64,000 nt of DNA, taken from NCBI RefSeq assembly GCF_003751225.1, contig NZ_RJKE01000001.1:4588001-4652000 (forward strand). The letters are read 5' to 3'. This DNA comes from Actinocorallia herbida. Its GTDB lineage: Bacteria > Actinomycetota > Actinomycetes > Streptosporangiales > Streptosporangiaceae. The notes beneath the pieces are model-generated. The model worked only from the letters and a program-made list of their open reading frames with translations. It was not told where the DNA came from and searched no databases. Shown in pieces: positions 1 to 64,000 of this stretch; position 1 is the first letter of the stretch, and every line of letters begins with the position of its first letter. Made by a program: the position numbers and the translations under genes.

Positions 1-633
1 CAGTCCAAGCAGGTGTCCTCGGGTGAGGGCGGCCTGGTCGCCGGCCGGGCGGACCTGGTCGAGAAGGTGTACCGGATGGCCGACCTGGGCGCGGTGCGCG
101 GCGCGGGCGGGCTGCCCGACTGGGACGACGAGCGCGCCGTCCTCGGGGACAACCTGCGGATGACCGAGTTGCAGGCGGCACTGGTCATGGACCAGGCGCG
201 GATGCTCGACGACACGATCTCCCGGCAGCGGGCCCACCGCGCGCGGCTGCGGGAGCTGCTCGGCGCCGACGTCGCCCCGGCCGTCATCGACAGCGAGGCC
301 CCGGACCGGGACGCGGCCACGCACACCCTGCTGCTGGCGCGCGACGCGATGAGCGCGCAGCGGTTCTGCGCCGCGCTCCGCGCGGAGCAGGTGCTGGCCC
401 GCGTGGTCTGGCGGAAGACCTTCCCCGAATTCGGGGTGTTCCGGCGCGACGAGGGGCTGCGCAAGCACCTCGCCGCGCTGCCGGGGCCGAAGACGGCGGA
501 GGAGCTGGCCCCGCGGATCCTCAGTGTGCCGTCGTCGAAGTACGTGACCGAGGCCGGACTGGCCGCGGTCGCCGAGGCCGTCCGCGCCAACCGGGGCCTG
601 CTGGCCGAGAGCGCGCGGAACGGGGCGTCGTGA
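1..633 (+). CDS. DegT/DnrJ/EryC1/StrS-family PLP aminotransferase, C-terminal part
   Basis: This is the C-terminal 210 residues of a sugar-type aminotransferase that enters from the left edge, so roughly the first half of the protein is missing. The third visible codon (nt 7-9) is a lysine followed by VSSGEGG, which matches the Schiff-base lysine context of the DegT/StrS family. The family segment around DNLRMTELQAALVMDQ follows, and the tail ILSVPSSKYVTEAGL resembles the usual C-terminal helix entry. Family members transaminate keto-sugars, keto-cyclitols or aminoDHQ-type substrates in antibiotic pathways, and the substrate here cannot be read. The stop overlaps the next start as GTGA, which implies translational coupling. 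Being upstream of a glycosyltransferase-like gene supports an aminosugar or aminocyclitol role (inference). Confidence 0.88.
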   Translation, partial: QSKQVSSGEGGLVAGRADLVEKVYRMADLGAVRGAGGLPDWDDERAVLGDNLRMTELQAALVMDQARMLDDTISRQRAHRARLRELLGADVAPAVIDSEAPDRDAATHTLLLARDAMSAQRFCAALRAEQVLARVVWRKTFPEFGVFRRDEGLRKHLAALPGPKTAEELAPRILSVPSSKYVTEAGLAAVAEAVRANRGLLAESARNGAS

Positions 634-1730
634 CCGCGCGGGTGGCCGTGCTGGCCACGGCGTTCGGCTTCGGCCCGGCGGCCAAGGCCTGGAGCGTCGG
701 CCGGGCGCTGACCGCCGGGCACGGCGTGGACGTGCGCTACTTCGGGTCCGGCTGCGCGCTGGACTTCTTCGCCGCGCAGGGCCTGTGCCCCGACGGACCG
801 GCCGGCCCGGTTCCGGAGCACGACCCGGAGTTCCCGGCGGGATACGACGCGGTGGTCAACGTGCTGGCGCCGGAGCTGATCCCGTCGCCGGAGGTCGCCG
901 CGCTGACCCACTACGTCGACAGCCTCGGGTTCCTGTGGCAGCCGGCCGACGTGCCGCCGGACAGTCCGCTGCGCCGGGTGCGCGCCTACTACGCCCAGGA
1001 CCTCTTCGGCAGTGCCGAGAACCTGGCCCGGCTCGGGATGCCCGACGTCACCCCGGTCTCGGGGATCGTGGCCGAGACCGGGGTGCCGCCCGCCCGCCCC
1101 GGCCGCGACGGGTCACGTGCGGTGGTGCACCTCGGCGGCCTGGGCAACCCGGCGGGCACCGGTTCCGCGCGGGCGTACCTGCCCCTGGTCGAACGACTGC
1201 TGGTCGAGCTGCGCGAAGGCCCCCATGCGCTGACCGTGGCGATGAACCGGGCCATCGACGGGCTGTCGCTGACCACCGACGTACCGGTCGAGCACCTCTC
1301 CGGTGCGGACTTCCGCACCGCCGTGGCCGACTGCGCCGTGGTGTTCAGCTCGCCGGGCCTGACCACGCTGGTCGAGACGTCGCAGGCCGGCCGGGCCTAC
1401 GTCCCCCTTCCCCCGCAGAACTGGAGCCAGGTCGTCATCAGCGAGCGGATGGCCGCACGGTCCGGCCTGGAGATCTGGCCGTTCCTGTCCGCCAGGTACC
1501 GCCGGATCGACGAACGCGCCGACGAGATGGGCAAGGCCGCCGAGGTGCGCGAGATCAACCGCGACCTGGCGGCCGACCCGGACTTCGCGGCGGAGTACGG
1601 AGTCCTCGCGCTCCGTGCCGCAGAAGCGGCCGAGGCGCCCGCCGTGGGCGCTCCGTTCACAGGTGCGCGCGAGATCGCCGCCGCGGTCGCCGCCGACCTG
1701 GGCGCTCGAGACGACCTACTACGAGGGTGA
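630..1730 (+). CDS. GT-B-like glycosyltransferase homologue
   Basis: A 366-residue protein. The N-terminus (VAVLATAFGFGPAAKAW) has the look of a GT-B acceptor-domain start with a glycine loop and first Rossmann strand. Around residues 232-260 the segment VFSSPGLTTLVETSQAGR followed by VPLPPQNWSQ resembles the donor-nucleotide motif of MurG/UGT-type enzymes. I do not recognise an exact subfamily. The GTG start overlaps the stop of the aminotransferase, and the gene is followed within 10 bp by the LOG-family gene, so the three probably form one transcript. A cytosolic sugar-transfer step in a small-molecule pathway is inferred from context. Alternatively it could be a non-catalytic GT-B fold protein. 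Confidence 0.6.
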   Translation: MTARVAVLATAFGFGPAAKAWSVGRALTAGHGVDVRYFGSGCALDFFAAQGLCPDGPAGPVPEHDPEFPAGYDAVVNVLAPELIPSPEVAALTHYVDSLGFLWQPADVPPDSPLRRVRAYYAQDLFGSAENLARLGMPDVTPVSGIVAETGVPPARPGRDGSRAVVHLGGLGNPAGTGSARAYLPLVERLLVELREGPHALTVAMNRAIDGLSLTTDVPVEHLSGADFRTAVADCAVVFSSPGLTTLVETSQAGRAYVPLPPQNWSQVVISERMAARSGLEIWPFLSARYRRIDERADEMGKAAEVREINRDLAADPDFAAEYGVLALRAAEAAEAPAVGAPFTGAREIAAAVAADLGARDDLLRG

Positions 1731-1738
1731 GGGCACGG

Positions 1739-2416
1739 ATGCAGACCCACAACGGGCTCGACGCGGCACTGCGGTCCATCGCGGACGAGCTGACGGTCGT
1801 GCGCGACTGGCACCAGGTGTCCCGGTCACTGGAACAGGGCAGGTTCGCCACGGTCTTCGGCTCGGCCCGCACGGAACGCGGCGCGCCGTCCTACGAGATG
1901 GCCCGGGAGCTCGGCGAGGCGCTCGCCGAACGCGGCTGGGCGGTGGTGACCGGCGGGGGGCCGGGCATCATGCAGGCGGCACGGGACGGCAGCGGCGACA
2001 CCCGTTCGCGGTCGGTGCGGATCGAGATCCCGGGCGAGGAGCCGGAGACGGTCCTCGACCGCACCCGGGCGATCACCGTCGCCACCTTCGCCCTGCGCAA
2101 GCTGCTGCTCATCCACGACATCGACGCGCTGTTCGTCTTCCCCGGCGGTGTCGGCACCTTCGACGAGCTCTTCGAGGTGCTGGTGCAGCAGGACACCGGC
2201 AGGCTGCGCCGCATTCCCGTGGTGCTGGTGGAGCCGGAGGGCGGACGCCTGTGGGACGCGTGGCTGCGCTTCATGGACGAGCACCTGATGCAGAGCGGCC
2301 TGGCCAGCCCGTCGGTGCTGGCGAACCTGAGGTCGGCGAAGTCCGTCGATGCGGCGCTGGCCGCCGTGGCCGAGCCGGCCGGGCGGGCCCTGGCGGAGAT
2401 GGACGGACGGGCTTGA
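1739..2416 (+). CDS. LOG-family (TIGR00730-like) nucleotide phosphoribohydrolase
   Basis: A 225-residue Rossmann protein. It carries the two LOG signatures: TGGGPGIMQAA at about residues 70-80 and PGGVGTFDE at about 137-145, the latter with the catalytic glutamate. LOG enzymes cut the N-glycosidic bond of nucleoside 5'-monophosphates; in cytokinin metabolism they release the free base. The ATG was chosen because GAGGGTGAGG lies just upstream and because an earlier start would sit inside the preceding gene. Its place inside a biosynthetic-looking operon suggests it may release a base or ribose phosphate from a nucleotide intermediate, as LOG-like proteins do in some nucleoside pathways (inference). 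A housekeeping role is not excluded. Confidence 0.85.
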   Translation: MQTHNGLDAALRSIADELTVVRDWHQVSRSLEQGRFATVFGSARTERGAPSYEMARELGEALAERGWAVVTGGGPGIMQAARDGSGDTRSRSVRIEIPGEEPETVLDRTRAITVATFALRKLLLIHDIDALFVFPGGVGTFDELFEVLVQQDTGRLRRIPVVLVEPEGGRLWDAWLRFMDEHLMQSGLASPSVLANLRSAKSVDAALAAVAEPAGRALAEMDGRA

Positions 2417-2456
2417 GGACGACGGCGACCGGGAGCAGCGGGAGGAAGGCGAGATC

Positions 2457-4217
2457 ATGTGCGGCATCGGCGGCGTACTGACCATCGGCGGCGGAGAGGC
2501 GAGCGGCGCGAACTCCGCCCTGTTCGAGCACGCGCTGGGGCACCGCGGCAGGTCGGGGCGCGGTTCCTACACCGGCGGGCGGATCTCGATGCACTGCGCC
2601 CGGCACGCCGTCATCGCCCTGGCGGAGGCCGAGCAGCCGCTCCACGACGCCACCGGCGGGTTCGTCATGGTGGGCAACGGCGAGGTGCTCAACCACCGCG
2701 ACCTCATCCCGCGGCTCACCCCCGAGCGGCGTGACCGCCTGCGCCCGGGGGACCTCCAGGTCGCGCTGGAGCTGTTCGCCGCGCACGGTCCCGCGGCGTT
2801 CGAGGACCTGCGCGGTCCGTTCGCGCTCGCGGTGTGGGACCGGGCGCGGGAGCGGCTCACCCTGGTCAGGGACCGGCTCGGGGAACGTCCGCTCTACTAC
2901 TTCGACGACGGCGCGGAGTTCGTGTTCGCCTCCGAGGTCCGGTGCCTGGAGGCCGTGCTGCGCGGTCGGCTCACGCACGACGACACGAGCCTGCTGACGT
3001 TCCTCGGACTGGGCCGCTGCACCGGTGCGCGGACCATGTACCGGGAGATCAAGGCCCTGCCCCCGGGCGAGGTGCTCCGGGTGGACCTGCGGGACGGCGC
3101 CCGCGCCCGGCGGCGGCTCTCCCCCGTCTCCGGCCTGCGTGACGGACTCGCCGACCCGCCCGGCGACGCGGAGGTACTGGACCTGCTGGACCAGGCATGC
3201 CGCCGGGTGCTGGTCGCCGACCGCCCGCTGGCGGTGGGCTTCTCCGGCGGCATCGACTCCACGGTCGTCCTCAAGGCGGCGATGGACCGGACCGACGTCG
3301 CCGCGGTCATCACCGTGTTCTCCGCCGCCGACCCGGACGAGGACGAGAACCTGCGCCGTGCCCGCGCCGTGGCGCGCCTGCTGGGGGTCGAGGTGACGGA
3401 GGTCCCCTTCGCCCTCCCGTCCTTCGACGCGACGCTGGACGTGCTGCACACGACGCTCGACCAGCCCTGCGCCGAACCGCTGGTGCTGCACAACGACGCC
3501 CTGCACACCGCCGCCGGGGCGCACGCCGGGGTGCTGCTCGGCGGACACGGCGCCGACGAGGTGTTCGGCGGCTACGCCCGCTACCCGGTCCTGCTGGCCG
3601 ACGGCGGGCGGTCCGCCACACGGGCGTGGATGGCGGCGTCGCCGTGGGAGCGGTGGAACCGCGCCGCCGGGTGGCCGCGGCTCGTCGCGGAGCTCGTCAG
3701 CCCGGAGTTCGCGGCGGCCGTGGACCTGCCGGAGGACGCGCTGGACCGGCCCGTTCCCTACGGAAGCGCCGAGGACACCGACCCCGTGCTGTTCGGGCAG
3801 GCGCTCGACCTGTTCCGGCTCATGGCCTACGACAACTTCCGCGCGACCGACGAGAACGGCATCGTCCGCGGGGTGGAGGTGCGCTCCCCGTTCTTCGACC
3901 TCGACCTGATCGCCGGCGCGTTCGCGCGGCCCGTCGGCCGGCGGGTCGACGCCGCGAACCCGAAGGGCCTGCTGAAGCGGAGGTTCGAGGGGACGCCGCT
4001 GGCTCCTGCCTTCGGCGCACGTAAAGTCGGGTTCGACGATCATTTCCCCTATCCCGCCTGGATTTCTGGGAACCTGCCGCATTTCTCGGAAATGATCGCG
4101 GAGGGCCCGCTGGTGAAGATGGGCCTGCTGCGCGACGGAGTGGTGCCCCGATTGTCCGAACTCGACTGGCGATCGCAATGGCGGCTGTTCGCCCTTTCCG
4201 CATGGTTGACGCGGTGA
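2457..4217 (+). CDS. Asparagine synthetase-like glutamine-dependent amidotransferase
   Basis: A 586-residue class II amidotransferase. The start MCGIGG puts the nucleophilic cysteine at position 2, which fixes the ATG. NGEVLN and RDRLGERPLYY are the usual glutaminase motifs. The synthetase half has the PP-loop FSGGIDST near residue 262, then GGHGADEVFGGY near 362, and VRSPFFDLDL and the lysine of PKGLLKR further on. All catalytic elements look intact, so an active ATP-dependent amide-forming enzyme is expected. In secondary clusters this family amidates or cyclises unusual acids rather than making asparagine. The neighbours (aminotransferase, GT-like, LOG) favour that reading, but true AsnB activity cannot be excluded from sequence. 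Confidence 0.9.
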   Translation: MCGIGGVLTIGGGEASGANSALFEHALGHRGRSGRGSYTGGRISMHCARHAVIALAEAEQPLHDATGGFVMVGNGEVLNHRDLIPRLTPERRDRLRPGDLQVALELFAAHGPAAFEDLRGPFALAVWDRARERLTLVRDRLGERPLYYFDDGAEFVFASEVRCLEAVLRGRLTHDDTSLLTFLGLGRCTGARTMYREIKALPPGEVLRVDLRDGARARRRLSPVSGLRDGLADPPGDAEVLDLLDQACRRVLVADRPLAVGFSGGIDSTVVLKAAMDRTDVAAVITVFSAADPDEDENLRRARAVARLLGVEVTEVPFALPSFDATLDVLHTTLDQPCAEPLVLHNDALHTAAGAHAGVLLGGHGADEVFGGYARYPVLLADGGRSATRAWMAASPWERWNRAAGWPRLVAELVSPEFAAAVDLPEDALDRPVPYGSAEDTDPVLFGQALDLFRLMAYDNFRATDENGIVRGVEVRSPFFDLDLIAGAFARPVGRRVDAANPKGLLKRRFEGTPLAPAFGARKVGFDDHFPYPAWISGNLPHFSEMIAEGPLVKMGLLRDGVVPRLSELDWRSQWRLFALSAWLTR

Positions 4218-4327
4218 TCAGCGAGCCCGGAACGCGACGGGCCACTGCGCTAGGATCGGCCGCGAGCGCGCCGGATCGCCATTCCCTTGATGATTCGAAT
4301 CCCTTGACGACACGAACGGGTGATGTC

Positions 4328-5491
4328 GTGAGCCGATCGTTCGCCGTACTGATCCGCGGCCTTCCGGGGACGGGGAAGACGACGACGGCCGCCCTGCTGC
4401 GGGATGCGCTCAACCCCTCGGTGCGCGTGTCCAACGACTCCGTGCGCTACATGGCGCAACCCCGGGACTTCACCGCCTTCACCCTGGAGGCGTCCGAGCG
4501 GGCGTGCCTGGACCTCGCGATCTCCTACTGCGACAGCGGCTTCCTGCCCATCCTCGACGGCGTCTACGAGGACGTCGACTTCCTGGAGGGCCAGGCCCTG
4601 CGCCTCGAACGGCGGGGGTGCAAGCTCATCGTCGTCTCCCTGGCCGCCGAGATGGCCGACCTCGTGGAGCGCAACGATCTCCGTGACCCGCTCCAGCGGA
4701 TGGACGAGACCCGGCTCCACCGGCTCCACGCCGGCTACCGGACGACCGGCTACGCCCTGCCGATCCGGGGCAAGCTCCCCGAGGAGGTCTGCGACGACCT
4801 CCTCGACATCATCGAGCGGGAGCGGCCCGCGGAGGAGGAGGCCCCGATCGGCGCCGACGAGGTCGACCTGCTGTTCATGCGGCACGGCGCCCCCGACTAT
4901 CCGGCCGGGGTCTATCCGGATCCGTTCACCCTGGGTCTGTCGGCGCGTGGTCGCGCCGAGGCCAGGGCCGCGCGGCCCGCGATCCGGCGGTTCGCGCCGG
5001 ACGTCGTCCTCGGCTCGGACTTCGCGCGGGCGGTGGAGACCGCCGAGCTCGCCACCGCGGGCCTCGAGCTGAAGACCGAGACCACCGAGGCGCTCCGGGA
5101 GCGCGTGTTCCACCAGCTGGTCGGCCGGGAGGTCGCCGCCGTTCTCGCCGAGATGGGCGAGGACGGCCGGCACGTCATGGGCGGGAACAGCGACCTGGTG
5201 GAACTGCCCGGCGACGAGTCGTACGCCGACGCGCGTGAACGGGTGCGCGACTTCTTCGACGGCCTGCCCGCGCGGTACGGCGGCAAGCGGATCCTCGTCG
5301 TGGCGCATGGGGGGCCGCACCAGTGGCTGGTGGAGCGGGCGCTCGGCGTCGACCTCCGAGGGGTGCGCCGGTACCGCTGGGGCACCGGGTGCTTCAGCCG
5401 GTTCACGCTCTCCCCCCGGGAGACCCGGCTCGAGGCGATGAACCTCCCCCCCGGCGCGGTGGTGTCCGGCCTGGACCTGGGCGCCGTGTAG
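4328..5491 (+). CDS. P-loop kinase fused to histidine phosphatase
   Basis: A 387-residue two-domain protein. Residues about 1-165 form a small kinase: Walker A GLPGTGKTTT at residues 10-19, then a DGVYEDVDF element. Residues about 180-387 are a histidine-phosphatase (phosphoglycerate-mutase-like) domain with MRHGAPDY carrying the phospho-accepting histidine, GSDFARAVETAELA, PGDESYADARERV and a second catalytic histidine in VVAHGG. The layout recalls 6-phosphofructo-2-kinase/fructose-2,6-bisphosphatase, but the kinase half looks more like AAA/zeta-type small-molecule kinases. The GTG at 4328 is preferred because a start at 4178 would overlap the previous gene by 40 bp and add a tail unrelated to either domain. 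Substrate unknown; probably a phosphorylated sugar or cyclitol (inference). Confidence 0.8.
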   Translation: MSRSFAVLIRGLPGTGKTTTAALLRDALNPSVRVSNDSVRYMAQPRDFTAFTLEASERACLDLAISYCDSGFLPILDGVYEDVDFLEGQALRLERRGCKLIVVSLAAEMADLVERNDLRDPLQRMDETRLHRLHAGYRTTGYALPIRGKLPEEVCDDLLDIIERERPAEEEAPIGADEVDLLFMRHGAPDYPAGVYPDPFTLGLSARGRAEARAARPAIRRFAPDVVLGSDFARAVETAELATAGLELKTETTEALRERVFHQLVGREVAAVLAEMGEDGRHVMGGNSDLVELPGDESYADARERVRDFFDGLPARYGGKRILVVAHGGPHQWLVERALGVDLRGVRRYRWGTGCFSRFTLSPRETRLEAMNLPPGAVVSGLDLGAV

Positions 5492-5590
5492 TACTCGCCG
5501 CACCTCTCGATCCCGACCCCCTCGATGCCGGTCCCCCTGATCCCGAGCCGCGGCGCCCCCGGACCGCACAGGCTCCGACCGAGGACGATC

Positions 5591-6964
5591 ATGGAATCTT
5601 GGGAGTCGCGGACCCGCCCGGCGTGGTTCCGGGAAGAGTTCGAGCAGCACCGGAGTTCGAGGGGCGCTCCCCTGCGCCTCGTCTACATACCCACCCACCG
5701 CGACTGCCCGGAGGTGCTGGGGGCCGTCGTGGCCGAGGTGCTGACCGCGCGGGAACGCTCCACCGACGAGTTCCGGCTCCTGCTGATCGACGACCGGCCC
5801 GCCGCGCTGGCGGAGGAGAACCGCCGGGCCGCCGAGCGCGCCGCCGAGGAAGCCCGCCAGGTCGTCACCTGGCTGGGGACCGACGCCTGGGCCGAGTTCG
5901 TCGCCGGGCTGGTGGCGCGCGCCGGGCTGTCGGACGCGGAGTCCGCGGAAGCCCGCGAGGCGCTCCTCAAGCCCACCGGTTCCTACGCAGGAGGCATGAA
6001 CAAGGCCGCCCTGGTCGCCGCCCGCCTGGGTTCGGCGACCCTGCACCGGCGCGACAGCGATGAGTTCCCCGCCTACGACGCGGTCTCCGGCGCCGGCACG
6101 TTGGAGGTCGAGATCGCGATGCTGGGCACCGCCCTGCCGACCGGCTCCGGCGGGCACGCTGCGCCGTTCATGGTCGGTTCGAGCGTCGACGGCGAGCCGA
6201 CGAAGGACCACCGCGACCTCGAGGAGGCGGGCGCGCGCTTCGGCGCCGAACTCGAAGCGCTCAGCCGCAGGCGCCGCGCGCCCGGTGAGGAGCGGGCGGC
6301 CGTCGTCGGGGGCGATATCGCGGTCGGGGCGGGGCTGCGCGTGGAACGGGACCTCGTCGGCCGGACCCAAGTGGGGGTGTCCGCCTCTCGGGAGGTGCAC
6401 CACTGGATCCCGGAGATGCCCGCGGTGGGCGTGCTGGGCACCGACCACTTCCAGAAGGGCCTGCTCTACCAGCTCGGGCTGCCGGTGTACTGGCACCCGC
6501 TGCGCGCCTACCACCGGTACGAGCCGTGGCGCGCCGACCAGGCCGACCCGGAGCAGCTCGCCCGGTACGCGGTCTCGGAACTGCGCCACGCGGTCCTGCG
6601 GCACTACTGGAAGACCGCGAACGAGGTCATCGCCGGGATCGGGCCCGGCCTCTTCACCGGGAACGGGGCGTTCAGGTCGGATCTGTGCGCCGACGCGTTC
6701 ACCGGGGCCCTCATCGCGGACCTCGGGCCCGCCGAGGCCGTCGCGGACGCGTTCGTGGACGTCTACACCAGGGCGGCGGACGCGGCCGCCGGCGCCGCCG
6801 CCGAGCGGCTGCGGATCCGGGTGAAGGCGTTGCGGGAGGAGCGCCCGCGGGCGGTCGGGTACGTGCGCGAGGCGATCTTGGAGTTCGCCCGGTTGACGCG
6901 GTTGTGGCCCCGCCTCGTCGGCGGGGCGCGCTCCCTGGGCGCGGTCGCGCGCCCCGGTCGGTAG
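5591..6964 (+). CDS. GT-A-like protein of unknown specificity (possibly DUF6271-type)
   Basis: A 457-residue protein. It opens with a GT-A-like first strand (LRLVYIPTHRDCPEVLG), a following LLIDDRP strand, and YAGGMNKAALVAARLG then LHRRDSDEFP at about residues 135-160, where the D-S-D could be the metal/nucleotide-binding DXD element. The C-terminal half is helical and carries many Trp, His and Tyr residues, for example VYWHPLRAYHRYEPW. I have a tentative memory of actinobacterial DUF6271 proteins looking like this, but cannot confirm it. The ATG at 5591 is preferred over an earlier in-frame start at 5525, whose extra 22 residues are proline-rich and unlike a domain. It sits between the kinase/phosphatase fusion and the ABC-F gene on the same strand. 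Confidence 0.5.
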   Translation: MESWESRTRPAWFREEFEQHRSSRGAPLRLVYIPTHRDCPEVLGAVVAEVLTARERSTDEFRLLLIDDRPAALAEENRRAAERAAEEARQVVTWLGTDAWAEFVAGLVARAGLSDAESAEAREALLKPTGSYAGGMNKAALVAARLGSATLHRRDSDEFPAYDAVSGAGTLEVEIAMLGTALPTGSGGHAAPFMVGSSVDGEPTKDHRDLEEAGARFGAELEALSRRRRAPGEERAAVVGGDIAVGAGLRVERDLVGRTQVGVSASREVHHWIPEMPAVGVLGTDHFQKGLLYQLGLPVYWHPLRAYHRYEPWRADQADPEQLARYAVSELRHAVLRHYWKTANEVIAGIGPGLFTGNGAFRSDLCADAFTGALIADLGPAEAVADAFVDVYTRAADAAAGAAAERLRIRVKALREERPRAVGYVREAILEFARLTRLWPRLVGGARSLGAVARPGR

Positions 6965-7009
6965 TGTTGCCGGGAAACCCGACTGTATCGATGGAGAACC
7001 TGATCTCGC

Positions 7010-8629
7010 ATGGGGCATGTGGAAGTCGCGCACGTCGATTACTTTCTGCCCGACGGGCGGATGCTGCTCAACGACGTGTCGTTCCGCGTCGGGGAGGGCA
7101 GCGCGTGCGCGCTCGTCGGCGCCAACGGGGCGGGCAAGACGACGCTGCTCCGGCTGGTCTCGGGTGAGATCCAGCCCGACGGCGGTTCGGTGACCATCAG
7201 CGGCGGGCTCGGCGTGATGCCGCAGTTCGTCGGGTCCGTCCGCGACGATCGCACGGTGCGGGACCTGCTGGTGTCGGTGGCCCCGCCCGCCCTGCGCGTC
7301 GCGGCCTCCGCCGTCGACGCCGCCGAGCTGGCGCTGATGGAGCGCGACGACGAGGCCGCGCAGATGGCCTACGCGCAGGCGCTCAGCGACTGGGGCGAGG
7401 TCGGCGGCTACGACGCCGAGGTCACCTGGGACATCTGCACGATGGCGGCGCTCCACACGCCCTACGAGCAGGCCCAGTGGCGGGCGGTGCGCACGCTGTC
7501 CGGCGGCGAGCAGAAGCGGCTGGTGCTGGAGGCGCTGCTGCGCGGCGCCGACGGCGTCCTGCTGCTCGACGAGCCGGACAACTATCTCGACGTCCCCGGC
7601 AAGCTGTGGCTGGAGGAGCGGCTTCGGGAGACCCGCAAGACCGTGCTGTTCGTCTCGCACGACCGCGAGCTGCTGGACCGCGCGGCGGAGAAGATCATCA
7701 GCGTCGATCCGGGCCCCGCGGGCAGCCATGTCTGGGTGCACGGCGGCAGGTTCGGCACCTACCATGAGGCGCGTGCGCAGCGGTTCGCCCGGTTCGAGGA
7801 GCTGCGCCGCCGCTGGGACGAGCAGCACGCCCAGCTCAAGAAGCTCGTGGTCGACATGCGCCAGTACGCCAAGCGCAGCGACGAGATGGCCTCCCGCTAC
7901 CACGCCGCGCAGACCCGGCTGCGCCGGTTCGAGGAGGCGGGCCCGCCCGACGCGCCCCCGCGCGAGCAGAAGATCACCATGCGACTGCGCGGCGGCCGCA
8001 CGGGGATCCGGGCCGTCACGTGCGCGAACCTGGAGCTGCGCGGCCTGATGAAGCCCTTCGACCTCGAGGTCTTCTACGGCGAGCGGGTCGCGGTGCTGGG
8101 CTCGAACGGCTCCGGCAAGTCCCACTTCCTGCGCCTGCTGGCCGGCGACGACGTCGCGCACGACGGGCTGTGGAAGCTCGGCGCCCGGGTCGTGCCGGGG
8201 CACTTCGCCCAGACGCACGCCCACCCCGAGCTGTTCGGGCGCACCCTCGTCGACATCCTGTGGGCCGATCACGCGAAGGCCCGCGGCGCGGCCATGAACG
8301 TGCTGCGCCGCTACGAACTCGACGGCGAGGGCGACCAGCCGTTCGAGAAGCTCTCCGGCGGCCAGCAGGCCCGGTTCCAGATCCTGCTCCTGGAGATCGG
8401 CGGAGCCACGCTCCTGCTGCTCGACGAGCCGACCGACAACCTCGACCTCGCCTCCGCCGAAGCGCTCCAGCAGGCCCTGGAGGCCTACGAGGGGACCACG
8501 CTGGCGGTCACGCACGACCGATGGTTCGCCCGGTCCTTCGACCGCTACCTGGTCTTCGGCTCTGACGGCAAGGTGCGCGAGACGTCCGATCCGGTCTGGG
8601 ACGAGCGCCCCGTCGAACGCGAGCGGTAG
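7010..8629 (+). CDS. ABC-F family ATPase, ribosome-protection/resistance type
   Basis: A 539-residue protein with two ABC domains and no membrane segment, the hallmark of ABC-F. The first has Walker A GANGAGKTT and signature LSGGEQKR; the second has GSNGSGKSH and LSGGQQAR. Both have Walker B plus catalytic Glu (LLLDEPDNYLD, LLLDEPTDNLD). The linker (about residues 250-325) is charged and helical (EELRRRWDEQHAQLKKLV), as expected for the P-site tRNA-interacting motif. Such proteins displace ribosome-targeting antibiotics or rescue stalled ribosomes. In a biosynthetic cluster it is a plausible self-resistance gene, implying that the product acts on the ribosome (inference). The gene converges on the methyltransferase gene only 4 bp away. 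Confidence 0.9.
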   Translation: MGHVEVAHVDYFLPDGRMLLNDVSFRVGEGSACALVGANGAGKTTLLRLVSGEIQPDGGSVTISGGLGVMPQFVGSVRDDRTVRDLLVSVAPPALRVAASAVDAAELALMERDDEAAQMAYAQALSDWGEVGGYDAEVTWDICTMAALHTPYEQAQWRAVRTLSGGEQKRLVLEALLRGADGVLLLDEPDNYLDVPGKLWLEERLRETRKTVLFVSHDRELLDRAAEKIISVDPGPAGSHVWVHGGRFGTYHEARAQRFARFEELRRRWDEQHAQLKKLVVDMRQYAKRSDEMASRYHAAQTRLRRFEEAGPPDAPPREQKITMRLRGGRTGIRAVTCANLELRGLMKPFDLEVFYGERVAVLGSNGSGKSHFLRLLAGDDVAHDGLWKLGARVVPGHFAQTHAHPELFGRTLVDILWADHAKARGAAMNVLRRYELDGEGDQPFEKLSGGQQARFQILLLEIGGATLLLLDEPTDNLDLASAEALQQALEAYEGTTLAVTHDRWFARSFDRYLVFGSDGKVRETSDPVWDERPVERER

Positions 8630-8633
8630 CGCC

Positions 8634-9404
8634 TCAGGGCCTGCGGCGGGCGTGGTAGATCCGCCGGTGGGGCGACCGGTCGGCGCCGTAGCCGTGGTCG
8701 ACGCCGGTGACGTCGAAACCCGCCCGGTCCAGTTCCGCGTCGAGGTCGAGGACGCGCAGGAACGCCCACCGCTCCTCCACCGCCAGCAGGACCGCGCCGT
8801 CCTCGGTGCGGAACGACTTCTCGAGCAGGACGTGGTCGGGCAGCACGCCGCACCGTTCCCACTCCACGACGGTCTCCCCCACCTCGGGGCAGGGCGCGCT
8901 GAGCGCGATCCGCCAGTCGGCGGCCGTCCGGGTGTCGAAGCTCCCGCTCACGTCGAGGTACAGCGGCGCGCCCGGGTCGAGGACGCGGGCGGCCTCGGCG
9001 AGCGCCCGCCCCCGGTCGTGCCCGGTGCGCAGCAGTTGCAGCGTGGAGTAGGGGACGATCGCGCCGCCGAACCCTCCGCGCAGCGGCATCGCGCGCATGT
9101 CGCCGCAGACGGGCGTCAGCCCGGGGACCGCGGGCATGCGGCGGAGCCGGGCCGCGCTGAGGTCGAGCGCGGTGACGGTCCGCGCGCGGTGCCGGGCGAG
9201 CGGCACCGCGACGCGGCCGGTTCCGGCGCCGACCACGAGCAGGCTGTCGACGCCACCGGTCATCCCGGCCCAGTAGGCGAGGTCGGCGCTTTGCGCGCTC
9301 AGGCGGTGCGTGTTGTGCCAGTCGTAGAGCAGCGCCTCGAGCTCGGTGCCGGGGCCGTCGGCCCGGTCGGGGCGAGGCGGCGCATCCGAACGTCGTCCGT
9401 TCAT
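8634..9404 (-). CDS. Class I SAM-dependent methyltransferase
   Basis: A 256-residue protein whose motif I, LLVVGAGTGRVAVPLA at about residues 55-70, is the SAM-binding glycine loop. It is followed by an acidic strand end (TALDLSAARL) and motif II-like PVCGDMRAMPL. The fold is that of small-molecule methyltransferases; the acceptor is unknown. It runs opposite to the cluster genes upstream and is divergent from the ABC exporter, so it may be regulated separately. It could tailor the cluster product or act in resistance (inference). A GTG start nearer the domain is possible, because the first ~20 residues are low-complexity and Arg/Asp-rich. Confidence 0.8.
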   Translation of the reverse strand: MNGRRSDAPPRPDRADGPGTELEALLYDWHNTHRLSAQSADLAYWAGMTGGVDSLLVVGAGTGRVAVPLARHRARTVTALDLSAARLRRMPAVPGLTPVCGDMRAMPLRGGFGGAIVPYSTLQLLRTGHDRGRALAEAARVLDPGAPLYLDVSGSFDTRTAADWRIALSAPCPEVGETVVEWERCGVLPDHVLLEKSFRTEDGAVLLAVEERWAFLRVLDLDAELDRAGFDVTGVDHGYGADRSPHRRIYHARRRP

Positions 9405-9613
9405 GGAAGATCATCCAACCAGGTGAGAGCCTTCGCACGGCCACGCCGGGCCACTGCGCGGGCGCGGATCCGGTCCGTGCATCATCCCGGCGAGTCCGGG
9501 GCAGGAAGATCAACGGCCTGCGGCGTCGACCGCTTGACCGGCGTCGAGAGAATCTCGGCAAGAACGTTCCACAGCCCGATCCCGCCGGGTGGAGGCAGCT
9601 CTAGGGAGGGGTG

Positions 9614-11431
9614 ATGACGGGGACCGTCGGGGAGAAGTCGGTGCGGAGGGAAGCGGTGCTGCTGGCGCTGCGGCTGTATCTCGGGGAGCTGCGGCGGCAG
9701 TGGCCGAGGGCGCTGCCGGGGCTGACGCTGCCGGCGATCGGCAATGTCTGCCTGTTCTATCTCGCGCCGCTGTTCGTGGCGGGGATCGTCGGACGGTCGG
9801 CCGCGGACCGGGAGAGCTCCGCGGGCGACCTGGTGCCGTACGTGCTGGGGTTCGGCGCGGTGCTGCTCGCCGGAGAGGCGCTGTGGCGGTTCGGGTTCCA
9901 CTTCCTCAGCCGGGTCGACGCCGAGGGGATCGAACGGCTCGGCATGACGGGGATGGACGTGCTGCTGGCCAAGGACCCGGCGTTCTTCCAGGACTCGTTC
10001 GCCGGATCGCTGACCAAGCGGATCCTGGGGTTCTCCGGAAGGTTCGAGGAGTTCAACGACACGTTCTCCTTCTCGATCATGGCCAACGTCATCCCGCTGG
10101 CGTTCGCCTCGATGGTGCTGTGGCGCTATGACCCGCTGCTGGTACTGGTGCTCGTCGGCCTCATCGTCGTCACCGCCGCGATGGTGGCGCCGTTCATCCG
10201 GCGGCGGCAGGCCCTGGTGGACGCCCGTGAGGCGGCCAAGGTACGGGTGTCGGGACATGTCTCCGACGTGGTGGCCAACATGGAGACCGTCCGGGCCTTC
10301 GCGGCCGAGGAGAGGGAGGCCGCCGAGTACCGGGGACGGCTGATCGAGCAGCGCCGCCTGTCGCTGCGGTCCTGGGACTACGCGAACCGCCGGGTCGACA
10401 CCACCGTGTCCGTCATGTCGGTGCTCACCAGCACGGTCGGGCTGCTCCTCGCGGTGGCGCTGCGCGGCGGGCTCGGGGTCGAGACCATCGTGGTGACCTT
10501 CGCCTACTTCACCAGCGCGACCCGGATCATGTTCGAGTTCAACCAGGTGTTCCGGCGGCTGGAGAGCACCCTCACCGAGGCCGCCCAGTTCACCGAGCTG
10601 CTGCTGGCGCCGCCCACCGTCCTCGACGCCGAGGACCCCCAGCCGCTGCGCCCCGCCGACACCACCGTCCGCTTCGAACGGGTCAGCTTCGCGCACCGCG
10701 GCGCGGACCCGCTGTTCGACGGCCTCGAACTGGAGATCCCGAGCGGGACCAGGATCGGGCTGGTGGGCCGGTCCGGCGGCGGCAAGACCACGCTGACCCG
10801 CCTGCTGCTCCGTCTCATGGACGTCGAGGGCGGCCGCATCCTCATCGGCGGCCAGGACATCACCCGGATCCGCCAGCGCGACCTGCGCGGCCTCATCGCC
10901 TACGTCCCGCAGGAACCCGCCATGTTCCACCGCTCCGTCCGGGACAACATCGCCTTCGCCCGCCCCGACGCCACCGACGCCGACATCCTGCGGGCCGCGC
11001 GGGCCGCGCACGTCACCGAGTTCACCGACCCGCTCCCCGACGGATGGCACACCGTCGTCGGCGAGCGGGGCGTCAAGCTCTCCGGAGGCCAGCGCCAGCG
11101 GGTCGCCCTCGCCCGCGCCATCCTCCGCGACGCGCCCGTCCTCCTCCTCGACGAGGCGACCAGCGCCCTGGACTCCGAAAGCGAAGTCCTCATCCAGGAG
11201 GCGCTCTGGAACCTCATGCGGGACCGGACCGCCCTCGTCGTCGCCCACCGGCTCAGCACCGTCGTCCGGATGGACCGCCTGGTCGTCCTCGACCGCGGCC
11301 GCATCATCGAACAGGGCTCCCACCACGAGCTCCTCGACACGGGCGGCCCCTACTCCCGCCTCTGGCACCACCAGTCCGGCGGCTTCCTCACCGAGAACGA
11401 CGACGACGTCCCGGCCCCGTCCTCATCCTGA
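9614..11431 (+). CDS. ABC exporter, fused permease and ATPase
   Basis: A 605-residue half-transporter that would work as a homodimer. An N-terminal six-helix membrane domain (residues ~20-330, with LALRLYLGELRRQWPRAL before helix 1) is followed by a nucleotide-binding domain with Walker A GRSGGGKTT, Q-loop, signature LSGGQRQR and Walker B VLLLDEATSALD. The family exports lipids, peptides or drugs. GTG at 9611 and ATG at 9614 are adjacent; ATG is preferred, with AGGGAGG just upstream. It could be the export route for the product of the upstream cluster (inference). Its 3' end is followed by a broken epoxide hydrolase piece on the other strand. Confidence 0.88.
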   Translation: MTGTVGEKSVRREAVLLALRLYLGELRRQWPRALPGLTLPAIGNVCLFYLAPLFVAGIVGRSAADRESSAGDLVPYVLGFGAVLLAGEALWRFGFHFLSRVDAEGIERLGMTGMDVLLAKDPAFFQDSFAGSLTKRILGFSGRFEEFNDTFSFSIMANVIPLAFASMVLWRYDPLLVLVLVGLIVVTAAMVAPFIRRRQALVDAREAAKVRVSGHVSDVVANMETVRAFAAEEREAAEYRGRLIEQRRLSLRSWDYANRRVDTTVSVMSVLTSTVGLLLAVALRGGLGVETIVVTFAYFTSATRIMFEFNQVFRRLESTLTEAAQFTELLLAPPTVLDAEDPQPLRPADTTVRFERVSFAHRGADPLFDGLELEIPSGTRIGLVGRSGGGKTTLTRLLLRLMDVEGGRILIGGQDITRIRQRDLRGLIAYVPQEPAMFHRSVRDNIAFARPDATDADILRAARAAHVTEFTDPLPDGWHTVVGERGVKLSGGQRQRVALARAILRDAPVLLLDEATSALDSESEVLIQEALWNLMRDRTALVVAHRLSTVVRMDRLVVLDRGRIIEQGSHHELLDTGGPYSRLWHHQSGGFLTENDDDVPAPSSS

Positions 11432-11499
11432 ACCCCGTCCCGCCGTGCCGCCCGGTCACGGTGCGGCTCGGCGGAGGGGGCGGAAGAAGGCGGTGAGAG

Positions 11500-11760
11500 G
11501 TCGGCGGAGAGGAGGTAGTGGACGGGGGTGCCGTCGAGGTCGGCGAAGCGCGACGGCAGCGCGTTGAGCGCGGCCTCGTGAGCCCGCCAGTCGTAGCCGT
11601 CCGCCCAGTACGCGACGAGACGGCGCAGCTCGGACGGATCGGTGCCGGCCTCCCCGCCGTCGACGGGCCAGGGCGTCGCCCACCGGGTGGCCCGCAACCG
11701 AGCGCGCAGGTCGGCCGGTTCGGCTTCACCAACGGCGATCAGGGGTGCGAACTCGGGCAT
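11500..11760 (-). pseudogene. Epoxide hydrolase, isolated N-terminal fragment
   Basis: The ATG at 11760 has a clean AGGAGA Shine-Dalgarno and begins MPEFAPLIAV. The next ~80 residues match the epoxide-hydrolase N-terminal (EHN) domain: a DLRARLRATRW element, then YWADGYDWRAHEAALNAL and DLDGTPVHYL. Similarity stops near 11510, before the first strand of the alpha/beta-hydrolase core (no HGWP oxyanion segment, no nucleophile Asp). The frame then runs on as unrelated Pro/Ser/Arg-rich sequence antisense to the ABC exporter, ending at 11350. Full-length relatives are close to 380-400 residues, so this is a broken gene that keeps its start signals. The matching C-terminal type of piece lies at about 22.86 kb on the other strand. 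Confidence 0.75.
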
Positions 11761-11834
11761 GGTCTCTCCTTGAAGTGCCTCGGGCCGGTTCGGCCCCGTC
11801 GCGAGCAGCGCCGTGGTGGACGGCCCGCGGTGGG

Positions 11835-12545
11835 TCACCAGGGGAGGGGGCCGTGGGCGGAAAGGAGGGCTCCGGTGGGGCCGTCCGGGCCGATGAGGGC
11901 CATCCTGACGATGATCTCCGCGCCCTCCTCGACGGTCTGGAAGCCGGTGTTGTCGTTGAGGTCGGTCTTGGTGTAGCCGGGTTCCACGGCGTTGATCCGC
12001 ATCTCCGGGAACGCCTTCGCGAACTGGACCGTGATCATGTTCACGGCGGCCTTCGACGCCGGGTAGGCGACGCCCGGGTAGGCGTAGGACGGGGTGCCGG
12101 GGGTGGTCGCGCCCGTCAGGGAGGAGAGGCCGCTGCTGAGGTTGACCACGACCGGGGCGGGCGAGCGCTGCAGGAGCGGGAGGAAGGCGTGCAGGACACG
12201 GACCATGCCGAACACGTTGGTGTCGAAGGTCTCCCGCATCATCTCGCCGGTCACGTCGGCCGCGCCGATGACGCCCCCGTCGGGGGCGCGGCCCTCGATG
12301 CCCGCGTTGTTGATCAGGACGTCGAGGCGGTGTCCATCGGCCTCGACCCGCCGGGCCGCGGCGAGAACGGACGCCTCGTCGGTGACGTCCATGACGAGCA
12401 GCCGCGCCCCGAGGCGGTCGGCGGCCTGGCGGCCCCGCTCGGGATCGCGGACCCCGACGTAGACGGTGTGCCCCTCGGCGACGAGACGGCGTGCGGTCTC
12501 GTATCCGAGGCCCTTGTTCGCCCCGGTGATCAGTGTCGTCGTCAT
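11835..12545 (-). CDS. Short-chain dehydrogenase/reductase
   Basis: A 236-residue classical SDR. The cofactor motif TGANKGLGYET is at residues 6-16, the NNAGIE element near 83, and the catalytic Ser (NLSSG) plus YxxxK in VAYPASKAAV complete the active site. The PGYTKTDL segment after the active site is typical of carbonyl-reductase-like SDRs. MTTTLITGANKGLG is the natural start. The cytosolic NAD(P)H-dependent reduction substrate is unknown. The gene follows the flavin oxidoreductase gene in the same direction with ~100 bp between them, so the two may act on a shared enone/ketone substrate (inference). Confidence 0.88.
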   Translation of the reverse strand: MTTTLITGANKGLGYETARRLVAEGHTVYVGVRDPERGRQAADRLGARLLVMDVTDEASVLAAARRVEADGHRLDVLINNAGIEGRAPDGGVIGAADVTGEMMRETFDTNVFGMVRVLHAFLPLLQRSPAPVVVNLSSGLSSLTGATTPGTPSYAYPGVAYPASKAAVNMITVQFAKAFPEMRINAVEPGYTKTDLNDNTGFQTVEEGAEIIVRMALIGPDGPTGALLSAHGPLPW

Positions 12546-12649
12546 GTACCGGACGCTACCCAGCGTGACGCGGCCCAGGCAGCCGTCCCCTCTTCCTGGG
12601 ACCGGCATTACCACCCGGCCCGTCGGTCCCGGCCCGGCGCGGGGGGAGG

Positions 12650-13909
12650 TCAGCCCCGTTTGGGGCGGAGGGCGCCGGGGCCGCGGCGGAGCATCGAGGT
12701 GAGGGTGCGCCACCACGGGAGGGCGGGGTCGGGGTCGAGGCCCGCGGCCATGCGGTGGAGCTGGTCGGCGTGCCATTGGAGGTTCACCGCGCTGTCCACT
12801 TTCCGCAGGTCGGTGAGGCGGCCGAGCAGGGCGCGCGCGCCGGCCCGGATGGCGGGGGCGTCCAGGCGGTCCCGGCCCCGGTCGAGGAGGGCCGCGCCGG
12901 CGTCGGGGGTGAGGCAGGCGGGCCGGCCGATCCCGATGACGTCGCAGTCGCCGTCGGCGAGGGCCCGTTCCATGGCCGCGCGGGTGCGGAAGCCGCCGGT
13001 GACGGCGATCGGCACCTCCCCGGCGACGTCGCGGACCGTCCTGGCGTAGTCCAGGAAGTAGGCCTCACGGGCCCGGGTGGACTCGGCCAGCACGCCCATC
13101 ATCGCCGGGGCCTCATAGGATCCGCCGCTGACCTCGATGAGGTCGACGCCCTCGGCGACGAGGGCCCGGACGACCTCCCGGGACTCCGCCTCGGTGAACC
13201 CGCCGCGCTGGAAGTCCGCGGAGTTCAGCTTGATCCCGACGCCGAAGCCGGGCGCGACGCCGGCGCGGATCGCCCGGAACACCTCGATGACGAAGGCGCG
13301 TCGGCGTTCCGGATCGCCGCCCCACGCGTCATCGCGCAGGTTGGACAGGGGCGAGAGGAACTGCGTGACGAGGTAGCCGTGCGCCCCGTGGATCTGCACC
13401 CCGTCGAACCCCGCCGCCTCGATGACCGCCGCCGCCGTGCCGAACCGGCCGATGATGTCGCGGACCTCCTCGTCCCGCAGGGCGCGCGGCTTGGCCGCGC
13501 CGGGCACCCGGGCGGCGATCGCGCTGGGCGCGACCGGGCGGTGGCGTCCGGTGCGCTGGTTGGCCTGACGACCCGGATGGTTGAGCTGCGCCCAGATCGG
13601 GCCGCCGTTCGCCTTGTAGGCCGCGGCCCACCGGGTCAGCGCGGCGAGATGGCGGTCGTCCTCGACCACGACGTTGCCCGGCTCGCCCAGGTGCCGGTGG
13701 TCGACTATGACGTTGCCGGTCACCAGGAGTCCGTAGCCGCCCGTGCTCCACCTGCGGTAGAGCTCCTCCAGCCGGGCGCCGGGCGCTCCGTCGGGCTCGG
13801 CGAGCCCCTCGCTCAGCGCCGACTTCATCAGCCGGTTGGACAGGCTCCGGCCCTCCCGGAAGGCGAGGGGCGCGCCCAGCCTGCCGCGGTCGACGGGGGT
13901 GGGACTCAT
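12650..13909 (-). CDS. NADH:flavin oxidoreductase (old yellow enzyme family)
   Basis: A 419-residue TIM-barrel FMN enzyme. LNHPGRQANQ near residue 116 and IHGAHGYLVTQFLSP followed by N-x-R-x-D at about 182-205 are the family's FMN and substrate signatures. VGIKLNSADF follows in the barrel, and IAVTGGF near the end binds the phosphate. The ATG at 13909 has AGGAGAG immediately upstream and gives MSPTPVDRGR, so an earlier in-frame start is unlikely. Such enzymes reduce activated alkenes or attack cyclic enones. It reads away from the ligand-binding protein gene, with 85 bp between the two starts. Confidence 0.9.
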   Translation of the reverse strand: MSPTPVDRGRLGAPLAFREGRSLSNRLMKSALSEGLAEPDGAPGARLEELYRRWSTGGYGLLVTGNVIVDHRHLGEPGNVVVEDDRHLAALTRWAAAYKANGGPIWAQLNHPGRQANQRTGRHRPVAPSAIAARVPGAAKPRALRDEEVRDIIGRFGTAAAVIEAAGFDGVQIHGAHGYLVTQFLSPLSNLRDDAWGGDPERRRAFVIEVFRAIRAGVAPGFGVGIKLNSADFQRGGFTEAESREVVRALVAEGVDLIEVSGGSYEAPAMMGVLAESTRAREAYFLDYARTVRDVAGEVPIAVTGGFRTRAAMERALADGDCDVIGIGRPACLTPDAGAALLDRGRDRLDAPAIRAGARALLGRLTDLRKVDSAVNLQWHADQLHRMAAGLDPDPALPWWRTLTSMLRRGPGALRPKRG

Positions 13910-13994
13910 GTTCTCTCCTCGCATCCTGTGCCGGGTTCACCGGCTCCGGAGGAAAACCGCTCGCCGTCTCGACCGCGATGGGTACCTTCGCTCC

Positions 13995-15155
13995 ATGATC
14001 GGGCAGAACGCAGGCGAATCGCCATACGAAGGACGTCGACCCGTGTCCGGACCACCATCGTCACCGGGAACGCGGCGGGCCGACGGCACCGCCGTTCGGA
14101 TCGGCGCCCTCGTGCCGCTGAGCCCACCGGGCTGGGTCGAGGCGGGCCGGCAGCTGCTCGCCGGACTCGAGCTCGCCGTGGACGAGGTCAACGACGCGGG
14201 CGGGATCGCCGGGAGGCCGCTCGAACTGGTCGTCCGGGACACCGCGGCGGATCCGCGGAAGGCCGAGGCGGCCGTGGACGAACTGGTCGGCCTCGGCGTG
14301 ACCGCCTTGGCGGGCGAGTACCACAGCGTCGTCGCCCGCTCCGCCGCCGCCAGGGCCGACGCCCTCGGTGTGCCGTTCCTCTGCTCGTCGGCGGTGCTCG
14401 ACACGCTCACCGAGCAGCCCACCCCCTGGGTCGCGCGCCTCGCCCCGGCGCAGTCCCACGGCTGGCGGATCTACGCGGACTTCCTCCTCGGCGCGGGCCA
14501 CCGTCGCGTCGCGGTCGCGGCCGAGCCGAGCGTCTACTGGGCGTCCGGGGCCCGGCTCCTGCGGGACCGCCTCGCGCCGCGCGGCGGCACCGTCACCGAA
14601 CTCGACATGCGCGCCCTCACCCCCGCGGACCTGTGCGGCGAGCTCGTCGCCGACGGCGCGACCGCGCTGCTCCTCCTCGTCGGCCACCCGGAGCCGGCGA
14701 TGTCGATCGTCGGATCCGTCCGCCGCGACCGGCGCCTCGCCGGGATCATGATCGGCGCCCCGGCCGGGCAGCCGGAGTTCGCCGCGTGGGCGACGGCGCT
14801 GGGCGACGACGGCGCCGCGGTCCCGTTCCTGCGCTACCTGCCGGAACGCCTCGGCCCGCTCGGCGCGCGAGTCGAGGCGGCCCTCCGCGCGCGGCTGGCG
14901 CAGGCCCCCTCGTTCGTCGCCTTCGAGGGCTATGACACGATCGCCGTCCTCGCCGAGGCGCTGCGCTCGCATGGCACCGACCGGGCGCGCGTCGCCGAGT
15001 CCTGGCCTCGCGTCGCGGTCGAAGGCACCCGCGGAACGATCCGGTTCTCCCGCACGCCCGGCATCGGCGTCTGGCAATGGGCGTGGCCCCCGGTCCAGGT
15101 CGTCGACCGGGATCCGGCCGATCCCGAACGGCTGCGGATCCTGCACACCGGCTAG
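13995..15155 (+). CDS. Periplasmic-binding-protein-like (type 1, Leu/AmiC-like) receptor without export signal
   Basis: A 386-residue protein with the type 1 ligand-binding fold of branched-chain amino-acid receptors: IGALVPLSPPGWVEAGRQ, a LAVDEVNDAGGIAGRPLEL helix/strand pair at about residues 60-80, and FVAFEGYDTIAVLAEALRS near the end. No signal peptide or lipobox is visible before the domain from this start, and in-frame upstream sequence is Arg-rich rather than hydrophobic. Known family members without export signals include AmiC, a cytosolic amide sensor. No permease or ATPase genes sit nearby. I therefore read it as a possible intracellular sensor, but a mis-chosen start is also possible. 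Confidence 0.75.
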   Translation: MIGQNAGESPYEGRRPVSGPPSSPGTRRADGTAVRIGALVPLSPPGWVEAGRQLLAGLELAVDEVNDAGGIAGRPLELVVRDTAADPRKAEAAVDELVGLGVTALAGEYHSVVARSAAARADALGVPFLCSSAVLDTLTEQPTPWVARLAPAQSHGWRIYADFLLGAGHRRVAVAAEPSVYWASGARLLRDRLAPRGGTVTELDMRALTPADLCGELVADGATALLLLVGHPEPAMSIVGSVRRDRRLAGIMIGAPAGQPEFAAWATALGDDGAAVPFLRYLPERLGPLGARVEAALRARLAQAPSFVAFEGYDTIAVLAEALRSHGTDRARVAESWPRVAVEGTRGTIRFSRTPGIGVWQWAWPPVQVVDRDPADPERLRILHTG

Positions 15156-15255
15156 CGCGCGGCCGGATCGCCATGCCGTGCGGACGGGATCGCGGTTTCG
15201 GAATCCGTCCATCTCATACAAGTGCTCCGGATGGGGCCTCGGTCAGGAGGCGGCG

Positions 15256-15807
15256 ATGCACCACCCCACCTATTTCGTGACCGTGCGGGTCGACGAGGGC
15301 GACATCGTCGAGCTCAGCGAGGTGCTGTACGAGCATCTCGGGGAGGATTTCGGGGTGATGGTCCATGAATGGGCGCACCTGAGCGGTCCGGGCGTCGCCG
15401 GGCCGCCGCTCCCCGACTTCGGTCGCGACCTCGTCGTACGGCTCTGCGTCGGCGGGCCCGACGACGCGGTGCAAGGGCTCGTCGCCCATGTGCGCGAGCA
15501 CCCCTTCATGCGGGCGCAGGTTCACGGGCTCGTCACGGTCGAGCGGACCCCCGACCTCACCGAGGCCGACGTCCTCATCAAGGCGGCCACGACCCCGGAC
15601 GACGCCGGAGCCCGTCGGCGCGCGGTGATCCGGCACGCCGTCCGGACCCGCGTCCGCGTCCACGGCGGCGCCGTCATCGGTGAGCGACTGCACCTGCCGT
15701 CCCCGGACGAGGACGCCCTCTCCGTGCTCACGCCCTCCCCGGAGTCCCTGCGCCGCGACCTGGTCCAGTACCTACCGGACGTCTCCACCGCCGTCCGCGA
15801 GAAGTAG
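15256..15807 (+). CDS. Conserved-looking protein of unknown function, 183 residues
   Basis: The ATG is preceded by a perfect AGGAGG at the right spacing, so translation is likely. The protein begins MHHPTYFVTVRVDEGDI and is rich in Asp, Val and His, with no signal peptide or membrane segment. It has two short beta-rich halves (residues 5-75 and 85-180) and a ...LRRDLVQYLPDVSTAV tail that looks helical. I do not recognise a family. It follows the ligand-binding receptor gene by 100 bp in the same direction, so co-transcription is possible, and it converges on the MFS gene. Confidence 0.55.
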   Translation: MHHPTYFVTVRVDEGDIVELSEVLYEHLGEDFGVMVHEWAHLSGPGVAGPPLPDFGRDLVVRLCVGGPDDAVQGLVAHVREHPFMRAQVHGLVTVERTPDLTEADVLIKAATTPDDAGARRRAVIRHAVRTRVRVHGGAVIGERLHLPSPDEDALSVLTPSPESLRRDLVQYLPDVSTAVREK

Positions 15808-15846
15808 GCCCACGCGGCAGGCGCAGCCGACCCGGACCCACCCGTC

Positions 15847-17310
15847 CTAGCCGGAGACCGGCGGGCCGGGTGCCGGGCGGTCGAGCTCCGCCTCGCCGCG
15901 CCCGGCGACGTCCCGGGCGGGCCGATCGGAGACCGTCGTCCTGGCGAGCATGCGGGTGTGGTCGGTGGTGATGGTGCGGCCCGCCGTCCAGAGGGCGAGG
16001 GCGCCCAGGAGAAGGAAGACGGGGACGACGACGAGGAGCGCGTAGTGCAGGCCCGCCGCGTCGGCGGCCGCGGCCGAAGCGGCGGGGACTATCGCGGTGA
16101 ACCTGTCGGAGAGCGCTCCCGTGACGATCGGGCCGAACGCGCCGCCCAGGAGGTAGAAGGAGGCGTAGTAGACGGCCACCGCGGTGGCGCGCAGGTGCGG
16201 CTCGACCACGTCGGCGATCGCCGGGAGCGCGGTGGTGATGAAGAAGTAGTGGAAGAGCCATCCGGCGGCGAACAGGGTGAGGAAGGCGGTGACGGCCGTC
16301 GCGTCGGCGAGCAGCGCGGCGAGGGTGAGCGGCGCGGACAGGGCGACGCCCGCCGCGCCGGCCGTCATCCGGGCCGGCAGGGAGCGCCTGCCCGCCCGGT
16401 CGGCGGCGACGCCGCCCAGGAGCAGTCCGGCGATGCCGGTGAGTCCGAGGACGAGGCCCGCCGACTGGGCCGCCGCCCCGATCCCGAGGCCGAAGTGGCG
16501 TTGCAGGTACGGGACGAGGAACGTGGTCATGGAGTGGGCCGGGATCTGGACGCCGACCCCGGCGAGGACGAGCCGCCGCACGGTCGGGATCGCCAGGATC
16601 GAGCGGACCGCCTGCCGCAGGGGCGGCGCGGCCGCGCGACCGGCCGCGTCGCGCCGCGGCTCGGGCAGCGTGAGCATCAGGGCGGCGAGCACGAACCCCG
16701 GCACGGCGGCCAGGAGGAACGGGACGCGCCAGGAGCCGGTCGCCTCCACGATCCAGCCGACGCTGAGGAAGGCGGCGAGCAGCCCGACCGGGATGCCGAG
16801 CTGGAAGACCCCGATCGCGCGGGCGCGCCGCCCCGGCGGGAACACGTCGAAGATCATCGCGTTGGCGGCGGGCGCGTAGGAGGCCTCGCCGATCCCGACG
16901 CCCAGCCGGAACAGCAGCAGCGCCGCGAAGCTCCACGCGCCTCCGCTGACCGCGGTGAACAGGCTCCACACGACGAGGCCCCCGGCCATCACCCTGCGGC
17001 GCGAACCCCGGTCGGCGACGCGTCCGAGTGCGATGCCTGCCAGCGCGTAGACCACGGTGAACGCACTGGTCACCGCGCCGATGTGGCCGTCGCCCAGCCC
17101 GAACTCCGCCTTGATCGGCTCGACGACGATCGCCGGCACCGTCCGGTCGTAGAAGTTCATGAAGTTGGCCAGCGTCAGGAGCGCGAGCACGCGGTGGGCG
17201 CCGGGAACGCGTGCGTCGGCCGCGGCCGACGCGGAGCCGGGAGAGGAGATCACGATCAGTCCAGGGATGGGCGGTCGATGGCGCCTCCCAGCGTGCTGCT
17301 TCATGATCAT
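15847..17310 (-). CDS. MFS transporter, Spinster/NNP-like
   Basis: A protein of up to 487 residues with 12 predicted membrane segments. The first helix (LALLTLANFMNFYDRTVPAI) and the loop-2 motif GRVADRGSRRRVM are standard major-facilitator elements; FDVFPPGRRARAIG and the second-half VAADRAGRRSLPAR repeat the pattern. It would be a proton-coupled carrier of an organic solute. The start is uncertain: ATG at 17310 or 17304, or a GTG further in, because the ~35 residues before helix 1 are polar. It is transcribed toward the unknown gene and starts next to the 3' end of the GntR gene, which lies on the same strand. Confidence 0.8.
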   Translation of the reverse strand: MIMKQHAGRRHRPPIPGLIVISSPGSASAAADARVPGAHRVLALLTLANFMNFYDRTVPAIVVEPIKAEFGLGDGHIGAVTSAFTVVYALAGIALGRVADRGSRRRVMAGGLVVWSLFTAVSGGAWSFAALLLFRLGVGIGEASYAPAANAMIFDVFPPGRRARAIGVFQLGIPVGLLAAFLSVGWIVEATGSWRVPFLLAAVPGFVLAALMLTLPEPRRDAAGRAAAPPLRQAVRSILAIPTVRRLVLAGVGVQIPAHSMTTFLVPYLQRHFGLGIGAAAQSAGLVLGLTGIAGLLLGGVAADRAGRRSLPARMTAGAAGVALSAPLTLAALLADATAVTAFLTLFAAGWLFHYFFITTALPAIADVVEPHLRATAVAVYYASFYLLGGAFGPIVTGALSDRFTAIVPAASAAAADAAGLHYALLVVVPVFLLLGALALWTAGRTITTDHTRMLARTTVSDRPARDVAGRGEAELDRPAPGPPVSG

Positions 17311-17384
17311 CAGGCCCGCCCGCGACAGTCCACGATCCAGCCCGCATCTCCCCTGAGATTCTCAAAGCCGTAGGTGGGGTGGGG

Positions 17385-18092
17385 TCAGGGGTGACGCAGG
17401 TCCAGGAGGGCCTGGGCCGTGTGGACGGTGGCCATCCGCTCGGCTTCGGCGGCGTCACCGGCGCGGAGGGCGCGGACGAGGGCGCGGTGGCCGGTGTAGC
17501 GGTCGGCGGCGAAAGCCGGGTCGGCCTCGGCGGCGCGCCTGGTGAGTTCGCGCTGCTCGTCGGGGGTGAACGACCGGGTCTGCGCGAGCAGCCGGACCAG
17601 GACCGGGTTGCGGGCCGCGGCGTTCACCCCGTCGTTGAAGCGCGCCAGGACGTCGAGGATGCGCTCGACGTACCGCGTCACGGGCTCTCCCTCCCCCCTG
17701 CGGCGCTCGATGAGGACGACGAGGTCGTCGGCCTCGTCCAGCAGGGCGTCGAGCGCGTCGAGATCGGCCTCGGTGGCGTGCCGGGCCGCGAACCGGGCGG
17801 CGAGCCCGCGCAGCGCGGCCTCCACTTCGGCGAGTTCGCGCACGGAGTCCGGATAGATCCGGGCGACGACCAGGGTGCGGGGGCCGAGCCGTTCGATCAG
17901 GCCGTCCAGCTCCAGCCTCCGGATAGCCTCCCTGACCGGGGTGGCGCTGACGCCCATCCGTTCGGCGAGGCCGCGTTCGGTGACCTTGACGCCGGGCGCC
18001 AGTTCACCGCTGCCGATGAGGCCGCGCAGGGCGTGGTAGGTCCGCTCGGCGAGGGTGGAGGCCGCAGGGGCCTCGCTCGGAGGTGTCGACAC
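17385..18092 (-). CDS. GntR-family (FCD/FadR-type) transcriptional regulator
   Basis: A 235-residue regulator. The winged-helix domain occupies residues ~15-75: LAERTYHALRGLIGSGELAPG, then GLAERMGVSATPVREAIRRL, a textbook GntR recognition helix. The rest is an all-helical FCD ligand domain containing the Asp/His-type metal positions (for example GHRALVRALRAGD). The GTG at 18092 gives VSTPPSEAP; an earlier in-frame start would place the operator palindrome inside the gene. It is divergent from an MFS/AtuA-type operon and probably represses it, releasing on a small organic acid (inference from the family). Confidence 0.88.
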   Translation of the reverse strand: MSTPPSEAPAASTLAERTYHALRGLIGSGELAPGVKVTERGLAERMGVSATPVREAIRRLELDGLIERLGPRTLVVARIYPDSVRELAEVEAALRGLAARFAARHATEADLDALDALLDEADDLVVLIERRRGEGEPVTRYVERILDVLARFNDGVNAAARNPVLVRLLAQTRSFTPDEQRELTRRAAEADPAFAADRYTGHRALVRALRAGDAAEAERMATVHTAQALLDLRHP

Positions 18093-18146
18093 GGGACCCC
18101 ACGATACGCGATGCCACCGAAAGGAGTTTTTGCAACCCTTGCTGAT

Positions 18147-18160
18147 TTTGCTATAGCAAA
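18147..18160. promoter_or_regulatory. Perfect 14-bp palindrome, candidate GntR operator
   Basis: TTTGCTATAGCAAA reads the same on both strands. It lies between the GntR start (18092) and the MFS start (18208), in a short AT-rich stretch that is conspicuous in this GC-rich genome. The upstream sequence also contains a TTGCAA element at 18130-18135. FadR/FCD regulators typically bind short palindromes in just this position. Confidence 0.65.
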
Positions 18161-18207
18161 GTACGGTGAGGCCCCTCATACCCCACCCCACCCCCTCAGG
18201 AGTCCAC

Positions 18208-19500
18208 ATGCCGAAGGCGCACGCCCCACGGCAGGAACAGGCGCGATCGGGCCCCGGCGGAGCCCGGATCGTCTTCCTGGTCGCGCTCGCCGTCTTCGCC
18301 CAGGAATCGGCCTGGAACTTCTACGACGCCCAGGTCCCGCCCCTGCTCAAGGAGCACATCGCGAGCGCCGCCCTCATCGGGCTCATCATGGGCATGGACA
18401 ACTTCCTCGGGCTGTTCATCCAGCCGTGGATAGGCAACCTGTCCGACCGCACCCGCACCCGCCGGGGCCGCCGGATGCCCTTCCTGCTCGTGGGGATGCC
18501 GGTCGCCGCCCTGCTGTTCGTGCTCATCCCGCACGCCCCGACGCTGCCATTGCTGGTGGCCGCGGTCTTCTGCTTCGCGCTGGTCGGCAACACCTTCAAG
18601 CCGGTGGCCGAGGCGCTGATGCCCGACTACGTCTCGCCGCGACGGCGCAGCGAGGCCAACGCGGTCGTCAAGATCGCCATCGGTCTCACGGTGATCGTGT
18701 CGGCCCTCATCAGCATCTTCCTGATCGACGACCACCCCGCGCTCGCCTTCGCGGTCCCCGCCGCCCTGATGCTGGCGTCCACCACGGTGCTCGGGCTGAC
18801 GGTCCGGGACAGTGAATCGCCCGGCTACCGGGCGGCGCTCGCCGCCGACGCCGCCCGCGCCGAGACCGACCGGCACCCGACCGTCCGCGAGTCGGTCCGG
18901 GACATCTTCGCCGACCGGGACCGCAGCAGGGTCCTGCTCATCGTCATCATCTTCCTCTTCGCCGGGGCCTGGGCGGCGTCGCGGGCGCACATCACCACCT
19001 ACGGCACGCAGACGCTCGGCCTGACGCGCGGCGAGGCGGGCGGCCTCGCCCTGCCCGCCGGCCTGGTCTTCCTCGCCGCCGCCTACCCCGTGGCGCTGCT
19101 CGCCCGGCGCCTCGGCCGGGTCCGCGTGATCACCGGCGGCATGCTGCTGTTCGTCGTCTCGATGGTGCTCGGCACCGGTGCGGGCGACGCGACGCTCACC
19201 ATGGTCGCGATGTCCGTCGGCGCGATCGGCTACGCCGGATTCGCCGTCAACGCGGTCGTCCTGCTGTGGGACCTCGCGCCGTCGGACGAACTGGTCGGCA
19301 CCTACGCGGGCATCTACACGCTCGGGTCGAGCTCCGGCGCGTTCCTCGGCCCCGCGATCGTCGGCGCGATGGTGGACCTCACCGGATGGGACCTCATGCT
19401 CCTGGACGTCGCGGCGCTCGCCGCGCTCGCCGTCATCGCCGCGCTCGGGCTCGCCGCCCACCGGCGCCGCCACGCCCTCACCCCTCAGGAAGGACTCTGA
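18208..19500 (+). CDS. MFS transporter, first gene of the GntR-linked operon
   Basis: A 430-residue 12-TM carrier. Helix 1-2 region ESAWNFYDAQVPPLLKEHI and the loop NLSDRTRTRRGRRMPFLL resemble the sugar/GPH-like branch of the superfamily, with a second-half equivalent at LLARRLGRVRVITGG. The CAGGAG sequence at 18197-18202 selects the ATG at 18208. Its stop overlaps the next start (TGATG), so it is tightly coupled to the AtuA-like gene. It is probably the uptake step for the compound broken down by the downstream enzymes (inference). Confidence 0.85.
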   Translation: MPKAHAPRQEQARSGPGGARIVFLVALAVFAQESAWNFYDAQVPPLLKEHIASAALIGLIMGMDNFLGLFIQPWIGNLSDRTRTRRGRRMPFLLVGMPVAALLFVLIPHAPTLPLLVAAVFCFALVGNTFKPVAEALMPDYVSPRRRSEANAVVKIAIGLTVIVSALISIFLIDDHPALAFAVPAALMLASTTVLGLTVRDSESPGYRAALAADAARAETDRHPTVRESVRDIFADRDRSRVLLIVIIFLFAGAWAASRAHITTYGTQTLGLTRGEAGGLALPAGLVFLAAAYPVALLARRLGRVRVITGGMLLFVVSMVLGTGAGDATLTMVAMSVGAIGYAGFAVNAVVLLWDLAPSDELVGTYAGIYTLGSSSGAFLGPAIVGAMVDLTGWDLMLLDVAALAALAVIAALGLAAHRRRHALTPQEGL

Positions 19501-20861
19501 TGGAACACCGTATCCTCGCGCCCACCGGCGCCCTCGGCGCGGGCTTCGACCTGACCGGCTTCAGCAGGGGCGTCGCCCTTCGGCCGCACGTCATCGCGTG
19601 CGACGCCGGCTCGACCGACAGCGGCCCGTCGGCGCTCGGCTCCGGCCGGCCCAAGCTGTCCGACGCCGCGGTCGCCCGCGACCTGCGGCATCTGCTGCGT
19701 GCCCGCGCCGACCTCGGCGTGCCACTGATCATCGGCTCGTGCGGCACCAGCGGCCGCGACGACGCCGTGGACCATCTCGCCGGGCTCGTCCGGGACCTGT
19801 GCCGGGCGGACGGCCTGCGCGCCCGCCTCGGCCGGGTCTACGCCGACCAGCCCGCCGACCGCCTGACCCGGCTGTGGGACGAGGGCCGGATCCGGGCGCT
19901 CCCGCACGCCCCCGCCGTCACCCGCGAGACGTTCGCCGACGGGCACGTGGTCGCCATGATGGGCGCGGAGCCCATCGAGGCGCTGCTGGAGGACGGCTGC
20001 GAGGTGATCCTCGCCGGGCGCGCCAGCGACACCGCGCTCTTCGCCGCCCTCCCGCACCTGCGCGGCGCCGACCCCGGACCGACCTGGCACGCCGCCAAGA
20101 CGATCGAGTGCGGCGCGGCCTGCGCCGTGCCGCCCTCGGCGAACGGGCTGTTCGCCTATGTGCGCGACGACCACTTCGACGTCACGGTCCTGCACCCGGG
20201 AGCCCGGCTGACGGCCCGCTCCGTCGCCGCGCACACGCTGTACGAGAACGCCGACCCGTTCCGCGTCATCGAGCCGTCCGGCGTCCTCGACACGGCAGGC
20301 GCCTCCTACGAGGAGATCGACGACACGACCGTCAGGGTCCGCGGCTCCCGGTTCGAGCCGGCGGGCGAGTACACCGTCAAGCTCGAAGGGGCGCGGCTCG
20401 CGGGGCACCAGACCGTCATCGTGGGCGGGGTGCGCGACAGGGTCGTCATCCGGCGGCTGCCCGAACTCATCGACATGGCGCAGGGCTACTTCGCCGCCAA
20501 GATCACCGACGTGTTCGGCGGCCGGGTCGACCCCGCCGATGTGGACATCGACTTCCGGCTCTACGGGGCGGGCGCCGTGCTCGGCGCGCACGAACCGGAC
20601 AAGCACGATCCCGCCGAACTCGGCGTCCTCATCACCGTCACCGCGCCCGAGCAGGAGACCGCCCGCGCCGTCGCCACGTTCGTCGCGCACGCCGCCTCGC
20701 ACCTGCCCATGCCCGAGTACGACGGACTGGTCACCACGATCGCCTACCCGTTCTCCCCGCCGGAGACCGACCGAGGCCCCGTCTACGAGTTCACCCTCAA
20801 CCACGTCGTCACCGGCATCACCCCGACCGAGCTGTTCCGCTCGTCGGTCGAAGCCCTCTGA
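19500..20861 (+). CDS. AtuA-like (DUF1446) acyclic terpene utilisation family protein
   Basis: A 453-residue cytosolic protein. The N-terminal segment ACDAGSTDSGPSALGSG at about residues 36-52 and the GSCGTSGRDDAV loop near 80 are typical of the AtuA/DUF1446 family. A second conserved block runs through AGRASDTALFAALPH and KTIECGAACAVPPSANGLFA. AtuA is required for citronellol/geraniol catabolism in Pseudomonas, but its exact step is not settled. The gene is translationally coupled to the MFS gene and is followed by DUF4387, the usual partner. Together they suggest catabolism of a branched or terpenoid-like acid (inference). Confidence 0.82.
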   Translation: MEHRILAPTGALGAGFDLTGFSRGVALRPHVIACDAGSTDSGPSALGSGRPKLSDAAVARDLRHLLRARADLGVPLIIGSCGTSGRDDAVDHLAGLVRDLCRADGLRARLGRVYADQPADRLTRLWDEGRIRALPHAPAVTRETFADGHVVAMMGAEPIEALLEDGCEVILAGRASDTALFAALPHLRGADPGPTWHAAKTIECGAACAVPPSANGLFAYVRDDHFDVTVLHPGARLTARSVAAHTLYENADPFRVIEPSGVLDTAGASYEEIDDTTVRVRGSRFEPAGEYTVKLEGARLAGHQTVIVGGVRDRVVIRRLPELIDMAQGYFAAKITDVFGGRVDPADVDIDFRLYGAGAVLGAHEPDKHDPAELGVLITVTAPEQETARAVATFVAHAASHLPMPEYDGLVTTIAYPFSPPETDRGPVYEFTLNHVVTGITPTELFRSSVEAL

Positions 20862-20879
20862 GCCCGGGAGAACCTTTCG

Positions 20880-21200
20880 ATGGCCACCCTCCTCGACTAC
20901 TGCGCGCTCGTGCGCTCGAAGAACGCGGGCCCCTTCACCCTGACGTTCGACTTCATGGCCAAGGACGAGCGGACGTTCACGGCACTGTGCGCGACCGGGG
21001 CCCTCTCCCCCGGGCTGTTCGCCTCGCTCTTCCATGTGGCGGAGACCGAGGTCGTCGTCACGCCCGTGCCCGCCGCCCTGGCGATCAAGGTGTCGCTGCC
21101 CCGGCCCGTCGTCCAGGGCGCGCGCGGCGACTCCGACACGTACGCGGGCCAGCAGTACGGCCCGCTCATGGCGATGACCCTTCCGGAGCTGGACCGATGA
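20880..21200 (+). CDS. DUF4387 domain protein
   Basis: A 106-residue single-domain protein matching my memory of DUF4387: an N-terminal VRSKNAGPFTLTFDFM block, a central VAETEVVVTPVPAALAIKV segment and a C-terminal QQYGPLMAMTLPEL. The family almost always neighbours AtuA-like proteins or is fused to them, and probably forms a complex with them. No catalytic residues are known to me. The 3' end overlaps the alpha/beta-hydrolase start by 4 bp (ATGA). Confidence 0.82.
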   Translation: MATLLDYCALVRSKNAGPFTLTFDFMAKDERTFTALCATGALSPGLFASLFHVAETEVVVTPVPAALAIKVSLPRPVVQGARGDSDTYAGQQYGPLMAMTLPELDR

Positions 21201-22033
21201 ACGCACTGCCTCCCCTGCTGCCCGCCCGCACGATCCCCCTCGACCACCCCGGCCGCGCCTTCGTGACGGGCCGGACCCCGTCCTTCGCCTGCCGGGCCGA
21301 CCAGCGCTTCTCCTACGCGCTGCAGGTGCCGTCCCGCTATCGCGACGACGGACCCCCGCTGCCGCTCCTCGTCGTCGTCCACGGCACCCGGCGGCGCACC
21401 GACGCCTCCCTCGACGCCCTCACCGGCTTCGCGGAGGAACGCGGCTGGGCCGTGCTGACCCCCCTGTTCCCCGCGGGCATCGGCGACCCCGATGACCTGC
21501 ACAACTACAAGTTCATCGAGTACGCCGGGATCCGCTTCGACCTCGTCCTGCTCGCGATCCTCGACGACGTGGCCGCGCGCTGGAACATCGACGTCTCCCA
21601 CTTCGCCCTGCACGGCTTCTCCGGCGGCGGCCAGTTCGCGCACAGATTCCTGTTCCTGCACCCGCAACGCCTCTCCGCGGTCTCGATCGGCGCGCCGGGC
21701 CGCGTCACGCTCCCCGACCCGTCCGTCGGCTGGTGGCGCGGCGTCGGCGACCTGCCCGCCCGGTTCGGCGTCGACTGGGCGCCCGGCCTCGTGGCCGGGG
21801 TGCCGGTGCAGCTCGTCATCGGCGCGGACGACGACGGGGCCGCCCAGCTCGCCGTCGTCGAGCCGGACGGGAACGGCAGCACCCGGCAGGAACGCCTGCA
21901 CGCCCTGGCCGAAGCCCTGCGCGCCCTCGGCTCGCGCCCGCACCTGGACCTCGTGCCCGGCGTCGCGCACGAGGGCCTGAAAGTCCTGCCCGCGGTCCGC
22001 GCCTTCCTCGACCGCGTCGCCAGGCCCGACTGA
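21197..22033 (+). CDS. Alpha/beta hydrolase (poly(3-hydroxybutyrate) depolymerase-like esterase)
   Basis: A 278-residue hydrolase with the nucleophile elbow LHGFSGGGQFA near residue 140, oxyanion-side LLVVVHGTRR near 58, and a catalytic His in PGVAHEGLKVLP near the C-terminus; the acid is probably the Asp of VIGADDDG. There is no signal peptide, so it acts in the cytosol. As last gene of the GntR operon it may cleave an ester or lactone feeding the AtuA/DUF4387 step (inference). Coding ends just before the remains of a WYL regulator on the other strand. Confidence 0.85.
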   Translation: MNALPPLLPARTIPLDHPGRAFVTGRTPSFACRADQRFSYALQVPSRYRDDGPPLPLLVVVHGTRRRTDASLDALTGFAEERGWAVLTPLFPAGIGDPDDLHNYKFIEYAGIRFDLVLLAILDDVAARWNIDVSHFALHGFSGGGQFAHRFLFLHPQRLSAVSIGAPGRVTLPDPSVGWWRGVGDLPARFGVDWAPGLVAGVPVQLVIGADDDGAAQLAVVEPDGNGSTRQERLHALAEALRALGSRPHLDLVPGVAHEGLKVLPAVRAFLDRVARPD

Positions 22034-22069
22034 GACCCGTCGCAGCCGGTGAGCCCCGGGCCTCCCGGG

Positions 22070-22818
22070 GCCCACCGACTTGCGCTCCCCGACGCCGCAG
22101 CAAGGCGCTCGGCCATGACGGCGATCCGTTCGAGGAGTTCCGGCGGCTCGTGGACCTCGAAGGCGAGGTCCAGCAGGATCACCCAGACGATGATCTCGTC
22201 GAGGTCGTTCGGGCCGCACAGGAGGACGCAGGTGTCGGCGTCGACGGGTTCCACGGTCGCGACCGTCGGCGGCATGCGGCGGGTGACGACCTCGGCGGAG
22301 GCGTGCACGGTGAAGCGCGCCCGGTGGCGGTACGGGGCGCTGGAGATCGCCCGGGAGGTGTAGGAGGCCAGGTCTTCGGCGGGCGGTTCGCGGGGGGTGA
22401 AGCGCGGGCCGTTCGGGGTCTTCAGGCGGAGCCGGTCGACGCGGTAGGTCCGCCAGTCGCGCTGGTCGAGGTCCCAGCCGACGAGATACCAGCGGCGCCC
22501 CGAGTGCACGAGCCGGTGGGGTTCGGCCGATCGGCGGCTCCGCCGGCCGTCGTGCGACCTGTAGTCGAACCGCAGTCCCTCGTGGTCCTGGCAGGCCGCG
22601 GCGAGGGCGGGCAGCACTTCGGGATCGGGTTCCGCGCCTCCCGTCATGGGCACGGTCCTCGACCCCAGCGCGTGGACCCGGTGCCGTAGCCGCGCCGGCA
22701 GCACTCGTTCGAGCTTCGCGAGCGCCCGCACGAAGGTCTCCTCGATCCCGGCGACCGTGCCTCCGGCGGCGGTCCTCAGCCCGACGGCGACCGCGACCGC
22801 CTCGTCGTCGTCCAGCCG
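22070..22818 (-). pseudogene. WYL-domain (YafY-type) regulator lacking its DNA-binding head
   Basis: Reading from about 22818, the frame enters in mid-protein at LDDDEAVAVAVGLRTAAGG, which in YafY-type regulators follows the helix-turn-helix by a few residues. It continues through the WYL core (RFDYRSHDGRR, then PHRLVHSGRRWYLVGWD) to the usual C-terminal PPELLERIAVMAERL. The ~60-residue HTH domain and start codon are absent: upstream is the tail of an epoxide hydrolase on the opposite strand. At the other end the expected stop is missing and the frame runs on, antisense to the hydrolase gene, to 21505. Function as a DNA-binding regulator is therefore lost. Confidence 0.75.
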
Positions 22819-22857
22819 CGCCCGAGGAGATGGCGGGGCTCACCGCGGCGGAGCTGG

Positions 22858-23104
22858 AACGGCGGCCTCGTCCACCCGCCTGTACAAGGAGGGCGCGGCG
22901 GACTGGGGCCGGCCCGTGGCGAACTCCGACGTCCCGACCGGGGTGGCGGTCTTCCCGGGCGACCCCGGGGTCCGCCGCGTCGCCGAACGCGAGAACCACG
23001 TGGTGCGCTGGTCGGAGTTCGACCGGGGCGGGCACTTCGCCGCGATGGAGGCACCGGATCTCCTCGTCGCCGACGTCCGCGCGTCCTTCCGGCTGGTCCG
23101 CTGA
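22858..23104 (+). pseudogene. Epoxide hydrolase, isolated C-terminal fragment
   Basis: The frame begins to resemble epoxide hydrolases at GTAASSTRLYKEG, continues through VPTGVAVFPGDPGVR, and contains the catalytic-His segment FDRGGHFAAMEAPDLLV before a natural stop at 23104. Everything upstream (EHN domain, nucleophile Asp, cap) is missing: the WYL fragment abuts it head to head at about 22820-22858. Such regulators are often divergent neighbours of hydrolase genes, so a deletion removing both 5' halves and the shared promoter would explain the junction. It is not translatable as an enzyme. Confidence 0.75.
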
Positions 23105-23176
23105 CCCAGGGCACGGCCGACGTGGGGCGGTTCTCCGGTGGCGGGCCGCCCCCGTCGATGATCATCACGGCCTCCA

Positions 23177-24019
23177 TCACCGCGCTTCGCCGCGCGCCTC
23201 CGAGGCGGGCGTCCGGTGGGGCCGACGGTCCTTCCAACCGCGGACGGGGGCGGTCCGCGCGGGTCCCCAGGCCGGCAACGTCATCCCCACGGCGATGAGC
23301 AGCACGGCCACCGCCGGGAGCGTCACCGAGAACAGGCAGCCGAGCGGCTCGATCGGCGACCGGCATCCGAGATCGCCGACGGTCCCGACGGGCAGGGGCG
23401 GCTCGAATCCGAACAGTTGCGCCTGGACGAAGACGAACCTCTCCGCGAGGTGGACCAGCCCGAGCACCGCGCCCGCCGAGACGCTCCACAGGCCCAGCCG
23501 CAACGCCGCCCGGCTCGTCCGGCCCGCGTGGCGCAGCCCGGTGCGCAGCAGGTCGACCATCGCCACGCCCAGCATGACGAGGAAGATGTCGGCGTACCCG
23601 CCGAGCATCGGCCGCTCGCGATAGAGCTCCCCGAGCGCCCCGCCCCTCCCGGACACCGGGCTGCCCAGGAACAGATCCGACATGCCCGCGATCGCCAGCG
23701 TGTACGCGACGATCCGTGCGCGAATCGCCGTCCTGGCCTCCCTCGGCGACCGCGTGACGCGCAACAGATAAGCGACCGTGCACAACGCCACCGCCAGCGC
23801 GCACACATCGGCCAGCAACCACCCGAGATGCGGGAACACCCGCCCCTCGACCGCCCGCGCCCTCCCCGACATCAGCACGAACGCCAGCCCGAACGCCATC
23901 AGCAACGCGCACAGCTCACCCTGCCCGGCCCGCACCGGCCCCCTCCGCAACCCCCGAAGCCGCACCCCCGCCCACCCGAACGCCACCCCGGCCCCGGCGA
24001 AAAGCAGCCCGTCCACCAC
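23177..24019 (-). CDS. Multi-spanning membrane protein, resembles MAB_1171c-type putative transporters
   Basis: A 280-residue hydrophobic protein with about seven membrane segments (for example VDGLLFAGAGVAFGWAG, LCALLMAFGLAFVLM, ILVMLG-like and LPAVAVLLIAVGMTLPAW). GTG at 24019 is preferred because GGGGGAGG precedes it; earlier in-frame starts give an atypical Gly/Arg-rich leader. The order of helices resembles actinobacterial MAB_1171c-like proteins, which usually have a further cytosolic domain of a hundred or more residues that is absent here. The protein may therefore be short or truncated. No partner gene is evident. Confidence 0.55.
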   Translation of the reverse strand: MVDGLLFAGAGVAFGWAGVRLRGLRRGPVRAGQGELCALLMAFGLAFVLMSGRARAVEGRVFPHLGWLLADVCALAVALCTVAYLLRVTRSPREARTAIRARIVAYTLAIAGMSDLFLGSPVSGRGGALGELYRERPMLGGYADIFLVMLGVAMVDLLRTGLRHAGRTSRAALRLGLWSVSAGAVLGLVHLAERFVFVQAQLFGFEPPLPVGTVGDLGCRSPIEPLGCLFSVTLPAVAVLLIAVGMTLPAWGPARTAPVRGWKDRRPHRTPASEARGEAR

Positions 24020-24647
24020 CGGACCTCCCCCTCCCATTCCCACGCGCCCTCCCCCACCGACGGACTCGATCCGAACGGCCCGACCCCATAATTCCAGAGT
24101 CTCCCGGCACCCCATTCCGAGCCCCGAGCAGCATTCTTCCGCACTCCCGATCACCCCCGCCATGCATTTACCGAGAACGAAATATGCCCCAAAACCAACG
24201 AGGCGCGAAATACTTCCGAATGGCCAGGACGCCGGCATCACGACGAACAACCAGAATCCCCGACAAGATCCGCTGCGCCGAAATTCACCAAGGCCCGCCG
24301 GCTTCGGAGAACCCGAGGTGGGCGAGGTCTCGCCGGACGGGGTCGGTAGGGCGCGTCGTCATGAAGTGCTCCACGGAGGCCGGCCGCATCTGGAAGTCCT
24401 TGATTCCCGAGCCGGGCCTTTCACCCGCATAGGCGGGTGAAAGGCCCGGCCGCGTCATCGTGCCCGCCTTCGCGCCTTTTGCCGTCGCCTTTGCGCAGGG
24501 TCCTCGGATGGCCGGGTGAACGTCTCCGCGCCGGAAGCATGGAGAACCACTTCGGCGTGGCGTGCTGGATCCATGAGGCGGGGACACCTGTGGACGGGCG
24601 TGCGCGCCGCGAACCAAGGCCGCGGCATCGGGTGCGACGCCGGTTCG
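24020..24647. other. Gap of ~630 bp with a strong hairpin and no convincing gene
   Basis: Between the membrane protein and the sigma factor I see no ORF with both good codon usage and a start signal. On the minus strand 24285-24440 the frame reads KDFQMRPASVEHFMTTR then DPVRRDLAHLGFSEAGG and has a somewhat protein-like composition, possibly the tail of a lost gene, but I recognise no family. The left part (24060-24290) is relatively AT-rich. The only clear structure is the hairpin at 24411-24450. Confidence 0.4.
24411..24450. terminator. 18-bp perfect inverted repeat with 4-nt loop
   Basis: The left arm (24411-24428, GCCGGGCCTTTCACCCGC) is exactly complementary to 24433-24450 with ATAG between. 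RNA of either strand would fold into a very stable hairpin. There is no T-run, as is common for actinomycete terminators. It sits between the membrane-protein gene and the sigma gene, downstream of the latter, so a terminator for the sigma transcript is the simplest role. Confidence 0.6.
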
Positions 24648-25586
24648 TTAGGAGTGGCGCCAGGAGTGGAGTTTGTCTGGGTTTCGTATTGCCCAGATGT
24701 GGGTGATGCGGTGGTCGGCGGCGATCTCGAAGGCGAATACCGTTTCGGTTCTGCCCTCGGACTCGACCACCAGACCGGGCAGGCCGTTGACCGTGCGTTC
24801 GAGGATCGTCCGGGGCGGTGCGAGGCGGGCGATCGTCAGGTAGAGGTGGGCGATCCGCTCGGCGCCTTCGATGGGCAGGAGGTGGGCGATGACGCGGCCG
24901 CCGCCGTCGGAGATCGCGGTGGCGGCCGGATCGAGCAGGCCGATCAGGGCCTCGATGTCCTGCGCCTCCCAGGCCGCCTTGAAGCGTCGGACGACGCTCG
25001 CCTGCCGGGCCGCGCCCGGGCTCGTCCCGGCCCGCGCGGCGGCGATGCGGCGGCGGGCCGAGGACGCCAGCTGACGGCACGCCGCCGGGCTGCGGCCGAC
25101 GATTTCGGCCACCTCGGCGAACGGGTAGCGGAAGACGTCGTGCAGCACGAACGCGACGCGCTCGGCCGGGGTCATCGACTCGAACACGACGAGGAAGGCC
25201 ATGGTCACCGACTCGTCGAGGGTGATCCGGTCGGCCGGGTCTCCGCCCGCCCCTGCCGTCCACTCGGCCGGGGCGGGCACCGGCTCCGGGATCCACTCGC
25301 CGACATAGGTCTCCCGCCGGGCGCGCGCCGAGCCGAGCAGGTTCAGGCAGACGCGGCTCGCCACCGTCGTCAGCCAGGCACCCGGGGACTCGATGGACTC
25401 CTGCTCGGCCCGGGAGATCGCGTACCAGCGGGTGTAGGTCTCCTGGACGACGTCCTCCGCGTCGGCCAGCGATCCGAGCATCCGGTAGGCGAGATTGAGC
25501 AGCTGCCGCCGCTCGCCCATGATCGTGCTCAGGCCCGGGTCCCGCTCGTCCGCCTGCCGCTGCGCCTGTTCCGACGGGGTGTTCAT
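24648..25586 (-). CDS. sigJ: ECF41-type RNA polymerase sigma factor (SigJ family)
   Basis: A 312-residue sigma factor. Region 2 (LLNLAYRMLGSLADAEDVVQ) and region 4 (EVAEIVGRSPAACRQLASSA) are linked by EWIPEPVP, corresponding to the WLPEP linker of group ECF41. The C-terminal ~110 residues form a SnoaL-like domain with SDGGGRVIA and the hallmark NPDKL near the end; this extension modulates sigma activity in place of an anti-sigma factor. ATG at 25586 has GGAGAG upstream. ECF41 genes normally sit beside their single target, here the divergent SnoaL-LUD gene at 25737. Confidence 0.9.
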   Translation of the reverse strand: MNTPSEQAQRQADERDPGLSTIMGERRQLLNLAYRMLGSLADAEDVVQETYTRWYAISRAEQESIESPGAWLTTVASRVCLNLLGSARARRETYVGEWIPEPVPAPAEWTAGAGGDPADRITLDESVTMAFLVVFESMTPAERVAFVLHDVFRYPFAEVAEIVGRSPAACRQLASSARRRIAAARAGTSPGAARQASVVRRFKAAWEAQDIEALIGLLDPAATAISDGGGRVIAHLLPIEGAERIAHLYLTIARLAPPRTILERTVNGLPGLVVESEGRTETVFAFEIAADHRITHIWAIRNPDKLHSWRHS

Positions 25587-25644
25587 CCGCTCTCCGGCTC
25601 CCTCGTTGCCATGTCCTCCCCGGTACGACAGATCAGCGCGGCGA

Positions 25645-25672
25645 AATGTCAGGTCGGGGCCCACCTCACATT
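25645..25672. promoter_or_regulatory. Imperfect inverted repeat between divergent sigma and SnoaL-LUD genes
   Basis: AATGTCAGGT and ACCTCACATT form 10-bp arms with one mismatch around an 8-bp GC-rich spacer. The element lies about 65 bp from the start at 25737 and 59 bp from the sigma start. The TGTCA core is reminiscent of the TGTCACA -35 motif described for ECF41 promoters, but a matching -10 (CGTC) at proper spacing is not obvious, so it could instead be a repressor site. Confidence 0.4.
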
Positions 25673-25736
25673 CGACGGGGCCGCGTTGTCGGGTCAGTGA
25701 AGACGACCCCGTCGACCGAAGGACAGGAACCTCCCC

Positions 25737-26795
25737 ATGAACGACTTCCAGGAGATCGCCGACCGCGTCGAGATCGAGGCGCTGCGCGCCGAGTTCACCG
25801 ACGCGGCGATGATGCGCGACCGCCCCCGCATGGCCGCGCTGTTCACCCCCGACGGAGTGCTGCGCATGCCCAACATCCCGGTCGAGTTCAGCGGCCGGGA
25901 GAAGATCCGGCTCGGCGGCGAACGCCTGCAGAGCCAGTGGGATTTCTTCGTGCAGAACAGCCACCCGGGCACGATTCGGATCGACGGCGACACCGCCACC
26001 GGCCGCACCTACATGCAGGAGGTCGCACGGCTGCTCGACGGCCGCTCCGGCCAGAACTTCGCCGTCTACCACGACGCCTACCGGCGCACCCCGGAGGGCT
26101 GGAAGTTCGCCGAGCGGGTCTACGAGGTCAGGTACGTCGACACCACACCGCTGGCGGGCTCGGCGCCCGGCTCCGGCGAGTCGTCCGACGACTTCGCCGC
26201 ACCGGCGTCCGCCGACCGGCTGGACCGGGCGATCGCGGCACTGCGGGCGAACGGCTTCGCCGCCGAACTCCTCGACGACGCCAAGGCGGCCCGCGCCCGC
26301 GTCCAGGATCTGATCCCGGAGGGCGCGGCCGTGTTCACCGGGGCCAGCGAGACGCTCCGGCTCTCCGGCATCGCCGACGACATCGAGGCGGGCGGTCACT
26401 GCGAGGCGATCCGGCCGCGCATCCTGAAGATGGACCGCACCACCGAGTCCGACGAGATCCGCCGCCTGACGACCGCCCCCGACGTCTTCGTCGCCAGCGT
26501 CACGGCCGTGACCGAGACCGGCTCACTCGTCATCGCCTCTGGCAGCGGAAGCCAACTCCCCGCTTCTGCGGGCGGTGCCGCGAAGGCGATCTGGATCGTC
26601 GGCGCGCAGAAGGTGGTCCCCGACCTTCCCACCGCGCTGCGCCGCGTAGAGGAGCACGCCCTCCCCCTGGAGAGCGCCCGCGCCCAGCAGGTCTACGGCC
26701 GCCCGAGCGCGATCAACCGCCTCCTCGTCCTCAACGCCGAACCCCAGCCCGGTCGCGCCACCGTCCTCCTGCTCCGCGAACCCATCGGCTTCTGA
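25737..26795 (+). CDS. SnoaL-like (NTF2 fold) domain fused to LUD domain
   Basis: A 352-residue fusion. Residues 1-135 are SnoaL/DUF4440-like: ALRAEFTDAAMMRDRPRMAA, LFTPDGVLRMP and a YRRTPEGWKFAERVYEVRYV end. After a short Ser/Pro linker, residues 155-352 are a LUD domain as in LutC/YkgG: VFTGASETLRLSGI, VTETGSLVIASG, and an IVGAQKVVPDL segment. LUD proteins take part in lactate oxidation complexes (LutABC), but no LutA/B is nearby. The gene is divergent from the ECF41 sigma and is its likely target. The fusion suggests the NTF2 part senses or binds a small molecule (inference). Confidence 0.82.
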   Translation: MNDFQEIADRVEIEALRAEFTDAAMMRDRPRMAALFTPDGVLRMPNIPVEFSGREKIRLGGERLQSQWDFFVQNSHPGTIRIDGDTATGRTYMQEVARLLDGRSGQNFAVYHDAYRRTPEGWKFAERVYEVRYVDTTPLAGSAPGSGESSDDFAAPASADRLDRAIAALRANGFAAELLDDAKAARARVQDLIPEGAAVFTGASETLRLSGIADDIEAGGHCEAIRPRILKMDRTTESDEIRRLTTAPDVFVASVTAVTETGSLVIASGSGSQLPASAGGAAKAIWIVGAQKVVPDLPTALRRVEEHALPLESARAQQVYGRPSAINRLLVLNAEPQPGRATVLLLREPIGF

Positions 26796-26820
26796 CCCCG
26801 ACGACCACCCCGACGACCAC

Positions 26821-26841
26821 CCCGCCGGCCTCCCCGGCGGG
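26821..26841. terminator. 8-bp GC hairpin after the SnoaL-LUD gene
   Basis: CCCGCCGG at 26821-26828 pairs with CCGGCGGG at 26834-26841 around a 5-nt loop, 25 bp past the stop at 26795 and just before the convergent dehydrogenase gene. It could serve either transcript. Confidence 0.45.
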
Positions 26842-26944
26842 CAGACCTCCTGCGCGCCCTGCCCTGCCGGCTCACCGCCGGCGACGGCGAATCCGGGGCG
26901 GGATCGAGCCCCCCTTGTTCGGAGGGCGCTGTCCGTCTCCTCGG

Positions 26945-27967
26945 TCAGGGCCGCAGGAGGGTCTTGATGGCACGGCGTTCGTCCATGGCCTTGTAGCCGT
27001 CGGCGGCGTTCTCCAGCGGCAGGGTCAGGTCGAAGACGCGGCCGGGGTCGATCCGGCGGGTCAGGATCAGCTCGATCAGCTCGGGCAGGTAGCGGCGGAC
27101 GGGCGCGGGGCCGCCGTGCAGGTGGACGGCGGCGAAGAACAGCTCGTCGCCGGGCAGGTGGACGTCGTGGGAGACGCCGACGTAGCCGATGTGGCCGCCG
27201 GGCCGGGTGGCGCGGACGGCCTGCATCATCGACTGCTGGGTGCCGACCGCCTCGATCACGCTGTGCGCGCCGAGACCGCCGGTGAGGTCCTTGAGCTTCG
27301 CGACGCCCTCGTCACCGCGCTCGACGATGACGTCGGTCGCGCCGAACTCGGTCGCGAGCCTCTGCCGGTCGGCGTGCCTGCTGAAGGCGACGATCCGCTC
27401 GGCGCCCATCTCCCGGGCTGCGAGCACGCCGAGCAGGCCGACCGCGCCGTCGCCGACGACCGCGACGGTCTTGCCGGGTCCCACCGCGGCGGCGTCCGCC
27501 GCGAACCAGCCTGTGCCCAGCACGTCGGACGCCGCGAGCAGCGACGGGATCAGATCCGCGTCCGGCGTTCCGGGTGTCGCCACCAGGGTGCCGTCGGCCA
27601 GCGGGATCCGCGCGAACTGCGCCTGGGTGCCGATGCCGTTCATCGCCACGGCGTGCACGCAGCGGGACTGGTAGCCCGCCCGGCAGATCTCACAGGTGTT
27701 GTCGGAGGCGAAGAACGACCCGACGACGAAGTCCCCGACCTTCACGTTCCGCACCCCGGGGCCGGTCTCCTCGACCACGCCGACGTACTCGTGGCCCATC
27801 GGCGCCATGCCGTCGAGCTTCTCGACGCCGCGATAGGGCCACAGGTCCGACCCGCACACGCACGCCGCCGTCACCCGGATGATCGCGTCGGTCGGCTCGA
27901 TGATCTTCGGGTCGTCGCGGTCCACCACGCTGACCTCGCCGGGACCGTTCAGGACTACTCCACGCAT
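26945..27967 (-). CDS. Zinc-dependent alcohol dehydrogenase (MDR family)
   Basis: A 340-residue medium-chain dehydrogenase. Catalytic zinc ligands are visible as C in VCGSD (~37), the GHE motif in MGHEYVGVVEE (~57-71) and a downstream ligand. Structural-zinc-type cysteines occur as C-x2-C (NTCEICRAGYQSRC, 90-103), though the usual four-cysteine set is reduced. The cofactor loop is VVGDGAVGLLGVL near 168. A GAGGAG sequence lies a few bases before the ATG at 27967. It oxidises or reduces an unidentified alcohol/aldehyde. It converges with the SnoaL-LUD gene and is divergent from the C39-like gene. Confidence 0.9.
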   Translation of the reverse strand: MRGVVLNGPGEVSVVDRDDPKIIEPTDAIIRVTAACVCGSDLWPYRGVEKLDGMAPMGHEYVGVVEETGPGVRNVKVGDFVVGSFFASDNTCEICRAGYQSRCVHAVAMNGIGTQAQFARIPLADGTLVATPGTPDADLIPSLLAASDVLGTGWFAADAAAVGPGKTVAVVGDGAVGLLGVLAAREMGAERIVAFSRHADRQRLATEFGATDVIVERGDEGVAKLKDLTGGLGAHSVIEAVGTQQSMMQAVRATRPGGHIGYVGVSHDVHLPGDELFFAAVHLHGGPAPVRRYLPELIELILTRRIDPGRVFDLTLPLENAADGYKAMDERRAIKTLLRP

Positions 27968-28034
27968 GAAGGATCTCCTCGCTCGCTCTCGGTCGCGCGC
28001 CGACGGACGTGGCACCGCACTCGGCCCCTCAGTG

Positions 28035-28053
28035 CGGTATTCCTCCCATACCG
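28035..28053. promoter_or_regulatory. 6-bp inverted repeat upstream of the dehydrogenase
   Basis: CGGTAT and ATACCG flank a 7-bp spacer about 70 bp before the dehydrogenase start, in a stretch that also holds a GGGGCAAGCCCC hairpin. It may be an operator or leader structure. Evidence is limited to symmetry and position. Confidence 0.3.
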
Positions 28054-28198
28054 GGGCAAGCCCCACCTTGCGGCGGAATCTTTGCCACGGCCGGACGGCT
28101 AAATGACCGCGGTCCGCCGGCCGGCACACCCGCGCCGCGGCCCGGACCTGGCCCGATATCCTGCGAACCCGTTGCACCGAACCGGAGACGACCGACCC

Positions 28199-28849
28199 GT
28201 GTCCGATCATCAGGCCACCGAGGACCGAGGACCCGACGTGCGGCGCCGTACCGTCCCGGCGCTCACGCAGTACGCGACACCCCGCCTGGTCGCCTCCATC
28301 GTGTACGACGGGCATCCCGCCGAGGACGACCCGGAGTGGCGGACCAGCGGCGCGCCCAGCGCGGCCGACTACGGGGTCTGGGCGGGGCGCTGGTGCGGTC
28401 TCACCTGCCTGCGCATGGCGCTGCTGGCGCGCGACGGAGCGGCGCCCAGCCTGTGGGAGCTGCTGACCGAGGCGCTTCCCTACGGCGTCTACCAGGAGCG
28501 CGACGACGGCACGGTGGGGCCGGGACTGATCTACCGTCCCTTCGCCGACTTCGTGGGCGAACGCCACGGCCTGCGGGCCGAGGTCATCACCGAACTCACC
28601 GCCGACCGGCTGCGCGCCGAACTCGACGCGGGCCGGCTCGTCCTCGCCTCGGTGCACCGGGAGATCCGCCGCCCCGACCGTCCCGCCCCCGGCCGTGGCG
28701 GCCACCTGGTCCTCGCCACCCGCCACCCCGGCGACACCGTCGCCTTCCACAACCCCTCGGGCCACACCCCGGAAACCGTCGCCGCAGCGCTCCCCGCCGA
28801 CGTCTTCGACGCCTTCGCCGCCCACCGGGGCGTCGCCCTCCACCTGTAG
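28199..28849 (+). CDS. C39-like papain-fold peptidase family protein
   Basis: A 216-residue protein. Around residues 60-72 the sequence RWCGLTCLRMALLA carries the probable catalytic cysteine, and GGHLVLATRHPGDTVAFHNPSG near 165-185 gives the His and Asn/Asp, in the order expected for C39-type peptidase folds. The approach segment DDPEWRTSGAPSAADYGVW is typical of single-domain actinobacterial members. No signal peptide is seen with the GTG at 28199, so the protein is probably cytosolic. The ABC-transporter partner of true bacteriocin-processing C39 enzymes is absent, so I do not assign a peptide substrate. A start at 28103 is possible but poorly supported. Confidence 0.65.
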   Translation: MSDHQATEDRGPDVRRRTVPALTQYATPRLVASIVYDGHPAEDDPEWRTSGAPSAADYGVWAGRWCGLTCLRMALLARDGAAPSLWELLTEALPYGVYQERDDGTVGPGLIYRPFADFVGERHGLRAEVITELTADRLRAELDAGRLVLASVHREIRRPDRPAPGRGGHLVLATRHPGDTVAFHNPSGHTPETVAAALPADVFDAFAAHRGVALHL

Positions 28850-29029
28850 TCGCCTCGCCGCGGGTTCCGGTGGCCCGGCGACCCGGTGCCGGGGCCTCCG
28901 ATCGGGGCGGGCCCGGCGCCCGGTGGCGCCGCGCCGCCGGGTCGGCCGGTTCGGTGCCCTGGCCGTGCCGCGCCGCCGACGACGCCCGGCGGGGCCCGCC
29001 TTGCGGGTCGGCGAAACGCCGGCCGACGC

Positions 29030-29854
29030 CTACGGGAGCAGGCCGTGGAGCCGCGCCGCGACCACGGCGGCCTGCCGGGTGGTCGCGTGCAGCCGGGCCA
29101 TCGCCTCGCGCAGGTAGCTCTTGACCGTGGGGAGCGACAGCCCGAGGCGGGTGGCGATCTCCGTGTTCTTCAGGCCCAGCGCGATCAGGGCCAGGATGTC
29201 GATCTGCCGGTCGGTGAGGCGCACGCCGGAGGGCCGGGCCGGGTCCGGGTGTGGGGCGGCGAGCGCGCGGAGCTCCGCGGCGACCTCCGGGTCGGCGACG
29301 CGGTGGGCGAGTTCGCGCAGGCGCGCGTGGAGGTGCACCAGGTCGGTGGGCACGTCGTGGTGGGCGAGGTCGGCGGCACGGATGAGCCGCAGGCGGTCGT
29401 CCACTTCATCCCGAATATTCAACTCGTGGGCGATATGGGTCGCCCGGCCCTCCAGGAAACGCAGGACTTCCGGGGATCCCGACCGCGTGCGCCGCCCCGC
29501 GTAGAGCAGGCCGCGGACGCGTCGCCGCACGATGATGGGCGCGACCGCGAGACTGACGATCCCCTCACCGAGGATCTGGTCGTCGAAGTCGTGGGTGATG
29601 TCCTCGGCCGCCGCGTAGTCGTCCACCGCGAGGGCCCTGCCGATCTGCCAGCTCCGCCCGCCGAGCCCGCGGGCCGGGGCGAGGACGATCGAGGTGAGCC
29701 GGCCGCCGCCCGCGCCGGCGACCGCGGTGATGCGGATCTTGTCGTCCTTGCGCAGGCCGGCGAAGGTGACGGATCCGTGCAGCGCCTGGCGGATCTCGCG
29801 GCTCGTCTGCTTCAGCAGGGCGAGGTCGCTGGGACGCATCAGATCGACGGGCAC
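29030..29854 (-). CDS. GAF-LuxR transcriptional regulator
   Basis: A 274-residue regulator. Residues ~10-150 form a GAF-like sensor (VTFAGLRKDDKIRITAVAG, LAVAPIIVRRRVRGLLYAG). The C-terminal 65 residues are a LuxR/FixJ HTH (LTDRQIDILALIALGLKNTE then IATRLGLSLPTVKSYLREAM). Family members activate genes in response to small ligands. It is divergent from the acetyl-CoA synthetase gene, with 113 bp between starts, so control of acs by a metabolite is plausible (inference). An alternative start at 29839 gives MRPSDL. Confidence 0.85.
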   Translation of the reverse strand: MPVDLMRPSDLALLKQTSREIRQALHGSVTFAGLRKDDKIRITAVAGAGGGRLTSIVLAPARGLGGRSWQIGRALAVDDYAAAEDITHDFDDQILGEGIVSLAVAPIIVRRRVRGLLYAGRRTRSGSPEVLRFLEGRATHIAHELNIRDEVDDRLRLIRAADLAHHDVPTDLVHLHARLRELAHRVADPEVAAELRALAAPHPDPARPSGVRLTDRQIDILALIALGLKNTEIATRLGLSLPTVKSYLREAMARLHATTRQAAVVAARLHGLLP

Positions 29855-29967
29855 CCCAATACCTACTTTCGGACGTGCCGAGGGCTTTGCGGCCAGTTAA
29901 GCATGTGGCGCAGACCACTTCGGCAGCCGCGTCCCCGGGCGCGGCACGCACCTCGGAGGCGATCCGC

Positions 29968-31938
<1,971 letters not shown>

Positions 31939-31981
31939 CGCGCCTCGGCCCAGCGGCGCCGGGAAAGCGATCCGGGCCGTC

Positions 31982-32092
31982 GACCCGGCCGCGCCCCTGC
32001 TCCGCGCCTACGCCGACCGAGGGCCGCTGCGCCGCCTGAACGGCACCGGCACTACCGAAAAGGTGCGACTGCGCATCCATGACGCCCTGGGA
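31982..32092 (+). pseudogene. Adenylate kinase C-terminal relic
   Basis: The frame starting at 31982 reads DPAAPLLRAYADRGPLRRL then NGTGTTEKVRLRIHDALG, which matches the last helix-strand-helix of adenylate kinases (xAPLxxYYxxRGLL...GxGxxxxVxxRIxxAL). Nothing of the lid, NMP domain or P-loop is present and no start codon precedes it. This is 37 codons of a roughly 200-residue protein. Confidence 0.55.
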
Positions 32093-32274
32093 CTCACGAA
32101 CGCCATGTCCTGGGCGGCGATGTCCGGGCGGACCTGGCGGACAGGAACGCGGTCGCGCCGGTGGCGCGGCCGCGGCGGATGGTCGCGGTCGGGCCGGATG
32201 GGGCGGCGTGCTCGGCTCGGCGGCTCTGCGAGCGGGTGGGAGATCGAGGCCGCTTGCTCGCGTCCGGGGGACGG
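32093..32274. other. Non-coding or decayed stretch after the adenylate kinase relic
   Basis: The sequence is open in more than one frame and has protein-like triplets (for example DVRADLADRNAVAPVARPR on the plus strand), but no start, stop or recognisable domain. It ends at the DUF1707 gene stop. Confidence 0.35.
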
Positions 32275-32862
32275 TCAGGGGCGGGGTGGGTGCCAGTCGG
32301 TGGTGAGGTGGGCGTGGCGGATTTTGCCCAGGAGGCGGATGGGGAGGGTTTCCGGGGTGGGGGTGGCCTTGTTGATGGTCAGGGTGCTGTGGCGGATGGA
32401 GAGGGCGTTGGCGTCCAGGGTCATGCCGGGGGCCAGGAGCAGTTCGATGGTGCCGCCGCTGACTCGTAGGTCGATGACGAGTTCGGGGGCGGTGCGCACG
32501 GCGTCGGTGAGGTCGAGCAGCACGTCGGACCAGGCGGTGCGGAGGGCCAGACGGTGCGGGAGGTGCCAGCGGCCTTCGCGGCGCACCGTGCCGTGCTTCT
32601 CCTTGATGGTGAGGAGTTCGGGGGCGGGTGCGCCGACGGGCGGCAGGGTGAGCGCGCCGCCTCCCGGGGACGCGATCAGATCGGTGACGAGCGGGGTGAG
32701 CGCGTCGATGGTGCGGGCGGTCAGGGCCGCCTCCACGCGCTCGTCGAACTCGGCAGGGGTGAGCCTGCCGTCGGCGACGGCGGCGCGCAGCAGGTCGATG
32801 GCCCGGTCGCGGTCCGCGTCGGACGCACGCAGCGCGGGTGGGCCGGGCGGGTTCGTCGGCAT
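32275..32862 (-). CDS. DUF1707 (SHOCT-like) domain protein
   Basis: A 195-residue cytosolic protein. Residues 12-60 are a DUF1707 module: RASDADRDRAIDLLRAAVAD, GRLTPAEFDERVEAAL and the TARTIDALTPLVTDL helix. The remainder is beta-rich with a repeated LxVSGGTIELLLAPG-like pattern, as in cell-wall-active adhesin-like or YvlB-type C-termini. GAGGAGG precedes ATG 32862. DUF1707 proteins are common in actinobacteria and poorly characterised. The upstream region carries the 14-bp tandem repeats, so the gene may be regulated there. Confidence 0.8.
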   Translation of the reverse strand: MPTNPPGPPALRASDADRDRAIDLLRAAVADGRLTPAEFDERVEAALTARTIDALTPLVTDLIASPGGGALTLPPVGAPAPELLTIKEKHGTVRREGRWHLPHRLALRTAWSDVLLDLTDAVRTAPELVIDLRVSGGTIELLLAPGMTLDANALSIRHSTLTINKATPTPETLPIRLLGKIRHAHLTTDWHPPRP

Positions 32863-32923
32863 CGGGCCTCCTCGGCGGCGAGGTCGTGACACCCCGCCGC
32901 CAGCATCACTGACCCATCAGTCT

Positions 32924-32979
32924 AAGCAGATAGGTATGTTGAGTTAGGTATATAGAGTTAGGTATCGCGAGTCAGGCAT
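32924..32979. repeat. Four tandem 14-bp repeats
   Basis: On the minus strand the units are ATGCCTGACTCGCG, ATACCTAACTCTAT, ATACCTAACTCAAC and ATACCTATCTGCTT. The shared core ATACCTAACTC is AT-rich and stands out strongly from the surrounding DNA. The block begins one base after the stop of the truncated permease and ends 61 bp before the DUF1707 start, so it may be a multi-site operator, a recombination scar, or both. Confidence 0.75.
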
Positions 32980-33468
32980 CTACGCGATTTTACGGTGGTA
33001 CATGCGCATCGCCAGGGCGTAGGCGACGACGAGGACGCCGGTCACGGCGAGCCAGGCTCCGACCCCCGCGCCAGAGCGGAATCCCACGAGGAGCGCGACG
33101 AGCACCACGAGCGCGACCGAGATCAGGTTGCCGAACAGCGAGGTCAGCACGTGCGCCCACAGCACGCTCGAGCGGGCGATCGGCATCGACTGGAACCGCT
33201 CGAAGATGCCGCTCTGCAGGTCGTTGAACAGCCGGTAGGACGTGTAGGAGATGCCCATCCCGATCGTGATCAGCAGGATGCCGGGCAGCAGGTAGTTCAC
33301 GTAGTCGTCCGACCCGGTGCTGATCGCGCCGCCGAACACGTAGACGAACAGCAGCATGAGCGTGATCGGCATGATCGCGACGGTGATGACGGTGTCGAGG
33401 CTGCGGGTGATGTGCCGCAGGGTCCGGCCCGTCAGCAGGGCGGTGTCGCCCAGGAACCGCATGATCAT
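32980..33468 (-). pseudogene. ABC-2 type drug permease (DrrB-like), truncated
   Basis: The 162 codons start MIMRFLGDTALLTGRTLRHI, a normal DrrB/ABC-2 N-terminus, and include VAIMPITLMLLFVYVFGGAI and GIFERFQSMPIARSSVLWAH. Family proteins are ~250 residues with six helices; here only about four remain. Resemblance ends near VVAYALAM and an unrelated RMYHRKIA tail leads to a stop right at the tandem-repeat block. The start overlaps the ATPase stop (ATGA). Without the last helices a working transporter is unlikely. Confidence 0.75.
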
Positions 33469-34258
33469 CCCTGCTCCTCAGTGGTCCGTGCCGTGGTGGG
33501 ACCCGCCGCGTCGTCGCCGATGATGGCGAGGAAGACCTCTTCGAGGTCGGCTGCTTCTCGACGTACTCGACCTTTCCAGGCGGGAGGAGCCGCTTCAGCT
33601 CGTCGAGCGTGCCGTCGGCGATGATCCGACCCTGGTGGAGGATCGCGATCCGGTCGGCGAGGTGTTCCGCCTCTTCCAGATACTGGGTGGTGAGCAGCAC
33701 CGTCGTGCCCTGCCCGGCGAGCTCCTTGACGCTGTGCCACACCTCGAGGCGGGCCTGGGGGTCGAGCCCGGTGGTCGGTTCGTCCAGGAAGATCACCGGC
33801 GGATCCCCGATGAGGCTCATCGCGATGTCCAACCGGCGGCGCATGCCCCCGGAGTACGTCGCCACCCGCCGGCCCGCCGCGTCGGTGAGCTGGAAGCGGG
33901 CCAGCAGGTCGTCGGCGACCCGGCCGGGGTCCGCGACCCGCCGCAACCGGGCGACCAGCACCAGGTTCTCCCGGCCGGTGAGGATCGCGTCCACCGCCGC
34001 GAACTGCCCGGTGAGACTGATGGACGCCCGCACGTCCGCCGGTCGCGCGGCGATGTCGAAGCCGGCGACGGCGGCCGTTCCCGCGTCGGGCTCGAGCAGC
34101 GTGGACAGGATGCGCACGACCGTGGTCTTGCCCGCGCCGTTGGAGCCGAGCAGGGCGAAGATGCTGCCCGGCGCCACGTCGAAGTCCACGCCGCGCAGCA
34201 CGCGCACTTCCTTGTAGGACTTCTCGAGGCCTTGTACGTGGATCGCCTGTCTCGTCAT
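33465..34258 (-). pseudogene. Drug-type ABC ATPase (DrrA-like) with a one-base frameshift
   Basis: The first ~235 residues are a complete ABC domain: Walker A GSNGAGKTT, Q-loop region, signature YSGGMRRRLD, Walker B VIFLDEPTTGLD. Near 33546 the expected CCG-ACC-CTC-GAA (PTLE) has lost one C. The reading frame leaves the family sequence after VEYVEKQPT and would run on into unrelated Arg-rich sequence, while the true C-terminus LEEVFLAIIGDDAAG continues in the next frame to a stop at 33465 that overlaps the permease start. Restoring one base gives a normal 264-residue DrrA. A base-call error in a C run cannot be excluded. Confidence 0.75.
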
Positions 34259-34292
34259 CGGGGGGAGGTCCCTTCGTCGGGCCGCGCCGGTG

Positions 34293-34721
34293 TCACTCGC
34301 AGAACACCTGCACCTTGGTGTCGGTCTCGTCGACGTCGACGACGACGTCGCCGAGCTGTTCGATGAGCTCCTCGATGTGCTGCGGCTTGAGCTCGGTGAG
34401 GTCGATCGGAACCCCCGCCTTGTCCAGCTCCGCGTTGAGCCTGACGAGCGCCTGCGGCGGGAGGAGGCTCGTGAGCCTGACCCCCGCGCGCAGGAGCTGG
34501 AGCGGGACCCGGATGTTGATCCGGGTCGGCCCGTCGGCGGAGCCGTCCGACGCGTGCACCACCACGCGCAGGTACCTGGGCCGGGGTCTCCGGTGGGTCT
34601 CGGCCGCGGGCGTGGACTCGGGCCTGGCGCGTTCGAGCGCGCCGATCAGCCGCTCGGCCTCGTCCGCGGTGATCTTTCCCTCGGCCAGCATCTGCAGGAT
34701 CTGGCGCCGCTGCTCGTTCAT
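34293..34721 (-). CDS. SHOCT-like/YvlB N-domain protein, partner of DUF2089 regulator
   Basis: A 142-residue protein. The first 30 residues, QRRQILQMLAEGKITADEAE, match the short helical hairpin found at the start of YvlB-type and SHOCT-like proteins. The rest is a charged alpha/beta region ending DETDTKVQVFCE, with no membrane segment. The start overlaps the DUF2089 stop by 4 bp, so the two are translated together. It was probably an accessory or anti-regulator in the DUF2089-ABC operon (inference). Confidence 0.7.
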   Translation of the reverse strand: MNEQRRQILQMLAEGKITADEAERLIGALERARPESTPAAETHRRPRPRYLRVVVHASDGSADGPTRINIRVPLQLLRAGVRLTSLLPPQALVRLNAELDKAGVPIDLTELKPQHIEELIEQLGDVVVDVDETDTKVQVFCE

Positions 34722-35080
34722 CGGGACCGCTCCAGCTCCGTCAGCGCCTCCTGGACGCTGATCTCCCCACGTTTCAGGCGGTCGACGACGTCGGCGCCGG
34801 TAGGGGCCGGGTCGGTGTCGACGAAGTCGAGGCGCTCGGCGATCCGGTTCAGCCTGGACTTGATCGTCGGGTAGCTCACCCCGAAGATCCGCTCCATCTC
34901 CTTGATCGAACCGTGCGACCGCACGAACGCGGCGACGAACACCTGGTCGTTGACGTCGAGCTGCGCCAGCTGCGGCGGCTCGAACCGTCCCTCGATCGCG
35001 ACGCCGCTCCCGGCCAGGCGCACCCGTTCGACCACGAACGGCCGCCCCTGCGTCAGGTCTGTCAGCTCGTGCCAGTCCAC
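34718..35080 (-). CDS. DUF2089-type HTH protein
   Basis: A 120-residue protein with the family core FEPPQLAQLDVNDQVFVAAF followed by VRSHGSIKEMERIFGVSYP and TIKSRLNRIAERLDF, a sigma-region-4-like helix-turn-helix. The C-terminal VVDRLKRGEISVQEALTEL is another short SHOCT-like helix pair. It leads an operon with the SHOCT-like gene and the decayed ABC transporter and is probably its regulator. The upstream AT-rich DNA has 12-bp direct repeats that may be its binding sites. GTG at 35080 is preceded by GAGGGTGAGGGG. Confidence 0.8.
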   Translation of the reverse strand: MDWHELTDLTQGRPFVVERVRLAGSGVAIEGRFEPPQLAQLDVNDQVFVAAFVRSHGSIKEMERIFGVSYPTIKSRLNRIAERLDFVDTDPAPTGADVVDRLKRGEISVQEALTELERSR

Positions 35081-35126
35081 CCGCGCCCCTCACCCTCTCG
35101 GCGACTCACCCTCTGTGCAGTTGTAT

Positions 35127-35169
35127 CTTGATTTTCTTCACCCTGCAACGCAAGAAACTTGATTTTCTT
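35127..35169. promoter_or_regulatory. 12-bp direct repeats (31 bp apart) upstream of the DUF2089 operon
   Basis: CTTGATTTTCTT occurs at 35127-35138 and 35158-35169, three helical turns apart, inside a strikingly AT-rich stretch (about 35110-35200). The second copy also forms inverted repeats with CAAGAAA at 35151 and with AATCAAG around 35187. This is promoter/operator-like for the minus-strand operon and a candidate autoregulatory site for the DUF2089 protein. Confidence 0.6.
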
Positions 35170-35233
35170 GAACTCAACATTCAATGAATCAAGTCTTCAG
35201 GTCGCCCAACCCCTCCCGTCACGACCCGTGTCC

Positions 35234-35998
35234 TCACTTCCCGTGCGGGTCCGCGTCGTTGAGGGTGGCGACCACCTGCGGGTAGTCGCCGCGGGCCTCG
35301 GCGTAGCGGAGGAACTTGACCCGTTCCACCTGGATCTCCTGAGCGTCGGGGTCGGATTCGAGCAGGGCGACGACCTCCGCCACGAACTCGTCGAGCGGCA
35401 TGGCCCACTCGCTGGTCTCCTGGCCGGGCATCAGCGCGGTCCGCACCGCGGGGGGCACGAGCTCCATCACCCGGACGCCCGTGTCGGCGAGTTGCAGGCG
35501 CAGGGACTCGCTGAGCATGTGGATCGCGGCCTTGGACGCGTTGTAGCTCGGGGTCGCCTTCAGCGGCGCGAACGCCAGGCCCGAGGAGACGGTGACGATC
35601 GTGGCCGCCGGACGCGTCTGGAAATGCCCGACGAAGGCGGCGATCAGCCGGATCGGGCCGAGCACGTTCGTCGTGATGATCTCCTCGGCGGAGTCCAGGA
35701 AGGACTCGGGCTTGTGCCAGTCCTCCACGCGCATGATCCCGGCCATCGCGACCAGGGCGTCGAGGTCGGGATGCCGGTCCAGGACCTCCGCGGCCGCCGC
35801 GGCGATGCTCGCGGGGTCCGCCGTGTCGATCCGCACGGTGTCGATCCCGGGGTTCTCGGCGGCGATCCGCGCCAGCAGCTCGGTGCGCCGGCCGCCGACG
35901 ATCACGGTGTTGCCCTTGTCCCGCAGCGCCAGGGCCAGGGCGAGGCCGATGCCGCTGGTGGCGCCCGGGATGAAGATGGTGTTTCCAGAGATGTCCAT
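35234..35998 (-). CDS. DltE-like short-chain dehydrogenase
   Basis: A 254-residue SDR: PGATSGIGLALALAL (10-24) is the cofactor loop, MAGIM replaces the usual NNAG motif, and TVSSGLAFAPLKATPSYNAS carries catalytic Ser, Tyr and, next, Lys. The C-terminal VKFLRYAEARGDYPQVV tail is typical of DltE-type SDRs. The gene is divergent from an XRE/MmyB regulator with ~100 bp between starts, a common actinobacterial pair in which the regulator controls the reductase. Confidence 0.88.
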   Translation of the reverse strand: MDISGNTIFIPGATSGIGLALALALRDKGNTVIVGGRRTELLARIAAENPGIDTVRIDTADPASIAAAAAEVLDRHPDLDALVAMAGIMRVEDWHKPESFLDSAEEIITTNVLGPIRLIAAFVGHFQTRPAATIVTVSSGLAFAPLKATPSYNASKAAIHMLSESLRLQLADTGVRVMELVPPAVRTALMPGQETSEWAMPLDEFVAEVVALLESDPDAQEIQVERVKFLRYAEARGDYPQVVATLNDADPHGK

Positions 35999-36098
35999 GC
36001 GCCGATCCTCCCCGCGTTGCGCCGCGGGATGCAGAGTCCGCTCATCGGGGGATCGGCGGTCCCTGGCCGGGCGATCGGCGGGGCCCGATAATGAGGGC

Positions 36099-36941
36099 AT
36101 GGACCGTCCCGCCCTTGCCGAGTTTTTGCGCATCCGCCGCGAGGCGCTGCGGCCCGGCGACGTCGGCCTGCCCGACGGCGTGCGCCGCCGCACACCGGGC
36201 CTGCGGCGCGAGGAGGTCGCGTCGCTCGCGACGATGTCGACCGACTACTACACGCGGCTGGAGCAGTGCCGCGGACCGCAGCCGAGCGAGCAGATGCTCT
36301 CCGCGCTCGCCCGCGCGCTGCGGCTCACCTCCGGTGAGCGCGACTACCTGTTCCGGGTCGCCGGGCATCCGGCCCCGGAGAGGGTGTCGGCCGCGACGCA
36401 CGTCTCGCCCGCCCTGCTCCGGGTCCTGGACCGGCTGACCGACGTCCCCGCCCTGATCCTGTCGAACCTGGGCGAGGTCCTGGTGCAGAACCGGATGGCC
36501 GACGCCCTCTACGGCGAACGCGCCCACCACACCGGCTTGGCCCGCAGCGAGGTCTACCGCTGGTTCACCGACCCGTCCGAGCGCGACCTCTACCCCGAGG
36601 ACGACCGGGACCGGCAGAGCCGGGCCCAGGTGGCCAACCTGCGCGCGGCCTACGGCTCGATGGGTCCGCGGTCCCCCGCGGGCGAGCTGGTCCGTGCCCT
36701 GCACAAGGCGAGCTCGGAGTTCACCGCGCTCTGGGAGCGGCACGAGGTCGCCCAGCGCTTCGCCGACCACAAGACCCTCGTCCACCCCGAGATCGGCCCC
36801 ATCGAACTCGACTGCCAGGCCCTGTTCACCGAGGACCAGTCCCAGGCCCTCCTCGTCCTCACCGCCCCGCCGCGCAGCGAGGCCGAGGAACGGCTCCGCC
36901 TCCTGTCGATCCTCGGCCAGACCCGCTTCGCCGCCCCCTGA
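36099..36941 (+). CDS. XRE-family regulator with MmyB-like ligand domain
   Basis: A 280-residue regulator. The HTH (residues 5-90) has LRRREEVA-like GLRREEVASLATMSTDYYTR and LEQCRGPQPSEQMLSALARA, characteristic of this class. Residues 105-270 are the MmyB-like PAS-fold domain (VPALILSNLGEVLVQNRMAD, then YRWFTDPSERDLYPEDDRD), which in relatives binds fatty acids. The start at 36099 gives MDRPALAEFL. It is divergent from the DltE-like SDR gene, its likely target. Confidence 0.9.
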   Translation: MDRPALAEFLRIRREALRPGDVGLPDGVRRRTPGLRREEVASLATMSTDYYTRLEQCRGPQPSEQMLSALARALRLTSGERDYLFRVAGHPAPERVSAATHVSPALLRVLDRLTDVPALILSNLGEVLVQNRMADALYGERAHHTGLARSEVYRWFTDPSERDLYPEDDRDRQSRAQVANLRAAYGSMGPRSPAGELVRALHKASSEFTALWERHEVAQRFADHKTLVHPEIGPIELDCQALFTEDQSQALLVLTAPPRSEAEERLRLLSILGQTRFAAP

Positions 36942-37058
36942 CCCCCCGCCCGACGGTTTGACCTACCGCACGGACCCGGCCATGATCGCGGGCGAAGACC
37001 GATCGGTGAAGCGGTACGGCCCGCCTCCGCACCGGGGCCGGAAGGATGAGGCAGCGCC

Positions 37059-37658
37059 ATGAGGCTTGACGTTCCGGTGCTGAAGGGCGCACGCGTCCGG
37101 CTGGAGCCCCTTTCCCTGCGGCACGCCCCCGACCTCGCCCAGGCGGCCGAAGAGGACCGCTCGTCCTACGGTTTCACCCTGGTGCCCCGCGCGGCCGACG
37201 TCGAAGACGACATCCGCACGCGGCTCGGCCGTCCGGGCTGGACGCCGTTCGCCCAGATCCGGCTCGCCGACGGCCGCGCGGTCGGCTGCACCACCCTGCT
37301 CAACCCCCGTGCCCGGCCGGACCGCGACGAGCCGTACGCCGTCGAGATCGGCGGGACCTGGCTCGCGGCCTCCGCCCAGCGCACCGGCCTCAACACCGAC
37401 GCCAAACTCCTGCTCCTCACCCACTCCTTCGAGACGCTCGGCGTCGCCCGCGTCGATATCAACACCGACGCCCGCAACCAGCGGTCCCGCCGCGCGATCG
37501 AACGCCTCGGGGCCCACTTCGAGGGAGTCCTGCGCAACTGGGCCCCCTCCTGGGCGCCAGGTGAGACCGGCCTGCTCCGCGACACCGCGGTCTTCTCCGT
37601 CATCGCCCCCGAATGGCCGACCATCAAGGCCGCACTCACCGAACGCGTCCTGGGGTAG
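37059..37658 (+). CDS. GNAT-family N-acetyltransferase
   Basis: A 199-residue acetyltransferase of the RimJ/RimL branch: LKGARVRLEPLSLRHAPDLA opens the fold, GGTWLAASAQRTGLNTDAKL (~107-126) covers the acetyl-CoA pyrophosphate loop, and ARVDINTDARNQRSRRAIER (~130-150) is the conserved strand/helix. It acts in the cytosol on an unknown amine or protein N-terminus. It follows the XRE gene by 117 bp with its own AAGGATGAGG ribosome site. Confidence 0.85.
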   Translation: MRLDVPVLKGARVRLEPLSLRHAPDLAQAAEEDRSSYGFTLVPRAADVEDDIRTRLGRPGWTPFAQIRLADGRAVGCTTLLNPRARPDRDEPYAVEIGGTWLAASAQRTGLNTDAKLLLLTHSFETLGVARVDINTDARNQRSRRAIERLGAHFEGVLRNWAPSWAPGETGLLRDTAVFSVIAPEWPTIKAALTERVLG

Positions 37659-37794
37659 CCCCTCAGGCGGGCGATCCACGCCGTCCGGGCCGTGCGGGCG
37701 CAAGATCAACGATCTGGATCGCCTCCCACACGCCCACCTGCGCGATCGGATCCTCCGCCTTCCGCCCGGCCCTGCCCCGGCCGCTTGCGGACCT

Positions 37795-37821
37795 CCGAAA
37801 TATGCCAAAGGACGATTTCGG
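37795..37821. promoter_or_regulatory. Inverted repeat before the kinase gene
   Basis: CCGAAAT (37795-37801) and ATTTCGG (37815-37821) are perfect 7-bp arms around 13 bp, in a locally AT-rich region 50-76 bp before the kinase start. A TAGCAT at about 37837 could be a -10 box. Operator or promoter context is inferred from position. Confidence 0.4.
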
Positions 37822-37870
37822 TAGAACCTTGATGATCTAGCATGTGCGGCTGACCCCCTTGGAGGCACCC

Positions 37871-39517
37871 GTGCGTTCGCCCGTGTACGAACCCCTTGCC
37901 GTCGATGATCCGCGTCAGATCGGCGGGTACCGGATCGCCGCCCGGCTCGGCGCGGGTGGCATGGGCCGCGTCTACCTCGGGCTCACCCAGAGCGGCCGAA
38001 GGCTCGCCATCAAGGTGATCCGTCCGGAGTTCGCCGACGATCCCGAGTTCCGCCGCAGGTTCGCCCAAGAGGTGACGGCCGCGCAGCGCGTGCAGAGCCT
38101 GTACACCGCGCCCGTCATCGACGCCGACCTGAACGGCCCGGAGCCCTGGCTCGCGACCGCGCACATCGCGGGGCCGTCGCTGGGCACCGTCCTGTTCGAG
38201 TCGGGTCCGCTGCCGGTCGACACGGTCCGCACCCTCGCGGCGGGCATCGCCGAGGCGCTCCAGGCCATCCACCGGGCCGGCGTCGTGCACCGGGACCTGA
38301 AGCCGTCGAACGTCCTGCTGGCGGCCGACGGGCCCCGCGTCATCGACTTCGGCATCGCGCGCGCCGCCGACGCCACCCCGCTGACCCGCACGGGCGGCGC
38401 GATCGGCTCGCCGCAGTTCATGGCGCCCGAGCAGGTCCTCGGCCATTCCTCGACCCCCGCCCTCGACGTCTTCGCCTTCGGCTCGCTCGTGCACTGCGCC
38501 GCGACCGGCCAGAGCCCCTTCGGCCAGGGCCCCGCCCAAGCCGTCATGTACCGGATCACGACCGAGGAGCCGCACCTCGACGGCTGCCCGCCGGAACTGC
38601 GCCCGCTCGTGGCGCAGTGCCTGGCCAAGGACCCGGCCGAACGCCCGACGACCGCGCAGATCATCGCCGACCTCACCGACTCACCCGATCCGGTGACCTC
38701 GGCATGGCTGCCCGAGGCGATCGTCACCTCCCTCGCCCCCTACGACCAGGTGCCCACGCCCCCTCCCCCGTCCCCGCCCTTCGCCACCACGGTCCCCCCG
38801 ACCATCGGCCTGCCGCCCGCTCCGGGAACGCCCACCCCGCCCCCACCGCACGGCCAGGCCTGGCCGTCCTCGCCCACCGCGGCGCCTCCCGCGCAGCGCG
38901 GGAACTCCCCGGCCCTGATGATCCTCGCCGCCGCCGCGGGCGTGCTCGTCGTCCTGCTCGCGGTCATCCTCGCCGTCGTCCTCTCCTCAGGCGATGACGA
39001 GACCCCCAGCAGAGACATCGCCCAGAGCCCCTCCACGGCTCCTCCCCAGGCACAGCAGCCGACGGCGGAGACCACCGGCCCGCAGGAAGGCTCCTCGGAA
39101 CCGAGCACCACCTCCACCCCCGCCCCCGACGCCGGACCCGACAACGGGGTGAAGCCTCCCGGCACCTTCCTCGATGAGTACAAGGGCATCGGCATCACCG
39201 GCGGGTACGGCATCACCTTCCTGGACGACCCCAAGCGCCCGAAGGAAGGCGACAGCGGCGACTTCGACTTCTACTTCGACGGCAGCTACCTGTGGGGCGA
39301 CAACTTCGCCTACATCGACGTCAGCGCGAAGGGCGACTACAACACCTGCCACGACACCACCCTGTACGAGGGACACGCGATGAGCTCCCCCGGCGCCGGC
39401 TCACGCCTGTGCGTCTACACCGCGGAAGGGCTGCTCGGCATCGTCAAGATCAAGTCCCTGGACAGCTCCCACCTCGTCATCGACCTCCAGGTCTGGCAGG
39501 GCCCCGCCGACCGCTGA
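37871..39517 (+). CDS. Membrane receptor serine/threonine protein kinase (Pkn type)
   Basis: A 548-residue kinase. The cytosolic domain (residues ~15-270) has the glycine loop GAGGMGRVYLG, lysine in LAIKVI, HRDLKPSN catalytic loop, DFG and MAPEQ. A proline-rich linker (~280-345) precedes one membrane helix (~348-373), and about 170 extracellular residues follow with Ser/Thr/Pro-rich spacer and a Trp/Tyr-rich sensor-like region with two cysteines. GTG 37871 has GGAGG five bases upstream, better than an earlier GTG at 37844. The sensed signal and targets are unknown. Confidence 0.9.
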   Translation: MRSPVYEPLAVDDPRQIGGYRIAARLGAGGMGRVYLGLTQSGRRLAIKVIRPEFADDPEFRRRFAQEVTAAQRVQSLYTAPVIDADLNGPEPWLATAHIAGPSLGTVLFESGPLPVDTVRTLAAGIAEALQAIHRAGVVHRDLKPSNVLLAADGPRVIDFGIARAADATPLTRTGGAIGSPQFMAPEQVLGHSSTPALDVFAFGSLVHCAATGQSPFGQGPAQAVMYRITTEEPHLDGCPPELRPLVAQCLAKDPAERPTTAQIIADLTDSPDPVTSAWLPEAIVTSLAPYDQVPTPPPPSPPFATTVPPTIGLPPAPGTPTPPPPHGQAWPSSPTAAPPAQRGNSPALMILAAAAGVLVVLLAVILAVVLSSGDDETPSRDIAQSPSTAPPQAQQPTAETTGPQEGSSEPSTTSTPAPDAGPDNGVKPPGTFLDEYKGIGITGGYGITFLDDPKRPKEGDSGDFDFYFDGSYLWGDNFAYIDVSAKGDYNTCHDTTLYEGHAMSSPGAGSRLCVYTAEGLLGIVKIKSLDSSHLVIDLQVWQGPADR

Positions 39518-39570
39518 ACACCCCCGTGCCCGCCCATGAGGCCGTCGGCGCGCGAGTGCGGCGCAAGGGA

Positions 39571-40524
39571 TCAGGCGGTGCCGACGGCCGTGGCGACGGC
39601 CTTGACCTGGGCGGCGAACAGGGCGCGGGACGGGGTGGTGCGGGGGGCGATCGCGTCGAAGCCGTGGAAGGCGCCGGGGAAGGTGGACAGGGTGCAGGGG
39701 ACGCCCGCGGCGCGCAGGCGGTGCGCGTAGTCGACATCCTCGGCGCGGAAGAGGTCGAGGTCGCCGACGCCGATCCAGGCCGGGGGAAGGCCCGCGAGGT
39801 CGTCGCGCCGCGCGGGCACCGCCTGGTGCGGGTCCGCGTCACCGAGGTAGGCGCGCCAGCCGAACGCGTTGCTCGTGCCGTTCCACAGCCGGTGGCGCGA
39901 GTCGGGGGTGCGCGAGCGGTCGTCGAGCATCGGGTAGGTGAGCAACTGGAGGGCGGGCGTGATCCCGCTGTGGTCGCGGACGTGCAGCGCCAGCGCCGCG
40001 GCGAGCCCGCCGCCCGCGCTCGCGCCGCCGATCACCAGGCGGGAGGCGTCGTACCCGGGACGGTCCGCCGCCCACTCCAGGGCGCGCATGCAGTCGAGCA
40101 CCGGGACGGGGTACGGGTGCTCGGGAGCAAGCCGGTAGTCGACCGAGACGACGTGGACGCCGGCCGCCTCGGCCATCCTGCGGCACCACCCGTCCTCCTG
40201 CGCGGCGGAGCCGATCACGTAGCCGCCGCCGTGGATCCACACCAGCGTCGGCGCCGGTACGGGAGCGGGCCGCGGCGGCGCGAACACCCGGACCGAGACC
40301 CCCTCGCCCAAGTGCACGACCTCGACCTTCGGGTCGACGGGCGCGAGCCCCGTCAGCCGCCGGATCACCGGCAGCGTCCGCGGCCCGACCGCCGCACCCG
40401 GCAGCAGCAGCGCGTACGTCCGCAACTCGGGATGAAAGTCCCGCAGCCGTGCTCCCCGGCTCGCGACCCGCGCCGCCCCCGCCCTAACCCGCCCGAGCAC
40501 ACTGTCCCGCGATCCCTCGACCAT
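39571..40524 (-). CDS. Hormone-sensitive-lipase-type alpha/beta hydrolase
   Basis: A 317-residue esterase. The oxyanion motif WIHGGGYVIGS (~98) and nucleophile elbow GGASAGGGLA (~165) are those of the HSL/acetyl-hydrolase family; FPGAFHGFDA holds the catalytic His and VGDLDLFR the acid. GGAGATCGTC before the ATG at 40524 supports the start. No signal peptide, so intracellular. It probably hydrolyses short-chain esters; there is no operon partner. Confidence 0.88.
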   Translation of the reverse strand: MVEGSRDSVLGRVRAGAARVASRGARLRDFHPELRTYALLLPGAAVGPRTLPVIRRLTGLAPVDPKVEVVHLGEGVSVRVFAPPRPAPVPAPTLVWIHGGGYVIGSAAQEDGWCRRMAEAAGVHVVSVDYRLAPEHPYPVPVLDCMRALEWAADRPGYDASRLVIGGASAGGGLAAALALHVRDHSGITPALQLLTYPMLDDRSRTPDSRHRLWNGTSNAFGWRAYLGDADPHQAVPARRDDLAGLPPAWIGVGDLDLFRAEDVDYAHRLRAAGVPCTLSTFPGAFHGFDAIAPRTTPSRALFAAQVKAVATAVGTA

Positions 40525-40766
40525 GACGATCTCCTCTCCATGCCTCCCCGGTCTTAGCACACCCGGGCCCTTCCGCCCAACGCCCCTGCGCCGTCTCCCG
40601 GGTCACGCGAAGAGGACATGGACATGCCCTGGGGCGGCGCTCAGGACCGGCGCCCTTCAGTCCGTCCCCACCCGCCTTGGCCACCGGTACGTCCACGAAA
40701 GCCGAACCGGGTGAGGCCGACGTGAACCCTGCGTCCGCCCGGCGGGGCGGTCGGTGTGGGCGGCGG

Positions 40767-41654
40767 TCAGAGGGCGAAGGGTACGCCGGTCAGTTTCTCC
40801 GAGACCTCCCAGAGGCGGCGGGCGGTGTCCGGGTCGGTCGCGGAGCGGACCGGTCGGACGAGCTTGGGGTGTCCCCTGCTCTCGCTCAGGTTGGCCGGGC
40901 CGTAGAACTCCCCGCTCTGGACGCCCGGGGCGGTGGCGGCGTAGAGCTGGTCGAGCGCGCCCATGCGGACGTGCTGGGCCAGCAGCAGGTTGCCGATCCG
41001 GCCGCCCAGGCTGAGCAGGCCGGTCGGGCCGGAGGTCTGGAGGTTGGTGGCGGTGTAGCCGGGGTGGGCCAGCACGCTGATCGCGGGGCTGCCGGCCGCG
41101 CGCAGCCGACGGTCGAGTTCCAGCGCGAACAGCACGTTGGCGAACTTGGACTGCGCGTAGGCGCGGGTCGGCGAGTAGGAGCGCTCGGCGCCCAGGTCGT
41201 CGAAGTCGATCCGCCCGCGCCGGTGCAGGCCCGAGCTGACGGTGACGACCCGGGGCGCCGAACCGGCGGCGAGCACCGGGTACAGCAGCGCCGTCAGCGC
41301 GAAGTGCCCCAGGTGGTTGGTGCCGAGCTGAAGCTCGAATCCCTGCGCGGTGGCACGGCGCGGCGTCATCATGACGCCCGCGTTGTTGACCAGCACGTCG
41401 GCGCGCTCGACCCCGGCGGCGAACCGGGCGACCGACTCGAGGTCGGCCAGGTCCAGGGTGCGGACCTCCACCGATCCCGGCAGGCCCGCGGCCGCGGCCC
41501 GCCCCTTCTCCGGGTCGCGCGCCGTCATGATCACCTGTGCGCCGTGCTCGGCCAGTCGGCGCGCGGTCTCCAGCCCCAGGCCGCTGTTGGCGCCCGTGAC
41601 GACGAAGGTCCGGCCGGTCTGATCGGGAATGTCGGCTGCTGTCCATTTGGTCAT
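40767..41654 (-). CDS. Short-chain dehydrogenase, retinol-dehydrogenase/POR-like
   Basis: A 295-residue SDR. VVTGANSGLGLETARRL (18-34) binds the cofactor, LVNNAGVMM and GTNHLGHFALT are the usual internal motifs, and VSSGLHRRG plus YAQSKFANVL complete the catalytic Ser-Tyr-Lys set. The GYTATNLQ segment and C-terminal length are those of the retinol-dehydrogenase/protochlorophyllide-reductase-like group. It stands alone on the minus strand. Confidence 0.88.
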   Translation of the reverse strand: MTKWTAADIPDQTGRTFVVTGANSGLGLETARRLAEHGAQVIMTARDPEKGRAAAAGLPGSVEVRTLDLADLESVARFAAGVERADVLVNNAGVMMTPRRATAQGFELQLGTNHLGHFALTALLYPVLAAGSAPRVVTVSSGLHRRGRIDFDDLGAERSYSPTRAYAQSKFANVLFALELDRRLRAAGSPAISVLAHPGYTATNLQTSGPTGLLSLGGRIGNLLLAQHVRMGALDQLYAATAPGVQSGEFYGPANLSESRGHPKLVRPVRSATDPDTARRLWEVSEKLTGVPFAL

Positions 41655-41821
41655 GGGCCTCAGCATCCCCGGTCCACCGGATCTTCACCAGCCCCCGCAG
41701 ACCCGCTCCCCCGGCGCACCGCGCTGACCTGGCGCGGCGGTATCGGTGTCGATTCGGGCCGAACCATGGCCCGCGCCCACCGACCGCTTTTCCCAGCGGA
41801 GGTCGTGGGCGCCACGACTCG

Positions 41822-42120
41822 GAGTCAGATCTGCTCCGGCAGAGCGAACAGGAGGTCTACCGCACGGTCTTCGAGCACTTCCATGCCCTCGAAAGAAGGC
41901 ACTTCGCCGAGTACACGGCGGATCTGACCTACGACCTCGCGGGAGTTCACCGACTCGCCGACGCGTTCCTCGACCTCGCCGCGCAGAATCCCCGGCTCGG
42001 CGCCCTGTGGGGACACCGGGGCTCAAGGACGCGGCCGAGCCGCCGCCCCACCCTGCGCGCCTTCCGCGCAGACCTCCACGACCTGATAGACCGATTCGCC
42101 CGACCGACCCCGTTACGCGT
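41822..42120 (+). pseudogene. Unidentified coding remnant
   Basis: One plus-strand frame reads SDLLRQSEQEVYRTVFEHF, then HALERRHFAEYTADLTYDLA and LADAFLDLAAQNPRLGALW, with strong G/C in third positions and a helical pattern, but no start codon precedes it and the frame degenerates after about 42050 into Arg-rich sequence. I do not recognise the parent family; a TetR-type C-terminal domain is one guess. Reading it as a decayed gene rests on codon bias and amino-acid pattern only. Confidence 0.4.
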
Positions 42121-42215
42121 CCGGAGGCGCGCGGTCACCGCGGGCCGGGCCGGGAGCCGTGGCGAAATTCGGGCGGGGGATGATGGGGCCCGGGCTCGGA
42201 CGGGGCGGGAGGGCG

Positions 42216-42971
42216 ATGGGCGAGGGTGGGGAGGCTCGGACGGCGGCTTCCAGGCTGCTCGACGTGCTCGGGGCGTTCGGGGTGGAGCATCCGGATCTGT
42301 CGTTGACCGAGATCGCGCGGCAGGCGCGGGTGCCGTTGCCGACGGCGCACCGGCTGGCGGGGGCGCTGGCGGAGTGGGGGGCGCTGGACCGGGGCGAGGA
42401 CGGCAGGTACCGGATCGGGTTGCGGCTGTGGGAGGTCGCGGCGGCGTTCCCGCACGACCTGGGGCTGCGGGCCGCGGCGATTCCGTTCCTTGAGGACCTC
42501 TACGAGGCGACCCACGAGAATGTGCAGATGGCCGTGCGGGACGGGGGCGAGGCCGTCTTCACCGAGTGGATCGCCGGGCGGTCGGCCGTCGGGGTGCGGA
42601 CGCGGGTCGGCGCGCGCTGGCCGCTGCACGCGACCGGGGTGGGGCTCGTGCTCCTCGCGCACGCGCCCGCCGACGAGCAGGAACGTTATCTCGCCGGGCC
42701 GCTCGCCGCGTTCACCCCGTGGACGCTCACCGAGCCGGGCACGCTCCGCCGGGTCCTGGCGGAGGTGCGGAGGACCGGCTGCGCCGTCAGCGACCGGCAG
42801 ATCACCACGGACGCCGTCTCGGTCGCGGCGCCGGTCCGCGACGAGACCGGGCAGGTGGCGGCCGCGGTGTCGGTGGTGGTCCCGGCCGACACCGCCGCGG
42901 TGACGGCCCTGGTTCCCGCCGTCCGGCTGGCGGCGCTCGGCATCACCCGAAGGCTCTCCCCTCCCCGCTGA
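42216..42971 (+). CDS. IclR-family transcriptional regulator
   Basis: A 251-residue regulator. The winged HTH (residues 8-70) shows AASRLLDVLGAFGVEHPDLS, LTEIARQARVPLPTAHRLAG and a DGRYRIGLRLWEVA wing. The effector domain (80-245) has the usual FLEDLYEATHENVQMAVRDG and HATGVGLVLLAHAP segments. Starts at 42159, 42180 and 42216 are all possible; the last leaves the normal short leader. Immediately downstream is a near-perfect palindrome and then the Rieske oxygenase operon it most likely controls. Confidence 0.88.
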   Translation: MGEGGEARTAASRLLDVLGAFGVEHPDLSLTEIARQARVPLPTAHRLAGALAEWGALDRGEDGRYRIGLRLWEVAAAFPHDLGLRAAAIPFLEDLYEATHENVQMAVRDGGEAVFTEWIAGRSAVGVRTRVGARWPLHATGVGLVLLAHAPADEQERYLAGPLAAFTPWTLTEPGTLRRVLAEVRRTGCAVSDRQITTDAVSVAAPVRDETGQVAAAVSVVVPADTAAVTALVPAVRLAALGITRRLSPPR

Positions 42972-42973
42972 TT

Positions 42974-42996
42974 CGACTTCCGCCAGGCGGAAGTCG
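42974..42996. promoter_or_regulatory. 11-bp-arm palindrome, candidate IclR operator
   Basis: CGACTTCCGCC and GGCGGAAGTCG flank a single A, three bases after the IclR stop and 99 bp before the oxygenase start. A hairpin with one unpaired base is sterically poor as a terminator, whereas TTCCGC...GCGGAA symmetry fits IclR-type operators, so control of the downstream operon is the better reading. Confidence 0.6.
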
Positions 42997-43094
42997 CGTT
43001 GTGCCGTGGCTCACGCGTTCCACATCCTGAGGTGCGACACCGGACGGCCCCACGCCGTCCGGCCCCACCCCACGATGGCCCGTTTGGAGCGACC

Positions 43095-44099
43095 ATGACC
43101 CCTTTCGCACGTGAGCAGTGGTACGTCATCGCCTATGCGCACGAGGTCGGCCGGGAACTGATGGCCCGCACCGTCCTGGGCGAGCCGATCGTGCTCTACC
43201 GCACCGAGGACGGGAAGGCGGTGGCCCTGGCCGACCGCTGCGTCCACCGCCGCTATCCCCTGTCGGAGAGCGCGCTGGTCGGCGACACCGTCGTCTGCGG
43301 CTACCACGGCTTCACCTACGACACCAAGGGGACGTGCGTCGCCGTCCCCGGCCAGTCCCGCATCCCCCGCACCGCGCGCGTCGCCGCCTACCCGCTGGTC
43401 GAGATCGACGGGTTCGTGTGGATCTGGATCGGCGACCCCGCCCGCGCCGACGAGACGGCGGTACCGCGCGCCGAGCACCTGACCGCGCCGGGCTGGGTGA
43501 CGGTCAAGGGCATGGAGCCCATCGCGTGCGACTACGGCCTGCTGGTGGACAACCTCATGGACCTGTCCCACGAGACCTACCTTCACGGCGGCTACATCGG
43601 CACCCCCGAGGTGGCCGAGACGCCGATCACCACCGAGGTGGACGCCGAGGCGGGCGTCGTCCGGGTGTCCCGCCACATGGCGGACGCCGAGTGCCCGCCG
43701 TTCTACTCACGGTCGACCGGCATCGATGGACGTATCCGTCGCCATCAGGACATCGAATACTTCGCCCCCTGCCTGTACCTCCTGCACAGCAGGATCAGCC
43801 CGGTCGGGCAGGACGCGCCGCTCTTCCGCACCGAGATCACCTACGCGATCACCCCGGGCAAGCCCGGAGAGGTCTACGACTTCTGGGCGGTTTCGCGTGA
43901 CTTCGCCGTCGAGGACGCGGAGGTCACCGAGTTCCTGGCGAAGTTCAACCACACCGTGGTGATGCAGGACGTGACCGCGCTGAACCTCCTCCAGCGCGCG
44001 CTGGACGCCGAACCCGCCGGATACCAGGAGCTGAGCATCAACATCGACGCGGGCGGTCTGGCCGCCCGCCGGATGCTCGCGGGGCTGGCCGCACGATGA
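43095..44099 (+). CDS. Rieske aromatic oxygenase, VanA-type alpha subunit
   Basis: A 334-residue oxygenase component. The Rieske centre ligands are CVHRRYPLS (~47) and CGYHGFTYD (~66), the spacing typical of vanillate demethylase-like enzymes. The mononuclear iron site is in DNLMDLSHETYLHGG (~153-167) with the carboxylate downstream. It demethylates or hydroxylates an aromatic acid or ether together with the downstream reductase. TTGGAG precedes ATG 43095. The operon (oxygenase, 51-residue protein, reductase) has overlapping ends. Confidence 0.9.
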   Translation: MTPFAREQWYVIAYAHEVGRELMARTVLGEPIVLYRTEDGKAVALADRCVHRRYPLSESALVGDTVVCGYHGFTYDTKGTCVAVPGQSRIPRTARVAAYPLVEIDGFVWIWIGDPARADETAVPRAEHLTAPGWVTVKGMEPIACDYGLLVDNLMDLSHETYLHGGYIGTPEVAETPITTEVDAEAGVVRVSRHMADAECPPFYSRSTGIDGRIRRHQDIEYFAPCLYLLHSRISPVGQDAPLFRTEITYAITPGKPGEVYDFWAVSRDFAVEDAEVTEFLAKFNHTVVMQDVTALNLLQRALDAEPAGYQELSINIDAGGLAARRMLAGLAAR

Positions 44100-44251
44100 G
44101 CGGCAGGGTCGTCAGGATCGACTGGACGCCCGGGGGCGACCGGTTGAGCGGGACCTGCCACTGCGGCGCGAAGCGCGTGGGAGAGGACCCGGCGGAGATG
44201 TGGAACTGGTTGTTCGCCCACCCGGCGGGCCACGACGAGGAGGAGCGGTGA
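44096..44251 (+). CDS. 51-residue CxC protein between oxygenase and reductase
   Basis: ATG 44096 overlaps the oxygenase stop (ATGA) and the TGA at 44249-44251 overlaps the reductase GTG, so all three genes are coupled. The peptide has an N-terminal SGRVVRIDWTPGGDR, a single CHC pair (TCHCGAKR) and a Trp-rich MWNWLFAHPAGH end. Codon usage is normal. It has too few cysteines to be a ferredoxin alone; it might bind a metal ion or the oxygenase surface (inference). No known family comes to mind. Confidence 0.7.
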   Translation: MSGRVVRIDWTPGGDRLSGTCHCGAKRVGEDPAEMWNWLFAHPAGHDEEER

Positions 44252-45216
44252 GCGTGCAGACCCCACAGGACGACGCGTTCGAACTCACGGTCGCCGAACG
44301 GCACGCCGAGTCCGAGACCGTCGTGTCCCTGACGCTGCGCGACCCCGCCGGCGGGGCACTTCCCGCGTGGTCCCCCGGCGCGCACATCGACCTGCTGCTG
44401 GACGACGGGGCCGTGCGGCAGTACTCGCTGTGCGGGCCGCCCGCGGACGGGACGGCGTGGCGGATCGCGGTGCTGCGCGAGCCCGACGGGCGGGGAGGCT
44501 CCGCCCACGTCCACGACAAGGTCGCGCCGGGCGGCACCCTGCGCGTCCGCGGTCCCCGGAACCATTTCGCCCTGGCGCCGGCGGAGCGCTACCTGTTCGT
44601 CGCCGGAGGCATCGGCATCACCCCGCTGCTCCCGATGGTCCACGAGGCGATCGCACGGGGCGCGGACTGGCGGCTGCTCTACGGCGGGCGCAGCCGGGCC
44701 ACCATGGCGTTCCCGGACGAGCTCACCGCGCTGGCCGCGCACGACCGGCAGGTCCGGATCGTCCCGCAGGACGAGCAGGGCCCGCTCGATCTCGCGGCCT
44801 TCCTCGGCGCACCGGAACCCGGGACCCTCGTCTACTGCTGCGGCCCCGCGGGCCTGCTCGCCGCCGCGCGCGACGCCTGCGCCGCATGGCCCGACGGAGC
44901 CCTGCGCACCGAGAGCTTCACCCCCGTCGAGGCCGCGCGGGCCGGGGACACCGCGTTCGAGGTCGAACTGGGCAGATCCGGCCTGACACTCCAGGTCCCC
45001 GCGGACCGCAGCATCCTGGACACCGTCCTGGAGGCCGGGGTCTCCGTGCTCTACTCGTGCGCCGAGGGGACCTGCGGAACGTGCGAGACCGACGTCCTCG
45101 CCGGAGAACCCGAGCATCGCGACACCGTGCTCACCGATGCGGAGAGGGAGGCGAATCAGACCATGATGATCTGTGTCTCCCGCTGCCGAGGCGACCGGCT
45201 CGTCCTCGATCTCTGA
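44248..45216 (+). CDS. PDR/VanB-type reductase (FMN-NAD-2Fe-2S)
   Basis: A 322-residue electron-transfer protein. The FMN-binding barrel has RQYSLCGPP (~57), the NAD domain LFVAGGIGITPLLPM (~118), and the C-terminal ferredoxin domain the plant-type cluster CAEGTCGTCETDV (~271) with the fourth cysteine in MMICVSRC. It passes electrons from NAD(P)H to the upstream Rieske oxygenase. The GTG start at 44248 has GAGGAGGAG upstream and overlaps the small gene by 4 bp. Confidence 0.92.
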   Translation: MSVQTPQDDAFELTVAERHAESETVVSLTLRDPAGGALPAWSPGAHIDLLLDDGAVRQYSLCGPPADGTAWRIAVLREPDGRGGSAHVHDKVAPGGTLRVRGPRNHFALAPAERYLFVAGGIGITPLLPMVHEAIARGADWRLLYGGRSRATMAFPDELTALAAHDRQVRIVPQDEQGPLDLAAFLGAPEPGTLVYCCGPAGLLAAARDACAAWPDGALRTESFTPVEAARAGDTAFEVELGRSGLTLQVPADRSILDTVLEAGVSVLYSCAEGTCGTCETDVLAGEPEHRDTVLTDAEREANQTMMICVSRCRGDRLVLDL

Positions 45217-45253
45217 CGGCGTGCGGAGCAGAACCGACGAACCAGGAGAAGTC

Positions 45254-45628
45254 ATGGAAGCATCGACTGAGTCCCCCGTTGTGCGGACACGTCCTGGTTC
45301 CGACTGGCTGACCCTCAACGTCTAGACGCCCGACCCGGGGGCCGCCGGCCGGCCCGTCATGGTCTACCTCCACGGCGGCGCCCACCGGTTCGGCACGTCG
45401 GGCGAGTACGACGGCTCCGTGCTCGCGGCGCGCGGCGCCGTCGTGGTGACGGCCGCCCACCGGGTCGGCGCCGAGGGGTACCCCGAGCCCGCCGGAGCCC
45501 CGGCCAACCGGGCGCTGCTCGACCAGATGGCGGCCCCCGCCTACGACCTCCGAACCCGCCCGACCCGCGTCTTCGACGTCCCCGGCGGCATCGCCCCGTA
45601 CCCGTAAGAAGCCTCCCGCCTCCTCTGA
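45254..45628 (+). pseudogene. Carboxylesterase (type B) with two in-frame stops and an internal deletion
   Basis: An intact AGGAG and ATG at 45254 lead to SDWLTLNV, where the family tryptophan of LNVWTPD is replaced by TAG at 45323. The frame continues TPDPGAAGRPVMVYLHGGAH and ANRALLDQM, all characteristic of carboxylesterases, then jumps directly to the C-terminal RPTRVFDVPGGIAPYP, meaning ~300 central residues are missing, including the nucleophile elbow. A second stop (TAA at 45605) interrupts the usual PYP-x-EASR end, and the natural terminus TGA is at 45626. It is certainly inactive. Confidence 0.8.
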
Positions 45629-45733
45629 TCCGACCACCCCATCCCCGTCCTCGACCTCCAGAGGTAGCTCCAGCCGCGCGTTGGGAAATCCACGAGCCCG
45701 TCGAGGCGCCACGAAGGGGGACATAATGATCGC

Positions 45734-46219
45734 GTGGCAAAATCGACCGCTGCATGGGTGGGTGGGATCCTTGGCGTCGCGCTCCTGATCGTCGTGCTCC
45801 TCAATGTGGTGAAGCTCGAGGAGGCCAACCAGCTCGCAGGCGTCGTCGGCAGCATCGCCGCCGTCGTGGGGCTGGCCGTGTCTTTGCGCTCCATGCCGCG
45901 ACGCGGTCACGTGCGAAGGCACGGTTCGGATCTGCAGCCTTTGAGCGTGCAACTGGAAGGTTCACTCCGCTCCGGGGTAGGCGTCTCCACTTTCGTCGAG
46001 TTCGTCAACACCGGAGACGAAGTCGTCTCGATCCACTGGCTCGACACCGAGGGGAACCGGGTCCTGTATCGCCGGCTCGATCCCGGTGAGTCGTATGAAC
46101 AGCAGACTTTCGTCACCCACCCTTGGCTCGTATGCGGCGAGCAAGCGGGTCCCATCGCCATCTTCCAACCGGCCGAAACCAGAGCCCGCGCGCTGATCAC
46201 CTACCGGCGCTCTCATTAA
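45734..46219 (+). CDS. Two-TM protein with von Hippel-Lindau beta-like domain
   Basis: A 161-residue protein from GTG 45734. Two hydrophobic segments (about 8-27 and 34-51) are followed by a basic linker (PRRGHVRRHG). Residues ~83-147 resemble the VHL beta domain: FVEFVN, HWLDTEG, LYRRLDPGESYEQQTFVTHP and WLV. The human hydroxyproline-pocket residues W88, Y98, S111, H115 and W117 align without gaps to W102, Y112, T125, H129 and W131. Bacterial VHL-domain proteins exist but are uncharacterised. There is no elongin-binding alpha domain. It precedes an OsmC gene by 10 bp. Confidence 0.72.
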   Translation: MAKSTAAWVGGILGVALLIVVLLNVVKLEEANQLAGVVGSIAAVVGLAVSLRSMPRRGHVRRHGSDLQPLSVQLEGSLRSGVGVSTFVEFVNTGDEVVSIHWLDTEGNRVLYRRLDPGESYEQQTFVTHPWLVCGEQAGPIAIFQPAETRARALITYRRSH

Positions 46220-46229
46220 GGTCGTGGTC

Positions 46230-46709
46230 ATGACTCAGACCCACGCGTACGACGTCACGGTGGAATGGACGGGCGATCTCGGCACGGGCACGGACGGCTA
46301 CCGCTCGTTCAGCCGGGATCATGAGCTGCTCGGAGAGGGCAAGACGGCGATCGCCGCGTCGTCGGATCCGGCGTTCCGGGGCGACCCCGCGCGGTGGAAT
46401 CCGGAGGAGCTGCTGGTGGCCTCGGTCGCCCAGTGCCACATGCTCTGGTACCTGCATCTGTGCGCCACCGGCGGCGTGGTCGTCACCGGGTACGAGGACC
46501 ACGCCCACGGCGTCATGACCATGGACGAGGCCGGCGGCGGAGGCCAGATCACCGAGGTCGTGCTGCACCCGGAGGTGACCGTCACGGACGCCTCGATGGT
46601 GGAGAAGGCGACCGCGCTGCACGGCGAGATCCACGCCGTCTGCTTCATCGCCCGCTCGGTGAACTTCCCGATCACCCATCGGCCGACCATTCGAGTCCAT
46701 CCGAACTGA
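46230..46709 (+). CDS. OsmC/Ohr-family protein
   Basis: A 159-residue protein from ATG 46230 (a GTG at 46224 is also in frame). The two redox cysteines of the family occur in SVAQCHMLWYL (~70) and EIHAVCFIARSV (~136), with the usual NPEELLVAS loop before the first. Such proteins reduce organic hydroperoxides as homodimers with the active sites shared between subunits. It starts immediately after the VHL-like gene, so the two are probably one transcript, hinting at an oxidative or hydroxylation context (inference). Confidence 0.85.
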   Translation: MTQTHAYDVTVEWTGDLGTGTDGYRSFSRDHELLGEGKTAIAASSDPAFRGDPARWNPEELLVASVAQCHMLWYLHLCATGGVVVTGYEDHAHGVMTMDEAGGGGQITEVVLHPEVTVTDASMVEKATALHGEIHAVCFIARSVNFPITHRPTIRVHPN

Positions 46710-46725
46710 ACGCGGCAGGAGGGCG

Positions 46726-47085
46726 TCAGGGTGGGCTGAATCTTCCGCCCTCGCCCGATGCCAGTGGTCCGGGAAGGCTCCCGACGACCTGGGTGACCGC
46801 GGAGACCAGCCCTCCGACCGGTGCGAGAAGGCCGCCCAGGGGCGAGGACCGGTCGGGATCCGCCACGTGGTCCGGCATCGGCCGGGGCTTGGGCCGCTTC
46901 TTCGTGGGGGTCACGATGGGTGCGGGCCGCTGAGCGCCGGTCCCCGAGTTCCCGCCGCGGGGCCGCACCGGGCTCGCAGCACGGTCGTCCGCTCCCATGC
47001 CCGCCGCGAGGCCGACGGCGGCGAGCGGAGAGCCCAGGGCCGCCAGCAGCGCGATGCGCGTGGCAACGGTACGTGTCCCGGCCAC
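46726..47085 (-). CDS. Small secreted or membrane-anchored protein of unknown function
   Basis: About 119 residues from a GTG at 47085 (an AAAGGGTG lies upstream; a TTG at 47124 is also in frame). The first ~30 residues look like a signal peptide (TRIALLAALGSPLAAVGLAAG). The mature part is proline/glycine-rich with a basic PTKKRPKPRPMP stretch and a weakly hydrophobic GGLLAPVGGLVSAVTQVVG, which may be a second anchor. No known family. It converges on the OsmC gene. Confidence 0.5.
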   Translation of the reverse strand: MAGTRTVATRIALLAALGSPLAAVGLAAGMGADDRAASPVRPRGGNSGTGAQRPAPIVTPTKKRPKPRPMPDHVADPDRSSPLGGLLAPVGGLVSAVTQVVGSLPGPLASGEGGRFSPP

Positions 47086-47331
47086 CGCCCACACCCTTTC
47101 AAGACCGACACGGTGAGCACTCAACGTATCGGAATGATCACCCCGTGCGGCCCGTGCCGGGTGGCGTGTCGAGCGGTCCCGGAGACCGCCGCCCTCGGAG
47201 CGCAGCGCGCTCAGGCCCGATCAGCTCGCCGGCGAGAGCCCGCTGGACGGGGAAGGCACCGGGGGTCTGCCTTCATGAACGCGCTGCGGTCCCCCGTTCC
47301 GCACCCTGGGCCCGCTCCTATGCCCCGCCCG

Positions 47332-47976
47332 CTACTCGGCCGGGCGGGTGGCGAGGAGGGCGGCTATCTGGGCCGCGAGGGGGGCGGCCAAGGGGTCCTT
47401 GTAGAGGAGGGCGGACCAGGTTCTGATCGCGTCGGCGACGAGGATCTGGGCGATACGGGCGGCCTGTGCGAGGTCGGTGGCCTGGGGGAGTTTTCCGTCG
47501 CGTTGCGCCTGTTCGAAGGGCTCCAGGAAGAGGAAGGTGAGGCCGGCTTCCGCGGCGCCTTCGGCCAGGGCACGGCGTTCCATCCGATAGGTCTCGATGA
47601 CGGCTTCGAAGACGAGGTCCGGCGGGAAGCGGCGCATCCCCTGCTCCAGGACCCCGATGACGGCCTCGACGAGGTCGAGCAGTTCGTACGGGCGCGAGGC
47701 GACGGACCGGGCGGCAAGGTGGGCGTCCCGCATCGTGAAGATCTCGATCTCCATGAGGACGTCTTCCTTGCGGGCGAAGTAGACGTAGAACAGCGCTTTG
47801 GAGACCCCGGCCGCCTTGCAGATGTCGGTCACGGTCGTCTCGGCGAATCCCTTGGTGCGCCACAGGGCCAGCGCCCCCTGGACGATCGCGTCCCAGCTGG
47901 CGTGGGACCGTGCCCGCACCGGGACCGCCCTTCCCTGACCATGGTCATTTCTCTGGCCGTCCGGTCCTCGCACCAT
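47332..47976 (-). CDS. TetR-family regulator (divergent from the COX-III/IV operon)
   Basis: A 214-residue regulator. The HTH is LWRTKGFAETTVTDICKAAG followed by VSKALFYVYFARKEDVLMEI. The remainder is the helical ligand/dimer domain. The start at 47976 (MVRGPDGQRN) is chosen over 48030, which would reach into the intergenic operator-like repeat. It is 123 bp from the divergent operon start and most likely represses it. Confidence 0.86.
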   Translation of the reverse strand: MVRGPDGQRNDHGQGRAVPVRARSHASWDAIVQGALALWRTKGFAETTVTDICKAAGVSKALFYVYFARKEDVLMEIEIFTMRDAHLAARSVASRPYELLDLVEAVIGVLEQGMRRFPPDLVFEAVIETYRMERRALAEGAAEAGLTFLFLEPFEQAQRDGKLPQATDLAQAARIAQILVADAIRTWSALLYKDPLAAPLAAQIAALLATRPAE

Positions 47977-48028
47977 GCCACCGGATTCTAGCGCACGAAG
48001 ATTATTGACCACCGTCAGGAAACGTTGC

Positions 48029-48050
48029 ATGCTTCGGGCACGACAAGCAT
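48029..48050. promoter_or_regulatory. Candidate TetR operator and promoter between 47976 and 48100
   Basis: ATGCTT (48029-48034) and AAGCAT (48045-48050) are inverted around 10 bp. A TTGACC at 48005 could be a -35 for the rightward operon. The symmetry is modest, so the assignment is tentative. Confidence 0.4.
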
Positions 48051-48099
48051 CCTCACGTATGAGGAGAACGAGATTTTCGTCCGAAGAGATGAGGAATCA

Positions 48100-48834
48100 A
48101 TGCAGGTCCTCACCGAGAACGCGGAGTCGTCGGCCTCGGGTCTGCGGGCCCAGCAGGTGGTCCTGTGGTCCGCGCCCGTGCTCGCGCTCGTCCTGCTCGT
48201 GCTGTTCGTCGCCTTCCCCGGCTTCTTCCCGCCCATGTCGCCGGAGATGAGCGCGGCCGAGGTCGGGCGGTTCTACCGGGACAACACGCCGCTGATCCGG
48301 TTCGGCATGGTCGGCTTCAACCTGTTCGGCATCCTGATCGTCCCGTTCTTCCTGCTGATCATGGTGCAGATGCAGCGGATGCGAAGCGAAAGCCACATCT
48401 ACGCCTTCTCCTACCTCACCGCCGTCGTGGCGGGGGCGACCCTGTTCGCGCTGTCGAACATCTTCTTCGCCGTCGCCGCGTTCCGGCCCGACCGGGGCGA
48501 TGAGCTGATCCAGGTGCTCAACGACCTCGCCTGGATCGTCTTCATCGCGCCGATCGGCATGCTCGTCGCCCAGTTCGGGCTGCTGGCCCTGGCCGTCTAC
48601 GCCGACGACCGCCGCGCGCCCGTCTTCCCCCGCTGGGTGGGGCACTACGCGTTTCTGACCGCGCTGGCCATGGTGCCGTCCGCTGGTGCCGCGGTGTTCC
48701 ACGACGGTCCGCTGGCCTGGGACGGGTTCGTGTCGTTCTGGCTGCGCAACGGCGCCTTCGCGTTCTTCGCCGCGGTGATGTTCTTCGTCCTGCGCACCGC
48801 CCTGCGGCGCCAGGCCGAGGAGGCGAAGTCGTGA
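48100..48834 (+). CDS. Integral membrane protein A of the COX-III/IV operon
   Basis: A 244-residue protein with about six membrane segments (for example VVLWSAPVLALVLLVLFVAF, LFGILIVPFFLLIMVQM, FFAAVMFFVLRTAL). A periplasmic-type loop FPPMSPEMSAAEVGRFYRDN follows helix 1. No catalytic motif is recognised. Its layout (helix 1, PP-rich loop, acidic amphipathic helix, then an aromatic-rich core) is repeated in the next gene, so the two look like diverged sisters. The end overlaps the next start (GTGA). Confidence 0.75.
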   Translation: MQVLTENAESSASGLRAQQVVLWSAPVLALVLLVLFVAFPGFFPPMSPEMSAAEVGRFYRDNTPLIRFGMVGFNLFGILIVPFFLLIMVQMQRMRSESHIYAFSYLTAVVAGATLFALSNIFFAVAAFRPDRGDELIQVLNDLAWIVFIAPIGMLVAQFGLLALAVYADDRRAPVFPRWVGHYAFLTALAMVPSAGAAVFHDGPLAWDGFVSFWLRNGAFAFFAAVMFFVLRTALRRQAEEAKS

Positions 48835-49601
48835 CGGACACGGCCACCGAGGACGGCACCAGCGCATCCGAGACGCCGAAACGGGCGGGGAAACGGGAGG
48901 TCTGGTTCTTCTACTGGGCGTTCACCGTCTTCTACACCGCCCTGTCGGTGGGGATCTGCCTGCTCGGACGGGCCACCCCGCCGCCCCGTCCCGACGTCAC
49001 CGCCCTCCAGGCCGCGGCCTGGTTCGACAAGCACGAACCGGGCATCCAGGCCGGCTTCACGTTCCTCCTGGTGATCGCGGGAGGCGCCGCCATCTCGAAC
49101 GGCATCATCGGCTACTTCATGAAGCGCATGTCGTCAGGCGGGATGCTCGCCTACGCCTACATCGCCACCATGGGCGTGGGCGCGATCCCGGGATTCCAGG
49201 TGCTGCTGGTCTGCTGGCTCACCGCGACCTTCCGCCCCGACCGCTCCCCGGACACCCTGTACCTGCTCTACGACCTGGGCATGCTGTCCTACAACGGGTC
49301 CCTCGGCTGCTTCACCGCCGCGTACACCGTGCTCGCCGTCGCCATCTTCTATGACAAGAACCGCATCTTCCCCAAGTGGTTCGCTTACGTCACCATCTGG
49401 CAGATCGTCACCGAACTCATTGCTTCCCAGATGTGGCTGCACCATTCCGGCGCCTTCGCATGGAACGGGATGATCACCCTCTACCTCGCCGTCGTCATCT
49501 TCGGCGTGTGGGTCGTCTGCCTCCTGGCCCTCCTCCGCCACGCGGCCGGCCGGGAGACGGCGGACACCCCCGCCCTCTACGAGCCGAAGGGCACCCGATG
49601 A
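48831..49601 (+). CDS. Integral membrane protein B, sister of the preceding gene
   Basis: A 256-residue protein with about six hydrophobic segments (VWFFYWAFTVFYTALSVGIC, FLLVIAGGAAISNGIIGYF, AYTVLAVAIFYDKNRIFPKW). Loop RATPPPRPDVTALQAAAWFD parallels the PP-x-xS-AAEV loop of the upstream protein, and FFAVAAFRPDRG there parallels CWLTATFRPDRSPD here. Start is GTG with stop/start overlap. No recognised domain. Proximity to oxidase subunits suggests a membrane redox or assembly function (inference). Confidence 0.75.
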   Translation: MTDTATEDGTSASETPKRAGKREVWFFYWAFTVFYTALSVGICLLGRATPPPRPDVTALQAAAWFDKHEPGIQAGFTFLLVIAGGAAISNGIIGYFMKRMSSGGMLAYAYIATMGVGAIPGFQVLLVCWLTATFRPDRSPDTLYLLYDLGMLSYNGSLGCFTAAYTVLAVAIFYDKNRIFPKWFAYVTIWQIVTELIASQMWLHHSGAFAWNGMITLYLAVVIFGVWVVCLLALLRHAAGRETADTPALYEPKGTR

Positions 49602-50176
49602 GCACTGCGGCCACCCGTCCGCGCCCGGCCGAGCGGCGACTGCCCGGCGACGTCGACATGTGGGTGATGGTCCTCGGCGACCTGTTCTTCTTCGGCTGCT
49701 ACTTCGTCACCTACATGGTGTTCCGTGCGCAGTCCGTCGACGAGTTCACCGCGGCCCAACGGCATCTGAACGTCGGCATCGGCGTCGTCAACACCGTGGT
49801 GCTGCTGACGAGCTCGCTGTTCGCGGCCCTGGCCGTCATCGCGGTCCGGGAGGGGGAGCCGCGGCACGCCCGGCGGCTGCTCCTGGCGACCGGCGCGTGC
49901 GGGGTGCTGTTCACCCTGGTCAAGGTGTACGAGTGGCAGGCGAAGATCGGCCAGGGCCACACGATGTCGGACGAGTTCTTCAGCTTCTACTACGTCCTGA
50001 CCGGCGTCCACCTCGCCCATCTCGCGCTCGGCCTGCTCATCCTCGGCGTCGCCTTCCGCGAACTGGGCCCGCTGCGCGCGCGGAGGGCCACGATCGTCGA
50101 GCAGGGCGTCCTGTTCTGGCACATGATCGACCTGCTCTGGGTCGTCATCTTCGCCCTCCTCTACCTGATGAGGTGA
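49598..50176 (+). CDS. Cytochrome c oxidase subunit III-like (NorE-type) protein
   Basis: A 192-residue five-helix protein. It lacks the first two helices of classical COX III, as NorE-type proteins do. LPGDVDMWVMVLGDLFFFGC, the helix end FFSFYYVLTGVHLAHLALGL and VEQGVLFWHMIDLLWVVIFA (His and Glu in the family positions) are diagnostic. It normally partners a heme-copper oxidase or NO reductase subunit I, but no such gene is within this window. The start overlaps the previous stop (ATGA). Confidence 0.88.
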   Translation: MSTAATRPRPAERRLPGDVDMWVMVLGDLFFFGCYFVTYMVFRAQSVDEFTAAQRHLNVGIGVVNTVVLLTSSLFAALAVIAVREGEPRHARRLLLATGACGVLFTLVKVYEWQAKIGQGHTMSDEFFSFYYVLTGVHLAHLALGLLILGVAFRELGPLRARRATIVEQGVLFWHMIDLLWVVIFALLYLMR

Positions 50177-50472
50177 CCGTGACCGAGCCCTCCACTCCCC
50201 CGCACCGCGACAAACGGGCCGTTCTGTCCGCCTGGGCCGTCCTGTCCGCCGCGACCGTCCTCGCCTGGCTTCTCACTCCCGGCGAGTCCCAGTCCGCCAC
50301 GACCGTGGGCAACGAACTCGTCGCCGCCATCGTCGTCCTCGGCGCCGTCAAGAGCCGCCTGATCATCCGCTACTTCATGGAGGTCCGCCACGCCCCCCGC
50401 CGGCTCCGGCACGCGACGGACGCCTGGCTGATCGTCCTCTGGCTCACACTCCTGACCATCTACCTCATCTGA
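50173..50472 (+). CDS. Prokaryotic cytochrome oxidase subunit IV-like (NorF-type) protein
   Basis: A 99-residue protein with three helices: AVLSAWAVLSAATVLAWLLT, NELVAAIVVLGAVKSRLIIR and the last WLIVLWLTLLTIYLI. The motif KSRLIIRYFMEVRHAP is the family signature that links helices two and three. A GTG overlaps the previous stop; a second GTG at 50179 is also possible. It is last in the four-gene operon, followed by a strong hairpin. Confidence 0.85.
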   Translation: MTVTEPSTPPHRDKRAVLSAWAVLSAATVLAWLLTPGESQSATTVGNELVAAIVVLGAVKSRLIIRYFMEVRHAPRRLRHATDAWLIVLWLTLLTIYLI

Positions 50473-50522
50473 TCCCCCGACGTTCGGGCACCGCGATCCG
50501 GTACGAACGACGAACGGCCGGC

Positions 50523-50570
50523 GTGAGGCGATACGTGCCCGCCCGAGCGGAGGGACACGTATCGCCTCAC
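50523..50570 (+). terminator. 15-bp perfect hairpin after the oxidase-subunit operon
   Basis: GTGAGGCGATACGTG at 50523-50537 pairs completely with 50556-50570 around an 18-nt loop, ~50 bp past the COX-IV-like stop. No T-tract. A terminator is most likely, but the unusual loop length leaves a protein-binding or transposon-relic origin open. Confidence 0.6.
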
Positions 50571-50855
50571 TTGTCGCGCTGGACGGCGAGAAGCTCGTCG
50601 ATCTTCCGGTGCAGTCCCGCCGCCTGCCTGCCCGGACTCGCAGCCGCACCGGCCCCTCACCGAGCCGAGACAACGCAAGGGGCCGAACGCGTCCGTGACC
50701 GCGTCGCGCGGATCGGACGCGAACACGGCCTCTGCGCTGCACGACCTGACCTGAGCCCTGCCCTCGTGCGGGGCACTCGCACGTTCGGTGCTCCCCGCGC
50801 GGGCGGGGGCGTCCTGGCGGGTCCCCTGATCTCCGGTCGTGAGGTGGACGGGTTC

Positions 50856-50887
50856 GGCCCGCCCTCGGGGTTCGGGGAGGGCGGGCC
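50856..50887 (-). terminator. 11-bp GC hairpin after the GH3 gene
   Basis: GGCCCGCCCTC and GAGGGCGGGCC (50856-50866 and 50877-50887) enclose a 10-nt loop, starting 8 bp downstream of the GH3 stop. Good candidate terminator for the glycosidase transcript. Confidence 0.65.
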
Positions 50888-50894
50888 TCTGCGG

Positions 50895-52640
50895 TCAGGC
50901 GGTGGGTGGGTAGGTCAGGCCGGTTCCGTAGGAGAACAGGGGGTCGGCGGTGTTGAAGGGGGTGTCGGGGTGGCTGGCTTCTACGGCGGCCATGGAGGAG
51001 GGGAGGTCGAAGGGGAGGGTCCCGGTGGGGGCGGCGTTGCCGAAGAGGACTTGGAGGAAGGCTTCGTCGGTGGAGCCGAAGTTGACGGTGAGGGCGGCGG
51101 CGTGGGGGGCGATTTCGGTGAGGATGGCGGGGCGGTCGAGGTAGACGTCGACGATGGTGGGGACGGTTCGGCAGATGGTGGTGATGCGCGTGATTTCGGA
51201 CGTCGGGAAGTCCAGGGAGCCCGCGTGGAAGAAGGATTCGATGGTGCCCGGTTCGCCTCGCTCCTCGAAGGGAGCGGAGAGGCGGAGGATGGCGATGTCG
51301 GCTTGCTCCGGGGAGTCCACTGGTTCGGCGCGGGTGGCCAGAGCGGAGGCGGAGAGTCCCTCGGCGTAGACGCGGAGGGGGTCGGCGGCGGTCAGGGGCA
51401 GGTGGGCGGGGCCGTCGTCGTTCTTGAGCAGGACGTGGGCCGCGGCCTGGGCGGCCAGGCCCTCGGCGCGGGCCTCCGGGGTGCCGACCAGGGAGTCGGC
51501 GCGGTCGGCGTCGACGAAGGGGTCGTCGAAGAGGCCCAGGCGGAACTTCTCGCGCAGCAGGCGCCGCAGGGAGACGTCCAGGCGGCCTTCCTCGACGCGG
51601 CCGGCGCGCACCAGGTCGACCAGGACCTGGGGCCGGAACTCGCCGCCGAACTGGTCGACGCCCGCGTCCAGGGACTTGATCATCCGCTCCTCGTAGCCGA
51701 GGTGCTCCACGCCCCAGCAGGTGTTGGACAGGATGCCCCAGTCGGTGCAGACGATGCCGTCGTAGCCGAGGCGCTCGCGCAGCAGGCCGGTGATGACGCC
51801 CTTGTTGAAGCCGAAGCCGACCTCCTCGTACTCGGTCCCGACGGGCATGCCGTAGTACGGCATCATCTGGGCGACTCCGGCGTCGATGACGGCCTGGAAC
51901 GGCTCAAGGTGGAGGTCGAACTTCCCGCCCGGGTAGACCTGCTCGCGGCCGTAAGCGAAGTGCGGGTCTTCGCCGTCCTTCTGCGGGCCGCCGCCCGGGA
52001 AGTGCTTGGCCATCGCCGACACCGACTCCGGCCCGACCTCCTCGCCTTGAAGCCCGCGCACGTAGGCGACGGCGAGTTCGGAGGTGGTCTTGGCGTCCTC
52101 GCCGAAGGTGGCGCTGCCGCGAGCCCAGCGGGGCTCGGTCGTCAGGTCGATCTGGGGGTGCAGCGCGACGCGGATCCCGACGGCCAGGTACTCCCGGCGG
52201 ACGACGTCGGCCCAGCGGTGGGCGAGCTCGGCGGAGCCGATCGCGGCGAAGCCGAGCGCCTCGGGCCACTGCGAGAACGGGCCCGCGAGCAGGGCCGTGG
52301 CGGGATTGTTGGTGAAGGAGTGCCGGGGGTCGCTGGAGATCGTGACCGGGATGCCGAGCGGGTGTTCCCTGGCCGTCCGCTGGACGGTGTTGTGCCACTC
52401 GGCGATCTCGCGGGCGGATTTCGCCCAGAGGATGTTGAAGTGGTTGATCCGCCGGTCCAGCAGGCTGCGCATCGACGGCATGTTGAACATGCCGGGCTCG
52501 TCGAGGTCGCCGACCACGGACATCGGCTGGAACATCAGGCCCGCCTTGTCCTCCAGCGTCATCCGGGACAGCAGGTCCTCCGTCCGCTGCTCGACGCTCA
52601 GCGCCGGGTCCTGGTAGGGGAAGCGGGGTGCGGTGGTCAT
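50895..52640 (-). CDS. Glycoside hydrolase family 3 (beta-glucosidase-like)
   Basis: A 581-residue enzyme with the GH3 (beta/alpha)8 domain followed by an alpha/beta sandwich. The KHFPGGG motif at ~210 and the catalytic nucleophile in GIVCTDWGIL (~302) are diagnostic. SSDPRHSF and RWARGSATFGED line the active site. No signal peptide, so sugar conjugates are probably cleaved inside the cell after uptake by the adjacent MFS carrier. The start at 52640 (MTTAPRFPYQ) leaves 38 bp to the MFS stop; the pair reads in one direction. Confidence 0.92.
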   Translation of the reverse strand: MTTAPRFPYQDPALSVEQRTEDLLSRMTLEDKAGLMFQPMSVVGDLDEPGMFNMPSMRSLLDRRINHFNILWAKSAREIAEWHNTVQRTAREHPLGIPVTISSDPRHSFTNNPATALLAGPFSQWPEALGFAAIGSAELAHRWADVVRREYLAVGIRVALHPQIDLTTEPRWARGSATFGEDAKTTSELAVAYVRGLQGEEVGPESVSAMAKHFPGGGPQKDGEDPHFAYGREQVYPGGKFDLHLEPFQAVIDAGVAQMMPYYGMPVGTEYEEVGFGFNKGVITGLLRERLGYDGIVCTDWGILSNTCWGVEHLGYEERMIKSLDAGVDQFGGEFRPQVLVDLVRAGRVEEGRLDVSLRRLLREKFRLGLFDDPFVDADRADSLVGTPEARAEGLAAQAAAHVLLKNDDGPAHLPLTAADPLRVYAEGLSASALATRAEPVDSPEQADIAILRLSAPFEERGEPGTIESFFHAGSLDFPTSEITRITTICRTVPTIVDVYLDRPAILTEIAPHAAALTVNFGSTDEAFLQVLFGNAAPTGTLPFDLPSSMAAVEASHPDTPFNTADPLFSYGTGLTYPPTA

Positions 52641-52678
52641 GTGGGCGATTCGCCTTTCTTGCGACGTTCGAGAGCGGG

Positions 52679-53965
52679 TCAGGCGGCGCTGCGGATGCGC
52701 AGGACGAGCAGGGCGCCGAGCGCGCAGGACACCGCGCCGACGAGGAACCAGATCGAGTAGCCCGCCCCGTCGAACAGGGCGTTGCCGAGCGGGATGACGG
52801 CGACGCCCGCGAGGAACGGGGCGAGGGACTGCGGGAGCGCGTTGGCGATGTTGAGCACGCCGAGGTCTTTGGCGGTGTCCTCGGGGTTCGGCAGCAGGCT
52901 CAGGCACAGGGCGTTGTCGACCGCGAAGAACAGCCCCGCGCCCAGGCCGAGGACGACCTCCAGCACGATGATCATGGTGAGCCCCGCGTCGCCGAGCAAG
53001 GGCGTGCCCGCGACGCCGACGAGTGCGAGGGCCATGAGCAGCCCGCCGCCGACGATGAAGGGCTTGCGCTTGCCTACCCGATCGGAGGCGAACCCGCCCA
53101 CCAAACTGAACAGCACGAGGGCGAGCACGCTCGCGGCGTTGGCGACGGCGTTGAAGGCGAGCTGGTCGTCGGTGTCGGTCATGCCGAAGTCCGCGGCGAG
53201 GAACAGGGTGAGGTAGCTGGTCAGCGCACCGTAGCCGAGCATGATGAAGAACTTGCTCAGCCACGCCCAGCCGAAGTCGGGGTGCTCGCGCGGGTCGAAC
53301 ACGAACGAGGTGAGCAGGGTGCGCAGCCCGAGCGGCTCGGCCGGGGGCGACGTGCGGACGCGGTCGGGCAGCCGGAGCGCGAACCACAGGCCGAGGACGA
53401 GGGCCACCCCGGCGGGCACGGCGAAGCGCAGGACGTCGTTCGGCAGCACCGACAGCAGGACCGAGCCCACCAGGATGCCGACCGGCGTCACCGCGCCGAC
53501 GATGCCGGAGACGCCGCCGCGGCGCTCGTCCGGGACGTGGTCGGCGATCGTGGCGCCCGAGGCGGCGAAGGCGAAGTTCGCCGCGCCCTGCGCCGCGCAC
53601 CAGGCCACGAGCAGCACCGGAACGTTCGGCGCCAGCGCGCAGACGACCAGCGCGACGGCCAGCGTGACGACCCCGCCGACGAGGAACGGGCGCCGCATCC
53701 CGAACCGGGAGGCGCACCGGTCGGACAGGCGGCCGGCGAGCGGCTGGCACACCATGGCGAGCACCGCGCCGGTGCCGGCGACGAGCCCGAGCTGAGAGGG
53801 GGCGGCGTCGACTCCGACGAGGTTCTGGATCTTGACCGAAAGGCCGCCGATGACGGGCGCGAGCACCGCCATGTACAGGCCGAACTGGGCGAGGGCGAGG
53901 CGGGGGACGAAGCCGGGCGGCGTCTTGCGCGGGAGCGCCGCCTCCGGGGGGAGGGTCTCGACCAT
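52679..53965 (-). CDS. MFS transporter, GPH/SUC-like
   Basis: A 428-residue 12-TM carrier. The first half includes LAQFGLYMAVLAPVIGGLSV and the DRCASRFGMRRPF loop; the second half GYGALTSYLTLFLAADFGM and SDRVGKRKPF. The pattern is that of glycoside/sugar carriers related to sucrose transporters. It is transcribed ahead of GH3, and a TetR operator lies directly upstream. The likely function is import of a glucoside that GH3 then cleaves (inference). Confidence 0.88.
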   Translation of the reverse strand: MVETLPPEAALPRKTPPGFVPRLALAQFGLYMAVLAPVIGGLSVKIQNLVGVDAAPSQLGLVAGTGAVLAMVCQPLAGRLSDRCASRFGMRRPFLVGGVVTLAVALVVCALAPNVPVLLVAWCAAQGAANFAFAASGATIADHVPDERRGGVSGIVGAVTPVGILVGSVLLSVLPNDVLRFAVPAGVALVLGLWFALRLPDRVRTSPPAEPLGLRTLLTSFVFDPREHPDFGWAWLSKFFIMLGYGALTSYLTLFLAADFGMTDTDDQLAFNAVANAASVLALVLFSLVGGFASDRVGKRKPFIVGGGLLMALALVGVAGTPLLGDAGLTMIIVLEVVLGLGAGLFFAVDNALCLSLLPNPEDTAKDLGVLNIANALPQSLAPFLAGVAVIPLGNALFDGAGYSIWFLVGAVSCALGALLVLRIRSAA

Positions 53966-54029
53966 GGGGGACTCCGGGGTGTCGGGGCCTCTCTCCGTGG
54001 GACGGTCCGGAGAGACGGCGCTCACATTT

Positions 54030-54043
54030 CTACACTTGTGTAG
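54030..54043. promoter_or_regulatory. TetR operator candidate
   Basis: CTACAC and GTGTAG flank TT, giving a 14-bp near-perfect palindrome 65 bp upstream of the MFS start and 32 bp upstream of the TetR start. The immediate surroundings are AT-rich (TTT on both sides), suitable for overlapping divergent promoters. Confidence 0.7.
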
Positions 54044-54074
54044 GTTTTTGTCAAGCAGTGCTAGCGTCGGTCCC

Positions 54075-54779
54075 ATGACCCCCACGGCATCGGCCCCCGC
54101 CCCCGAGGACCCGCCCCGTGGCGCCGCCCGGTCCCCCCGAAGCGGTTACGCCAAGGGCAGGGCCCGGCAGACCGCGATCATTCGCACCGCCGCGGAGTAC
54201 TTCGCGCACAAGGGCTTCAGCGCCGCGACGATCCTCGACATCGCGGCGGCCTGCGGCATCTCCCGGGCCGGCCTCCTGCACTACTTCCCCGACAAGGAAG
54301 CCCTGCTCCAGGCCGTCCTGGAGGACCGCGACACCGAGGACCGCGAGCGATTCCGCCCTTATGCCCGGATCCCCGACGGACTGGGCGTCCTGCGCGGCAT
54401 GGTCGACCTGGCCCAGCACAACCAGCTCGTCCCCGGCCTGATCGAGCTGTTCGTCCGGCTCTCCGCCGAAGCCTCCGACCCCGACCACCCCGCCCGGCCC
54501 TACTTCGCCGCCCGCTACGCCCGCATCCAGGACGGCACCGCCCTCGCCTTGCGCCGGGCCCGCGAAGCCGGACACGTCCGCCCGGCCGTCGACCCCGTCG
54601 AGGCCGCCGTCCGCCTCACCGCCCTCATGGACGGCCTCCAGGCCCAATGGCTCCTCAACCGCGACATCGCCATGGCCGACCACGTCCACACCGCCGTCCT
54701 CGAACTCCTCACCCCCACCGGCACCCGCACCTTCGACGCCCTCCGGCTTCCCCCACCACCGGCGCCGCTCGAGCCCTGA
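54075..54779 (+). CDS. TetR-family regulator of the glycoside unit
   Basis: A 234-residue regulator. The HTH is IIRTAAEYFAHKGFSAATIL followed by DIAAACGISRAGLLHYFPDK, the form typical of sugar-responsive TetR proteins. The ligand domain includes HNQLVPGLIELFVRLSAEA. ATG 54075 is unambiguous. It is divergent from the MFS-GH3 pair and most probably represses it through the palindrome at 54030-54043 until a sugar ligand appears (inference). Confidence 0.9.
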   Translation: MTPTASAPAPEDPPRGAARSPRSGYAKGRARQTAIIRTAAEYFAHKGFSAATILDIAAACGISRAGLLHYFPDKEALLQAVLEDRDTEDRERFRPYARIPDGLGVLRGMVDLAQHNQLVPGLIELFVRLSAEASDPDHPARPYFAARYARIQDGTALALRRAREAGHVRPAVDPVEAAVRLTALMDGLQAQWLLNRDIAMADHVHTAVLELLTPTGTRTFDALRLPPPPAPLEP

Positions 54780-54869
54780 CGCAGCGGGACGAGGTCGTTC
54801 GCCCGTATCGCAGGGTGATCACCGTGCCCGCCCACTTCACCACGATCTGTCGGTCGGTCTCCCGCGCGC

Positions 54870-55031
54870 TCAGGCGCGTTCGGCGGTGAGCCAGATGTGC
54901 TCCTTCATCCGGAAGGTGCTCCGCCAGACGGCCTCGCCGACCTTGCCGAGCGGATCGCAGCGCAGCCGCAGCGGCACGCGCCGAGCCGACCGGCCGGCGC
55001 AGGCGTCCGCGTCCGACGGCAGGAGGCCGCG
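54870..55031 (-). other. In-frame 53-codon tail beyond the Tc toxin stop, possible relic
   Basis: After the toxin stop (TGA at 55032-55034) the same minus-strand frame stays open for 53 codons to a TGA at 54870, including VPLRLRCDPLGKVGEAVW and RSTFRMKEHIWLTAERA, which has a protein-like composition. There is no start codon or ribosome site of its own. It could be the displaced end of an earlier toxin tip or an unrelated decayed gene. No immunity-like ORF is visible here. Confidence 0.35.
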
Positions 55032-58000
55032 TCAGCGGCGGGTGTAGAGGCCGGCCTTTCGGCGCTGGGCGTTGGCTTCGGCGATGGCTCGGCCTTCGCT
55101 GCGGTTCTGGGCGGCTGCTTCGGCGCTCAGGCGGACGCGTTCGCCTGCGGGGGTTTGGGAGAGGGGAGCGCGGTGGCCCACGTCGTATTTGCCTGGACCG
55201 TTGTACTTCTCGCCGATGCGTTGGGCTTCTTTGCGCATTTTGGGGGTGACGCCGCGGTAGGCGCCGGGCTTGGGGTTGACCTTGGGGGCGTAGGCCTTGC
55301 CGGCGCGGGTGCCGGTGCGGTCGATAGGGATGATCTTGTGGAGGGGGACGTCGGGGCGGACGGAGGCGGCGGCAGAGCCGCTTTCAGCGGCTTTGACAGC
55401 ACTTTTCGCCGCCTGCCCGGATTCGGCGATCTTGTCGGCCACACGTGCGGCTTGGACCGCGTTCTTCGCGGTCTCCGCCGACTTGGTGACGTTGACGGCC
55501 TTGGCTCCGGCCTGTCCGGCCTCCAGGCCACCGCCCACGCCGCCCGCGCCGACGAACATGAAGGCGGGGGCACGAACGGCCCGTCGCAGGAAGGGGGTGG
55601 CGACCTCCACGGCCTTGCCCACGCCGGCCGTGCCCGCCTCGATCACCAGGTTCTTGCCGAGCTCCTTGCCGACTTCGGCCGCGCCGGCGTAGTGCTCGTC
55701 CACCTCGAACTGCGGAGCGTCGACCCAGCTCGCGGGCCCGTTCCAGAGTCCCTTGCCGAACTGGACGACGTCTCCGGCCTCGATGTGGCCCATGCCCTCC
55801 GCGCGGCGCAGCGCCTCGGGGTCGGAGACCTCGGGCTCGGACGGCTTCGCAGGGGCCGCGGGCGGCGGCGCCGCGGGCAGGGCTCGTCTGCCCGTGGTGA
55901 CGGTGGACGGCCCGGTCAGGCTGGCGGACGGGACGCTCGACGTCTTGCCTTCGTCGGCGTCGAGCCAGGTCATCGAGGTCGGCTGCCCACTGGGCGTGAG
56001 GATCGGGGTGCCTTCGGTGCCGGCCGGGTCGATGATCCCGATCGGATCGTCGTGCGCGTAGCGGTAGACGTTCGTGCCGTCGCCGAGCCCGTCCGGGTCG
56101 CAGCTCGTCCAGCGGGCGAGCCATGGCGCGTAGTACCGCGCGCCGTGGTAGCCGAGCCCGGTCTCCTCATCGCGTTCCCTGCCCGTGAAGCGGTAGCGCT
56201 TGGGGGTCTCGGTCTGCCCGGCCACGGCCTGATAGGAGGTGCTGCCGTACGGGGTGTACTCCTCGTAGGAGATGATCCTGGCCTGGTCGTCGAGTTCGAG
56301 GCACGCCGAGCCGCGGTGGTCGGCGAGCTGGTACCGGATGAGCCGGTCCGGCCCGCGGTCCTGTCCGGAGGTGCGCGTCTCGACCATGGCCACGCGGACC
56401 GCGCCGACCATCACGTGCAGCGTCTCGCGGACGACGGTCTTGTCGCCCCGGATCCGCCGGTGGATTTCGAGGTCGCCGAGATAGACGCGCTCCTCCGACC
56501 CGCCGGACAGCGTGTCGGACCGCTTGCGCACCCGGCGCCCGTCCGCGTCGTAGGTGTAGGCGACCGAGCCCGCGTCGCCCAGGTCGGCCGACCGCAGCCG
56601 ATCATCGTGGTCCCAGAACAGGTTCGGGTCGGTCCCGCCGCTGAGGTGCGGCAACCGCGTCAGGTTGCCGTGTGCGTCGTAGGTGTACGGCTCGGCCTCG
56701 CCCTGTCCGGTGGTGGTGCCGGTCAGCCGGTTGGTGCCGGGCTCGGCGTAGGCGAACCGACGGGTCCAGCCGGATCCCCCGACATGCCGCATCGCGAGGA
56801 GGTTTCCGGCGTCGTCGTATTCGTACTTCTCCAGATATCTCGCCATCGCGCCGCCGTCCCCGGGGTGGGGCAGCCGCACCCGCAGCGCGTCGTCCGCCGA
56901 ATGCGGGACGGGCGCGAGGTTCTGGCCCAGGTGCTCCCGGCCGGTCGCCTCGATCAGCCGGTACACCGCGTCGTAGGTGTACTCGGTGCTCGGCTCGACG
57001 ACCTGGTTGGCGAAGAAGATCTGCTGCTGGGCGTCGTCGCGGATGTGGACCACGTTGCCGACCGGGTCATAGGTGTAGCCGAGGTCCTGGAGGCGTCCGC
57101 CGTCCCGGGTACTGAGCATCCGGACGAGCCGGAAGGTCCGCGGATCGTAGGTGTACGACGTCGTCACCCCGTTGCCGTGGACGATCCGTGTGCGGCGCCC
57201 GTGCGCGTCGTAGTCGACCGCGGTGACGAACGGCGTCTCCACCCCGGTGGACCCGAGATCGACGTCGACGCGCTGGACCTGTCCGGCCCGGTCGTAGGAG
57301 TACCGGACTACCGCGGCCGCCATCTCCGGCGTGTGCGGCGAGGTCACCGTGACGGGCCGGTCGAGCGCGTCGTAAGTGGTCGACGCCTGGTGGCGCGCCG
57401 GCTCCAGGAACCCGGAGAGCGCCGCCTCCACCTCCGCGAGGTCGAGCACCCCGGTGCCGTCGAGGTCGGCGACCCGTGATCCGCTCGCCAGGCGATGGAC
57501 GGTCCGCAGCGGATTGCCCTTGAAGTCGAACACCTCGGTCTCGACGGCGCCGGACCTGTCGAGCCGCAGGTGGACCGCGCCCCGCAGATTGCGGGCCGTC
57601 GCCTCCGGGTGCTGTTCGCCGTACACGAGGCGCTCGATCAGCACGGCGTCGACAAAGGTCCGCAGCGGACGGCGCAGGCCGTCGTACTCGGTGTGGAAGC
57701 CGTGTCCGCGCTGGTCCCAGCTGCGCAGCGGCAGGCCGAGGACGTCGCCGATCATCCAGCGGGCCCCGGAGTCCGCGCCGTGCTCGAAGATCGTGGCGCC
57801 CATCAGGTCGTACGCGCGGCGCAGCACGACCCGCCCGAGCCCGTCGGGTCCGATCAGGTCCTCGACGGCGCGCCGGTTGCCTTCGATGTCGAGGGCCGTC
57901 CGCGTGGTCAGCGGGCGTCCCCCGCAATCGGCGACGGTCAGGAAGGGCCTGCCGAGCACGTCGAGGTGGACCGCGGTCGGGGTGTCCGCATGGGCGGCGG

Positions 58001-61000
58001 CCTTGACGGCGGCGGCGCGTTCGACCGGGCCGAGATCTCCGTTCCCGCGCTCGGCGTGCCAGGTCCGCCACCCGGGCAGACCCGCGAAGAACCCAGCGAC
58101 ATACCCGGAGATATCGCGATCGGTCCGAGGGTCGGCGAGCACCGTGTCGTTCCGGTCCCAGGTGAGGTGCCGCCAGGGGTCGAAGACGAGCTTCTCGTAC
58201 GTGTGGTCGGGATGCACGACGGCGACGACGCGGCCCAGCGGGTCGTAGAACGTGACGGGCCCGACGCCGACCGCAGCGCCGGACTCGAACCGGTGAGTGG
58301 CGCTGAAGAAGGGCTCGAAGGTGCGGACGGGCAGGCCCTTGTTGTTGAGGACGGTCCAGCCGCTTACGGTCCAGCGCGGGTCGGCCACGGGTCCGCCGTC
58401 CATCACCGGGCCGGGCGCCGACCGCTCCTTGCGCTGGATGATCCTGCCCAGCCCGTCGGAGTAGTCGAGGGCGAACCCGATCCGCGTCGGCGTGCCGGGG
58501 GGCAGGTCGGCGTCGTGCGTCTCCCTGGTGAGGACGCAGACCGCCGCGGGCCGCGGGTCCGGTAGATCGGCGGTCCGCAGGTAGCCGAACATGTCGTAGA
58601 CCAGCCGGCTGCTCGCCCGGCCGAGCAGGGCGTGCGCGCCGGTCCCCGGCGAGTCGAGCAGCCCGGCGATCTGCGCCTCGGTCAGGTCCGGGTCGAGCCC
58701 GTCGAGTGAGTCACCCGCGTTCTCGCCCGGTCTGCCGCACACCGCGGTCGCGACCACGAACCCGAGCGCGTCGTAGGCGACCTGGGTGCGGTTCCCATTG
58801 GGATCGGTCACCTGGCCGGGCTGCAGGACCCGGTAGTCGTTCCCCTGCGCAGTGACCCGGTTGCCCACCGCGTCGCGCGTCTCGACGACGAGCAGGTCGT
58901 GGTCGTCATACCGGATGAGGCCCAGGCCGCCGAAGGGGTCCCTGGTCCGGCACGGCAGGAAGAAGTGCTCGCGGGCGTGCGCGAGTTCCTGCGCGGCGGT
59001 GTCTCCGGCGTCGGGCGACAGGAAGACCTGCCCGGACGGGACCCACCAGAGCCCATCGGGGTCGGTGGCGGGAAAGAGGCCGCCGGCCATCAGGTCCCGG
59101 CCGGGCAGGTACCCGCCGCGGTCGCCTCCCGGGCCGCGCAGGACGGTGTCGGGGTCGGGGAGCAGCGCGACGCCGTCGCGCTGGAGGACGCGGCCGAGCA
59201 GCCCGTCCGTGAGCGCCAGGGTGTACGTCTCGCCCGGCAGCGCCCGGGGCTCGAGCCGGCCGAGCGGCAGGAGCGCGGACAGGTCGTCGGCGCGGTACAG
59301 GACGCGGGTCCATTCGATCAGGCGGCGCCTCCTGACACCGTGCGCGGTCTCCTCGTACCCGATCTCCGCTTCGAAGATCGGCTGGAGGCCCGCATCGACG
59401 AAGTCGCCGGGCCGGTGGACCGGCCCGTTCCGCGGATATCCCGTCAGCTCGAAGACGCGGGTCTCGGCGGGCAGCGGGGTGAGGTGGTCGTCCGGGAGAT
59501 CGATCGGCTCGGTGCGGCGGTTCTCGGTGTAGGTGAGCAGCGGGGTGTTCTGCCGGTCCTGGTCCGCGGTGTGCGGCAGCGGCGAGGGACGGCGTCGCCC
59601 GTAGCCGATCACCACCTCCTTGAGCGGATTGCCGCACGGGTCGGTCTCCAGCACGATCGAGTGCCGCACGCGCGGGTCGTCGGGGTCGCGCTCGTGCAGG
59701 CGCTCGAAGGTCTCGGCGGGATGCACGGTGAACACCGCGTGCCCGGCGGCGCCCCTGCGCTGTTCCAGCCGGACGGTGAAGCCGTGCTCGACGACACTGT
59801 AGGGATGCTCCTGCCTGGGGTCGCCGTCCTGGGCATAGATCTCCTGGCGTGCCATCGTGCCCTTGAGCGCGCGGCGGGCCTCGCGTTCCTCCTCTGGCGG
59901 CAGCCCTTCCGGTAGCGCAGGAGAGAGCGATCCGACCGGGAGCCTTGCGGTGTCGCCGGTGTGGAACCAGGTGCGGGTGAGGACGGGCGGCAGGTGCGCG
60001 GCGGCGTCCTCGTCGGCGGCGCCGGTGAGGGCGCCGATCTCTTCGGTGTCCCACTGGTCCACCGTCCCGAAGCCGCGGAACTCGCGCTCCGCGCCGTCGA
60101 AGAAGCCGTCGTGGTAGGCGTACCTGGTGACGAACCGGTTGCGGCCGATCCGGTCCCTGGTCTCCACCCGCGTCACCACATGGACGGGGAACGGCAGCCG
60201 CGTGCGCCACGGGCGGCCCTCCGACTCGTCCTGGAGCGCGAATCTCGTGGAGGGCGCGTAGTCGGCGAGGGTCTCGACGCCGAGGTTGTTGACCGTCTTG
60301 ATGAGCAGGTACGGCTTGCGCTCACCGGTAAGCCGCACGTAGCGCATCCGGTGTCCGCCGTCGTCCGGCAGCGGCGAGGACCACAGCAGGCACGAGGTTC
60401 CGTCGCCCAGCAGGTCGGTGACCTGGATCGACGCCGCGGAGCCGATCGGGGGGAACCCGTCTAGAGGCCGGGCCGGGCTCCAGCCATTGCCCGACCGGTT
60501 GTAGTAGAGCCGAACTCCGTCGCGGTGCAGGTAGACGAGGTCGGCGGTACCCGTGCCGTCGATGTCGGCGAGCCGTACGCGCCGCTGGTCGAACTGCTCG
60601 GGATGATCGAGCAGCGGCGCGCCGTCCATGGTCACCTTGGCGCCGAACCTGCCGTGGCCGAGGTTGGGCCAGTAGCAGATCTCCCCGTTCTCGATCCTGG
60701 CGAGATCGAGGAGGCCATCGCCGCTCAGGTCGGCGAAGTGGACCGCCCGGTTCCGGTTTGCGAACACCAGGCGGGGACCGCGCTCCTCGTCGGACGGCAC
60801 GGGCACCCGCAGCGCACGACCGAAACCGGCTTCGCCGAGGGACGGGTACCGGACGAACGCGTCGTCCTCGAGCACCAGCACGTCCGGGCGGCCGTCCCCG
60901 TCCAGGTCGATCATCCGCACCTCGTCGCCGGTGAGCGCGCGACGGGGCGAGGAGTCGAACGGACGGAAGGGAAGCCATCCCTCCGCGTCGTCACGTTCGT

Positions 61001-62507
61001 AGAGGCCGGGCATGGGGCCGTCGAGCACGACGAGGTCGGGCCTGCCGTCGCCGGCCAGGTCCATGAACGCGGCACGGCCGCCGTCCAGCCCTGGTCGCGG
61101 TCTGGGGTCCACCTGCCGCGTCGGCGCGAACCACACGGATCCGGTTCCGGCGGGACTCAGGTTGCGCGTGTAGAACCAGGCGCCTGCCTGCTCGGTGAGA
61201 ATGCCGGGAACGCCCTCCCCGTTCAGGTCGACCCACTGGTACGCGGCGGGGTCCACGCCGGCCGGCAGGTGGCGCAGCATGCCCGGGTCGATCTCCTGGA
61301 CGAGCCGGGGGCCGACCGGGCTGGAGTACTCGAACTCCAGGGGCGGGAGGCTTCGCCGGAGGAGGCGCTCCCCCGCGCGCCGGTGGCCGGTCTGGGTGAC
61401 CGAGCGCAAAAGGCTGTACCCGGAACCCGTCTCCTCGGACGCGGAGTAGGCCAGGTCGGTGGAGCGAACCAGGCCGTCACAGCCCAGGTCTCCGCCGGGA
61501 ATGTGGTGAAAGGTCAGGATTCGTTGGCAGCGGCGGGTGGTGCGCACCTCGAACCCCGCGCGGTAGGACGAGAAGGGGTCCTCCCGGAACGTCCACGCAC
61601 CCCGGTCCCGCGGCGCCGGGTCGTCCGGGTCGTGCTCGCCGTAGTCGAAGACCACTTCGAACATGAATCCGGCGTCCGCCACGCGGTCGGCGGGGAGATC
61701 GGCGAGGAAACGGGGCCGGCGCCCGTCCTCGGTCAGCAGCGGACGGCGGTTCCCGTACTCGACGCGCTTGAGATACCGGTTGGCGGAACGGCGCGGATCG
61801 TCGGCGGCTCCCCGGTTCCGCTCCGACGGGCGGGCGAGGTCGACCCCCAGCCCGTCCTCCTTCACGTAGCGGTAGCGGACCACGTTGCCCTTGTCGTCGC
61901 GGGTCTCGCCGAGCAGCCAGGAGTAGACGCGGGCGGGGTTCTCCGGGTCGGCGATCCTCGACTCTGGATCTCCGCCGTACAGCGACAGCAGGTTGTCCTG
62001 GGTGATGACGCGCCAGTGCGTGTCGCCGTCCGCGAGCCGGGTCCAGCGCTCGATCCTGGCGTACAGGTCGTCGATCCTCGGCCGGTGGCGCCGGATGGCG
62101 AACCGCGGATCGGTGGTCGTGTCGTCCGGCCCGTGCAGCGGTACCAGATCCTCGGCTCCGGAGAGCAGAAAGACGTCCGAGTCCGTGTAGGTCGGCAGGC
62201 CCCGGTCGGTCTTGCGGCTGATCGAGGGAAGGGACAGGCTCCAGCCGAATCCGAAGGCGCCGTTGCCGGAACCCGAGTCGTAGGCCAGGGAGAGTTCGGG
62301 ATCGAGCCCGGACCTGCCCTGGCTCGTGGCGATCGGCACCGTCACCGTCCCGGTGCCGGTCACGGGATTCGCCGCGAACTTCTCGCCCAGGCCACGGATG
62401 GCCCCGCCGCCCTTCGGCAGCGTCACCGCCGGGGCTTCCGGCCCGCGGGAAAGCCGGTCCCCGCGCGCGTGGCCGCCGTCCTGCCCGAGGAGATCTGCAT
62501 GCGACAC
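55032..62507 (-). CDS. Tc toxin TcB-TcC fusion with nuclease-like C-terminal tip
   Basis: A 2491-residue fusion. The N-terminus (residues ~28-320) is an SpvB domain (GTGTVTVPIATSQGRSGLDP). FG-GAP-type blades with DLDGDGRPDVLVLE and DIDGTGTADLVYLH cover ~420-650, and TcdB middle domains lead into RHS/YD repeats (~1230-2150; many GYTYDPVGNVVHIRD-type units). The RHS core ends with YHGARYYAPWLARW, then CDPDGLGDGTNVYRYAHDDP and IIDPAGTEG (~2166), which contains Asp residues at the positions of the TcC autoprotease. The variable tip (~2167-2491) has an Ala/Lys helical part and a last ~60 residues with KYDVGHRAPLSQTPAG and NRSEG, resembling HNH/GH-E-type nucleases. GTG 62507 follows CGAGGTGA. The TcB/TcC cocoon normally encapsulates the tip until injection via TcA. 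Confidence 0.88.
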   Translation of the reverse strand: MSHADLLGQDGGHARGDRLSRGPEAPAVTLPKGGGAIRGLGEKFAANPVTGTGTVTVPIATSQGRSGLDPELSLAYDSGSGNGAFGFGWSLSLPSISRKTDRGLPTYTDSDVFLLSGAEDLVPLHGPDDTTTDPRFAIRRHRPRIDDLYARIERWTRLADGDTHWRVITQDNLLSLYGGDPESRIADPENPARVYSWLLGETRDDKGNVVRYRYVKEDGLGVDLARPSERNRGAADDPRRSANRYLKRVEYGNRRPLLTEDGRRPRFLADLPADRVADAGFMFEVVFDYGEHDPDDPAPRDRGAWTFREDPFSSYRAGFEVRTTRRCQRILTFHHIPGGDLGCDGLVRSTDLAYSASEETGSGYSLLRSVTQTGHRRAGERLLRRSLPPLEFEYSSPVGPRLVQEIDPGMLRHLPAGVDPAAYQWVDLNGEGVPGILTEQAGAWFYTRNLSPAGTGSVWFAPTRQVDPRPRPGLDGGRAAFMDLAGDGRPDLVVLDGPMPGLYERDDAEGWLPFRPFDSSPRRALTGDEVRMIDLDGDGRPDVLVLEDDAFVRYPSLGEAGFGRALRVPVPSDEERGPRLVFANRNRAVHFADLSGDGLLDLARIENGEICYWPNLGHGRFGAKVTMDGAPLLDHPEQFDQRRVRLADIDGTGTADLVYLHRDGVRLYYNRSGNGWSPARPLDGFPPIGSAASIQVTDLLGDGTSCLLWSSPLPDDGGHRMRYVRLTGERKPYLLIKTVNNLGVETLADYAPSTRFALQDESEGRPWRTRLPFPVHVVTRVETRDRIGRNRFVTRYAYHDGFFDGAEREFRGFGTVDQWDTEEIGALTGAADEDAAAHLPPVLTRTWFHTGDTARLPVGSLSPALPEGLPPEEEREARRALKGTMARQEIYAQDGDPRQEHPYSVVEHGFTVRLEQRRGAAGHAVFTVHPAETFERLHERDPDDPRVRHSIVLETDPCGNPLKEVVIGYGRRRPSPLPHTADQDRQNTPLLTYTENRRTEPIDLPDDHLTPLPAETRVFELTGYPRNGPVHRPGDFVDAGLQPIFEAEIGYEETAHGVRRRRLIEWTRVLYRADDLSALLPLGRLEPRALPGETYTLALTDGLLGRVLQRDGVALLPDPDTVLRGPGGDRGGYLPGRDLMAGGLFPATDPDGLWWVPSGQVFLSPDAGDTAAQELAHAREHFFLPCRTRDPFGGLGLIRYDDHDLLVVETRDAVGNRVTAQGNDYRVLQPGQVTDPNGNRTQVAYDALGFVVATAVCGRPGENAGDSLDGLDPDLTEAQIAGLLDSPGTGAHALLGRASSRLVYDMFGYLRTADLPDPRPAAVCVLTRETHDADLPPGTPTRIGFALDYSDGLGRIIQRKERSAPGPVMDGGPVADPRWTVSGWTVLNNKGLPVRTFEPFFSATHRFESGAAVGVGPVTFYDPLGRVVAVVHPDHTYEKLVFDPWRHLTWDRNDTVLADPRTDRDISGYVAGFFAGLPGWRTWHAERGNGDLGPVERAAAVKAAAHADTPTAVHLDVLGRPFLTVADCGGRPLTTRTALDIEGNRRAVEDLIGPDGLGRVVLRRAYDLMGATIFEHGADSGARWMIGDVLGLPLRSWDQRGHGFHTEYDGLRRPLRTFVDAVLIERLVYGEQHPEATARNLRGAVHLRLDRSGAVETEVFDFKGNPLRTVHRLASGSRVADLDGTGVLDLAEVEAALSGFLEPARHQASTTYDALDRPVTVTSPHTPEMAAAVVRYSYDRAGQVQRVDVDLGSTGVETPFVTAVDYDAHGRRTRIVHGNGVTTSYTYDPRTFRLVRMLSTRDGGRLQDLGYTYDPVGNVVHIRDDAQQQIFFANQVVEPSTEYTYDAVYRLIEATGREHLGQNLAPVPHSADDALRVRLPHPGDGGAMARYLEKYEYDDAGNLLAMRHVGGSGWTRRFAYAEPGTNRLTGTTTGQGEAEPYTYDAHGNLTRLPHLSGGTDPNLFWDHDDRLRSADLGDAGSVAYTYDADGRRVRKRSDTLSGGSEERVYLGDLEIHRRIRGDKTVVRETLHVMVGAVRVAMVETRTSGQDRGPDRLIRYQLADHRGSACLELDDQARIISYEEYTPYGSTSYQAVAGQTETPKRYRFTGRERDEETGLGYHGARYYAPWLARWTSCDPDGLGDGTNVYRYAHDDPIGIIDPAGTEGTPILTPSGQPTSMTWLDADEGKTSSVPSASLTGPSTVTTGRRALPAAPPPAAPAKPSEPEVSDPEALRRAEGMGHIEAGDVVQFGKGLWNGPASWVDAPQFEVDEHYAGAAEVGKELGKNLVIEAGTAGVGKAVEVATPFLRRAVRAPAFMFVGAGGVGGGLEAGQAGAKAVNVTKSAETAKNAVQAARVADKIAESGQAAKSAVKAAESGSAAASVRPDVPLHKIIPIDRTGTRAGKAYAPKVNPKPGAYRGVTPKMRKEAQRIGEKYNGPGKYDVGHRAPLSQTPAGERVRLSAEAAAQNRSEGRAIAEANAQRRKAGLYTRR

Positions 62508-62694
62508 CGCGTCACCTCGGCTCTCTCTCCCCGCTGGTTGTACCCGGGCCGCGGCGGGCTTGCGTAATGCCCACCCGAATCAACCGTTTTGTTTCCCTAA
62601 CCCGCCGGATCCCATGAACATCACGGGCGCGTCAGCGGGGATGTGATCGGTACGGAACACGACGGGTCCGGCCATGGGACTGCGAGGTTGCACG
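62508..62694. promoter_or_regulatory. Divergent promoter region of the Tc locus
   Basis: 187 bp separate the TcB-TcC GTG and the TcA ATG. A short less GC-rich patch (about 62575-62600, with CCGTTTTGTTTCCCTAA) is the best place for promoters, but I find no convincing -35/-10 pair. A single region could co-regulate both toxin genes. Confidence 0.4.
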
Positions 62695-64000
62695 ATGGGA
62701 GCTGGTTTCCAGGTCCGCGGCACGGTGCTCGACGGCACGGGTGCGGCGGTCGACGGCGTCTCCATCGAGGTGATGGATCTGCGCCTCGGCGGAGAGCACC
62801 TGGTCGGCGCCGCCGAGCTGCGGCCGGACGGCACGTTCTCGCTGGGATTCGACCCAGAACCCGTCCGGGCGGCGCCCGGCGCGAGCCTCGACCTCCTCGT
62901 GCGGGTGGTCCGGGACGGCGAGGTGATCGCCCGGTCCGACACCCGGTTCGACGCGGGTCCGGACGAGCGGATCGACGTCGAACTCCAGGCGGGCGCCGTA
63001 CCCGCCGACGAGTACGGCCGCCTCGTCGCCGACCTCCACCGGACGTCGGCCCGCACCGGTGCGGGCACGGTGCGGCTCGCCGCCTTCGTCGAGAACGCCG
63101 AGCGCAGGGACGTGACCTTCGCGGCGGCCAAGAGCGGCTGGGACGCCCGCTCCGTCGCCATGGCCTCGCTGTCGGGCCGCGAGGCCGAGCGCACCGGGAT
63201 CCCCGCCGCGCTGCACTACGCGCTCTACCGGGCGGGGCTCCCCGCTGGACCACGGCTTTGGACGCTCGCCCCGTCCGCGGTGCTGGAGTCCGTCTGGTCC
63301 CGCGCCGCCGCGGACGGGATCATCGCGCCCGAACTGGCGGAGGCGATCCCCGCGAGCCTGGAGACCGCCCGCGCGCTCGCCGAACGCGAGGTGCTCGACC
63401 TGCCCGGCGGGGTCGGCGACGTGCGGTTGGAGGACCTGCTGCGGACCGGCCTGCCCGAGGCGGCCGACCGGCGCCGTTTCGCCCGGATCTACCGCGAGCA
63501 CCGGGACTCCCCCGCAACGCTGTGGGCCCGCGTGCGCGCGGAGTTCCCCGGCCCTGCCGCCCGGCTGGAACTCGACGGCGCGCTGGCCGCCCTTACCCGC
63601 AACAACGCGCCCCTGATCAAAAGACTCCACGACACCACGGCCCCCGCACGGGTCGGGGATCTCGCGGCCGCCGGCTACCACCGCGCGAGCCGCTGGCGGG
63701 AGGCGCTCACCGCCGAGGTGCCGGTGCCCGACGACGTCCCCGGCGACGACGAGGACGCACGCCGCGACGCCTACGCGCGGATCCTCGCCGAGGAACTGCG
63801 GCTGCGGCACCCCACCGCCGTGCTCGGCGCCGAGGTGGCCGAGGGGATGATCCCGGTCGGCGGCCCGGAAGGCACCGACCGCGCCGTCGCGGAGTTCCTC
63901 GCCGAGTACCACGACCGGTTCGAGCTGACGGTCCATCCCGTCGACGAGTTCCTCGACGCGCGGGCGATCGACCTCGAACCGTCCGTCCGCGAGGAGATCG
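62695..64000 (+). CDS. Tc toxin TcA-like subunit, N-terminal part
   Basis: The frame stays open for 435 codons to the right edge. It begins MGAGFQVRGTVLDGTG; residues 3-105 form a carboxypeptidase-regulatory/transthyretin-like beta domain (GVSIEVMDLRLGGEHLV, LRPDGTFSLGFD). Next come the helical elements typical of actinobacterial TcA shells (ERTGIPAALHYALYRAGLP, then AVLESVWSRAAADG and LARIYREH-like repeats). Start may also be 62674 (in frame, seven codons earlier). Full TcA proteins are usually well over 2000 residues, so most of it lies outside. Divergent from the TcB-TcC fusion, the pair forms an A/BC toxin system. Confidence 0.82.
   Translation, partial: MGAGFQVRGTVLDGTGAAVDGVSIEVMDLRLGGEHLVGAAELRPDGTFSLGFDPEPVRAAPGASLDLLVRVVRDGEVIARSDTRFDAGPDERIDVELQAGAVPADEYGRLVADLHRTSARTGAGTVRLAAFVENAERRDVTFAAAKSGWDARSVAMASLSGREAERTGIPAALHYALYRAGLPAGPRLWTLAPSAVLESVWSRAAADGIIAPELAEAIPASLETARALAEREVLDLPGGVGDVRLEDLLRTGLPEAADRRRFARIYREHRDSPATLWARVRAEFPGPAARLELDGALAALTRNNAPLIKRLHDTTAPARVGDLAAAGYHRASRWREALTAEVPVPDDVPGDDEDARRDAYARILAEELRLRHPTAVLGAEVAEGMIPVGGPEGTDRAVAEFLAEYHDRFELTVHPVDEFLDARAIDLEPSVREEI

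What the first reader, a model, noticed from the sequence alone, without database searches (positions are those of the whole stretch)
45734..46219. Bacterial VHL-like domain that keeps the hydroxyproline pocket
Within a gap-free alignment of about 30 residues to human pVHL, W88, Y98, S111, H115 and W117 correspond to W102, Y112, T125, H129 and W131 here (Ser to Thr the only change). These five residues form the hydroxyproline-binding pocket. The domain is anchored by two TM helices and has no elongin-binding part. It suggests recognition of a hydroxyproline-containing ligand in a bacterium, possibly linked to peroxide/oxygen chemistry via the adjacent OsmC gene.
Basis: partly seen in the sequence, partly recalled or inferred. 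Interest (0 to 1): 0.8.

Follow-up and report, generated by a model that had tools for sequence, protein, structure and literature searches.

The report
Bacterial VHL domain with intact pocket
An actinomycete bacterium carries a small membrane-anchored protein that ends in a true relative of the human tumour suppressor pVHL, with the pocket that reads hydroxyproline in animals almost unchanged; what it binds in the bacterium is not known.

The parts
45734..46219 (+). gene for a 161-aa two-TM protein with a C-terminal VHL beta domain (GTG start, TAA stop)
45749..45889 (+). two-helix hydrophobic anchor, residues 6-52; followed by a basic stretch (RSMPRRGHVRRHG), which by the positive-inside rule would put the VHL domain in the cytoplasm
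   Evidence: AF2 helices 6-26 and 31-52; hydropathy 8-26 and 33-51; residues 1-66 have no match at E<=0.001 in 40 other relatives' genomes. Topology is inference
45959..46213 (+). VHL beta domain, residues 76-160 (seven predicted beta strands, block pLDDT 86-96)
46037..46126 (+). stretch holding the pocket residues W102, Y112, T125, H129, W131 (human W88, Y98, S111, H115, W117)
   Evidence: conservation
46224..46709 (+). OsmC-like gene, 4 nt downstream if it starts at GTG 46224 (10 nt if at ATG 46230), perhaps co-transcribed; the pairing was not seen elsewhere

Best explanation
The gene encodes a membrane-tethered ligand-recognition protein built on a true homologue of the pVHL beta domain. 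Shown: homology, predicted fold, near-identity of the five pocket residues; and that in relatives the domain is joined to Ser/Thr kinase, caspase-like and CHAT domains, and that W88, H115 and W117 are among its best kept residues in an independent survey. Inferred: in many relatives the domain lies outside the cell (one helix and a Pro-rich linker before it). Inferred: the aromatic W-Y-W box with the T/H pair binds a small proline-ring ligand, most likely a 4-hydroxyproline (or proline) residue in a peptide, and the tethered domain recruits or signals and does not lead to ubiquitylation, since it has no elongin-binding part. Inferred: the ligand is not made by a PF13640 hydroxylase of this cell, so it would come from outside (plant or animal hydroxyproline-rich protein, free Hyp) or from another hydroxylase family.
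Against: No binding data. Residues around Hyp in pVHL are not kept: N67, R69, F91, P99, R107, I109, H110 are G, G, T, R, Y, Q, Q here. In the class survey 8 of 17 domains lost both W88 and H115, and 2 more lost Y98. Y98 differs in 11 of 31. A non-pocket residue, N92 (human N78), is also 31 of 31 there. No PF13640 gene in the genome. The window protein stands alone: the only VHL match among 60 relatives is its own, 3 of 396 in its phylum by the Pfam model, 17 of 394 in its class by profile A3, so selection on this copy cannot be measured.
Confidence: 0.45

Rival explanations
1. The domain is a true VHL homologue with a binding pocket, but the ligand has no proline ring: the aromatic box takes another small or cationic group, a sugar, or a part of the cell envelope, and the animal Hyp-reading use is a later specialisation.
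For: Side-pocket residues differ from pVHL; Y98, whose OH holds the Hyp carbonyl, is the least kept of the five in the independent set, 20 of 31; 14 of 15 VHL-bearing actinomycetes tested lack PF13640.
Against: The Hyp-hydroxyl pair (T/S and H) and both Trp are well kept: T/S 27, H 31, W 30 and 29 of 31.
Confidence: 0.3
2. The pocket residues are conserved for folding only; the domain is a spacer or oligomerisation part with no small ligand.
For: Four of the five residues lie in predicted strands; some branches keep a recognisable domain without the pocket (8 of 17), so the family does not need a ligand there.
Against: Those same branches suggest that W88 and H115 are not needed for the fold; in pVHL they line the Hyp site; a His is the top column, 31 of 31.
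Confidence: 0.18
3. Animal-like oxygen sensing inside the cell: a prolyl hydroxylase of the same genome modifies a protein that this domain then binds.
For: In the surveyed phylum PF13640 genes are commoner in genomes with a VHL domain, 22 of 30, than in those without, 8 of 20 (Fisher p 0.038, not corrected for genome size; the 20 are the ones listed out of 252 without VHL).
Against: 0 PF13640 in the window's genome; 15 of 35 VHL-bearing genomes tested (35 of the 47 loci were given), 1 of 15 actinomycetes; 8 of 30 in the surveyed phylum lack it. Other 2-oxoglutarate oxygenase families were not searched.
Confidence: 0.06
4. It works with the downstream OsmC protein in peroxide/oxygen chemistry.
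For: Gap of 4-10 nt, same strand.
Against: No OsmC-like ORF in the 93 other loci held then, many short or repeats; 11 of 11 relatives with an OsmC match lack a VHL match.
Confidence: 0.04
5. Part of a bacterial conflict (immunity) system, the VHL domain sensing an invader-derived or modified peptide. This can hold together with the best explanation.
For: Fusions of VHL to caspase (C14), CHAT and Ser/Thr kinase domains in relatives.
Against: Caspase and CHAT fusions are one each among the 10 proteins scanned, which were picked for length; I noted nothing defence-like beside the window gene among the six neighbours scanned, and did not run a defence library.
Confidence: 0.1

Closest known systems
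pVHL beta domain (Pfam PF01847), human VHL, structures 1LM8, 1LQB, 4AWJ
   Different: No alpha domain for elongin C; two-TM anchor instead; Hyp-flanking residues (N67, R69, F91, P99, R107, H110) not kept
VHL-domain protein of Litorilituus sediminis EMK97_00595 (PMC9002001; abstract and Results section read)
   Same: A bacterial hypothetical protein with a VHL beta domain, reported in print
   Different: Described there as soluble, secreted and without TM; the paper argues for tumour suppression, and the parts read do not treat the Hyp pocket residues
Receptor-type Ser/Thr kinases with a C-terminal VHL domain in unnamed actinomycetes (L099, L102, L103)
   Same: VHL domain at the C-terminus of an anchored protein; all five pocket positions kept, T or S at 111
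   Different: Kinase domain and Pro-rich linker, absent from the window protein; VHL domain there judged outside the cell, here inside (both inference)

Membership tests
VHL beta domain family (PF01847) | score over Pfam's gathering cut-off | tested here: met
   28.2 bits, cut-off 21; 29.3 in the genome search
VHL beta domain family (PF01847) | pVHL beta-sandwich fold | tested here: met
VHL beta domain family (PF01847) | hydroxyproline pocket residues W88, Y98, S111, H115, W117 (seen in pVHL) | tested here: met
   four identical, S to T
VHL beta domain family (PF01847) | binds hydroxyproline peptide | not testable with these tools
   no binding assay or ligand modelling available
pVHL proper (E3 substrate receptor) | C-terminal alpha domain binding elongin C | tested here: not met
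   protein ends at residues aligned to pVHL 156-157
HIF-type PHD/VHL oxygen-sensing circuit | prolyl hydroxylase of family PF13640 in the same genome | tested here: not met
   0 matches in the 9.8 Mb genome at E<=0.01; other families not tested
OsmC-associated peroxide system | conserved neighbourhood of VHL and OsmC | tested here: not met
   with many short loci

The most novel reading that the evidence does not exclude
Hydroxyproline reading is an old bacterial trick: a widespread but patchy family of anchored or secreted VHL domains, some wired to receptor Ser/Thr kinases, senses (hydroxy)proline-containing peptides, and the animal oxygen-sensing reader pVHL descends from this family.
Probability: 0.25. 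Interest if true: 0.88.

Novelty: new variant of a known kind. Interest (0 to 1): 0.6.

Why it matters
A bacterial family in which this pocket is among the best conserved features offers a directly testable answer to what the pocket did before HIF, a small VHL domain free of elongins, and a possible ligand class for orphan bacterial receptor kinases.

Tried and rejected
Chance resemblance: rejected, though the single window sequence alone did not find pVHL in the PDB. OsmC partnership: rejected. Relatives of the two-TM anchor fused to other domains: only the window gene itself, 1 of 41 genomes. Phage or viral carriage: the L002 domain had no match in phages, and 27 pattern matches in viral contigs gave no confirmed relative; three plasmid records carry relatives. 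A second copy in the genome: none. Conserved neighbours: an all-against-all of ORFs in loci L006-L052 showed mainly that about a dozen Micromonospora loci are syntenic with each other; the largest cluster looks like low-complexity noise. NCBIfam gave no useful name.

Controls: with the VHL family at E<=1, 4 of 14 control genomes ring, none over the cut-off; at E<=0.01 none of 14.

Counts that need care: all five pocket residues are complete in 20 of 31 domains by the HMM alignment and 19 of 31 by MAFFT. The ranking is by information content; by plain frequency N92 ties with H129 (31 of 31). The scan used a pattern holding T, H and W of the pocket, so these three were judged on the profile surveys. 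One search lists 39 matches; leaving out G453's own, 31 of 38 were read (7 second or third matches came without a locus). Rows dropped: L043 (no ORF rebuilt), duplicates L015, L042, L044, L045, and L036, L049, L052 from alignment A2. One search was given 35 of the 47 loci. Only 18 relatives' proteins were scanned with Pfam; L031, L078 and L087 score no VHL there, and L105 and L111 only kinase-type families.

Papers: 9 of 10 literature searches ran (one search failed). The one paper on a bacterial VHL domain that I saw in these listings is PMC9002001. PMC9528729, PMC4295552, PMC5653532 and PMC9618697 were seen as passages only. That I saw no study of bacterial VHL pockets is a statement about these searches alone.

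Full report
Observation. The ORF at 45734-46219 (GTG start, 161 aa) carries two hydrophobic helices (8-26, 33-51 by hydropathy) and a C-terminal VHL beta domain. Pfam VHL scores 28.2 bits over a cut-off of 21, and it is the only VHL match in the 9.8 Mb genome. Aligned to pVHL, 18 of 60 positions are identical, among them L63, R64, S65, F76, N78, W88, Y98, H115 and W117; S111 is Thr125.

The family. A scan of genome contigs gave 47 loci in Micromonospora, Streptomyces, Embleya, cyanobacteria, Sericytochromatia, Chloroflexi, Pseudomonadota, Myxococcales and a planctomycete. W102 and Y112, not part of the scan pattern, are invariant in the 44 domains aligned, and kept in 46 and 45 of 47 in the fuller set. 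Since the pattern contained T, H and W, I repeated the question with profile searches. In the phylum of the Myxococcales genome 30 of 282 genomes match. In the 31 domains read there, the first three of 64 columns by information content are H129 (31), W102 (30) and W131 (29); N92, outside the pocket, is also 31 of 31 and ranks fourth; T125 is T in 23 and S in 4; Y112 is Y in 20. Columns that were invariant in the profile too (V127, P130) drop to 9 and 5 of 31, so the pocket is not a mere echo of the profile. Against this, the class survey (17 of 394 genomes, the window's own included) contains domains that have lost the pocket: 7 of 17 keep all five (the window, L096-L098 and three of L099-L103), 2 lose only Y98, and 8 lose both W88 and H115. 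Pocket and domain can therefore be separated, which argues that the residues are kept for a ligand where they are kept.

Architectures. By Pfam, relatives carry VHL after a protein kinase (L007, L015; L079, L099, L102, L103), a caspase-like domain (L028), CHAT (L039), SH3 (L041) and DUF3110 (L027). Kinases L105 and L111 have degenerate VHL ends that Pfam does not score. L007, L015, L079 and L099 match only part of the kinase profile, because of my ORF rule, the locus ends or sequence errors; L102 and L103 match all of it. L102 and L103 look like receptor kinases: kinase, hydrophobic helix, Pro/Thr-rich linker, VHL (helix and linker read by eye). Micromonospora proteins have one helix, then a Pro-rich linker and VHL, which suggests a domain outside the cell. 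By a simple hydropathy threshold 32 of 50 rebuilt ORFs have a hydrophobic stretch. In the window protein the basic stretch after the second helix suggests that the domain is inside. These sides are inference from the positive-inside rule.

Ligand and partners. In pVHL, Ser111 and His115 hold the Hyp hydroxyl, Tyr98 the carbonyl, and Trp88, Tyr98 and Trp117 line the site (PMC9528729, passages). All are present here with T for S. The residues that read the rest of the peptide are not. No PF13640 gene is in the genome; 15 of 35 other VHL-bearing genomes tested have one, 1 of 15 actinomycetes. Hence, if the ligand is Hyp, in actinomycetes it more likely comes from outside the cell or from another hydroxylase family. 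A Pseudomonas PHD-like enzyme, PPHD, can hydroxylate EF-Tu (PMC5653532, passage), so protein-bound Hyp is possible in bacteria.

OsmC. The downstream OsmC gene begins 4 or 10 nt after the stop, by start codon. No other locus held then shows an OsmC-like ORF, with the limits given above, and the 11 relatives with an OsmC match had no VHL match. The pairing looks accidental.

Known or new. The domain family is in Pfam, and one bacterial member has been described (PMC9002001, abstract and Results). A survey of the HIF pathway in eukaryotes reports VHL homologues in a choanoflagellate and Ascomycota (PMC9618697, passages). In the literature searches listed under Tried and rejected I saw no study of the pocket or of kinase fusions in bacteria. 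I file the protein as a member of the VHL beta domain family in a new architecture, and not as a pVHL E3 receptor.

Verdict. Homology and fold: near certain. A functional pocket: likely (about 0.75). A Hyp or Pro ligand: about 0.4-0.45. An animal-like oxygen circuit in this cell: about 0.06.

Noticed in passing
window 45341-45607 (+): Short ORF (45359-45607) in a stretch that reads like the decayed remnant of a carboxylesterase gene, upstream of the VHL gene (by eye).
   Followed up: no
L099, L102, L103 (also degenerate L105, L111): Receptor-type Ser/Thr kinases of actinomycetes with a VHL domain at the C-terminus; a possible unassigned sensor domain.
   Followed up: partly
L067-L095: Many VHL domains of this phylum have a Cys in place of R79 (16 of 27) and of G107 (18 of 31), perhaps a disulfide; several proteins look like lipoproteins by eye.
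   Followed up: no
L083, L091: Two VHL domains in tandem in one protein.
   Followed up: no
L076: A VHL domain inside a 2454-aa open frame whose start resembles SpvB/RHS-type proteins (by eye).
   Followed up: no
L004, L005: Relatives carried on plasmids of Nostoc and Calothrix, near an integrase and a resolvase gene; a third, in Jannaschia, is weak.
   Followed up: no
L104, L106-L110: A group of VHL-like proteins in which W88, Y98 and H115 are replaced by Y, Q and D.
   Followed up: no
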